Below, piece after piece: positions 1 through 38,315 of a stretch of 38,315 nucleotides of DNA; the first letter of the stretch is position 1, and every line of letters starts with the position of its first letter. Source of the DNA: a virus. Location: positions 1-38,315 of IMG/VR virus record IMGVR_UViG_3300021197_001887. One strand, written 5' to 3'. The notes below the pieces were generated by a model. The model was not told where the DNA came from and ran no database searches. It worked only from the letters and a program-made list of their open reading frames with translations. The translations under genes and the position numbers were made by a program.

Positions 1-263
1 CCATTACTAAGACTGTTGAGCCGCCCACACCCCCGGCGACCCCAAAAGAGGTAGCTCCGGTGATCAATGAGGTGCCAGAATTTAAAACAGAAACAATCAA
101 AGAAGAACCGCCTGTCACCACAACGGCCCCCACCACAAAGGCGACTATAAAGGCAAAACCTGTAACAACAGCACCAAAAAAGACCACCACCAAGAAAAAG
201 GTGACTACCCGCAAAACTAGTCGCAAGACTGTTAAAAAGAAAACCAACGAAGCGAACGCTTAA
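1..263 (+). CDS. C-terminal part of a Pro/Thr/Lys-rich protein (partial)
   Basis: The reading frame is open from the left edge (codons from base 3) and stops at TAA 261-263, so only the last 86 or so residues are present. The first part is rich in Pro, Glu and Thr. The last 45 residues are a low-complexity basic tail made of Lys, Thr and Arg (for example KKTTTKKKVTTRKTSRK), much like the tails of histone-like or other nucleic-acid-binding proteins. It lies just upstream of the neck genes, where capsid or portal genes would be expected in a T4-like order, so it may be a virion or DNA-packaging accessory. The function cannot be assigned. A GTG at 60 could act as a start, but the frame is open upstream of it and the same composition continues, so a longer gene is more likely. 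Confidence 0.6.
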   Translation, partial: ITKTVEPPTPPATPKEVAPVINEVPEFKTETIKEEPPVTTTAPTTKATIKAKPVTTAPKKTTTKKKVTTRKTSRKTVKKKTNEANA

Positions 264-302
264 AATAAACGCCGCAGCACATTGAGTTTTGTGGGTCTCT
301 TT

Positions 303-316
303 ACTATTTAATGTGA
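303..316 (+). promoter_or_regulatory. Candidate late promoter motif, copy 1
   Basis: The sequence ACTATTTAATGTGA lies 26 bases upstream of the neck protein start. It aligns with near-identical motifs upstream of the sheath (3031) and tube (6121) genes, giving a consensus ACTATWTAAWGTRWRR. The AT-rich core resembles the single-element late promoters of T4-like phages (TATAAATA). The role is inferred from position and repetition only. Confidence 0.45.
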
Positions 317-328
317 GGGCCCATATAC

Positions 329-1600
329 ATGCCAACTAATCTTAATCCTAAATCACAAACGAGTGCGATCGTGCTCCCCGCCACAGGCACCTACTCCAAA
401 GTAGCCGCCGCCGTACCTTTTGGTATTTACACGGGATCTTCCGATTTCCTAAGCGGCGCCACACTGCAGGTACCCTATATTTATAAGAAATTAGGTGGTG
501 ATGTAGTCGACATTGAGCTAACCGCTGAGAATGTTTACGCAGCGTACGAAGAAGCAGTATTAGAGTATTCTTATATTATTAACTTGCATCAAAGCAAGAA
601 TTCTCTGTCTACTTTCTTAGGTGAGGCCACCGGTACGTTTGATCACAAAGGTGACATCAAAACCGGCCCCGCATCTCATAACTTAAAATATCCACGGTTT
701 ACGATTGGCTACTCTATGCGTGTTGGTGAGGGCGGAGCGGCCGCAGCCGGGTTCGGTGGTACAACACCACAATATTCGGCCTCGTTTAAAACCCACAATA
801 ACAAGCAAGATTATGATCTACAAGCCATTATCCAGAGTGCGTCAGCATCAGGTGTGGATGACCGCGGCACAGTAGTCCCGTATGCCAACCAGGTCGATGG
901 AAAAAGAATTACTGTAAGTAAGGTCTACTATATGTCTCCCCGAGCCATGTGGCGTTTCTATGGCTATTATGGCGGAATTGGAGTTGTTGGCAACTATTCG
1001 ACATATGGTCAGTTTGCTGATGATTCAACATTTGAGATTATTCCGACTTGGCAGAATAAATTGCAAGCGATGATGTACGAAGATTCAATTCAGACCCGTA
1101 CTTCAAATTATTCTTATGAGATTATAGATAATAAATTGCGTCTGTATCCTACACCTTCTAATTGGGGAGGCGACGAGGAAACACGCATTTGGGTCCGTTT
1201 TTATGTCAACAACGAATCGACATGGTCGCCATCAACTTACTCTGGCTCGGTAGATGGGATCAACAACATGAATACGTTGCCCTTCGATAACATACCATAC
1301 AAAAACATTAATTCAATTGGCAAGCAATGGATTAGAAAATACGCACTAGCCTTGTGCAAGGAGATGCTGGGTCAAATTCGGGGCAAATTCACCACCCTGC
1401 CAATCCCAGGCGAGAGTGTAACATTAAACCATTCTGAGCTACTCAGCCAAGCTAAAGAAGAGCAACAAAGCCTGAAAGATAAGCTCAGAGAGATGCTTAA
1501 AGAAATGGAATACCCAGCACTGGCGAAATCTGATCAAGAAATTACTGATGCCGCTACTAACGTACTAAAGGTATCCCCTCTTGGGATCTTTGTGGGATAA
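329..1600 (+). CDS. Neck/head-completion protein (gp13-like)
   Basis: This 423-residue protein is predicted to be part of the collar that joins the DNA-filled head to the tail. Assignment rests on gene order (followed by gp14-, gp15-, gp18- and gp19-like genes) and on its C-terminal third. From about residue 334 there is a Trp-Ile-Arg-Lys-Tyr helix, then a LPIPGESVTLN loop and a long charged helix (SQAKEEQQSLKDKLREML), a pattern I associate with gp13-type connector proteins of marine myoviruses. The N-terminal 300 residues are rich in aromatic residues, Gly and Ser and look beta-rich. ATG 329 follows a GAGGG Shine-Dalgarno at 315-319. It is longer than T4 gp13 (309 residues). The structural role is fairly secure, the exact gp13 equivalence less so. 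Confidence 0.6.
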   Translation: MPTNLNPKSQTSAIVLPATGTYSKVAAAVPFGIYTGSSDFLSGATLQVPYIYKKLGGDVVDIELTAENVYAAYEEAVLEYSYIINLHQSKNSLSTFLGEATGTFDHKGDIKTGPASHNLKYPRFTIGYSMRVGEGGAAAAGFGGTTPQYSASFKTHNNKQDYDLQAIIQSASASGVDDRGTVVPYANQVDGKRITVSKVYYMSPRAMWRFYGYYGGIGVVGNYSTYGQFADDSTFEIIPTWQNKLQAMMYEDSIQTRTSNYSYEIIDNKLRLYPTPSNWGGDEETRIWVRFYVNNESTWSPSTYSGSVDGINNMNTLPFDNIPYKNINSIGKQWIRKYALALCKEMLGQIRGKFTTLPIPGESVTLNHSELLSQAKEEQQSLKDKLREMLKEMEYPALAKSDQEITDAATNVLKVSPLGIFVG

Positions 1601-1608
1601 TATAGGGT

Positions 1609-2097
1609 ATGTCGGAACGCTGGAAAAGACCGGATTCACCCCCACCGCCTCTCTTTCTTGGTAAGAAAGAGCGAGACCTTGTCAAGCAGGTTAATGACGA
1701 ATTAATTGAGAAAGTCATCGGCCAAGAGGTTTTGTACTACCCTATAGATATGGAAAGGACAAATTTTCATCCTTTATATGGAGAAGCAATCCAAAAGACC
1801 TATTTGGCACCAATACGCATCTATGCTCTCGTTGAATTCACTGACGAAGCTACGGATTATATGGAAGGTGTGGGTATTGATAAGAATTGGGAGATTTCTG
1901 TCCACTTCCATAAGCGCCGCCTCAATCAAGATCAAGATGTCGAGGTCAGAGAGGGTGATTTCCTCTTATATGGAGAGCACTACTATGAAATTGTTAAGTT
2001 ATCTGAGCCGCGCAAGCTTTTTGGTCAAGTAAAACACACTTTTGAGGTGACAGCCACCTGTAAACGCTCTAGAAAGGGACTATTCGATGCTACCTGA
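1609..2097 (+). CDS. Neck protein (gp14-like)
   Basis: This 162-residue protein contains the block 'IGQEVLYYPID ... YLAPIRIYALVEF ... WEISVHFHKRRL ... REGDFLLYGEHYYEIV', which matches the usual pattern of the gp14 neck-protein family: a short helical N-terminus followed by a beta-rich connector domain with an EGD...YGE..YYEI hairpin. T4 gp14 is 256 residues, so this is a short version. It would sit between the gp13-like ring and the tail terminator. The gene begins 8 bases after the gp13-like stop, and its last 11 bases overlap the next gene, suggesting coupled translation of the neck proteins. The assignment uses motif pattern plus synteny. Confidence 0.6.
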   Translation: MSERWKRPDSPPPPLFLGKKERDLVKQVNDELIEKVIGQEVLYYPIDMERTNFHPLYGEAIQKTYLAPIRIYALVEFTDEATDYMEGVGIDKNWEISVHFHKRRLNQDQDVEVREGDFLLYGEHYYEIVKLSEPRKLFGQVKHTFEVTATCKRSRKGLFDAT

Positions 2098-2968
2098 TAA
2101 TTTTGATTTTGCAATGATGCCTACAGGGTCTCATACTTTCAGTTTAAGTGAATTGGGCATGCTCGCTTCTACGATAGAAGATGTTGATTCTTCGTTAGTG
2201 TCATGGGTGAAAGATGATCTTGGGATTTTTACACAAACTAACGAGGGTTTCACGGAGGTGCCTGTATTATGGCAAGTTCCAGAGAGAGCATATCAAATTA
2301 AGAACGAAGAACACTTGAGAGATCGTGCTGGTGCTATTAAATTGCCGGTGATCAGTGTTGAGCGTACCGGTATTGTAAAAGATCCTCAACGAAAAGGGGG
2401 TTTCCAAGCTAATCTATATTCTTACGATAAAAACGGAAGAGTTGGTCGCATGGTTTTAGCCAAACGCATAGTCCCCGATAAGACCCGCAATTTTGCCGTG
2501 GCAGCCGGCACCAGAACAATAAACGATTTACCGGATAGTCAGCGTTATTTTCCGAGGGTAAACAAGAAAGTAGTAATTCAAACCTTATCGGTACCAATTC
2601 CCATTTATATAAACGCTAACTACAAGATCACACTCAAGAGTGAGTACCAACAACAGATGAATGATATGATGACTCCATTCATCGGCCGAACAGGCCAAAT
2701 AAACTCATTTGTCATGAGAAAGAACGGCCACCTATATGAAGCGTTCATTGAGCAAGACTTTGTTCACAGCAACAATGTCAACAACTTAGGAGAAGACGTC
2801 AGAATGTTTACTTCTGAAATAACTATTCGCGTTTTAGGATATTTGATTGGTGAGGGTATCAACGATGATCGCCCGATAGTGCGCATTGATGAGAACACGG
2901 TAGAATACCAATTTCCTCAAGAAACTGTGATGCCTAACGGCAAAATACCTCTCTTCGATGCTGATTGA
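2087..2968 (+). CDS. Tail terminator / sheath stabiliser (gp15-like)
   Basis: This 293-residue protein probably caps the proximal end of the tail and stabilises the sheath. The central region (about residues 85-170) contains PVISVERTGIVKDPQRKG and RYFPRVNKK. The stretch PIPIYINANYKITLKSEYQQQMNDMMTPFI is the strand-helix feature expected of gp15-family proteins, in which a conserved beta strand precedes a helix ending in a 'PF' turn. The C-terminus (EITIRVLGYLIGEG) matches the final conserved strand. Its length is close to that of T4 gp15 (272). It overlaps the gp14-like gene by 11 bases and precedes the sheath gene, although the genes for gp16 and gp17 that follow gp15 in T4 are not here. Confidence 0.6.
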   Translation: MLPDNFDFAMMPTGSHTFSLSELGMLASTIEDVDSSLVSWVKDDLGIFTQTNEGFTEVPVLWQVPERAYQIKNEEHLRDRAGAIKLPVISVERTGIVKDPQRKGGFQANLYSYDKNGRVGRMVLAKRIVPDKTRNFAVAAGTRTINDLPDSQRYFPRVNKKVVIQTLSVPIPIYINANYKITLKSEYQQQMNDMMTPFIGRTGQINSFVMRKNGHLYEAFIEQDFVHSNNVNNLGEDVRMFTSEITIRVLGYLIGEGINDDRPIVRIDENTVEYQFPQETVMPNGKIPLFDAD

Positions 2969-3030
2969 ACAGTTCCTGAACTGAATGGGCACTTTTCTTT
3001 ACTTCCACGGCGCCTTTTGGAATGGGGAAT

Positions 3031-3046
3031 ACTATTTAAAGTATGA
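3031..3046 (+). promoter_or_regulatory. Candidate late promoter motif, copy 2
   Basis: ACTATTTAAAGTATGA lies 62 bases upstream of the sheath start, inside the 124-base gap between the gp15-like and sheath genes. It differs from copies 1 and 3 at only a few positions. There is no TTGACA-type -35 upstream at suitable spacing, so it does not look like a host sigma70 promoter. Confidence 0.5.
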
Positions 3047-3092
3047 TTGAGACATCAATTAAACGCATTAAATAAGAGAGGATGGACCCAAT

Positions 3093-6089
3093 ATGTCAGT
3101 CAAAAGCTTTAAATTTGTATCTCCGGGAGTGTTTATCAACGAGATTGATAATTCTTTTATTCCCAAGAGCGCCGATGCAATCGGCCCAGTAATTATCGGA
3201 CGCGCAGCGCGCGGCTTAGGTATGCAGCCCGTAAAGGTGGAATCATATTCTGATTTCGTCAATATGTTCGGCGACACAGTTCCCGGAAAGGCCGGCGGTG
3301 ATGTTTCCCGTTATGGTAACCACCAATCGCCAATGTACGGTACTTACGCAGCCAAAGCTTGGTTGAATGCAAACGTGGGCCCAGTTACTTATATAAGATT
3401 ATTGGGCGCAGCCAACAGTGCAGCAACTACAGCCGGCGCAGCCGGCTGGCAGACCGACAGTACTCTTGCCTACCCCGGAGATGCTACAACTCCGTCTGAC
3501 AACACATACTTAAATGGTGGTGCTTACGGCCTCTTCGTATTCCCTTCCTACACTTCAGGAAGTGCCACTATCGGCGCCGGTTATCTTGGCGCTGTAATTT
3601 ATGCCAATACTTCTGCATCGATTTCTTTGTCTGGTACACTCGGCGCCGCGGCAGCGGCCGCGGTAGATGTAACGAGAGGAGGTTTCCGCGGTACTGGAAT
3701 AGTAGTCGCGTCTGACGCCAACAACGAGTTCACTATTCGAGTTTCTTCTTCTGGAGCACCCGTCGGCTGGGGAAGCTCTCGCGCGAAAGACATCACATTT
3801 GGTTTTGACGATGATAAAGATAGCTTTATTCGCAAGCGCTTGAACACCAATGCACAATTAGTTAGCACTGCTGGAGAACTGTTTAACAGCACAGCATATC
3901 AACCTTATTGGCTCGGTGGAACATTCGAGCAGTACCTTCGCGACAATAGTGCAATTGGGGTATCTAGTGCAGCTGTCTTGCTTCCTCTTGGTCTCTCCGG
4001 TAGTTCCGCAACCAAGGCACCCAACGTAATGAGGCAAGATACACGTGAAGCCTTCGCAGGTTGGTTTATTGGTCAAGACACAGACAACAATCACACGACC
4101 TACGATCCTAAGAAGACACAAAAACTCTTCAAACTCCAAGGCCGCGGCCATGGCGCGTGGATGCAACGCAATCTTAAGGTATCTATTGAAAATCTTAGAG
4201 CCACGACTTCTACGGTGAGCGACTACGGAAGCTTTTCGGTTGTGATCCGATCGATTAGTGACACCGACAACGCAGTGCAAGTGGTAGAGCGCTGGGACAA
4301 TTGTAATCTTGACCCAGCATCTCCTAATTACGTTGCACGTCTTGTAGGAGATCAATACTTCCAATGGGACACCACCAACAAGAGACTTAAGTTATACGGT
4401 GAGTACCCCAACCAGTCAAAATTCGTATATGTAGAAATGAATGCTGATGTAGACGATGGTGCCACCGATGCAACATTGCTGCCTGTTGGTTATTTTGGTC
4501 CTCCGAAATTTAAGAATGTTGCCAATGGCAGCAACACGACATCACTAGCTAGCACATATGTTGCCTTCAGCCGCGGCGCAGTTGGGGCATATGGCGGCAT
4601 TAATCCCGTGACGCCTGCTTCCAGTATTGCTGCAGCCCATGGCGCCGAGAATGCATATCTCTCCGGCGCCGGCGGAGCATTCACAGGCTCACTGGGCTTC
4701 CCGAAAGCGCGACTTCGCAACAGTGCTTCCGATGGCGGCGTAGCAGCACCCACCAATGCTTACTGGGGGTATCAACCTACTCGCGAAGCAGATAGTACAC
4801 GATACGATCCTAGCACCGCTGATATGCATCGCTGGTGGTCTGACGCTATCACTACAGATCCCACAAGCGGCAATTCAATTAGCACGACTACTGGTGTCGA
4901 TTCATGGTGCGATATCTTCTCGCTCCTAAACCTGGTCACCTCGTCGGCGCCTGCTGGACAGTTTTATTATCTGTCAGGTGCATATGAAGGAGCAACACCC
5001 AGTTCTTATGTTCGCCCTGCAGCAGGACGAAACCTGGATGACCTGCTTAACTTGGGATATAACAAATTTACAGCACCCTTCTGGGGCGGCTTTGACGGAT
5101 TTGATATCAAAAAGCCCGATCCGGTATACAACAAGGGTATGGCTGGTGCCACAGTGACAGCAGTTAACAATTACGCTTACAATACAACCAAGCGGGCCAT
5201 CGACACGGTTGTAGATCCTGAGTTTGTAGACTTTAACCTGCTTGCTGTTCCTGGTCTCACAAACACGAGCCTCACACAGCATATGATTAATGTATGTGAA
5301 GAACGCGGCGACGCAATGTCTTTGATTGATTTACCAGACGTATACATTCCTTCTCACGAAGAGTATAAGTCAACAAAATCTGCTCGTATCGGAACTACGC
5401 CGACTAACGCAGCCACTGCACTTCGTAACCGCCGAATTGACTCATCGTACGGCGCCACCTTCTATCCTTGGGTTCAAACCCGCGATGAGAATACAGGCCG
5501 CCTTGTATGGCTTCCGCCATCCGTTGCTATGATGGGTGTCCTTGGATCATCTCAAGCCAAATCTGATGTTTGGTTCGCGCCAGCCGGATTTAACCGCGGC
5601 GGACTTTCCGATGGAGCAGCAGGTATTCCAATCACCGCAGTTAGTGAGCGCTTAGTATCGAAAGATCGTGACACATTGTATGAATCACGAATTAATCCAA
5701 TCGCCTCGTTCCCATCCAGCGGAATTGTGGTCTTTGGTCAGAAGACACTTCAGGAGCGCAATTCAGCACTTGACAGAATTAATGTCAGAAGACTTGTTAT
5801 CTTCCTTAAGAAGCAGATTTCAATTCTCTCTACACAAGTTCTCTTTGAGCAGAATGTTCAAGCAACGTGGAACCGTTTCAAGTCTCTCGTTGAGCCATTC
5901 TTGGCCAATGTCAGAGTACAGTTCGGTATCACCGACTACAGGTTAATTCTCGATGAATCGACCACTACCCCTGACTTAATCGATCAGAACGTCATGTACG
6001 CTAAGATTATGATTAAGCCAGCCCGCGCCATCGAATATATTGCGATTGACTTCGTGGTACTTAACACTGGCGCATCGTTTGATGATTGA
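3093..6089 (+). CDS. Contractile tail sheath protein (gp18-like), extra-long
   Basis: The tail sheath polymerises around the tube and contracts on infection. The N-terminus (VSPGVFINEIDNS, then GPVIIGRAARG and a PVKV...F...FGD segment) is the standard start of gp18-family sheaths. The last 130 residues (GIVVFGQKTLQERNSALDRINVRR, then an IEYIAIDFVV strand) form the conserved C-terminal domain. At 998 residues it is roughly 340 longer than T4 gp18 (659). The extra material is a Gly/Ala/Ser/Thr-rich region between about residues 100 and 720, probably surface domains inserted in the sheath core. A GAGAGGA Shine-Dalgarno lies about 10 bases before ATG 3093, and the candidate late motif is upstream. 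The identification is firm. Confidence 0.92.
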   Translation: MSVKSFKFVSPGVFINEIDNSFIPKSADAIGPVIIGRAARGLGMQPVKVESYSDFVNMFGDTVPGKAGGDVSRYGNHQSPMYGTYAAKAWLNANVGPVTYIRLLGAANSAATTAGAAGWQTDSTLAYPGDATTPSDNTYLNGGAYGLFVFPSYTSGSATIGAGYLGAVIYANTSASISLSGTLGAAAAAAVDVTRGGFRGTGIVVASDANNEFTIRVSSSGAPVGWGSSRAKDITFGFDDDKDSFIRKRLNTNAQLVSTAGELFNSTAYQPYWLGGTFEQYLRDNSAIGVSSAAVLLPLGLSGSSATKAPNVMRQDTREAFAGWFIGQDTDNNHTTYDPKKTQKLFKLQGRGHGAWMQRNLKVSIENLRATTSTVSDYGSFSVVIRSISDTDNAVQVVERWDNCNLDPASPNYVARLVGDQYFQWDTTNKRLKLYGEYPNQSKFVYVEMNADVDDGATDATLLPVGYFGPPKFKNVANGSNTTSLASTYVAFSRGAVGAYGGINPVTPASSIAAAHGAENAYLSGAGGAFTGSLGFPKARLRNSASDGGVAAPTNAYWGYQPTREADSTRYDPSTADMHRWWSDAITTDPTSGNSISTTTGVDSWCDIFSLLNLVTSSAPAGQFYYLSGAYEGATPSSYVRPAAGRNLDDLLNLGYNKFTAPFWGGFDGFDIKKPDPVYNKGMAGATVTAVNNYAYNTTKRAIDTVVDPEFVDFNLLAVPGLTNTSLTQHMINVCEERGDAMSLIDLPDVYIPSHEEYKSTKSARIGTTPTNAATALRNRRIDSSYGATFYPWVQTRDENTGRLVWLPPSVAMMGVLGSSQAKSDVWFAPAGFNRGGLSDGAAGIPITAVSERLVSKDRDTLYESRINPIASFPSSGIVVFGQKTLQERNSALDRINVRRLVIFLKKQISILSTQVLFEQNVQATWNRFKSLVEPFLANVRVQFGITDYRLILDESTTTPDLIDQNVMYAKIMIKPARAIEYIAIDFVVLNTGASFDD

Positions 6090-6120
6090 TAAAAAGCCTA
6101 GGCGTAAATCGCCGAAGCAC

Positions 6121-6136
6121 ACTATATAAAGTATAA
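6121..6136 (+). promoter_or_regulatory. Candidate late promoter motif, copy 3
   Basis: ACTATATAAAGTATAA lies 33 bases upstream of the tail tube start. It shares 13 of 16 positions with the copy upstream of the sheath. Presence before the two most highly expressed tail genes supports a role in strong late transcription. Confidence 0.5.
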
Positions 6137-6153
6137 ACAGGAGTTACTAAATT

Positions 6154-6744
6154 ATGCCATTCTGGTCAGAAAATTTCGGTCAATCGGCCAACATGAAAGA
6201 TCCAAAAAGAAACTTTAGGTTCGTCGTAGAGTTTCAAGGAATTAAAGACGCTATTGGGGGCGCCGTTTTATGGTATGCCAAATCAGTAGGCAAGCCTTCA
6301 TTTACTATAAATGCAGCCGAGCACAAGTATTTAAACCACACTTTTTATTATCCCGGAAACGTGAATTGGAACACTGTTAGTGTAACTCTTGTTGATCCAG
6401 CTAATCCAGATATGACCGCTACAATGGCTGATATTATCGAATTATCAGGATATAGTCCTCCGACCGGTCCCGAAGCATTGACTACGGTTTCTAAAGGCAA
6501 GTCTGCTGCTGGGCTCGGAACGGTTATTATTCGCCAAATTGATGCAAACGGCAAGGATTTAGAAACTTGGACACTTTGGAACTCGTTTATCACCGATCTC
6601 AAATTTGGCGACAACCTGGAATATGGTAACGATGACCTTACTGAAATATCTGTTGAGCTACGTTATGATTGGGCTCGCGTCGAAACCGCTAATAAATCTG
6701 CGGCTGGCGGCGGTGGATCGTCATTCTTCGGCGTAAATAGCTAA
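6154..6744 (+). CDS. Tail tube protein (gp19-like)
   Basis: This 196-residue protein forms the inner tube of the contractile tail, inside the sheath and around the tape measure. The opening (WSENFGQ, then DPKRNFRFVVEFQGI), the central YYPGNVNWNTVSVTLVDP segment and the LEYGNDDLTEISVELRYDWA ending are the conserved strands of gp19/T4-type tube proteins. Its length is near that of T4 gp19 (163), with a short Gly/Ser-rich tail. It directly follows the sheath gene, as in T4. A GGAG Shine-Dalgarno lies about 12 bases before the ATG. Confidence 0.9.
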   Translation: MPFWSENFGQSANMKDPKRNFRFVVEFQGIKDAIGGAVLWYAKSVGKPSFTINAAEHKYLNHTFYYPGNVNWNTVSVTLVDPANPDMTATMADIIELSGYSPPTGPEALTTVSKGKSAAGLGTVIIRQIDANGKDLETWTLWNSFITDLKFGDNLEYGNDDLTEISVELRYDWARVETANKSAAGGGGSSFFGVNS

Positions 6745-6789
6745 AATTAACCAAACACATAGACAAATTAACTAAGAAAGAGGTGTATA

Positions 6790-7650
6790 TTGTCACGTAA
6801 TAAAGATCGCTTGGGGTCATCAACTCCGGAGCCAGATTCGCTCCCCCCTCAAGCACTTCAACAAGAACCGGAATCGGGTGGATTTTCCTTCGTAATTCCA
6901 ACAGAGTTTGTAGAGCTTCCCTCAGAAGGGGCCTTTTATCCCGAAGGCCACCCTTTACATGGTCAAACGAGCTTAGAAATTAAGCAAATGACAGCAAAAG
7001 AAGAAGATATGCTTAGTTCACGCACGCTGCTCAAGAAGGGCGTCGCACTCGATCGAGTAATCGAAAGTGTTATACTGAACAAAGCGATTGATCCCGATCA
7101 GATGCTGGTTGGGGATAAAAATGCTGTAATCATCGCTACCCGAGTCTCGGGATATGGGAGCGAATACACAACACAGGTGACATGCCCTGAATGTGGAACG
7201 TCGCAATCCTATGCATTCGATTTGAATGAAGCGGTGGTAACAAATGGTGGACAACAAGACACAGCACTGTTTACTAACAACCAGAATGGCACATTTACAA
7301 CTGTTCTTCCTCGAACTAAGCTAAAAGTCGACTTCCGTCTTATGACCGGTCGAGATGAAAAACAGCTTCTTAATCAAATGGAGAATGCGCGCAAGAAACG
7401 CCAACATGAGCAGGCAGTTACTATGCAGTTACGCACAATGGTCGTGGCTGTAGAAGGCAACAATACCCCCGATGCAATTAACTATCTCATCGAAAACATG
7501 CCATCTGCCGATTCTAGACACTTAAGAATGGCTTACAAGATAGCTGCCCCTAATGTTGAATTAGATCAGCAATTTGACTGTAATGAATGCGATTATGAGC
7601 AAAAAATGGAGGTTCCGTTAACCGCGGACTTTTTTTGGCCTAACCGCTGA
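6790..7650 (+). CDS. gp26-like baseplate hub / tail assembly protein with zinc ribbon
   Basis: This 286-residue protein belongs to the family annotated as T4 gp26-type baseplate hub subunits. The signature 'FVELPSEGAFYPEGHPLHG...LEIKQMTAKEEDMLSS..LLKKGVALDRVI' is clear at residues 35-95. Two Cys pairs (C132/C135 in CPECG and C264/C267 in CNECD) probably make one zinc ribbon. The start is TTG 6790, preceded by an AAGAAAGAGG Shine-Dalgarno; no ATG suits better. Its place between tube and tape measure is where many contractile- and long-tailed phages encode tail assembly chaperones. The 3' end holds seven consecutive T residues (7630-7636) just before the stop, see the separate entry. T4 gp26 is about 208 residues. 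Confidence 0.8.
   Translation: MSRNKDRLGSSTPEPDSLPPQALQQEPESGGFSFVIPTEFVELPSEGAFYPEGHPLHGQTSLEIKQMTAKEEDMLSSRTLLKKGVALDRVIESVILNKAIDPDQMLVGDKNAVIIATRVSGYGSEYTTQVTCPECGTSQSYAFDLNEAVVTNGGQQDTALFTNNQNGTFTTVLPRTKLKVDFRLMTGRDEKQLLNQMENARKKRQHEQAVTMQLRTMVVAVEGNNTPDAINYLIENMPSADSRHLRMAYKIAAPNVELDQQFDCNECDYEQKMEVPLTADFFWPNR
7630..7636 (+). promoter_or_regulatory. Candidate slippery site (T7) for ribosomal frameshift
   Basis: Codons F281-F282 of the gp26-like gene are TTT TTT followed by TGG, giving a run of seven T. A +1 (or -2) slip here allows perfect re-pairing of tRNA-Phe and moves the ribosome into the frame GGC CTA ACC GCT GAG TAT ATG, which runs straight into the 75-residue ORF at 7655. A -1 slip meets TAA at 7641 almost at once. 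The shifted frame is closed by a stop at 7619-7621 just upstream, so the overlap window is short and contains the T run. The predicted fusion is about 363-364 residues. Confidence 0.45.
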
Positions 7651-7654
7651 GTAT

Positions 7655-7882
7655 ATGGAGAATGTATATGAGCAGTTCTTTTTCCTGAAGTATTCAGGAG
7701 GCTGGTCGTTTACTGAGGCGTACAATTTGCCAGTTGGTCTTCGTACATGGTTTGTAAAGCGCCTTATACAGCAACTTGAAAAAGAAGCCGAAGCCGTCAA
7801 ATCATCCTCCAAGGGTGGTGGTCCCCAAAGTCAAACTTTGAGTGCCTACAATCAGCCACCAACTCCATCTAAATATAAATAA
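7655..7882 (+). CDS. Small protein after gp26-like gene, possible frameshift extension
   Basis: This 75-residue ORF (or 81 codons counting the frame open from 7637) has an aromatic, helical N-terminal part (YEQFFFLKYSGGWSFTEAYNLPVGLRTWFVKRLIQQLEKEAE) and a Ser/Gly/Pro-rich tail. I know no firm family; small ORFs with a similar 'F.L.y..gws..ea..LP...r.w......' pattern commonly sit between gp26-like and tape measure genes. There is no convincing Shine-Dalgarno before ATG 7655, which is 5 bases after the upstream stop. That fits either translational coupling or production as a frameshifted C-terminal extension of the gp26-like protein, as in phage tail assembly chaperone pairs. A strong terminator follows. 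Confidence 0.6.
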   Translation: MENVYEQFFFLKYSGGWSFTEAYNLPVGLRTWFVKRLIQQLEKEAEAVKSSSKGGGPQSQTLSAYNQPPTPSKYK

Positions 7883-7886
7883 TACA

Positions 7887-7912
7887 GTCGGAAGCATGCT
7901 TCCGACTTTTTT
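7887..7912 (+). terminator. Rho-independent terminator
   Basis: A perfect palindrome GTCGGAAGCATGCTTCCGAC is followed by six T (7907-7912). It separates the tube/gp26-like transcription unit from the tape measure gene, which starts about 50 bases further on. Confidence 0.85.
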
Positions 7913-7963
7913 GTTGGAGAACTAATTAACAATAGCTGTTAATATAATTACGAGGGATACTCT

Positions 7964-10612
7964 GTGGCCGACATAAATGACATTATTGCCGCGATTAAGC
8001 AAGGATTTCAAGATGCAAAAGATGAGTCCGCACAACGCACCACGGGCCCCGTAGATGATAAGAGAGCACAGCAGCTTACAAAAGAAAGCGATCTCATCAA
8101 AAAGCAACTAGAGCTTCTCAAGGAAGTTAAGAGTACTCAAGATGCCAGTCAACTACAAACTCAAACTCGCGTTGATTTGCTAAATCAATTAATCAAAAAA
8201 GAATCAGAGCTATTAAATGCAAAAGGTGTCAATCGCGACGAGCAGTTAAAGATAATCCGTGATCTCCAGCGCCAATTAGACGCGGAAACAGATCGCTTAA
8301 ACTTGATGCGAGAAATTAACGATGAGATCTCCACATCTACAGGTCTCTATACAAAAGTTAACAAAGAAACTAAAAAAATAGCCATTGCCCTGGAAGAGGG
8401 TAAACTCGGCGCTTTAGGTATGTCGAAAGCAATCAAGGGTATCGATAGCATAGGTCAGAAAGCCATTGGGATGTTGACCAATGCGCTCAAAGAGACGATT
8501 ACTGCAATTGACGGTACCACAAAGGCCTTTGCAAAGGCGACTCAACTTGGTTCACAATATTCAGATAACATAACCGCGACCTACAAAAGTCTCAACATCT
8601 ACGGTGTGACCGCGCAAGAAGCGATGGAAGCCCAGATGGCCCTTACGAAGACTGTCACAGATTTTACCTTGGTGTCAGCAGCCCAGCAGCGCCGCACCAT
8701 GGATGTTGCAGCTACATTAGGCGAGTTGGGCGTCAGCTATGCTGATTTTAGTAGCGGTATACAAGTATCCATGAAAGTTTTTGGACAGAGCATGGACGGC
8801 GCTACGATGACTGCACGTGAATTAAATGCTACTGCAAAAGAGCTTGGTGTGGTGCCCGGAGAGCTAGCTGCACAATATGCGCGCGCCGCTCCCCAATTGG
8901 CAAAATTTGGAAACGAGGGTATTAAGACCTTTAAGGAACTGGCTCGTATACAGAAGATCACCAGCATGGAAATGGACAAAGTATTGAGACTAACGAACAA
9001 GTTTGACACGTTCGAAGGTGCAGCTACCCAAGCCGGCCAACTCAATGCAGCACTGGGAGGAAACTTTGTTAACGCGATGGATTTGATGATGTCAACTGAC
9101 CCAGTTGAACGTTTTGAGATGCTGCGCGATTCTATTTTAGATGCTGGTCTTACTTTTGACGACATGTCGTATTACCAACGGAAATTCTTTACAGAAGCTG
9201 CAGGTTTGGACGACGTTTCCGATTTGGCACTTCTGCTGAGGGGCAATATGGACCAACTTCCGGGTGCTACTAGAGCTAGCGCCGAGGCGATGATAAAACA
9301 AAGAGAAGAGGCCCAAAGAAACATGGACATGATGGAAAAACTTAAAAGTGTGTTTTTGGAACTCGGTGAAGCAATCATACCACTAGTTGAGAAGCTAAAT
9401 TCCCTTCTTGGTTTTTTACAAAAAAGCCCACTCTTGGTAAAAACTCTAATCGCATCTTTTCTTGCATGGAAAGTTTTAACTGCCGGGATAGCAATACATA
9501 ATGCTATTCTCACAGTATCGTTTGGTAGCTTGGCCGCGGCCCAAGCAGCGTCAGGAAAGAGTGCGGCCAAAGCATCGGCCAAATTTGTAATGCTGACACT
9601 TACCTTGGCAGCGCTAGCTACATTTGGCCTCTTGATGCGGTCCCCTTCACTCCTCGTTGCAGCGTTCGTTGGGTTGGCCGTCGGGGTTCAACTAGCCGGC
9701 CTTGCATCAGATAAAGCCGTAAACCAATTTAGGCGATTAGCACCAGCACTCGTGGGTGTTGGATTTGGGGTACTTATGATTACAGGTGGAATAGCAGCCA
9801 TGGCCGCGGCGTTCTCTCTCTTAAACGTGTCTCAAATGATTGGCATGGGCGCGATCTTAATTACTATAGGTGCCGGCGCTTATTTCTTGGCACCAGCCCT
9901 TGCGATCCTTTCACCAGCCCTGGTGGGAATCGGCATCGCCGCTATGGGTGCTACTCCGGGCCTCCTTGCGATATCGCTCCCAATAGCTATTCTGGGCGGA
10001 ACTGTCGCATTAGTGGCCACCGGCATCGGCCGGATGGCTGAAGGGTTCGGCGCTATGTTTGCAGCGATGCCTGCTGACAAAGTATCGGCCCTTAGTAGCC
10101 TGGTTGCTGGTATGGCTTTAGGTGCTCCCTTCCTTATGCTAGCTGGTGTCGGACTATCGTCTATGGCAGTCGGCATGGGCCTGTTGGGTTTATCTTTATT
10201 AGCCGTATCCACTCGGGATTTAGAAGCAATTGCGCTATTTGCATCATCGTTAGCCTCAATTAAGGTCGAAGAAATAAGGGCAGTCGCTAGCGCCATTGGC
10301 GAAGTTGCCGACGCCATGGATGGTATTGATACCAACGGCGCCTTCGTGTTTAGTCACATCATGGATACAGCTTCGGTGACCGCCGCAGCTATTGCAGCAA
10401 TGTCGGGAACACCAGCACCACCCACCGCTCAGCCGGCTATGCGCACAGCACAGGGAGGCGGCCAAGCAGCAGAAGTTACTGTTAATTTTACTCTCGACAA
10501 CAGAATTTTAGATAAAAAGATAGTTACGATAGCAAAGAATCAACAAGAAAAATGGGCAGCATCGGTTCGCGACGGCACGGGCACGCCAATAAATGCACCA
10601 GTAAGCGGTTAA
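7964..10612 (+). CDS. Tail tape measure protein
   Basis: This 882-residue protein is the best candidate for the tape measure: it sits after the tube and gp26-like genes, is the longest ORF there, has an N-terminal coiled-coil region (about residues 35-125, rich in Lys, Glu, Leu and Gln), and carries a long hydrophobic Ala/Gly/Leu stretch at about residues 490-770 with several membrane-like segments, as tape measures that enter the host envelope often do. No lysozyme or peptidase motif is obvious. The start is GTG 7964 with a CGAGGGA Shine-Dalgarno at 7951-7957. From the rule of thumb of about 0.15 nm per residue, the tail would be about 130 nm long (inference). Confidence 0.75.
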   Translation: MADINDIIAAIKQGFQDAKDESAQRTTGPVDDKRAQQLTKESDLIKKQLELLKEVKSTQDASQLQTQTRVDLLNQLIKKESELLNAKGVNRDEQLKIIRDLQRQLDAETDRLNLMREINDEISTSTGLYTKVNKETKKIAIALEEGKLGALGMSKAIKGIDSIGQKAIGMLTNALKETITAIDGTTKAFAKATQLGSQYSDNITATYKSLNIYGVTAQEAMEAQMALTKTVTDFTLVSAAQQRRTMDVAATLGELGVSYADFSSGIQVSMKVFGQSMDGATMTARELNATAKELGVVPGELAAQYARAAPQLAKFGNEGIKTFKELARIQKITSMEMDKVLRLTNKFDTFEGAATQAGQLNAALGGNFVNAMDLMMSTDPVERFEMLRDSILDAGLTFDDMSYYQRKFFTEAAGLDDVSDLALLLRGNMDQLPGATRASAEAMIKQREEAQRNMDMMEKLKSVFLELGEAIIPLVEKLNSLLGFLQKSPLLVKTLIASFLAWKVLTAGIAIHNAILTVSFGSLAAAQAASGKSAAKASAKFVMLTLTLAALATFGLLMRSPSLLVAAFVGLAVGVQLAGLASDKAVNQFRRLAPALVGVGFGVLMITGGIAAMAAAFSLLNVSQMIGMGAILITIGAGAYFLAPALAILSPALVGIGIAAMGATPGLLAISLPIAILGGTVALVATGIGRMAEGFGAMFAAMPADKVSALSSLVAGMALGAPFLMLAGVGLSSMAVGMGLLGLSLLAVSTRDLEAIALFASSLASIKVEEIRAVASAIGEVADAMDGIDTNGAFVFSHIMDTASVTAAAIAAMSGTPAPPTAQPAMRTAQGGGQAAEVTVNFTLDNRILDKKIVTIAKNQQEKWAASVRDGTGTPINAPVSG

Positions 10613-10634
10613 ACAACAGGGGAATTTAAACAAT

Positions 10635-11900
10635 ATGAGCGACGACAAAAAAAAGCCAAACTTCTTTAATGTAAACAAGCTGTCGACCCAGTACGCCAAA
10701 GATGGCCTCTCTGGTGAGCAACTTCGACAGCAGGCCATTGTCGCACTTCAGAGAGAAGGAGTTCCACTGAAGAGAATACCTCATTCCAATGGGAAATATA
10801 CTGATGCCACTGAAGCAATTATTGCTTTACGACAACAGCAATTAGGGGACCAATTTGCCTTTAAGACTAATCTTGTTGATGGTTCAGACTCTAAAGGAAA
10901 TGCCAATTTTACTGTTTCGTTTATGCACGTTCCCAGCGAAACTAAAGTATATTTCAAGGCGTTTCTTACCACTTTTAATGAGACATACAAGCCCGATTGG
11001 AATGCAGAAACAGTATATGGTCGCGCCGATCCAATCTTCATGTTTAAAAATACAACTCGGTCGATTACTGTCGGGCTTGTAATACCTGCTGCAACTACAG
11101 GGGAAGGTTTCGAAAATTTAGGCAAGCTACAAAAACTTATTCAAATGCAGTACCCCAGTTACCAAGATGTTGGAGACAATGCGCTAAGCATCAGCCAATC
11201 ACCCCTTATTAGGCTCAAAGTAATGAACCTCGCAACTCAAGCCGGCGTAAAAGGTGCCGCGCCAAACCCAGACGAAATGTCAAGTAAAAACTATACAGAT
11301 CTTTTTAATACCGGAATGGCCGCAGACGGATTACTGGGCGCCATGCAAAACCTTACTATAAACTATAATGTTGAAAATCCCGAAATGGGTTCGTTTGAGG
11401 TCTCCCAAGGCACAATTGTCCCGAAAGCCATGGAGATTAATTTTGATTTTAGCGTGATCCATGAGCATAAGCTTGCATGGGAAGGTCTCGGAGATGCCGC
11501 ATCGTTTAGTCAGCCAAACTTTCCTTATAACGTTAATTTAGAAGCGGCCGAAGAAACAGCTAAAAAGATGGCCGAGAAATATGCTAAAGCAGAAGCAGTC
11601 AAACTAAAAATAGAGGCAGAAGCTGCCGGCAAAAGAATTGAAGACATCGAAAAAGCAGAACAAGAGCGAAAAGATAACTGGAAAGCAAAGATGTGGCAAG
11701 GGATAGCAAAAACATTCGCACCAAAGTCTGCCGCGGCTACACAGACTGGCTGGAAACACCAGCAAGCACAAGCTCAGAAGCAGCGGGCCCTTGGAGACGC
11801 TACACGCGCCGCAAACCGTATGGGCGCGCTTGAAGATAGCGCCGATAGTCTTGGTTCGACTGCTGAAGTAGATGCAGCTATATCGGATTTCATAGACTAA
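10635..11900 (+). CDS. Baseplate tube initiator/cap-like protein (gp48/gp54-type)
   Basis: This 421-residue protein has a conserved block at about residues 95-175 (VYFKAFLTTFNETYKPDWNAE, VYGRADPIFMFKNTTRSITVG, then a helix ending KLIQMQYPSY) that resembles the tube-like domain of T4-type baseplate proteins gp48 and gp54, on which the tail tube is nucleated. The last 130 residues are an Ala/Lys/Glu/Gln-rich helical region, probably coiled coil, beyond the usual domain. It lies between the tape measure and the gp53-like gene, consistent with a baseplate role. Which of gp48 or gp54 it represents cannot be decided by eye. Confidence 0.6.
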   Translation: MSDDKKKPNFFNVNKLSTQYAKDGLSGEQLRQQAIVALQREGVPLKRIPHSNGKYTDATEAIIALRQQQLGDQFAFKTNLVDGSDSKGNANFTVSFMHVPSETKVYFKAFLTTFNETYKPDWNAETVYGRADPIFMFKNTTRSITVGLVIPAATTGEGFENLGKLQKLIQMQYPSYQDVGDNALSISQSPLIRLKVMNLATQAGVKGAAPNPDEMSSKNYTDLFNTGMAADGLLGAMQNLTINYNVENPEMGSFEVSQGTIVPKAMEINFDFSVIHEHKLAWEGLGDAASFSQPNFPYNVNLEAAEETAKKMAEKYAKAEAVKLKIEAEAAGKRIEDIEKAEQERKDNWKAKMWQGIAKTFAPKSAAATQTGWKHQQAQAQKQRALGDATRAANRMGALEDSADSLGSTAEVDAAISDFID

Positions 11901-11913
11901 AAGGACAAAAAAG

Positions 11914-12252
11914 ATGCCTAGATATTTTAACGACAAGATAATCAGTAATGACAGCGATTTTTATCAATTCTTGCGCAAAAAGCGAGGAGTTAAAAACATT
12001 GTTCAGTATGAGACGCCCCGCACCCACATTCCTCGTCTAACAGAAAGGGTGACACTATCGACAACTTCTCATTTGTGGTCGTATGGCGATCGCTACTATA
12101 ATCTGGCACACCAATATTACGGCAATACAGATTATTGGTGGGTTATAGCATGGTATAATGGGCGCCCCACCGAGGCGGATATAAAGCCGGGTGATTTAAT
12201 TGAAATACCCCTAAAGCTGGATGATGCCTTAAGAATGATTGGTGGCGCCTAA
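11914..12252 (+). CDS. Baseplate wedge protein with LysM-like domain (gp53-like)
   Basis: This 112-residue protein contains the pattern 'LWSYGDRYYNLAHQYYGNTDYWWVIAWYNG...IKPGDLIEIP' (about residues 54-100), a LysM-type fold found in gp53-family baseplate wedge proteins of contractile tails. The N-terminal 50 residues carry a YF-ND / Q-YETPR linker typical of the family. T4 gp53 is 196 residues, so only the core is present. The stop codon TAA overlaps the next ATG (TAATG at 12250-12254), suggesting coupled translation. Confidence 0.75.
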   Translation: MPRYFNDKIISNDSDFYQFLRKKRGVKNIVQYETPRTHIPRLTERVTLSTTSHLWSYGDRYYNLAHQYYGNTDYWWVIAWYNGRPTEADIKPGDLIEIPLKLDDALRMIGGA

Positions 12253-13787
12253 TGGTAATGGGTCCCATCAATAGTAGTAACAATAATGCACCCGATGGCG
12301 GTGTCCACGGTCCCGCCGATCCTAATAAGTACGAGCGCTGGAAAAAATGCAAGGGAGGTTGTGGCGAAAAGCACCCTGAAGGATATGCCATCGGCTCCGA
12401 AGGTGCCATCGTCACAACTCTCAAGGCCGCCACAGATTGGATTAATCCCTTCTCTGCCCGGCCTTCGCCCGAGGATTATGCCGATGCCGTCGCATGGACC
12501 GAGTGCGTAAATTCATGCAACGCCGCTCATGGCTTGACAAGTGCAGATAACATGACAGACACCACTGTGGAGCGCATCTTAGAGATTGATTCAGTTGCTG
12601 CAGCTGGAATTATCGAATCAACGAAAGCAAAAGATGCAGCTGTCGAACAGCTTATAAATGAAAATGGAACCGGCTGCGCCCAGGAGCTAAAAATGGCACA
12701 AGAAGCAATGAAGCTTCAACTTGACCAACTTAGAGAGTCTCTAAAATCCGCTGGTTTGAAACATTTAAATGAATGGTTTACTGTGAGAGCCGCATCGCCT
12801 TTGGCTGCAGCCAACAGATACCAACACATTTCTCAGACTAGAGACGATAACACGGGCCAGGTCGTGTCAGCTAATGGTCCCGGGGGAAATTATGTGAGCA
12901 CGCTATCGCTCAATGCTGGTATTATGTCAGATCTGTCCCCCGAAGCGAGATCACAGCCGGCCCTTGACGCAATTTTTGATGCACTATCGGTTGACTTTTT
13001 CAAGTGGGACAACCCAAACACCCAGGCTACTCCTTCTACCGCGGTGTATTACAATATTGAAAACATTCTCCTCTCCCCAACAAACCCTCTAGTGATAAGC
13101 CTTGAAGAACAGTTAGCCTCTTGGGACAGCGCCGTGCACTTTGCCAACAAAACCGGCGACCGCCCATCGTATGTCGACAATTGGCCATGGGGCTGGGAAG
13201 CTTGGATAGGGGCATATATTCAACAGGTTCAGTATGTGGTTGACAACACGATCCCAGAAGATGCCATTGTTCAGTCCCAACAATATCTTGAAACCGGAGG
13301 AAGTGATTCTGCGTGGCAACAATTAAAGGCTGCATCAACGGGTACCGGTGATTCTGATCGCAATTCTGCCAGCGGTGCTCATGCTGGCTCTATTGCTGGT
13401 GTTCTCGCCGCCGGCGCCCCTGTATATTGGCCACTAAACAAAAGAAGAACCGGCCAGCACGGTACCGGTGAAAATAGCGAAAGCTCCCTCGTAATCGGGT
13501 CTTCTCCTCAAGGTGGCCTCCGAAGTACAGATTATTATGCCTCTGTCGACCAGACTGGCGGCGCCGACAGCGCAATGTTTTCGTTGCAAAATTGGGCCTC
13601 AGCCGCACTACAGATGATCACGGCCATGGAAAATAATGTCGACGGACAACTCGCCCCCGGCGCCCCATATATCCTATCGGCACTCAGAAGCTTTATAACC
13701 CAAACATCAAATTTGGCAGCAAAAGCTTCTGCAGCTGCAGGCTGCATGCTTGAGGCTTTTAGTGCCGCAGACGGTGCAATTAACTAG
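12252..13787 (+). CDS. Baseplate protein, N-terminal part of a TAG-interrupted gene
   Basis: I do not recognise a family for this 511-residue protein. The N-terminal 95 residues hold two CX3C motifs (C33/C37 and C85/C89) with nearby His (H41, H93), suggesting a bound metal or disulfides. The remainder is Ala/Ser/Gly/Asn-rich with helical stretches, and position implies a baseplate structural role. It ends at TAG 13785-13787, and the same frame stays open for another 981 codons. The downstream ORF lacks an ATG near its beginning, so the two probably form, or once formed, one protein of about 1,490 residues. The upstream gene overlaps by TAATG. Confidence 0.65.
   Translation: MVMGPINSSNNNAPDGGVHGPADPNKYERWKKCKGGCGEKHPEGYAIGSEGAIVTTLKAATDWINPFSARPSPEDYADAVAWTECVNSCNAAHGLTSADNMTDTTVERILEIDSVAAAGIIESTKAKDAAVEQLINENGTGCAQELKMAQEAMKLQLDQLRESLKSAGLKHLNEWFTVRAASPLAAANRYQHISQTRDDNTGQVVSANGPGGNYVSTLSLNAGIMSDLSPEARSQPALDAIFDALSVDFFKWDNPNTQATPSTAVYYNIENILLSPTNPLVISLEEQLASWDSAVHFANKTGDRPSYVDNWPWGWEAWIGAYIQQVQYVVDNTIPEDAIVQSQQYLETGGSDSAWQQLKAASTGTGDSDRNSASGAHAGSIAGVLAAGAPVYWPLNKRRTGQHGTGENSESSLVIGSSPQGGLRSTDYYASVDQTGGADSAMFSLQNWASAALQMITAMENNVDGQLAPGAPYILSALRSFITQTSNLAAKASAAAGCMLEAFSAADGAIN
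13785..13787 (+). other. In-frame TAG separating two long ORFs (possible readthrough site)
   Basis: The codons run AAC TAG GCC TCA GGG, with the same frame open on both sides (511 codons before, 981 after). TAG is a rare stop here: only two other genes end in it (21194, immediately followed by TAA, and 30344). Candidate explanations are amber readthrough, a suppressor tRNA, a natural nonsense variant or a sequence error. Confidence 0.7.
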
Positions 13788-16733
13788 GCCTCAGGGGCAC
13801 TCGATGACTTAGGTCTCACGTTGGGTGACTGGCAACGTAGCGATCAGCACCCGATTGTTAAAGACGCTATTGATGCAGCCAAAGCCCGGGCGCGCCAAGC
13901 ATATGATCGCGCCGAGGGTATTGAGTTGTTACGTCCTGAGAAGATCTTATTTAAAGAACAGTGTTTTTTGCTGAGCTTTGTTTCGTTGATAGCCGAATAT
14001 AAGAAAAACTTTTTGGATCACGCCACCCCAAGCAAGGCTCGCTCACCCCGCGGAAATCACAAAAGACTGCCTTACTCGACCGTAAAGAATGCAGCACCGA
14101 AAGCAAAGCTAGCACGTGCAACAAACGCCTCTCTGTTGATTGACGGAGATCCTTACGGCTTTCTGAATAAGCTTATTTATTCGCCATTTCAACAGCGCTT
14201 ATTAGATATTGAAAATTTCGAGTTATCAAGCATTCAGCCTAAGATACGACTTTTTAAAGTTATTTACGACAGTAATGGCGAAGAACGCGAAGTCGAAATA
14301 ACATTTGACTCGCATTACACCAATGAAGATTTAAATGTCTTTACCAAAAGCAAAGGAAACCGCGGTGTCGGCGCCGGTTTAAAATATTTTAATTTTACAT
14401 ACGATGGCAGCAATCCTTTTTCGGCCAAGAAGAGTATTAAGGCAAAATTAGGAATTTTTGCGAATAACTTTAACGAATTGTTGCGAGACCGGTCCGGACC
14501 TATCAATAAATTACTCCCCAAAGACAACAAATTTGTAGTTGTACCAGCGGGTACTCAGAAATATTCTTATGTTGAGTTGGCCCTCAAGACAGCAAAACCA
14601 CACCGCGTTGGCGACTGCAAGCCTAATCAAGATTATTTAGATATGTTGCAAGAGAATGAGGAATTATCTAAACTTAATTTTCGACTTAAAGCAGTAGTGG
14701 GTCTTTCTGCCCCAAATGGTTTAAACGGAATGAAGGCTAGCGACAAGGCTCGTATTCAACAAGCACTACAAGATTCCCACATTACTTTAAATTTAACGCC
14801 GACCATTCACGATTTCGCGTTTGATGAGCAAGGCAGAGTTAATTTTACTATCGAGTATCTGGCATATGTCGAAGAGTATTTCGATCAGAAAGGTTTCAAC
14901 GTGTTTGCTGATCCTACCGGAGAAGTGGGCTTTAGGGCCGTAAAACGACAACTGCAAATGACCACATATCAACGTGATTGTGGTGGGGGCTCTCCGGCGC
15001 CGGCGACTCCCCCTAATACTGATTCCGAGGAGGGTGAAGCACCACCGCCAACTGCCGCGGAACATTTGGCCTCTATTAAAGAAAAGTTTGCTCGCGAGAT
15101 CGAACAAGATCAATTAGCTTCAGTCAGCAAGCTATTAAACACTATGGCGTGTTCCAATTTAATCTATTACGTAAATGTACCCCCCAATGCAGTCAAGAGG
15201 TTCATACAGCTTGGACCATTTGCTGATTATGATGAGTACGTTGATAGGTACAAAGGGGGAGATTTTATCTCTGAAGACGCCTCTGCTGCTACGATCATGG
15301 CTGACCAGATCGAACAAGCTTTACCGGAAGCAGCCGAAAAAACACAAGAAGACCAAGAGCTGTCTGCTGACGGCGCAGACGCGTCGTTTAATCATGTCGC
15401 CTCGGCTATGGTGGGCCTGGATCCAAATGCTAACAATATTGCATTTTTTTACATCAGTGATCTTATCGATACAGTTTTAGCCAACATACAAGCAGAAATA
15501 GAAGAATTGCCTCTATTATTAGCCAGCGGCTTCCCAACGAGTGCTAGTCGGACCGGCCGCCAAGCTATGGACAACAGCGTCCCATTATCAGTTGGCTTTG
15601 ATCCAATTCCGGACACTACCGCCTGCGAGATTAGAGAGAAAATCAGAAAATATAAACAATACAAAACAGATTTTAAACGCATGCGCGTACTGCTTGGTCC
15701 TGTGGAAGTGGTATATCAAAAACCCACTGAGGGGCTGATGTCGACATTCGTCAATTTGGGGGACATACCCATATCAGTTAAATATTTTGTCGAATGGCTT
15801 ACTACCAAAGTTCTACAACGAGAAGAGAATCATTATCCCTTGGCGAAGTTCCTAAACGATCTATTCAATAATTTGGTGCGAGAATTTTTGAACAATGATA
15901 GTTGCTTTGTTTACAATATAGCTCAAAAGATCCATGTAAACCAAGCTACTATCACCGGACACACCGGCCTCGATAACCCTCACGAAGATCGTGTCACTAA
16001 AGCAATCAAGGGGCTCAAAGGATCCCGCTCCTCGCGCATCAACCTAAAAGACTTTGGTGAGCCCAACTTCTGCAGTCAAACAACTTCGGGAAAAATCGAT
16101 TATAAAAACCTCCCAATCATATGCATTTCCGGTACACCAGAGGGCGCAGTTACTTATCCCACCATTGAAACCGAGATGAATTATTTTGTGTATTTTGCCG
16201 GCCGCACAATGCCAACAGAAAGACAAAACGGCATAAAATGTGAGGATCAAAGTAGAGGCATCCAACACTATCTTTTAGGTCGCGATAAAGGGATGGTTAA
16301 AAATATTAAACTTTCTAAAACACAGACGCCCGGGCTCTCAGAGGTGCGCTTTGAGCAAGATGGATATGATGGCTTACGACAATTGAGAAACGTATATGAC
16401 GTGCAGATTGAATCCTTCGCCTCAGTTCAGACATTTCCAGGCACATACATATATGTACCGCCCGCGGGTTTTGATCCCTCAATAGCTAGTCGCGTAGGTC
16501 AAGGTTTCGACTTAACAGACTTGGGTATTGGTGGGTATTGTATGGTGGTTCGCTCTGAGCACGAATTTGGAGAAGGGTATGCGAATAGCACTATTCATGC
16601 CAAATGGGTGGCTAGCCTGGAAGATGAGCATGCCGGTAACAACCACAATGGCCGCTCGGACGATGTCAGGGGCGCTACGGGTAAATGTGGAATATACGCC
16701 AAGAGACACAGCGCTGCTAAGGGAGGAGCCTGA
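13788..16733 (+). CDS. Large baseplate/hub protein, C-terminal part of the TAG-interrupted gene
   Basis: This reading frame encodes 981 residues directly after TAG 13785-13787. If it is translated on its own, TTG 13821 (970 residues) has a weak AGG seven bases upstream; the first in-frame ATG is more than 250 codons in. The middle contains a Pro/Glu-rich linker (about residues 390-425 of the 970), and the C-terminus has 'PGTYIYVPPAGF ... LGIGGYCMVVRSEHEFGEGYANSTIHAKWV', which resembles the closing strands of tail hub domains (gp27/gpD-like) that cap the tube. I infer a central baseplate or hub role from this and from gene order. No lysozyme domain is visible. GGGAGGAG at 16721-16728, near its end, serves the next gene. 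Confidence 0.65.
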   Translation, partial: ASGALDDLGLTLGDWQRSDQHPIVKDAIDAAKARARQAYDRAEGIELLRPEKILFKEQCFLLSFVSLIAEYKKNFLDHATPSKARSPRGNHKRLPYSTVKNAAPKAKLARATNASLLIDGDPYGFLNKLIYSPFQQRLLDIENFELSSIQPKIRLFKVIYDSNGEEREVEITFDSHYTNEDLNVFTKSKGNRGVGAGLKYFNFTYDGSNPFSAKKSIKAKLGIFANNFNELLRDRSGPINKLLPKDNKFVVVPAGTQKYSYVELALKTAKPHRVGDCKPNQDYLDMLQENEELSKLNFRLKAVVGLSAPNGLNGMKASDKARIQQALQDSHITLNLTPTIHDFAFDEQGRVNFTIEYLAYVEEYFDQKGFNVFADPTGEVGFRAVKRQLQMTTYQRDCGGGSPAPATPPNTDSEEGEAPPPTAAEHLASIKEKFAREIEQDQLASVSKLLNTMACSNLIYYVNVPPNAVKRFIQLGPFADYDEYVDRYKGGDFISEDASAATIMADQIEQALPEAAEKTQEDQELSADGADASFNHVASAMVGLDPNANNIAFFYISDLIDTVLANIQAEIEELPLLLASGFPTSASRTGRQAMDNSVPLSVGFDPIPDTTACEIREKIRKYKQYKTDFKRMRVLLGPVEVVYQKPTEGLMSTFVNLGDIPISVKYFVEWLTTKVLQREENHYPLAKFLNDLFNNLVREFLNNDSCFVYNIAQKIHVNQATITGHTGLDNPHEDRVTKAIKGLKGSRSSRINLKDFGEPNFCSQTTSGKIDYKNLPIICISGTPEGAVTYPTIETEMNYFVYFAGRTMPTERQNGIKCEDQSRGIQHYLLGRDKGMVKNIKLSKTQTPGLSEVRFEQDGYDGLRQLRNVYDVQIESFASVQTFPGTYIYVPPAGFDPSIASRVGQGFDLTDLGIGGYCMVVRSEHEFGEGYANSTIHAKWVASLEDEHAGNNHNGRSDDVRGATGKCGIYAKRHSAAKGGA

Positions 16734-16735
16734 TA

Positions 16736-17980
16736 GTGTCTAAAATCTATAAAAAGAAAAATAAAGAATCTAGCAAACTTTTGTTTGAAAAAAGACAAAT
16801 TTATCGTTATGATATGAATGTGCAAAATCAGAAACACATAGTAGACTTCTTTCGCGCCGAAAAAATCCTTTACGGCCGGATTAGTCCAGATTTTCAACCT
16901 ATTGCAGTTAAGCCGGCCCGATTGGTAACAATGCCGGGCCCTGAACCACGGCAAATTATCATGATGGCCGACTTTGTCGCCGATATGTACAAGCGTTTGT
17001 CTGGTGTATTCCAGAAGTCCATAATCTCCGGCCAAATCTCCAAAAATGAACCTTATCTTAGCAACCTAGTGGCGTATAAAGGGTACGAAGATCCTATGCT
17101 AAAGTATGAAAATTATCGGCTTATATATTATAAGGCAATTGCTCAAAGGTTCAGACAGCACAATATCAAAGTAAGAGACTTTGACCACTTCATGGAAAAT
17201 CTCTTCAAGGTCGTAGGGAACGCGTTTTCCGATCAGCCACTAACTTATTGCGGGTTTATAAAGAGCACACAGTGCTCAACTATGATGACGGGTCTAGCTA
17301 TTGAAATAGCAGATTTGAAATATCAAGATGATAGCACCAAGATTTCTCAATTTGTTCAAAGCAAAAACTGGGATTTCTATGTTAATGCTTGCAATGCGTT
17401 TGGTTTTATGGTAGATTTGAATGTACCTTGGAGAATTGTGGCCGATCTACAAAGCACAGCAATGAAAGAAGCCGCTGCCCGTTACGGTAATTCTTATTTT
17501 CTGGGGGACGGGTTTAATACGGCTATTGGGCAGTACTTACCTGTTTTCATTAGCGAGATGCATCGCCTTTATCAAGTGGTGAAATTAAATTCGTTCATCG
17601 AACACGTTCAGTGTTCAGACGGCACGACTAAGCCCAAAAAAATAATCCCAGAGACATATAGATACGGCGATCTAAAAATTAAATACGGGGGGAGATATTT
17701 CCTTAAATATTATTTGCAGATTCGCCTCAAAGAAGAGAGGCCAGATATGCCAACTGAACAAAATAAACAAATGGTAAAAGCATACCTAGACACGACAGTG
17801 TCGTCAAGGCCACTAGAGCAGATAGCACGCAGTTTTGAAAGTATTATTAATAAAACATTTGACAAAACCGGCTCAGCGAGTTATCTTATTAAGAGCGAAC
17901 AAGCACAAAGGGAAAAATCCTTTGACCGCGGCGAAACTAATACCATAGAGGTTACTACAGGTGATTTTTCAAGCTATTGA
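16736..17980 (+). CDS. Conserved unknown protein upstream of polymerase
   Basis: This 414-residue protein starts at GTG 16736, three bases after the previous stop, with a strong GGGAGGAG Shine-Dalgarno at 16721-16728. It opens with a very basic stretch (SKIYKKKNKESSKLLFEKR) and is rich in Tyr, Phe, Lys and Gln without a motif I can name. Its last 20 bases overlap the GTG start of the family A polymerase gene, so the two are likely translated together. It could be the last virion gene of the structural block or a polymerase-associated factor. No catalytic signature or membrane segment is visible. Confidence 0.7.
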   Translation: MSKIYKKKNKESSKLLFEKRQIYRYDMNVQNQKHIVDFFRAEKILYGRISPDFQPIAVKPARLVTMPGPEPRQIIMMADFVADMYKRLSGVFQKSIISGQISKNEPYLSNLVAYKGYEDPMLKYENYRLIYYKAIAQRFRQHNIKVRDFDHFMENLFKVVGNAFSDQPLTYCGFIKSTQCSTMMTGLAIEIADLKYQDDSTKISQFVQSKNWDFYVNACNAFGFMVDLNVPWRIVADLQSTAMKEAAARYGNSYFLGDGFNTAIGQYLPVFISEMHRLYQVVKLNSFIEHVQCSDGTTKPKKIIPETYRYGDLKIKYGGRYFLKYYLQIRLKEERPDMPTEQNKQMVKAYLDTTVSSRPLEQIARSFESIINKTFDKTGSASYLIKSEQAQREKSFDRGETNTIEVTTGDFSSY

Positions 17981-19133
17981 CGATAAGAGCGAATGCATTG
18001 GTGTGTATGCCGATGGCCACCTATACTTTGAAAATTTTCCGACCGATCTCACTCGAACGTGGAAATATACAGGCTCGTTATCGGAAAAGAATGTGGAGTA
18101 CGCTTGGTTAATGGCCAATGGTCGTACTTTGTTGGACTGTTGCCCCGAGGACATGTCAGCTGAATTCACGGCAGTTCAGAAGAAGATGGCCGCATATATG
18201 AACTCTTTCAGGATCGCCAAGGTTAACTTAAATGACCACTGTGTATTTGATCTGGTGCCGCATGATTTTCTAACTCAATTTTGCGATCTTAAGAACAAGA
18301 TCACCGAGCATGTCTTTGAAACTTTCAAACGCCCACCAAACTATCAGCACCTGTCTGAGACACACCAGTTACTTCATCGTATCAAATATCAAAAGCTCAA
18401 TTTATCTATCGAGCAATGCCGGCACCTGATGCATTCATCGAATACACGTAAAAAGGTGCAAGAGATGATAAAGAACTACCATTATATTGACTACAACCTT
18501 TTCGGAACCATCACGGGGCGCCTGACTACGCACCGCAATTCCTTCCCGGTTCTAACAATGCGTAGAGAACTGAGAGAAATCTTGCGACCACATAACGATC
18601 TATTCATCAGTCTCGATTATAATGGCGCAGAAATTCGTACCCTATTAGAATTAAGTGAACAGCCGCAACCCCAAGAAGATATCCACGCGTGGAATGCGCG
18701 CCACCTCTTTGAACAAGACATCACTCGCGAAGAATGTAAAGTTAGATTCTTTGCATGGCTATACGATCCAGCCTCAGACGACATTAATACAGAACACTAT
18801 AATAGAGAGAAAATACTTGACAAGTGGTACAGGAACGGGTATATTCATACTCCATACGGCAGAGAAATACATGTCGAAGAAAGGAAAGCGTTGAATTATC
18901 TAATCCAAAGTACTACGGCTGATCGCGTGTTATCTAAGGCTGTAATTGTTGATCGACTGTTAAAAGACCGCCCCTCGTTTATATCTCACATCGTGCATGA
19001 CGAGATAGTCATTGACTATCACGACGAAGATCGAGATTTGATTCCCCACATCCAAGAAGCGTTTGCGGATGGATATTTAGTTAACCTTAAAGGTGGTAAA
19101 GATTATTACAATCTTACAGAGTTGGATGTATGA
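17961..19133 (+). CDS. Compact family A DNA polymerase (Pol I-type palm/fingers)
   Basis: All three family A motifs are present in this 390-residue protein. Motif A is SLDYNGAEIR with catalytic D219 and E224. Motif B is R256-X3-K260-X3-F264-X3-Y268, matching the E. coli Pol I R754/K758/F762/Y766 spacing, but Asp follows Tyr where Gly is usual. Motif C is VHDE with H346, D347 and E348. The template-contact GRLTT (about 186-190) and an IQSTTAD helix (about 325-331) are also present. The N-terminal 130 residues are too short for a proofreading exonuclease and show no DxE motif. The start is GTG 17961 with GAGG at 17948-17951, overlapping the upstream gene. It may act in repair, primer replacement or replication next to the DnaE enzyme at 33096. 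Confidence 0.85.
   Translation: MIFQAIDDKSECIGVYADGHLYFENFPTDLTRTWKYTGSLSEKNVEYAWLMANGRTLLDCCPEDMSAEFTAVQKKMAAYMNSFRIAKVNLNDHCVFDLVPHDFLTQFCDLKNKITEHVFETFKRPPNYQHLSETHQLLHRIKYQKLNLSIEQCRHLMHSSNTRKKVQEMIKNYHYIDYNLFGTITGRLTTHRNSFPVLTMRRELREILRPHNDLFISLDYNGAEIRTLLELSEQPQPQEDIHAWNARHLFEQDITREECKVRFFAWLYDPASDDINTEHYNREKILDKWYRNGYIHTPYGREIHVEERKALNYLIQSTTADRVLSKAVIVDRLLKDRPSFISHIVHDEIVIDYHDEDRDLIPHIQEAFADGYLVNLKGGKDYYNLTELDV
18817..18845 (+). promoter_or_regulatory. Candidate internal sigma70 promoter
   Basis: TTGACA (18817-18822), a 17-base spacer, then TATATT (18840-18845) lie inside the polymerase gene about 290 bases before the tubulin-like gene. It has the same -10 as the promoter at 37867. 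Its place within a coding region makes chance possible. Confidence 0.35.
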
Positions 19134-19996
19134 TCTCTATTGTTGGTCTGGGCAACGCTGCTAGCGCCGTCGCCCAGAAGTTTAAAGATATTGGGCAATA
19201 CAATGTCTACGAGATGAATAACAGCGTATCACGTACGTCTAAGTATAAGTTCAAGCTGAAGACTTACGAAACACCAGAAGAGTACGAAAACAATATACCT
19301 GATGTGTCAAAGTTTTTTAAAGATAGCGACACCCATATACAATTTTTTGTTACCGGTGGCTCATTTAGTTCCAATTACACGCTCGGGATCCTACAACAGC
19401 TACAGGGCAAGAAAGTAGATCTTATCTACATCAAGCCCGACACAGAGTTGCTAACAGGGTATCCTGTTTTAATTGAAAATATGACATTCGGAGTATTACA
19501 AGAATATGCACGATCTGGTTTATTAAGCTCTGTTACGCTTATTTCTAATTTAAACATAGAGACGTGCATGGGCGATTTGCCGATTAAGACGTATTATAAT
19601 TCTCTGAATCAGTTTATTTTTTCCACAATTCATCACGTAAACTATTTTACACACACGGAGCCAGAAATTGGCCAAGTGTCTAAGCCTGCGCAATTAAACA
19701 GGATTCGGAGTATCGCGGGCTTAAATGTAAAAAATCTTGAAGAAATGTGGCTTTTTGACCTTGACACACCGAGAGAACTGTGCTATTATTTAGCTATAAA
19801 CAGTGAGAGATTAGAAACAGAGGGAGGATTACATAAGCGGCTTGTTGATATGTTGAAGGATAAACCCCGAAATGCATTTCGCAAGATATCTTATGCAATC
19901 TATGAGACGCCCTATAATGACTTTGGGTTCTGCGTTGCCCACACTAACGTAGTACAAAACAACCAAAAGACTCTTGACAAGCTTGATCAAGAGTGA
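19130..19996 (+). CDS. Possible divergent tubulin/FtsZ-like protein
   Basis: This 288-residue protein shows the order of elements expected of the tubulin/FtsZ GTPase fold: an N-terminal strand and Gly loop (ISIVGLGNAAS, compare FtsZ GGGGNNA), a second strand (YNVYEMN), then FVTGGSFSSNYTLGIL where the tubulin T4 signature GGGTGSG would be, then LIYIKPDTELLTG, LLSSVTLISN and a helix with a central Asn (YYNSLNQFIFSTIHHVNYF) that would match FtsZ helix H7. The T4 loop is degenerate (GGSFSS), so GTP binding may be altered. A Rossmann-type NAD-binding protein is the main alternative because of the GLGNAAS loop. Its ATG overlaps the polymerase stop (ATGA). No tail resembling PhuZ is evident. Confidence 0.4.
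   Translation: MISIVGLGNAASAVAQKFKDIGQYNVYEMNNSVSRTSKYKFKLKTYETPEEYENNIPDVSKFFKDSDTHIQFFVTGGSFSSNYTLGILQQLQGKKVDLIYIKPDTELLTGYPVLIENMTFGVLQEYARSGLLSSVTLISNLNIETCMGDLPIKTYYNSLNQFIFSTIHHVNYFTHTEPEIGQVSKPAQLNRIRSIAGLNVKNLEEMWLFDLDTPRELCYYLAINSERLETEGGLHKRLVDMLKDKPRNAFRKISYAIYETPYNDFGFCVAHTNVVQNNQKTLDKLDQE
19970..19994 (+). repeat. Inverted repeat inside the SSB promoter
   Basis: Arms ACTCTTGA (19970-19977) and TCAAGAGT (19987-19994) are perfect inverted repeats around CAAGCTTGA. The element covers the -35 hexamer and most of the spacer, so it could be an operator. The core GACAAGCTT recurs in the palindrome downstream of the promoter at 21419. Confidence 0.5.
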
Positions 19997-20002
19997 TACA
20001 AT
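19974..20002 (+). promoter_or_regulatory. sigma70-type promoter for the SSB gene
   Basis: TTGACA (19974-19979), 17 bases, then TACAAT (19997-20002), about 50 bases before the ssDNA-binding protein start. The near-consensus hexamers and correct spacing make this a strong candidate; it starts inside the end of the preceding gene. Confidence 0.8.
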
Positions 20003-20004
20003 AG

Positions 20005-20025
20005 ATATCAAGGAACGCTTGATAT
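20005..20025 (+). promoter_or_regulatory. Stem-loop/palindrome at the start of the SSB transcript
   Basis: Perfect 8-base arms ATATCAAG (20005-20012) and CTTGATAT (20018-20025) flank the loop GAACG. It begins 3 bases after the -10 box, so it straddles the expected transcription start. It may be a DNA operator or, in the leader RNA, part of a translational control site of the sort known for T4 gene 32. Confidence 0.5.
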
Positions 20026-20055
20026 ACTTTAATAACCATTAAAAAGGAGAAAAAA

Positions 20056-20826
20056 ATGGGAATTGATATGGAACTAATGCGACGTAAGCTCGCAACCCTT
20101 CGCGGAGAAGGAACTAAAGATTCGACCTCGGTTTGGTTTAAGCCAGATGAGGGAGATACTGACATTCGGATCGTACCGACAAATGACGGTGATCCACTTA
20201 AGGAAATGTTCTTCCACTATAATGTGGGTGATCATAAGGGCGGCATTATGTGTCCGAAGCGAAACTTCGGCGATGAATGTCCAATTTGCGAATTCGCTTC
20301 CAAGCTATGGCGCGAGGGAGTTGATAACCACGACGAGGAGAGTAAGAAGCTTGCAAAGAGCCTCTTTGTACGCACACGCTACTTCTCGCCAGTTGTGGTT
20401 AGAGGTCGAGAAGACGAAGGAGTGAAGGTGTATGGCTACGGCAAGCAAGCCTACGAACTTCTTCTCGGGTACATTCTCGATCCAGAATATGGAGATGTAA
20501 CTGATTCCATTGAGGGAACGGATATCACCCTAACTTACACTAAGCCGAACAAGCCTGGTGCATACCCACAGACGAGCCTCAAGATGCGTCGAAACACATC
20601 CACCTTGCTAGAGGATACGGAAGCCATCCCCGCCCTCCTCGATGGTCTTCCGGATTTTGACGGTCTCTTTGATCGCCTCACTCCACAGCAAGTCGATGCC
20701 ATCTTGGATGAACAACTTTCTGGCGATAAATCGGCAGAAGGGCGTTCATCTACAACAGCCAAATACGGTCCTGCCAACGGTAAGAGCAGTGTTGACCGAG
20801 CATTTGATGAATTGATGTCCGGCTAA
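20056..20826 (+). CDS. Single-stranded DNA-binding protein (gp32-like)
   Basis: This 256-residue protein coats ssDNA during replication and recombination. The zinc-binding core is recognisable: H54 (FFHYNVG) followed by C66, C75 and C78 (CPKRNFGDECPIC), very near the T4 gp32 His-X12-Cys-X9-Cys-X2-Cys spacing. The N-terminal basic segment (MRRKLATLRGEG) fits the self-association region of gp32, and the C-terminal 50 residues include an acidic/Ser-Gly linker ending DRAFDELMSG, as in other phage gp32 proteins. T4 gp32 is 301 residues. An AAAAAGGAG Shine-Dalgarno precedes the ATG. It has its own promoter with palindromes, suggesting regulated high expression. Confidence 0.88.
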   Translation: MGIDMELMRRKLATLRGEGTKDSTSVWFKPDEGDTDIRIVPTNDGDPLKEMFFHYNVGDHKGGIMCPKRNFGDECPICEFASKLWREGVDNHDEESKKLAKSLFVRTRYFSPVVVRGREDEGVKVYGYGKQAYELLLGYILDPEYGDVTDSIEGTDITLTYTKPNKPGAYPQTSLKMRRNTSTLLEDTEAIPALLDGLPDFDGLFDRLTPQQVDAILDEQLSGDKSAEGRSSTTAKYGPANGKSSVDRAFDELMSG

Positions 20827-20850
20827 AGTAAATAGGCACGTCTGGTACCG

Positions 20851-20886
20851 ATGGCAGAGCGGGACAAAAATACTCTGCCATTTTTT
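20851..20886 (+). terminator. Terminator-like hairpin, family copy 1
   Basis: A 9-base stem (ATGGCAGAG 20851-20859; CTCTGCCAT 20873-20881) is followed by T6 (20881-20886). It shares the GGCAGA...TCTGCC stem core with the hairpins at 21197, 21367 and 22665. It lies between the SSB gene and the next ORF, only 20 bases before that ORF's ATG. Confidence 0.8.
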
Positions 20887-20906
20887 AACATGAAGGAGAA
20901 AATGAT

Positions 20907-21194
20907 ATGTTAGAATCATTGAAGTCGCTGTGGGCCAAATGGAAGGTTCAAGTAAGTTTTGTTGGAGGTGTCCTTGTGGTCGCTACAGCATACGGAACCT
21001 GCTCATATGACCCGCAGATTGTGTCGGAGGCCGAAGTAGCCCCTGTCACTGAGACTACAACTGGTACGACCGTTGAAGTTTCCGCTACTACTACGAGCGG
21101 CACTGAAAATGGAACTACGGAAGGTGGCGAAAATGAAACCACCGATAACACTAATAGTGTTGAGACCGAAGAGACCACCACTACAAACGAGTAG
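20907..21194 (+). CDS. Small single-pass membrane protein with Thr/Glu-rich tail
   Basis: This 95-residue protein has an amphipathic basic N-terminus (SLKSLWAKWK), one hydrophobic segment (about residues 14-31) and then a low-complexity tail of Thr, Glu, Gly and Asn. Cys32 directly follows the segment, but TYGTC is not a normal lipobox, so a plain membrane anchor is more likely than a lipoprotein. The acidic Thr-rich tail would lie outside the cytoplasm if the positive-inside rule holds. The Shine-Dalgarno AAGGAG lies about 10 bases before the ATG. The stop is TAG immediately followed by TAA. The function is unknown; it could modify the host envelope, take part in lysis or exclude other phages. 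Confidence 0.7.
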   Translation: MLESLKSLWAKWKVQVSFVGGVLVVATAYGTCSYDPQIVSEAEVAPVTETTTGTTVEVSATTTSGTENGTTEGGENETTDNTNSVETEETTTTNE

Positions 21195-21196
21195 TA

Positions 21197-21236
21197 AAAA
21201 AGCCGCTGGCAGACCGGTCTAAAGTCTGCCGCTTTT
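21197..21236 (+). terminator. Terminator-like hairpin, family copy 2
   Basis: The stem GGCAGAC (21208-21214) / GTCTGCC (21224-21230) is extended by AAAAGC/GCTTTT across a CGCT bulge, ending in T4 (21233-21236). The sequence AAGCCGCTGGCAGACCGGT is identical in copies 3 and 4. It sits 16 bases before the lipoprotein ATG. Confidence 0.7.
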
Positions 21237-21252
21237 AAGGAGACAAAGCACA

Positions 21253-21363
21253 ATGAGACTAGTTCTACCAGTCCTTGCTGTGACCCTATTGATGGGTTGC
21301 GGGGATAAGGATGAAGACACGGCGGGAGATACCGCTGCCTCTGCTGATACTGCAGTGGAGTAA
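21253..21363 (+). CDS. 36-residue lipoprotein
   Basis: This small ORF encodes MRLVLPVLAVTLLMGC followed by GDKDEDTAGDTAASADTAVE. Arg2, a hydrophobic core and the lipobox L13-M14-G15-C16 make a clear type II signal peptide. The mature product would be a 21-residue acidic lipopeptide. An AAGGAG Shine-Dalgarno lies at 21237-21242. It is framed by hairpin copies 2 and 3. Tiny phage lipoproteins include Rz1 spanins and T5 Llp-type exclusion proteins, but Rz1 is Pro-rich and this one is not, so no function is assigned. The composition (Asp/Thr/Ala repeats after Cys) resembles lipoproteins of deltaproteobacterial groups. Confidence 0.75.
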   Translation: MRLVLPVLAVTLLMGCGDKDEDTAGDTAASADTAVE

Positions 21364-21366
21364 CAA

Positions 21367-21407
21367 AAAGCCGCTGGCAGACCGGTAAAAAGTCTGCCGC
21401 ATTTTTT
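21367..21407 (+). terminator. Terminator-like hairpin, family copy 3
   Basis: The stem GGCAGAC (21376-21382) / GTCTGCC (21392-21398) is followed by GCA and T6 (21402-21407). It is identical over about 40 bases to copy 4. The ParB-like gene's own promoter starts 12 bases after it, so here it could act as a true terminator. Confidence 0.8.
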
Positions 21408-21418
21408 AAAGAAAGTCC

Positions 21419-21446
21419 TTGACATTTATAGCCAAGGTGATATAAT
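21419..21446 (+). promoter_or_regulatory. sigma70-type promoter for the ParB-like/UvsX block
   Basis: TTGACA (21419-21424), 16 bases, then TATAAT (21441-21446): both hexamers are perfect consensus. The preceding AAAGAAAGTCCTTGAC matches AAAGAAAGTACTTGAC at the 24640 promoter, suggesting a shared upstream element. The next promoter I can see is at 24640, so this one may drive the ParB-like, histone-like, UvsX and cytochrome genes. Confidence 0.88.
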
Positions 21447-21452
21447 AAGAAT

Positions 21453-21522
21453 ATCTCAAGACAAGCTTTTGAGATTTTAACCCCCGCGGGCTTGCCCCGC
21501 AACAACCCCGGCAGAACGCCGG
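21453..21522 (+). promoter_or_regulatory. Structured leader with three consecutive hairpins
   Basis: From the expected transcription start there are three stems: ATCTCAA/TTGAGAT (21453-21475), GCGGG/CCCGC (21486-21500) and CCGGC/GCCGG (21508-21522), then the purine-rich GGAAAGAGAGAAGAAG before ATG 21537. The first stem encloses GACAAGCTT, also found in the palindrome at 19970. The leader could stabilise or control translation of the mRNA. Confidence 0.55.
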
Positions 21523-21536
21523 AAAGAGAGAAGAAG

Positions 21537-22655
21537 ATGAACAGAATACAATTCATCTTAGAAACAACCAAAGATCCCCTCTGGGAATCTAACAACGTAA
21601 GGACCATTTCGGTGGACTTTATCGAAGGTAGCGAGCAATCACTATCGCAAGTGCGACAAGGAGGAATTGACAACTCCCACCTTTCGGAATTGCAAGATAG
21701 TATTATCTTGCGAGGCCAAGAAGTCCCAATTACGATTGAGGACACAGGAGAAACTAATGAACTGGGTCAAACAGTTTATAAGTTGATCGATGGAGGCCAC
21801 CGCTTCTTAGCAATTACAAAATTGCGAAAGAAGAATAAGCACGACTTGCGATGGTCGGTTATCCGAGCGTATGTAACTCAATTTCAAGATGATTTTGAGA
21901 GAGTGCAATATCAACACAAGGCCAATGATCACTCATTGCCAGCCAAGAGCAACTCAAATGATGATGCTGTTCTGTGGTTGAGTGACCTTGTACACTCCGG
22001 CTTTACAGGAGCACCGCCAAATTTAGTGGCGTTGCTTGATAGCACAGCCCGAAACAAAACAGATCCTGACGCCTATGAGCAGGATCTAAGAGAGGCGTTG
22101 TCATTCCAGTTCCCAGATATGGGATCTCGACGACGTAACAACATCGTTCGGGGTTTTATGAAAAAGATCCCGGGCAAGTTTAAAACATGGGACGGTGAGC
22201 GTGTAAGAGCGTCATTGCTGCGTCATGTTATGAACACTGAGGGGACGACACTTCCTGAGAAGTATACGTTCGCTCTGGTTCGCGAAGTGAACCACGTGTT
22301 TCACAATGCCGCAGGTAACTGCCTGTCGGCTACCTCAAACAACAAGGACAAGGATCGTGACATTGTTGCGATTGTTTGGACTAACAAGACAAGCGGCCGC
22401 AAGTCTAGCGATATTGATAACGATCGTGTTGAAACGATTCGTAAAATCAACGAGCTTAATTCGCACAACCGTCTTGGTCGAGGTAAGAAGCTTGTTAATC
22501 GAGTGTTTATTGCTCCACAAAAACTGGACGATAACGAAGAGATTGGCTTCTACGAGGTCCCAATGACCGGAAACAACAAGTTCAGCTTGTCTATGTCGAC
22601 ACGTGGTTGGGATACCACGCGCTCTGTAGGCAAACAAGAACTAGCTGCTAAGTAA
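21537..22655 (+). CDS. ParB/Sulfiredoxin-domain protein
   Basis: This 372-residue protein has an N-terminal ParB-type domain: 'ISVDFIEGSE...QVRQGGIDNSHLSELQDSIILRGQEVPITIED' and then 'YKLIDGGHRFLAITKL', where GGHR corresponds to the conserved GERR/GGHR motif of ParB/Srx domains. These can bind or cut DNA and bind CTP or ATP. The C-terminal 220 residues are not recognised. I chose ATG 21537 over the upstream TTG 21492 because a purine-rich Shine-Dalgarno (GGAAAGAGAG) precedes it and the upstream stretch is occupied by hairpins. Its place before UvsX suggests a role in DNA metabolism; partitioning is unlikely because no ParA gene is nearby. Confidence 0.7.
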   Translation: MNRIQFILETTKDPLWESNNVRTISVDFIEGSEQSLSQVRQGGIDNSHLSELQDSIILRGQEVPITIEDTGETNELGQTVYKLIDGGHRFLAITKLRKKNKHDLRWSVIRAYVTQFQDDFERVQYQHKANDHSLPAKSNSNDDAVLWLSDLVHSGFTGAPPNLVALLDSTARNKTDPDAYEQDLREALSFQFPDMGSRRRNNIVRGFMKKIPGKFKTWDGERVRASLLRHVMNTEGTTLPEKYTFALVREVNHVFHNAAGNCLSATSNNKDKDRDIVAIVWTNKTSGRKSSDIDNDRVETIRKINELNSHNRLGRGKKLVNRVFIAPQKLDDNEEIGFYEVPMTGNNKFSLSMSTRGWDTTRSVGKQELAAK

Positions 22656-22664
22656 TAACTTTGC

Positions 22665-22706
22665 ATAAGCCGCTGGCAGACCGGTAAAAAGTCTGCCGCA
22701 TTTTTT
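22665..22706 (+). terminator. Terminator-like hairpin, family copy 4
   Basis: The stem GGCAGAC (22675-22681) / GTCTGCC (22691-22697) is followed by GCA and T6 (22701-22706). It is an almost exact duplicate of copy 3, 1.3 kb away. The next ATG is 20 bases downstream and no promoter lies between, so the downstream genes need readthrough or RNA processing here. Confidence 0.8.
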
Positions 22707-22725
22707 AAATTACAAGGAAAAAACA

Positions 22726-22914
22726 ATGCAAGAAGAAGTAAACATGCTTGAGAATATGATCGCTACTCTAATGGAGGCGCGCGCCGACTATAACAAGTTT
22801 TATAATGATGATAATAGTGCAGCAGGAACCCGTATTCGCAAGGTTATGCAAGAGGTTAAAACTTCCGCACAAGCTATGCGCCTACACATTCAAGAAACCA
22901 AGAACAACAGATAA
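22726..22914 (+). CDS. Hc1 histone-like small protein
   Basis: This 62-residue protein has the pattern 'LMEARADYNKFYNDDNSAAGTRIRKVMQEVKTSAQAMRLHIQETKN', which matches the N-terminal helical domain of bacterial histone H1/Hc1-like proteins (KFY...N..AAGTR.RK.MQE.K..AQ..R..IQE.KN). It lacks the Lys/Ala-rich DNA-binding tail of chlamydial Hc1, so it is the core domain alone, as in short homologues of Bacteroidota and Planctomycetes. It may compact DNA or bind RNA. It lies just ahead of the UvsX gene. An ACAAGGAAAAAA Shine-Dalgarno precedes the ATG. An in-frame ATG six codons later is an alternative start. Confidence 0.65.
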   Translation: MQEEVNMLENMIATLMEARADYNKFYNDDNSAAGTRIRKVMQEVKTSAQAMRLHIQETKNNR

Positions 22915-22934
22915 ACAATATCAGAGGGGAGCCC

Positions 22935-24080
22935 ATGGCCAAAAAAGCCACCAAAGCAGGTCGCGTTAATATGCAAGACCTAATGAAATTAGTAAACAAG
23001 AAAGCCGGCAGAAATGTAGCCCATGATTTGTCTGGTGATAATCCAACTTCTGTAAAAGAATGGATACCCACAGGCTCTCGCTGGCTCGATTCTATTATCT
23101 GCAAAGGGCAAGTTGCCGGGATCCCAGTTGGAAAGGTAACCGAGATTGCAGGCTTGGAATCGACCGGAAAATCTTATATGGCAGCACAGATCGCCGCAAA
23201 CGCCCAAAAACAGGGAAAGGCTGTGGTGTATTTTGATTCCGAGTCAGCTATCGACCCAAGTTTTTTAGAGAGAACTGGGTGTGATTTGGCGCGCCTTATG
23301 TATGTCCAAGCATCCTCTGTCGAGTTTGTTTTGGAGACTATCGAGGAACTCCTTGGTGCGGCTGAGGATCAGTTAGTTTTTATTTGGGATTCATTGGCCT
23401 TCACGCCTTCGATTTCTGACGTTGAGGGAGATTTTAATCCTCAATCGTCGATGGCTGTAAAGGCTCGTATTCTAGCGAAAGGTATGTCTAAATTGACTAT
23501 TCCATTAGCAGATGCTCAAGCAACGCTGATTGTATTAAACCAATTGAAGACCAATATTCCGCAAGGCCCGAATGCGCGGATTGTCGCAATGACGACACCA
23601 TACACCACTCCTGGCGGCAAAGCTATGCACTATGCGTATTCTTTGCGAGTTTGGCTAACTGGTCGCAAGGCTAAGTCTTCTTTTATCGAAGACGATAAGG
23701 GATTCCGGATTGGCTCTGAGGTTAAAGTAAAGCTTGAGAAATCACGCTTTGGAACTCAAGGGAGATCTTGCGCATTCCGAATTTTGTGGGGTACTCAGGA
23801 GATTGGTATTCGCGACGAAGAAAGTTGGTTTGATGCTATCAAGAGCGCCGAAAGCCTAACCTCGGCGGGTGCTTGGTACACTCTATCCACATCAGATGGA
23901 TATACAAAAAAGTTCCAGCCATCAAAGTGGACTGATTTAATCAAGAATGATGAAGAATTTCGCTCTCACGTTATTAAGATTATGGACGAAGAGATTGTAC
24001 AAAAGTTCGACAAACGTGAAGGTGATGCAAAAGCTTATTATGAAGATCAAGAGGACTTGACCGTCCCAGTAAAGGAATAA
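22935..24080 (+). CDS. uvsX: UvsX/RecA-like recombinase
   Basis: This 381-residue recombinase forms filaments on ssDNA and promotes strand exchange. The Walker A motif is GLESTGKS (residues 73-80), followed by VVYFDSESAI, the strand-helix containing the catalytic Glu region, and a Walker B-like LVFIWDSLAF. The QLKTNIPQGP segment and the GGKAMHYAYSLRVWL region correspond to DNA-binding loops and the core of RecA/UvsX. Length is close to T4 UvsX (391) and E. coli RecA (353). A GAGGGGA Shine-Dalgarno lies just ahead of ATG 22935. It would cooperate with the gp32-like protein. No UvsY is recognised nearby. Confidence 0.92.
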   Translation: MAKKATKAGRVNMQDLMKLVNKKAGRNVAHDLSGDNPTSVKEWIPTGSRWLDSIICKGQVAGIPVGKVTEIAGLESTGKSYMAAQIAANAQKQGKAVVYFDSESAIDPSFLERTGCDLARLMYVQASSVEFVLETIEELLGAAEDQLVFIWDSLAFTPSISDVEGDFNPQSSMAVKARILAKGMSKLTIPLADAQATLIVLNQLKTNIPQGPNARIVAMTTPYTTPGGKAMHYAYSLRVWLTGRKAKSSFIEDDKGFRIGSEVKVKLEKSRFGTQGRSCAFRILWGTQEIGIRDEESWFDAIKSAESLTSAGAWYTLSTSDGYTKKFQPSKWTDLIKNDEEFRSHVIKIMDEEIVQKFDKREGDAKAYYEDQEDLTVPVKE

Positions 24081-24090
24081 GGATTAAAAA

Positions 24091-24444
24091 ATGACATTAC
24101 TGATGATATTGTTAGCATGTGGTAGCCCAGAACCGCCGGCAGAAACTCCACAACCACAGGCCAAGATCGTAAAGCCGGCCCCACCGGAGCGAACCGCTGG
24201 AGAGAAAGCCTATAGGAGAGCCGGCTGCCGAGCTTGTCATTTGAATTCTGCAACCGGCGCCCCCGATTTGAAAAAATGGAAAGAAGACAATAAAATTGCT
24301 GGCACTCTCGATATAACACGTGAAAATATGAAGTCATATCTTCTTGCGCCACAAGATTATGTTGCTGGCTCTATTATGCCGCCAACACGTCTCAGGGCAG
24401 AAAAGTTAAATGATCTCTTAGACTATCTTTTTGAAGAGCTATAA
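24091..24444 (+). CDS. Predicted monohaem cytochrome c lipoprotein
   Basis: This 117-residue protein begins with a short hydrophobic signal MTLLMILLA ending at Cys10 (LLAC, lipobox-like), then a Pro-rich linker (residues 12-33), then a class I cytochrome c domain: haem attachment motif C46-R-A-C49-H50 and a distal ligand candidate M96 in 'GSIMPPTRL'. Intervening 'AGTLDITRENMKSYLLAPQDY' and the closing 'LNDLLDYLFEEL' helix match the C-terminal cytochrome c domain of COX2-type proteins. The product would be anchored outside the inner membrane and carry electrons, if matured by the host system. The signal is very short and lacks a basic residue; an in-frame TAA at 24085 rules out a longer start. 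A GGAATAAGGA Shine-Dalgarno is present. It sits between uvsX and a small coiled-coil gene with which it abuts. Confidence 0.75.
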   Translation: MTLLMILLACGSPEPPAETPQPQAKIVKPAPPERTAGEKAYRRAGCRACHLNSATGAPDLKKWKEDNKIAGTLDITRENMKSYLLAPQDYVAGSIMPPTRLRAEKLNDLLDYLFEEL

Positions 24445-24630
24445 ATGAAGTGGATTAAAAAATTGCTTGGACTGCGTACTCCTATAGAAAAAAAGAAAGC
24501 TGAACTGTCAAAGATGAGACAGCAGGCGATGATAGTCCAGAGAAATGGAAATATAAGAGCATACAGTGAGCTGTCTAAAAAGATCGAAGAACTTGAAGAC
24601 GAAATTGTAAATATGATCGATCTTAATTAA
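24445..24630 (+). CDS. Small Lys/Glu-rich coiled-coil protein
   Basis: This 61-residue protein starts with a hydrophobic-basic tip (MKWIKKLLGL) and continues as one long charged helix with heptad-like Leu/Ile spacing (KKKAELSKMRQQAM...YSELSKKIEELEDEIVNMI). It resembles short DUF6435/Lacal_2735-type proteins (30-40 residue helix with 'QRNGNIRAY' turn), but I am not sure. ATG immediately follows the cytochrome stop codon with no strong Shine-Dalgarno, so it is probably translated by coupling. The function is unknown. Confidence 0.6.
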   Translation: MKWIKKLLGLRTPIEKKKAELSKMRQQAMIVQRNGNIRAYSELSKKIEELEDEIVNMIDLN

Positions 24631-24639
24631 AGAAAGTAC

Positions 24640-24668
24640 TTGACTTTCCCTCTGGGATTGGCTATAAT
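24640..24668 (+). promoter_or_regulatory. sigma70-type promoter for the UV endonuclease unit
   Basis: TTGACT (24640-24645), 17 bases, then TATAAT (24663-24668), 30 bases before ATG 24698. The stretch AAAGAAAGTACTTGAC matches the sequence upstream of the 21419 promoter at 15 of 16 positions. Confidence 0.85.
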
Positions 24669-24697
24669 AAGATATAATCAATTAAGGAGGGTTATTC

Positions 24698-25633
24698 ATG
24701 CGAAACTACGGCTATGCTTGCATCAACATGGGGTTCTCAAACCGCCCCAAATCGCAACGCATCACAACTAACAGGACTATGATCAAGCGCACGTTCCAAG
24801 AGCGTGGTATTGACTATGCTTCAGAGCTTGCGCTCCAAAATCTACGCGACTTGCGTAAGATCCTAGAGTGGAATCTAGAAAACGACATTTACTTCTACCG
24901 CTTGTCATCGGACATCGTGCCGTGGGCTAGCGAGTATGACTTGCACGATATGCCCAACTATGGTGCTATCCATGCAGCAGCATTGTCCGCAGGTAACTTT
25001 GCTCGCGAGCACGGTATGCGTATTACATCACATCCTGGTCCGTTCAACAAGCTAGCATCTCCCAAGGAGCGTGTGTTCCAGCTTACTAAGACTGACTTGT
25101 CGGTCCACGGCGATCTGTTCGACCTTATCGGCCTACCGCAGACACCGTATGCCAAGCTCAATATCCACGTCGGTGCTGCTTACGGTGACAAGCCGTTTGC
25201 TCTCGACAACTTCTGTCGCAACTTCGAACGCCTACCTGACAACGTGCGCTCACGCCTTACGGTTGAGAACGATGACAAGGCTTCGCTATACTCCACCAAA
25301 GAATTGTATGATGGCGTTTACAAGCGCATCGGCATTCCGATTGTGTTCGACTATCATCACCACATGCTGCACCCCGGCGGCCAGTCTGAACAAGAAGCCC
25401 TTGAGCTTGCCTTGTCTACGTGGGGGGATGTCAAGCCAGTTGTGCATTACGCAGAATCGCGCTCTATCGAGCATAATAACCCCAAGATCAAACCTCAAGC
25501 ACACTCAGATATGATCCGCAATCCATTCAGTGATTACGGCCATGACCTTGACGTTATGATCGAAGCCAAGCACAAAGAGCTTGCATTGTTAGAATATCGT
25601 GTTATAATGAATGAACAAAGGATGGCAGTATGA
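24698..25633 (+). CDS. uvsE: UV damage endonuclease (UvdE/UVSE family)
   Basis: This 311-residue enzyme would nick DNA 5' of UV photoproducts. The family pattern is evident: N-terminal 'YGYACINMGF', then 'NLRDLRKILEWNLENDIYFYRLSSDIVPWAS', metal-binding regions 'SHPGPFNKL', 'NIHVGAAYGDK', 'LTVENDDKASLYS', 'IPIVFDYHHHMLH' and 'VVHYAESR'. This is the TIM-barrel AP-endonuclease-like fold with His/Asp/Glu metal ligands. Its length is typical of bacterial UvsE. An AAGGAGGG Shine-Dalgarno lies at about 24684-24691. Its stop overlaps the next ATG (ATGA), coupling it to the nuclease gene. It would protect phage DNA in sunlit habitats (inference). Confidence 0.9.
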   Translation: MRNYGYACINMGFSNRPKSQRITTNRTMIKRTFQERGIDYASELALQNLRDLRKILEWNLENDIYFYRLSSDIVPWASEYDLHDMPNYGAIHAAALSAGNFAREHGMRITSHPGPFNKLASPKERVFQLTKTDLSVHGDLFDLIGLPQTPYAKLNIHVGAAYGDKPFALDNFCRNFERLPDNVRSRLTVENDDKASLYSTKELYDGVYKRIGIPIVFDYHHHMLHPGGQSEQEALELALSTWGDVKPVVHYAESRSIEHNNPKIKPQAHSDMIRNPFSDYGHDLDVMIEAKHKELALLEYRVIMNEQRMAV

Positions 25634-26610
25634 AACGAGTATTAATTGTAGATGCACTGAATGCATATTTGAGAGCATACATTGTAGATCCAAGCTTATC
25701 AACCAATGGACAACCAATCGGCGGATTGAAGGGTTTTATCAAAATTCTTCAGAAATTAGTCAGACAAACAAAACCAAACGCGATTGTTATTTGTTGGGAC
25801 GGCCCAAATGGCTCTAAGAAGCGCAAGACTATGGACAAGAACTATAAAGAAGGCCGCAAACCTATTCGCTTGAACCGTTCTTTTCATAACCTAACGGACG
25901 ATGAAGAGTTGCAAAACAAGATTTGGCAACAAGGGCGCGTAGTGGAGTACTTTAATAACATGCCCATCATACAAACAATGCTCCCAGAGATCGAGGCAGA
26001 CGATGTTATATCATATGTATGCAGCATGGGCTTCTTTAAGGGCTGGCAAAAGATTATTGTCTCAAACGACAATGATTTTATGCAAGTTTGTGATGAAGAA
26101 ACTGTGTTGTGGCGCCCTGTAAAAGACGAGATTCTCAACACCAAGAGGATTGTGGAAAAGACAGGTGTACATCCAACCAATATGGCTCTTGCTCGCGCGA
26201 TCATCGGGGACACATCAGACAATCTTCCCGGCGTAAAAGGCGCCGGCTTTAAGACCGTAGGCAAGCGTCTGGGCTTTTTGTCAGAACAAAAAACCTACAC
26301 CATTGACGATGTTATGGAACATTGTTCAGAAAAGAGCAACGACAGCAAACTTAAATTCTATGAGAACGTGATAGAACAGAGAGGTATAATCGAACATAAC
26401 TATAAAATGATGCAACTGTATGCTCCCCAGATGTCAGTGCAATCAAAAAGTCATGTTAAGGATGCGATCGAAAATTTTCAATGCGAATTCAATAAAACCG
26501 AAGTGCTGAGATTGATGCGCGAGGACGGATTTGGTGAGCTAAATTGGGAAGAACTGAAAGCACACCTAAACAAGATTAGTATCGACTGTCTTGACAGCAC
26601 AACCAAATAA
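25630..26610 (+). CDS. rnh: 5'-3' exonuclease / RNase H (FEN family, T4 Rnh-like)
   Basis: This 326-residue enzyme probably removes RNA primers and flap structures. Conserved acidic motifs include D8 in 'RVLIVDALNAYLRAY', 'IVICWDGPNGSKKRK', 'LPEIEADDVISYVCS', 'IIVSNDNDFMQ', and the helix-3-turn-helix entry 'GDTSDNLPGVKGAGFKTV'. T4 RNase H is 305 residues. The ATG overlaps the uvsE stop. It would work with the polymerases on lagging-strand processing. Confidence 0.9.
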   Translation: MKRVLIVDALNAYLRAYIVDPSLSTNGQPIGGLKGFIKILQKLVRQTKPNAIVICWDGPNGSKKRKTMDKNYKEGRKPIRLNRSFHNLTDDEELQNKIWQQGRVVEYFNNMPIIQTMLPEIEADDVISYVCSMGFFKGWQKIIVSNDNDFMQVCDEETVLWRPVKDEILNTKRIVEKTGVHPTNMALARAIIGDTSDNLPGVKGAGFKTVGKRLGFLSEQKTYTIDDVMEHCSEKSNDSKLKFYENVIEQRGIIEHNYKMMQLYAPQMSVQSKSHVKDAIENFQCEFNKTEVLRLMREDGFGELNWEELKAHLNKISIDCLDSTTK

Positions 26611-26624
26611 ATCTTAATTTTGCC

Positions 26625-26652
26625 TTGACTTTAAGGCAGAATCAGGTATACT
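26625..26652 (+). promoter_or_regulatory. sigma70-type promoter for the helicase/ribonucleotide reductase unit
   Basis: TTGACT (26625-26630), 16 bases, then TATACT (26647-26652), 25 bases before ATG 26677. A second TTGACA at 26591 lacks a good -10 partner. Confidence 0.75.
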
Positions 26653-26676
26653 TATAAACACAACACGAGGGTATCA

Positions 26677-28065
26677 ATGGCAGCAGAGAAAGTAAATTTT
26701 GGAAGGTACGGGAAAGCCTTTCAAGAGGGACTAGTGCAGCTTATCTTCGAAGACCGCCCATTTGCCGATCAAATAACAGAAGTACTGGATGTAAACTTCA
26801 TTGAATTGGAATATTTGCGCGCTTTTCTAAGAAAAACTTTACAGTTTCGCAATAAATATGACAGGCACCCATCTGTGGATGCAATGCTCACGATCATAAA
26901 GACCGAGCTTGATGAAGAAGACGAAGTTTTGCAGCAACAAGTGCAGGAATACTTTAGTCGCATGCACAATCGAGAAGTAACGGACGTAGGATATATCAAA
27001 GAGACATCCATAGATTTCTGCCGGAAACAAAATCTAAAAGAAGCGATGCTGACCTCCGTTGGTCTGTTGCAAAATTGTTCGTTTGATGAAATATCAAGAA
27101 CGATCAACGACGCACTTAAACTTGGTTCTGAAAATAATTTTGGTTATGATTATATGGCCGATTTTGAGGAGCGCTTCACGCCCAAATTTCGCAATCCTGT
27201 AACTACCGGCTGGAAAGATCTAGATGGGATCACCGGCGGAGGATTAGGTAAGAGCGAACTGGGAGTTGTTATTGCGCCCACAGGAGCAGGCAAGTCAATG
27301 GTTTTGGTCCATTTGGGATCTGAGGCTTTAAAAGAAGGCAAAACTGTAGTACACTATACATTAGAGTTGCAAGATACAGTCATAGCAACTAGATATGATA
27401 GCTGTATAACTGGCTACCCCCTATCAGACATTATTAATTTTAAACAGGAAGTTTATGAAGAAATTAAAGATATTGACGGCTCACTTGTTATCAAAGAGTA
27501 CCCTACCAAATCTGCTAGTACAAATACAATCCGAGCACATCTTTCTCGGCTTGTTAAGCGTGGTATTACTCCTGGAATGGTTATTGTAGATTATGCCGAT
27601 CTGCTCAAGCCGGTACAAGCACGGAAAGAAAAGCGTGAAGAACTTGGTTCTATTTATGAAGAGTTGCGCGCTCTATCGACCGAGTTCCAGTGCCCTATTT
27701 GGACAGCTTCCCAGACCAATCGTTCTGGTCTAAGTGCGGAAGTGATCACGATGGAACAAATTTCAGAAGCTTTTAATAAGTGTTTTGTCGCAGACTTTAT
27801 TTTGTCCGTGTCACGCACCATCGAAGACAAGCAAAACAATCAAGGCAAGATTTTTATTGCTAAAAATAGAAATGGCCCAGACGGTATGGTGTACAATATC
27901 TTTATGGACACTTCCAACGTCAACATTAAAATATTACCCAAGGTACCTCAACTAGGTAATACTACCCACGGCGCACAACAAGTAGCCACCAACCCCGTCG
28001 TGCTGGATTCAAGAGCGCAGCAGGATCTATTGAGAGCAAAATATACTAAACTAAGAAGGAAATAA
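26677..28065 (+). CDS. Replicative DNA helicase (DnaB/T4 gp41-like)
   Basis: This 462-residue helicase unwinds DNA ahead of the replication fork. The C-terminal RecA-like domain begins around residue 178 with 'GWKDLDGITGGGL', then Walker A APTGAGKS (200-207) and Walker B 'MVIVDYADLL' with D305. Downstream, 'ELRALSTEFQCPIWTASQTNRSG' carries the conserved Gln of the sensor region and 'SVSRTIEDKQNNQGKIFIAKNRNG' the arginine-finger part. The N-terminal 150 residues are a helical domain like that of DnaB. Length is close to T4 gp41 (475). No primase is seen within the window. It begins a transcription unit with its own promoter. Confidence 0.9.
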   Translation: MAAEKVNFGRYGKAFQEGLVQLIFEDRPFADQITEVLDVNFIELEYLRAFLRKTLQFRNKYDRHPSVDAMLTIIKTELDEEDEVLQQQVQEYFSRMHNREVTDVGYIKETSIDFCRKQNLKEAMLTSVGLLQNCSFDEISRTINDALKLGSENNFGYDYMADFEERFTPKFRNPVTTGWKDLDGITGGGLGKSELGVVIAPTGAGKSMVLVHLGSEALKEGKTVVHYTLELQDTVIATRYDSCITGYPLSDIINFKQEVYEEIKDIDGSLVIKEYPTKSASTNTIRAHLSRLVKRGITPGMVIVDYADLLKPVQARKEKREELGSIYEELRALSTEFQCPIWTASQTNRSGLSAEVITMEQISEAFNKCFVADFILSVSRTIEDKQNNQGKIFIAKNRNGPDGMVYNIFMDTSNVNIKILPKVPQLGNTTHGAQQVATNPVVLDSRAQQDLLRAKYTKLRRK

Positions 28066-28071
28066 AGCAAA

Positions 28072-30039
28072 ATGAGAACAATCGACAACATCCGCCGCTT
28101 CAGGCTTTCAGACACGTTCATAGAGCCCTATAAGTCTGCTGTTGTACCATGGGGGCCGTTGGGCTATATTACTTATAAGCGTACATACTCGCGACGTCTG
28201 AATGAGTTTGATCCCGAAGCGACCGGTACGGAAGAGTGGTGGCAAACATGCCGCCGTGTTGTGGAGGGCATGTTCAATATGCAGAAACAGCACGTGTTCC
28301 TGCTCGGTTTGGAATGGAACGATGTTAAAGCACAAACTACAGCTAAGGACGCATTTGATCGTCTGTTTAATTTAAAGTGGACACCACCCGGCCGCGGCTT
28401 ATGGATGATGGGGACGAAGTTTGTAGAAGAGCGGACCGCTGCTGGATTGTTTAATTGTGCATTTCGCTCCACAAAAGATCTCTCTACTAAAGGGGGTTAT
28501 CTGTTTGCTTGGATGATGGACGCTCTGATGGTCGGTATTGGAGTTGGGTTTGACACCGAAGGTGCTGGCTCTGTTACGATTGCAGAACCTCAATATACTA
28601 ATGATACTTTGATCATTGATGACTCGCGTGAAGGGTGGGTGGACTCGGTACATATGCTGTTGGATGGGTTTTTCTTTGGAGCAAAAGTGCCCAAGTTTGA
28701 TTATTCTGCGATACGTCCCGAAGGCGCCCCTATTCACGGCTTCGGGGGAACGTCATCAGGCCATGGCCCACTTAAGGAACTACATGAGAGTTTAATCGAG
28801 CTATATACTCCGAAGAGCGGCGAGGTTATTACTTCGGTAGATATTGTAGACACCGAGAACCTTATTGGTCGATGCGTTGTGGCTGGAAATGTCCGCCGCT
28901 CAGCGGCACTGGCCATGGGTAGACATGATGATACGCATTATTTAGAGATGAAGAACGATTCGGAAAAACTACGACACCACCGGTGGGGCTCAAATAACTC
29001 ATTTAATGCTGTGGTCGGAATGGATTATACATGGCACGCTGAACAAAGCCAGAAGAATGGTGAACCGGGATATATTTGGTTAAATAATGCCAGAACCCGC
29101 GGCCGCTTTAAAGATGGTGAACGCTTAGATGATATCAATGTCGCTGGATTTAATCCGTGTGTTGAACAGCAACTAGAGGATGCCGAACTGTGCTGCCTGG
29201 TAGAAACCTTTCCAGCCAAACACGATGACTTGGAAGATTATTTAAAAACGCTTAAGCTTGCGTATTTGTATGGCAAAACGATCACTCTGTCCAACACGCA
29301 CTGGCCAGAGACTAACGCAAAAATGCTCAAAAACCGCCGCATCGGACTGTCACAATCTGGAGTTGTACAGTCTTTTAATAAACATGGTCGCCGAGAGATG
29401 TACAACTGGTGTGATAAGGCTTACGAGTATATTCAGAAACTCGATGATCACTACTCTAACTGGCTATGTATTCCAAAATCAATTAGGACAACCTCTATAA
29501 AGCCATCGGGTACGGTATCGCTCTTAAACGGTTCAACGCCAGGAATCCATTTCCCAGAAGATGAATATTATATCAGACGCATCAGGTTTTCTAAAGATTC
29601 TGCCCTTATCGAGCCACTTCGGGATGCTGGATATAAAATAGAAGAAGATGTTTATTCACCAAACACACTATGTGTTGAATTTCCGGTGCACGAGCCATAT
29701 TTTATCAAAGGCAAGAGAGATGTTAGCATGTGGGAGCAATTAGAAATCGCATCTCAATATCAGCACTATTGGGCAGATAACTCAGTATCGATTACAGTCA
29801 CTTTCAAGCCAGCTGAGGCATCGCAGATTAAAGATGCGCTGGAGATGTACGAAAGCCGGCTCAAGGCAGTATCATTCTTGCGGTATGAAGAAACAGGGTA
29901 CCAGCAAGCGCCGTACGAGCCGATCACCAAACAGCAATATGACAAGCTAGTTAAGAACATAACACCCATAACCAAGATTGAAACTGAATCTCAGGGCGCC
30001 GGCACAAAGTTCTGCACTAATGACAGTTGCAGTGTTTAA
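28072..30039 (+). CDS. nrdJ: Adenosylcobalamin-dependent ribonucleoside-triphosphate reductase (class II)
   Basis: This 655-residue enzyme makes dNTPs from NTPs using coenzyme B12. The active-site cluster NPC363-V-E365...C374 has exactly the spacing of C408/E410/C419 in the Lactobacillus leichmannii enzyme. C129 in 'GLFNCAFRS' matches C119, and the C-terminal redox pair C648-X4-C653 matches C731-X4-C736. All five key Cys and the Glu are present, so it is probably active. It is about 85 residues shorter than the bacterial enzyme (739). It follows the helicase gene by 6 bases. A phage with only this class needs a host that makes or imports B12. Confidence 0.93.
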   Translation: MRTIDNIRRFRLSDTFIEPYKSAVVPWGPLGYITYKRTYSRRLNEFDPEATGTEEWWQTCRRVVEGMFNMQKQHVFLLGLEWNDVKAQTTAKDAFDRLFNLKWTPPGRGLWMMGTKFVEERTAAGLFNCAFRSTKDLSTKGGYLFAWMMDALMVGIGVGFDTEGAGSVTIAEPQYTNDTLIIDDSREGWVDSVHMLLDGFFFGAKVPKFDYSAIRPEGAPIHGFGGTSSGHGPLKELHESLIELYTPKSGEVITSVDIVDTENLIGRCVVAGNVRRSAALAMGRHDDTHYLEMKNDSEKLRHHRWGSNNSFNAVVGMDYTWHAEQSQKNGEPGYIWLNNARTRGRFKDGERLDDINVAGFNPCVEQQLEDAELCCLVETFPAKHDDLEDYLKTLKLAYLYGKTITLSNTHWPETNAKMLKNRRIGLSQSGVVQSFNKHGRREMYNWCDKAYEYIQKLDDHYSNWLCIPKSIRTTSIKPSGTVSLLNGSTPGIHFPEDEYYIRRIRFSKDSALIEPLRDAGYKIEEDVYSPNTLCVEFPVHEPYFIKGKRDVSMWEQLEIASQYQHYWADNSVSITVTFKPAEASQIKDALEMYESRLKAVSFLRYEETGYQQAPYEPITKQQYDKLVKNITPITKIETESQGAGTKFCTNDSCSV

Positions 30040-30068
30040 ACAATAAATCTTAAAAAAGGAGAAGAGGG

Positions 30069-30344
30069 ATGTTTAGTCCGCTCAACCGCTACCTCCACAT
30101 CGAGATAGCACAACCAGAAAAAGAAACCACGACCGGCATTCTATTGCCCGACGATTTCAAACCAACAGAAGAGCGGCATGTGGTAGCAAATGTGCGTGCC
30201 TGGGCTGATGATGTTCGGTTTGCCGAGAACCTATCTGTTGGGAGCAACATCTTAATAGATAAATCAATGGTTGAGGAAGTCACAATAAATGGTGCAACTG
30301 CGCAGCTGGTGTTGGATAATTATGTCCTGGGACTAATTAGTTAG
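30069..30344 (+). CDS. GroES-like co-chaperonin
   Basis: This 91-residue protein has the GroES pattern: 'SPLNRYLHIEIAQPEKETTTGILLPDDF', where the mobile loop GIL-LP would contact GroEL, then 'VVANVRAWADDVRF...LSVGSNILIDKSMVEEVTINGATAQLVLDNYVLGLI', matching the beta-barrel strands and the C-terminal 'I..++VLG' ending. T4 gp31 (111 residues) replaces host GroES for capsid folding; GroES itself is 97. It follows the ribonucleotide reductase with an AAAAAAGGAG Shine-Dalgarno. The host GroEL would be the partner. The stop is TAG. Confidence 0.82.
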   Translation: MFSPLNRYLHIEIAQPEKETTTGILLPDDFKPTEERHVVANVRAWADDVRFAENLSVGSNILIDKSMVEEVTINGATAQLVLDNYVLGLIS

Positions 30345-30361
30345 AACAAAGCGAGGGATAT

Positions 30362-31315
30362 ATGCCCATTGACAAAAACTTCTATAACGAATCATCGGCT
30401 AAAAATCTTGGATGGGAACCTTCATGGTTCGGTGAAAAGTATTTTGACGATAAATTAGTCCGTGCTATCAAGAAATGGCAAAAGGCCCGCAATATTGCCT
30501 CTGATGGCTTGTGTGGGCCCATGACATATCGCCGCTTGTGGACAGAACGACAGGTTGACATCAGTGCCTATCGTCCTGATGACTGTCAATATTCTAATTA
30601 TATTGTCTACAACGGTGACTTCTATCCTATTAAGTGGGACAAGATGGTTTTGTGGTCTGACCGCGGCGGCCTAAAGGCACGAAAAGGAACTTATTATGAC
30701 TACACCGGTCGACCCAAGCGATCTGCGCGTTACTTTGTTAACCACTGGGATGTCTGCTTGACCTCTAAATCATGCCACAGTGTATTAGACAAAAGAGGGA
30801 TATCGGTCCATTTCCTCATTGACAACGATGGTACAATTTACCAGACCCTAGATCTCCAACATGGTGCTTGGCATGCAGGCTCAGAAAGAGCTAACCGCGC
30901 CTCCATTGGGGTTGAGTTGAGTAATGCATATTACCCCAAGTATCAAGACTGGTACGAGAACAATGGTTTTGGCGAAAGGCCGTTGATGGAAAACGTTCGA
31001 GTTCACGGCGAATTATTAGAGCCATTTATGGGCTTCTACCCCGCACAAATACGTGCGCTCAAGGCGTTATGGAGAGCAATCCATGGATCCATGGGGATAC
31101 CCTATGAAACGCCCCTCAATCAATTCGACAAGACTTCTAAAAGCTATGAACAAGATGTTAAATACGGCTCCTTCGCTGGGTTCGTTAGTCACTACCATGT
31201 TAGTAAGAACAAGATAGATTGCGCAGGTCTGGATCTCAAGCAGCTACTGAAAGAAGCCCAACAAGAAGACGAGGTTGGTTTTGAATCCGCTAGCGCCGCT
31301 TGCGAGGATAAATAA
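30362..31315 (+). CDS. N-acetylmuramoyl-L-alanine amidase (endolysin)
   Basis: This 317-residue enzyme cleaves peptidoglycan for lysis. N-terminal residues about 25-60 ('DDKLVRAIKKWQKARNIASDGLCGPMTYRRLW') form a peptidoglycan-binding domain 1 type repeat. The amidase-2 domain runs from about residue 120: zinc ligands H128 (FVNHWD), H279 and C287 (H-X7-C, the same spacing as H122/C130 of T7 lysozyme), with 'SVHFLIDNDGTIYQTLDLQHGAWHAG' as the core. No signal peptide is seen, so export needs a holin, none of which I recognise nearby. It follows the GroES-like gene by 17 bases with a GCGAGGGA Shine-Dalgarno. Confidence 0.88.
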   Translation: MPIDKNFYNESSAKNLGWEPSWFGEKYFDDKLVRAIKKWQKARNIASDGLCGPMTYRRLWTERQVDISAYRPDDCQYSNYIVYNGDFYPIKWDKMVLWSDRGGLKARKGTYYDYTGRPKRSARYFVNHWDVCLTSKSCHSVLDKRGISVHFLIDNDGTIYQTLDLQHGAWHAGSERANRASIGVELSNAYYPKYQDWYENNGFGERPLMENVRVHGELLEPFMGFYPAQIRALKALWRAIHGSMGIPYETPLNQFDKTSKSYEQDVKYGSFAGFVSHYHVSKNKIDCAGLDLKQLLKEAQQEDEVGFESASAACEDK

Positions 31316-31326
31316 AAGGTAAGGAT

Positions 31327-32208
31327 TTGCACCCCAGATACGAAAACGTAGTGATTGGAAGCTCCTTGGCCGCAGTACTGTTTGCGTTTGTGAAAGACTA
31401 TCCTCTTCTTTACACAAAGCCCGTAGCACCCTTCAGGTTTGATTTTTTAAGGCCTACCGAAAAATTAAGCTTCTTAAAAATACAGCCAGCGGAAGAGAAG
31501 CTGCGAACTTTTGAGGAACCCCTCAGCGTTGGTTTGCCTAAACAGATTTTGTGGGAAAGGCTATTATTTCTCATGGGTCTCCGCGGCCATGTTATATTAT
31601 CTGGCTTGGCGCACACCATCAGGTGTCACGAAGAGAGGATTGTGGCCAGCAATGAGTATTCAAAAATAGCAGAACTAGAATTTGAAGTGTGTCATTATTT
31701 TGGGGACAATGGTGCTACTGGTTTTGTTAACAAGAAAAGTGTTGCAGAACCAGTCTACATGTGTTATGATTGGATAGCTTTTCACAGAGGAGGAAAACAT
31801 GCTATTGACTATTTCAACACCGCAGACGATTTGGTTCACGAAGTTTGGTTTTACTCCTCTGATCGAATCGACGGCGCCACGGCCATCAAAGATGCGTGCG
31901 TGGTGTCGAAACTCACCCAAACTCAACTACTGGATTTTGATTATTCAGAAACCATGGCTCGCTTTAAACTCATACATGAGATGGAAAAGAGAGGTATGAA
32001 AGGATTATTTAATGGATATGGACCAAACGGAAAACCAAAATATTACAAATTTAGAACTTCTGGCATTGCTCGCACAAAGAGCGAGCTTGCGTGTGCCACC
32101 ACGCCACAAGCCAGCAATATTAAAATACCACAAAATAGCGAAGAAGACTTGCTTAAAGGTTTGCAACAGGCTTGTTTGGGATACGATAGATTTCTGAGGT
32201 GGCTATGA
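31327..32208 (+). CDS. Conserved unknown with Rossmann-like N-terminus
   Basis: The first 30 residues of this 293-residue protein ('YENVVIGSSLAAVLFAFVKDYPLLYT') have the strand-Gly loop-helix form of FAD or NAD-binding folds, but the GxGxxG loop is reduced to GSSLAA. The rest is rich in Phe, His and Lys and unrecognised; I cannot assign a reaction. The start is TTG 31327, following GGTAAGGA. The TGA stop overlaps ATG 32205 of the next gene, so the two are likely coupled. It could be a flavin-linked tailoring enzyme acting with the next protein. Confidence 0.5.
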   Translation: MHPRYENVVIGSSLAAVLFAFVKDYPLLYTKPVAPFRFDFLRPTEKLSFLKIQPAEEKLRTFEEPLSVGLPKQILWERLLFLMGLRGHVILSGLAHTIRCHEERIVASNEYSKIAELEFEVCHYFGDNGATGFVNKKSVAEPVYMCYDWIAFHRGGKHAIDYFNTADDLVHEVWFYSSDRIDGATAIKDACVVSKLTQTQLLDFDYSETMARFKLIHEMEKRGMKGLFNGYGPNGKPKYYKFRTSGIARTKSELACATTPQASNIKIPQNSEEDLLKGLQQACLGYDRFLRWL

Positions 32209-33080
32209 GCCGTACACACCTAGCAGGAATTATACCTATAGCTGGCATAGAAACCGATTATGATATCGACACACCTGAAATTTTAATACCACTAGAGCCA
32301 GCCTTTACGGCGATACAAAAATCAGTCTACGAATGTGCACTGGCGGGCTGTAATACTATTTGGATAGTGGCTAACCAAGATTTGGCTCCCATAGTACGCA
32401 AAAGGGTGGGCGAGTGGATATATGACCCAGTTTATTATGGGCGATTAAAATATGGCGAGGGTCAAGATCATCGACGAGAGATACCAATTTATTATGTACC
32501 AATTCATCCGAAAAATAGAGACCGACGCGATTCCTACGGCTGGTCGATCTTGAGCGGGGTATACTCTGCATGGCGCACCGCCAATCATCTATCTAAGTGG
32601 ATAGTTCCTGATAAATATTATGTTTCCTTCCCTATGGCTGCACATAATATTCACGCAGTAAGAGGGTGTCGCGAACAAATTTCTGATCCCTCGGTCAATT
32701 TCATGATGTCTTATAAAGGACAAACAGTTTTGGACGGAGTTCCACTTTCGTTTACAATGAGGGGACAAGATTATATCCGATGTCGGCAGTCAATAAACAA
32801 AAACACTACCAGAGAGTTTTATAATACCGAAGAAGGTGAAAAATACCCCACTCAAAAGCTCCCTTTATCGGAACGCTGGTCCGCTAGGTGGTTTGGGTTG
32901 CCAGAGATATTCGAGCCCCTTGCTGATCAGGAGGTTCATCTTTACGAGACACAATGGTTTTTTGACTTGACGACATGGCAGGGCTATAAGGATTTTATCG
33001 GCTCAGATAAAATAATAAAAAAACCAGCAAACAACTTGACTCGGCCCAGAGCACATGATATAATACCTTATAAAGCTTAA
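32205..33080 (+). CDS. Conserved phage protein with nucleotidyltransferase-like fold
   Basis: The start of this 291-residue protein, 'HLAGIIPIAGIETDYDIDTPEILIPLEPAFTAIQKSVYECALAGCNTIWIVANQDLAPIV', has the layout of sugar-nucleotide transferases (GT-A fold: Gly-loop, PL-P ending, helix, then IWIVAN strand). A later 'IPIYYVPIHPKNRDRRDSYGWSI' block is characteristic of a protein family I have seen in other marine myoviruses, annotated as hypothetical. The catalytic role is unproven. I prefer ATG 32205, whose ATGA overlaps the upstream stop and which has GAGGTG ahead of it, over GTG 32199. Its 3' end contains the promoter of the DnaE gene. Confidence 0.6.
   Translation: MSRTHLAGIIPIAGIETDYDIDTPEILIPLEPAFTAIQKSVYECALAGCNTIWIVANQDLAPIVRKRVGEWIYDPVYYGRLKYGEGQDHRREIPIYYVPIHPKNRDRRDSYGWSILSGVYSAWRTANHLSKWIVPDKYYVSFPMAAHNIHAVRGCREQISDPSVNFMMSYKGQTVLDGVPLSFTMRGQDYIRCRQSINKNTTREFYNTEEGEKYPTQKLPLSERWSARWFGLPEIFEPLADQEVHLYETQWFFDLTTWQGYKDFIGSDKIIKKPANNLTRPRAHDIIPYKA
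33036..33064 (+). promoter_or_regulatory. sigma70-type promoter for the DNA polymerase III unit
   Basis: TTGACT (33036-33041), 17 bases, then TATAAT (33059-33064), 32 bases before ATG 33096. It is embedded in the last codons of the preceding gene, which shows that it is compatible with a coding sequence. Confidence 0.85.
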
Positions 33081-33095
33081 AAGAGGAGGCACTTT

Positions 33096-36000
33096 ATGGA
33101 TCGTATTGATTCAAAGATTAAATTTGTGGGACTGCATGCACACAGCGTGGCAGGTTCTATTTTCGATGCAATTGGATACCCCCAGGCGCATATGGATTTT
33201 TGTTATGAGAACGGTGGAGACGCGTTGGCGCTAACCGATCATGGTAATATGAACGGCTTAGCTTATCAGGTTCTTCATGCTAAGAAGATGATGGAAGAAG
33301 GCAAGGACTTTAAGCCTATTTTTGGATGTGAGGCGTATTTCATTCCGTCTATCGACGAATGGCGAGAGGAATATACGAGGGCGATGGAAGATAAGAAGCG
33401 CGCCCGTTCTGCTAAGAAAGATAAGGCCTCTGGTGCTACTGTCGAAGATGAGAACGACAGTAAGAAGACGCAAGACATTTTACGTCGGCGCCGCCATATG
33501 GTACTTCTAGTTCAAAACCAGACTGGTTTAAACAATCTATTTAAACTGGTCTCAGAGAGCTACCAGCCGGAGAATTTCTATAGGTATCCTCGTATAGACT
33601 ATAAACTTTTAAAGAAGTACAACGAGGGTATTATCGCCGCTAGCGCGTGTCTTGGTGGTGTCTATGCGGGAAACTACTGGGAGAACCGAGAAGAGGGTGA
33701 AGAAGCTGTGTTGGAAGCAATGAGAGAATCTACTCGGCAAATGGTCGATATCTTTGGAGATCGCTGGTATGCAGAGATTCAGTGGAACAACATTAAAGAG
33801 CAGCATGAGCTAAACAAATATGTGATTCAGGTAGCTGAAGAGATGGATGTTGAACTGATCACAACCGCTGATAGTCACTACCCAAACCCTGATGCTTGGA
33901 AGGACAGGGAGCTTTACAAGCGCCTTGGGTGGCTTGGCAAGGGCCGGCCTTCATGGGCAGACGAAGAGTCGCAATTGCCTGAAGGCGTTGAGGAAATTGG
34001 CTATGAGTTGTATCCCAAGAATGGTGACCAGATGTGGGAGAGTTATAAACAATATTCTAAAGAGCAAGGGTATGAATACGATGATAAGCTGATTATGCGC
34101 AGCATTGAACAGACACATAAGATCGCCTTTGAAAGAATTGAATCGTTCTTGCCAGATAATACAGTCCGCCTTCCCGAGTTCGTTGTACCTGCTGGCTTCA
34201 CCGCAACACAAGCGCTTGTTAATTATGCTCTTGAGGGTCTAAAGGACAAAGGGTTGCATAAAAATAAGGAATACACCGATCGCTTGCGTCACGAACTTAA
34301 CGTTATTGATGATCGCGGCTTCTCAAAGTACTTCCTTACAATGAAGTCTATCGTCGATGTAGCAACGGGCATGATGCTGACTGGTCCTGGACGTGGTTCT
34401 GCGGCAGGATCACTAGTAGCATATGCGTTAAACATTACCCAGGTTGATCCAATCAAGTATGATCTTCTGTTCTCGCGGTTCCTTCGCTCCGATGCCAAGG
34501 ACTATCCAGATATCGATTACGATGTATCTGACAGCATGGCACTGAAGGAGAAACTGGTCGAGATGTGGGGCGAGGACTGTGTTGCCCCAATCTCTAACTG
34601 GAATACACTACAACTTAAGTCTCTGATTAAGGACATCTCTAAGTTATACAACATTCCTTTCACTGAAGTAAACACAGTTACCTCTATCATGATCCGTGAA
34701 GCCACACCGGAAGCCAAGCGCAAGCACGGCATCAAGGCCGGTGTATATGCGCCAACTTGGGAAGAAGTAATGGAGTTTTCTCCATCGCTGCAGGCATATC
34801 TCAATAGGTATCCGGAAGTTAAAACACATGTTGAGGGTCTTGTCGGCCAAGTCCGCTCTTGCTCTCGGCATGCCGGCGGTGTGGTTATTGCAGAAAACCT
34901 AGACCAAAGCATGCCCTTGATTAATTCAGGCGGTGTGCGTCAGGCACCATGGGCAGAGGGCCAGAACGTACGGCACCTTGAGCCGATGGGTTTCATTAAG
35001 TTCGATTTGCTTGGACTGTCTACTCTTAAGATGATGGAGGGTTGCATCGAGCATATCCTACGCCGTCATCACGGTGTGGAGAACCCAACCTTTGCACAAG
35101 TAAGAGAGTATTATGATACAAAACTCCACCCAGACATCCTCAACATGAATGACGCAGCCATTTATGAGAATATTTTTCACAAAGGAAAGTGGGCTGGCGT
35201 ATTCCAGTTCACAGAGCACGGAGCCCAACAGTTCTGCGTGAGAGCGAAACCTAACAATATCATTGATGTTTCAGCTATCACTTCTATCTTTCGTCCCGGC
35301 CCGCTATCGGCTGGAGTAGATGCAGACTATGTGGAAGCGAAAGGGCACCCACAGCGCATTAGCTATCTATCAGAAGAGGCGCGAGAACTCACCGAGGAGA
35401 CTTACGGATTCTTGATCTTTCAGGAGCAGATTGCTCTACTGGCTCACAAGCTCGGCGGTCTGACACTGGATGAGGGCAATATGCTTCGCAAGGTGTTGAC
35501 CAAGAAAGGTACAGGTAAGGGTTCGGTTAAAGGCAAGTTGCATGATAAATTTATTAAAGGCTGCGTAGCAAAGAATATCAACAAAGATGAAGCACAAGCT
35601 CTATGGGACAAGTTTGAATATTTCTCTGGGTATGGTTTTAATAAATCGCATGCCGTGAGTTACTCGATTATCTCTTATCAGTGTGCATGGTTGTGGAACT
35701 ATTACCCAGCAGAATGGATGGCTGCATTCTTGGATAAGGAGCCAGAGACACGTAAGGAAAAAGCGATTAACATTGCTAAGCAGTACGGATTTGATATTGC
35801 CCCACTTGATGTCAATAAGTCAGGCACAGTGTGGGAAATCTCACAAGATGCCAAGACACTTATTCAGCCCCTGACCTCCATTAAGGGCTTGGGTATGGCA
35901 GCGATTGATCAGATTCTAGCTAATCGACCAATCGACACAGCGGAAGATCTACTGTTCAACGAGAATATCACTTACTCAAAGTTAAACAAAAAGTCTCTTG

Positions 36001-36527
36001 ACGCTTTGTGTCGGGGTGGAGCGCTCGATAATATTGTTGACGACCGATTTAGTGGTCGCAAGCATTTCTGGTCAGCATGTATTGTGGATCGACCCAAGAA
36101 CCTTAAGAAGTTAGCTGAGAACATGGAGCTTTATCGACCTGAAGGGGACTTTAGTGAAATGGATATTATTCAGTTCAAGTCAGACCTCACGGGAGTGTTC
36201 CCAATGAACTTGGTTATCAGCCTAGAAACAATACAAAAGCTACAGGATAAGTTTATTCCGCCAATCTCGGAATTTGATCAGGAACTACAAGTTTGTTGGT
36301 TTATCCCGCGCAAGATTGTGCCGAGAAAAACAAAGAAAGGCAAAGATTATTGGATTGTAGAGGTAATTGACTCCAATAACGAACTAACTAGAATTAGGTG
36401 CTGGGGCATCAAGCCGGAGAAAGACCGGGTACACCTCAACCGACCTTATATGGCTAGATTGAACTACGATGAAAACTGGGGATTCTCGACATATGCGGTC
36501 GGCAAGACATTTAGATTACTAGGATAA
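33096..36527 (+). CDS. dnaE: DNA polymerase III alpha subunit (DnaE-type, family C)
   Basis: This 1,143-residue protein is the replicative polymerase of bacterial type. The PHP domain starts with 'FVGLHAHSVAGS' (H14, H16) and includes 'LTDHGNMNG' (D48, H49). The catalytic palm carries GPGRGSAAGS and the Asp pair D474/D476 in 'YPDIDYDVSD' with D637 in 'FIKFDLLGLSTLK', corresponding to D401/D403/D555 of E. coli alpha. The fingers contain 'FRPGPLSAGV', and the C-terminus has an OB-fold-like region. It is close in length to E. coli alpha (1,160). Phages of T4 type normally carry family B gp43, so this is a replacement or a different lineage. Its clamp and loader are not in this window. AGAGGAGG precedes the ATG. 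Confidence 0.95.
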   Translation: MDRIDSKIKFVGLHAHSVAGSIFDAIGYPQAHMDFCYENGGDALALTDHGNMNGLAYQVLHAKKMMEEGKDFKPIFGCEAYFIPSIDEWREEYTRAMEDKKRARSAKKDKASGATVEDENDSKKTQDILRRRRHMVLLVQNQTGLNNLFKLVSESYQPENFYRYPRIDYKLLKKYNEGIIAASACLGGVYAGNYWENREEGEEAVLEAMRESTRQMVDIFGDRWYAEIQWNNIKEQHELNKYVIQVAEEMDVELITTADSHYPNPDAWKDRELYKRLGWLGKGRPSWADEESQLPEGVEEIGYELYPKNGDQMWESYKQYSKEQGYEYDDKLIMRSIEQTHKIAFERIESFLPDNTVRLPEFVVPAGFTATQALVNYALEGLKDKGLHKNKEYTDRLRHELNVIDDRGFSKYFLTMKSIVDVATGMMLTGPGRGSAAGSLVAYALNITQVDPIKYDLLFSRFLRSDAKDYPDIDYDVSDSMALKEKLVEMWGEDCVAPISNWNTLQLKSLIKDISKLYNIPFTEVNTVTSIMIREATPEAKRKHGIKAGVYAPTWEEVMEFSPSLQAYLNRYPEVKTHVEGLVGQVRSCSRHAGGVVIAENLDQSMPLINSGGVRQAPWAEGQNVRHLEPMGFIKFDLLGLSTLKMMEGCIEHILRRHHGVENPTFAQVREYYDTKLHPDILNMNDAAIYENIFHKGKWAGVFQFTEHGAQQFCVRAKPNNIIDVSAITSIFRPGPLSAGVDADYVEAKGHPQRISYLSEEARELTEETYGFLIFQEQIALLAHKLGGLTLDEGNMLRKVLTKKGTGKGSVKGKLHDKFIKGCVAKNINKDEAQALWDKFEYFSGYGFNKSHAVSYSIISYQCAWLWNYYPAEWMAAFLDKEPETRKEKAINIAKQYGFDIAPLDVNKSGTVWEISQDAKTLIQPLTSIKGLGMAAIDQILANRPIDTAEDLLFNENITYSKLNKKSLDALCRGGALDNIVDDRFSGRKHFWSACIVDRPKNLKKLAENMELYRPEGDFSEMDIIQFKSDLTGVFPMNLVISLETIQKLQDKFIPPISEFDQELQVCWFIPRKIVPRKTKKGKDYWIVEVIDSNNELTRIRCWGIKPEKDRVHLNRPYMARLNYDENWGFSTYAVGKTFRLLG

Positions 36528-36537
36528 ACCACAAACA

Positions 36538-37143
36538 ATGCATATACTTAAGACGTTCAGCCCGCTGCTAAAAGAGGCTAAATTGATCGACGACCTGCCA
36601 GTCGTCTTGCGAGTTAGAAAATTTGACGAGGCAACCGCCAAGGAATTTTCGTCATATGTATCAAAAGCTCAAAATACCGGACAACCAATATTGCCGGTCA
36701 TAATCGACAGCTATGGCGGACAAGTCTATAGCCTCATGTCTATGATCTCAGACATTAAAAATAGCCGTATCCCTGTCGCTACCATTGTTCAAGGCAAGGC
36801 TATGTCTTGTGGCGCCATCCTGTTTAGTTTTGGCGCAGAAGGGATGCGATATATGGATCCGGATGCAACAGTTATGATCCATGACGTTAGCTCAATGGCT
36901 TGGGGTAAAGTGGAAGATATAAAAGTAAGTGCCGAAGAGACTGATCGCCTCAATCAAAAGATCTATACAATGATGGCAGAGAATTGCGGTCACCATAAGG
37001 AATATTTTCTTGACATCGTGCATGATAAGGGTCACGCTGATTGGTTTTTGGAAGCTGATGAATGCAAAAAGCACAATCTTGCTAACCATATACGAATACC
37101 TGAATTAAAAATAGAAACAAAGGTTAAGTTCGACTTTAAATAA
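36538..37143 (+). CDS. ClpP-like serine protease subunit
   Basis: This 201-residue protein has the ClpP fold and triad: S90 in 'GKAMSCGA', H115 in 'MIHDVS' and D163 in 'VHDKGHADWF', with 'VIIDSYGGQVYSLMSM' as the conserved strand-helix. Spacing between His and Asp (48) fits E. coli ClpP (49). It may assemble with a host Clp ATPase, or act alone; phage copies often process capsid proteins, but here it lies in the replication region, so proteostasis is also possible. It follows dnaE after 10 bases without a clear Shine-Dalgarno. Confidence 0.88.
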   Translation: MHILKTFSPLLKEAKLIDDLPVVLRVRKFDEATAKEFSSYVSKAQNTGQPILPVIIDSYGGQVYSLMSMISDIKNSRIPVATIVQGKAMSCGAILFSFGAEGMRYMDPDATVMIHDVSSMAWGKVEDIKVSAEETDRLNQKIYTMMAENCGHHKEYFLDIVHDKGHADWFLEADECKKHNLANHIRIPELKIETKVKFDFK

Positions 37144-37156
37144 AACTAATTAAAGC

Positions 37157-37870
37157 ATGTCCATAACTCGCAAACTCAAATGGAAGCGCAACGTCGAGCA
37201 TCTTAAGTTTATGTATTACGAGTTAGAATCATTACGAGAACTCACCAATTCAGCCGCCCCCGAGTTCCAAGAATACTATGAAACCTTCTGTGCCAATAAT
37301 AATGTTGATCGCCAAGGGTTGAATGAAGAACACCAGGACCGAGTAAGTGAGTTATATGGTACCGGAGAAGAAGACCCACCCAGCACAAACGAGGATGAAC
37401 CCGACATAGATTGCGCGCACCATGCGCCCATAGTTTTGCATACCAACCCCTCCAAGGTTACAAGCGTTCCAGAAACAGTTGAGGATAGGGAGATGCACGA
37501 AGCGTTCTCCAAGCTCTTCAAAAGTATCGCCCTCATTCTCCATCCGGATCGCGTGGATAAAAACTTACCCGACCATATCCAAAAAGATATGATAAGTAGG
37601 TTCCAATTGGCCAACAAGGCAATGGATGAGAAAAAGTATTTTATTTTGTTGGATATTTGTTTTGATTATGATATCAAACCACCGCGCAACCAAGCTCAAC
37701 AATTGAAGTGGATGAAGAGAGAGATGGAAAACATGAAACAGCAAATCAGCAAGATAAAGAGCACTTATAGTTATAAATTTGCAGAGTCGGATACTGACAC
37801 TGAGCGAGATACACTGATAGAACAGTTTTTATATCAATTATTTCGGTTTAAAATGCCAGAAAAGAGTTGA
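37157..37870 (+). CDS. J-domain (DnaJ-like) protein
   Basis: A J-domain lies at about residues 113-170 of this 237-residue protein. The HPD tripeptide is H129-P130-D131 in 'SIALILHPDRVDKN', followed by helix III 'FQLANKAMDEKKYFILLDICFDYDI' and preceded by a helix II basic face (KLFKSIAL). The N-terminal region is charged and the C-terminal part is helical (MKREMENMKQQISKIKS). J-domain proteins recruit DnaK/Hsp70 to substrates, so this could redirect host chaperones to replication complexes or folding. It follows the ClpP-like gene by 13 bases, and its own stop overlaps the promoter at 37867. Confidence 0.75.
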   Translation: MSITRKLKWKRNVEHLKFMYYELESLRELTNSAAPEFQEYYETFCANNNVDRQGLNEEHQDRVSELYGTGEEDPPSTNEDEPDIDCAHHAPIVLHTNPSKVTSVPETVEDREMHEAFSKLFKSIALILHPDRVDKNLPDHIQKDMISRFQLANKAMDEKKYFILLDICFDYDIKPPRNQAQQLKWMKREMENMKQQISKIKSTYSYKFAESDTDTERDTLIEQFLYQLFRFKMPEKS

Positions 37871-37895
37871 CAGCACGTCCTCAAGATGGTATATT
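37867..37895 (+). promoter_or_regulatory. sigma70-type promoter upstream of the dUTPase unit
   Basis: TTGACA (37867-37872), 17 bases, then TATATT (37890-37895), 25 bases before ATG 37920. AAAGGAGG at 37907-37914 is a strong Shine-Dalgarno. Confidence 0.82.
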
Positions 37896-37919
37896 AATAG
37901 AGTAATAAAGGAGGCTATA

Positions 37920-38174
37920 ATGGCTACAACAAATGAAGAGCGCAAGCGCTATGTCAAGGAGTATATCCGCTCACTGGCAGCAATCGAAGAGGCAATGGAG
38001 CCGTACAAGGATCAAAAGCGAGATCTGCGAACCGAGTTTAAAGAAAACAACTGGCTTAGCACTGATGAAATTAGTGCAGCAGTGAAAGCTTATCGGTTAT
38101 TTAAAGGAAAAGTAAACATTGATGAAGTGGTAGAAAACTTTAATATGTTTAATGGAGGCGAAAATGATTCTTGA
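37920..38174 (+). CDS. Small helical protein
   Basis: This 84-residue protein is a charged helix pair: 'ERKRYVKEYIRSLAAIEEAMEPYKDQKRDLRTEFKENNWLSTDEISAAVKAYRLF'. It recalls short GapR/DUF2312-type DNA-binding proteins in layout, but I cannot confirm this. Its last 11 bases overlap the dUTPase start, and it has its own strong promoter and Shine-Dalgarno, so it is probably highly expressed. Confidence 0.65.
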   Translation: MATTNEERKRYVKEYIRSLAAIEEAMEPYKDQKRDLRTEFKENNWLSTDEISAAVKAYRLFKGKVNIDEVVENFNMFNGGENDS

Positions 38175-38315
38175 ATATGCACTCACACGACCGAATGCCC
38201 ATGACCCAGAACGCGCAAATCCCTCAGACGCAGGCCTGGATGTATTTTATTCACCAGATGCAGATAATCAATCTATTGCGATTGATCCCGGAGGTAGTAA
38301 AGTAATCCCAACTGG
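38164..38315 (+). CDS. dut: dUTP pyrophosphatase, N-terminal part (runs off the window)
   Basis: Only the first 50 codons are present. The start 'MILEYALTRPNAHDPERANPSDAGLDV' has the trimeric dUTPase motif 1 (PSDAGLDV), and 'IAIDPGGSKVIPT' matches the strand after it. It hydrolyses dUTP to dUMP and PPi, protecting phage DNA from uracil and feeding dTMP synthesis. ATG 38164 follows GGAGGCGA and overlaps the upstream gene by 11 bases. Confidence 0.82.
   Translation, partial: MILEYALTRPNAHDPERANPSDAGLDVFYSPDADNQSIAIDPGGSKVIPT

Follow-up and report, generated by a model that had tools for sequence, protein, structure and literature searches.

A putative oxidase-type cytochrome c gene inserted between uvsX and uvdE in the DNA of a marine tailed phage

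Cytochromes c are haem proteins that pass electrons to oxygen in bacteria. Phage genes that support photosynthesis are well known, and to our knowledge there is little documentation of phage genes that act at the oxygen-reducing end of respiration in heterotrophs. A short open reading frame within a 38,315-nt viral record (the window, that is, the whole stretch of DNA analysed here) raises the question of whether a lytic phage may carry such a gene, and what its product would do during infection. An earlier note had read this frame, from the letters alone, as a phage-encoded cytochrome c lipoprotein with features of COX2-type domains.

Phage-borne electron carriers as such are already known. 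Cyanophages carry plastocyanin and ferredoxin, and plastocyanin (PetE) has been suggested as a donor to cytochrome oxidase (review PMC10452541); like the predicted product of the gene studied here, it is a phage-borne, small periplasmic electron carrier, but it is a copper protein of unrelated fold from phages of photosynthetic hosts. SoxD of sulfur phages (PMC8190135) is likewise phage-borne and of cytochrome c type, but it is a subunit for thiosulfate oxidation, and haem motifs are missing from some of its phage copies (PMC8190135). A study of nitrogen-cycle phages did not observe cytochromes or other electron carriers in them (PMC8115048). A viral cbb3 oxidase has been claimed from virome reads (PMC3474794), and a later study warned of cellular contamination in viromes (PMC3877843). 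Judged by sequence, what appears new here is the variant, an oxidase-type cytochrome c in a marine tailed phage.

Gene, predicted protein and export signal

The reading frame and the motif positions claimed for it (L7-L8-A9-C10, C46-R-A-C49-H50 and M96-P97) were all found as described, and uvsX, named as its neighbour, lies directly upstream (Table 1). The ATG is 10 nt past the uvsX stop codon, with AAGGA upstream as a ribosome site. Codon usage of the annotated frame fits the phage best (mean log codon frequency -4.02, against at most -4.36 for the five remaining frames). The gene retains its haem ligands and has an operon-like position in the phage that suits expression.

Among profile databases, Pfam Cytochrom_C (PF00034) matched residues 36-113 with 26.4 bits (E = 1.8e-5), which is above its curated cut-off of 21.3 bits and hence beyond chance, while FixO and Cytochrome_CBB3 also matched, both below their own cut-offs. 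NCBIfam gave weak matches only, to several cytochrome families including SoxX and ExtS, and a PHROGs search returned no cytochrome match. In an alignment of twelve sequences (A1; the phage cytochrome and 11 bacterial homologues, COX2 domains included), C46, C49, H50, A54, L60, M96, P97 and Y112 were invariant, and M96-P97 aligned opposite the Met-Pro of the caa3 oxidase COX2 protein 2yev_B in a PDB sequence match. Taken from these motifs and matches, the protein is almost certainly a class I mono-haem cytochrome c.

Export as a lipoprotein through LLAC is plausible. The putative signal, MTLLMILLA, has 9 residues and no Lys or Arg, and departs from the usual positively charged n-region and hydrophobic length; its lipobox carries Leu at the second place (pattern used, [LVI][ASTVI][GAS]C), which is rarer there than Ser, Thr or Ala. 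A longer N-terminus with a normal signal was considered and is ruled out by an in-frame TAA at 24085-24087, three bases before the ATG. Because this stop codon bars a longer start, the short and uncharged signal, which the earlier note had remarked upon, is not an annotation error.

Table 1. Features of the cytochrome locus in the window, and the COX2 fusion gene of sibling phages
Feature	Position	Strand	Evidence
Predicted cytochrome c gene, 117 aa, ATG start	24091..24444	+	Pfam Cytochrom_C, alignment A1, structure matches
Putative 9-residue signal MTLLMILLA and lipobox Cys10 (LLA/C)	24091..24120	+	sequence
Pro-rich linker (residues ~11-34); class I cytochrome c domain (residues ~35-117)	within 24091..24444	+	
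Haem c attachment motif C46-R-A-C49-H50	24226..24240	+	invariant in A1
Predicted axial ligand M96, with P97	24376..24381	+	invariant in A1
uvsX recombinase, upstream neighbour	22935..24080	+	PHROG 97 UvsX-like, E = 8.4e-63
547-bp block missing in close relatives (cytochrome and most of the DUF6435 gene)	24081..24627	+	blastn to L001
DUF6435 small protein, 61 aa, begins right after the cytochrome stop codon	24445..24630	+	PF20027, E = 1.4e-13
uvdE sigma-70-like promoter TTGACT-17-TATAAT, right border of block	24640..24668	+	11/12 consensus matches; conserved in relatives
UvdE-type UV endonuclease, downstream neighbour	24698..25633	+	PF03851, E = 2.6e-59
COX2-cytochrome c fusion, 335 aa (P0001)	L196:8788-9792 (G665, IMGVR_UViG_3300020437_000003); also L198 and, in part, L199		COX2_TM, COX2, Cytochrom_C all above cut-offs

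Kinship with oxidase-linked cytochromes and COX2 in sibling phages

The nearest bacterial matches (30-38% identity) were either COX2 domains or small cytochromes encoded on their own in cox operons. Genome surveys likewise returned COX2 C-terminal domains and small stand-alone cytochromes as best matches, the latter in several cases encoded no more than ~10 kb from a COX2 gene, and plasmid records agreed, their matches being annotated coxB and c-type cytochrome; in the Marinimicrobia set, the matches fell to one domain of a multi-haem protein of some 1000 aa. In Rhizobium sp. Pop5 (NE852_RS31685) and Catenovulum adriaticum (OLW01_RS15130) the small cytochrome follows coxB-ctaD-cox3 and an assembly protein gene (ctaG) within the operon; it shares 34% identity with the phage protein over 82-86 columns. 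These stand-alone cytochromes resemble the phage protein in size, single haem and export (predicted in the phage), but the phage gene has no nearby oxidase genes and its signal is different and much shorter. A scan of genome contigs found no close cellular donor.

Comparisons with known structures led to the same family. The best PDB sequence match for the single query was 2yev_B, subunit II of caa3 oxidase, at an E value (0.017) that is weak alone; with the A1 profile, itself containing COX2 domains, the value was 4.5e-20. A single-sequence fold model was unusable (pLDDT 48), and a two-sequence AlphaFold model of the domain was modest (pLDDT 62, pTM 0.53); since the only alignment partner of the latter was the cytochrome domain of a sibling-phage COX2, it may have been pulled towards caa3. 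Using this model, Foldseek placed 2yev_B first (prob 0.99, TMq 0.62, E 0.15), and VIA-align placed 1w2l, the caa3 cytochrome domain, first (Z 8.1, rmsd 3.2, 84 aligned). The caa3 C-terminal domain (2YEV chain B, 1W2L) is alike in predicted fold and in the spacing of CXXCH and Met-Pro, whereas the phage protein is free-standing, has a shorter loop after CXXCH and, according to Pfam, lacks transmembrane helices and a CuA domain. With sequence, Foldseek and VIA-align searches all putting the caa3 COX2 cytochrome domain first, the proposed COX2-type assignment is supported.

When 50 related viral records were searched with Cytochrom_C, a single match came up, in G665 (146 kb). Synteny of this record with the window extends over ~27 kb, and the proteins there share 30-88% identity. 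The matching protein is a COX2-cytochrome c fusion (Table 1) with intact CuA ligands (DVLHS ... FCTEYCGTKHSGM), CAGCH and Met; its gene directly follows one that weakly matches a late sigma factor and lies one gene before an amidase-domain gene. The same COX2 gene occurs in G694 (187 kb), and because the surrounding 17 kb is identical in sequence, the two records may be one phage assembled twice. A third contig, L199, holds an 89%-identical N-terminal part of the protein at the very end of the contig, in a different gene context. Two IMG/VR scans, one with the COX2 protein and one with an alignment, yielded these three contigs only, and COX1 was not found in the records that carry COX2. In one phylum sample, COX2 proteins reach 48% identity to the phage COX2. 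COX2 matches in INPHARED (23-28%) are mostly from unannotated records, two being annotated cyoA, and are likely cellular sequence.

The sibling fusion shares its phage clade and its proposed pathway with the window cytochrome, but it is a full membrane subunit with a CuA site, which the window protein is not. In a tree, the window cytochrome grouped with stand-alone cytochromes and the Marinimicrobia domain, without firm support, and the cytochrome domain of the sibling COX2 fell in a different branch or subfamily. Given these different subfamilies, the window gene is not a fragment of the sibling COX2, and the two are separate acquisitions. The kinship of the window cytochrome to oxidase-linked cytochromes, together with the independent presence of COX2 in siblings, favours a role in electron delivery to the oxidase.

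The product could also be a true cytochrome c with a different periplasmic redox enzyme as its partner (a peroxidase, a nitrite or nitric oxide reductase, or sulfur oxidation), detoxifying or rerouting electrons. Mono-haem class I cytochromes are promiscuous carriers, and both the weak SoxX and ExtS matches and the weakly supported position near the Marinimicrobia multi-haem domain would agree with such a partner. We consider this unlikely, as COX2-type domains rank first in sequence and structure comparisons alike and it is COX2 that the sibling phages carry.

The locus and its rarity among phages

Among the genes of the window, a virus record of 38 kb, are those for a tail sheath, UvsX, a DnaB-like helicase, a large DNA polymerase and ribonucleotide reductase, as well as endolysin-like ones. 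The replication region of the window is common to hundreds of IMG/VR contigs. In the relatives L001 and L207 (uvsX 99% and 91% identical in amino acids), uvdE follows uvsX by ~70 bp, and in L001 this 70-bp gap holds a strong sigma-70-like promoter. Against L001, the blastn alignment runs to the final base of the uvsX stop codon (24080) and restarts at 24628, which identifies the 547 bp between these points as an insertion. The cytochrome gene is a metabolic gene between the phage genes uvsX and uvdE, a location expected of a phage auxiliary metabolic gene. No terminator-like site was reported on the + strand between uvsX and the cytochrome, so that the block probably depends on the uvsX transcript.

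The DUF6435 gene adjoins the cytochrome in the window and lies downstream of uvdE in L005, L032, L070 and L213. As a lead to other carriers it gave no viral match in a scan, and weak matches near uvdE in relatives. The interval between uvsX and an exonuclease gene is a variable cargo site in relatives (e.g. L015, L029, L065, L070 and L102), in which the genes after uvsX encode small His-rich, apparently exported proteins lacking a Pfam match, deaminases, pyrimidine-dimer glycosylase, UvdE, DUF6435 and a ThyX-like protein. Upstream of uvsX, the window also encodes a mini-lipoprotein of 36 residues (MRLVLPVLAVTLLMGCGDKDEDTAGDTAASADTAVE; 21253-21363, +), and DNA matching it occurs in many relatives, often just 5' of uvsX. 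It lies between two of three near-identical copies of a hairpin-like element (21197-21236, 21365-21404 and 22667-22709), each consisting of GCCGCTGGCAGACCGGT...AGTCTGCCGC followed by T-rich sequence, which are possibly repeated terminators.

Within the reach of the searches, the expectation that such a gene would be very rare in phages was borne out. Searches of 50,697 phage genomes (INPHARED, protein and DNA) and, within pattern reach, of IMG/VR (including via the uvdE locus) revealed no homologue, and a BFVD structure search gave no viral protein at a useful score; the lone weak INPHARED match, obtained with a bacterial homologue as query, was to a Helicobacter phage record (E 0.01). A survey of uvdE yielded 59 contigs with both uvsX and uvdE, adjacent in 30, and the cytochrome was in none of the 59. 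Open-access full-text literature likewise contained no phage-encoded cytochrome c of this kind.

Presence in one contig only, together with the short, uncharged signal, is what would be expected of a gene picked up recently as a passenger that does little or nothing for the phage, such as one whose product is not exported. All haem ligands are nevertheless intact, codon use is phage-like, the spacing is tight with a ribosome site, and the frame has stayed open despite wide divergence from homologues; we regard a passenger as quite unlikely. It is improbable, too, that the product is a small envelope lipoprotein that acts in superinfection exclusion or remodels the envelope and uses the cytochrome fold as a mere scaffold. 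Many relatives do have other small, exported-looking His-rich proteins after uvsX, some with a lipobox, but these match nothing in Pfam and lack a cytochrome motif, and a scaffold need not retain both haem attachment and the axial Met. A defence function was also considered and rejected, PADLOC giving no match.

Misassembly of host DNA into the phage contig, to which the single occurrence might point, can be dismissed as having next to no likelihood: the borders of the insertion fall precisely at the uvsX stop codon and ahead of the conserved uvdE promoter, the site is empty in close relatives, the flanks are 89-90% identical to L001 in nucleotides on both sides, and both codon use and GC content (46%, against 45% for the phage) are phage-like. 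The claim that the gene is phage-encoded thus stands.

A possible role in host respiration

The reading that we prefer over these alternatives is that of an exported cytochrome feeding the terminal oxidase of the host. The product would be a small class I cytochrome c like those encoded in caa3-type oxidase operons, exported and loaded with haem by host machinery and, if the lipobox is used, tethered to the membrane through its Pro-rich linker. In the infected cell it would deliver electrons to the host cytochrome c oxidase, and the benefit might be that respiration and ATP supply are kept up when host cytochromes run short. We hold this mechanism as a whole, from export, lipidation and haem loading to partner and benefit, to be slightly favoured. 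The window itself contains no partner oxidase gene, and a respiratory role is made more likely by the COX2-cytochrome c of the siblings. The ribonucleotide reductase of the phage was matched in two short contigs from MAGs labelled Marinimicrobia and Gammaproteobacteria (80% and 70%), a link too weak to point to a host.

On a broader and more tentative proposal, which seems to us somewhat unlikely, a clade of large marine phages would take over the electron entry of the host haem-copper oxidase, with a soluble or tethered cytochrome c in some members and, in others, a phage-made COX2-cytochrome c that replaces subunit II, the resulting hybrid oxidase sustaining respiration in the dying cell.

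The presence of a cytochrome c or a COX2 gene in members of this phage group suggests interference with host respiration. As the cytochrome c and the sibling COX2 lie inside assembled phage contigs, and the site of the cytochrome is empty in relatives, direct control of host respiration by lytic phages becomes testable.
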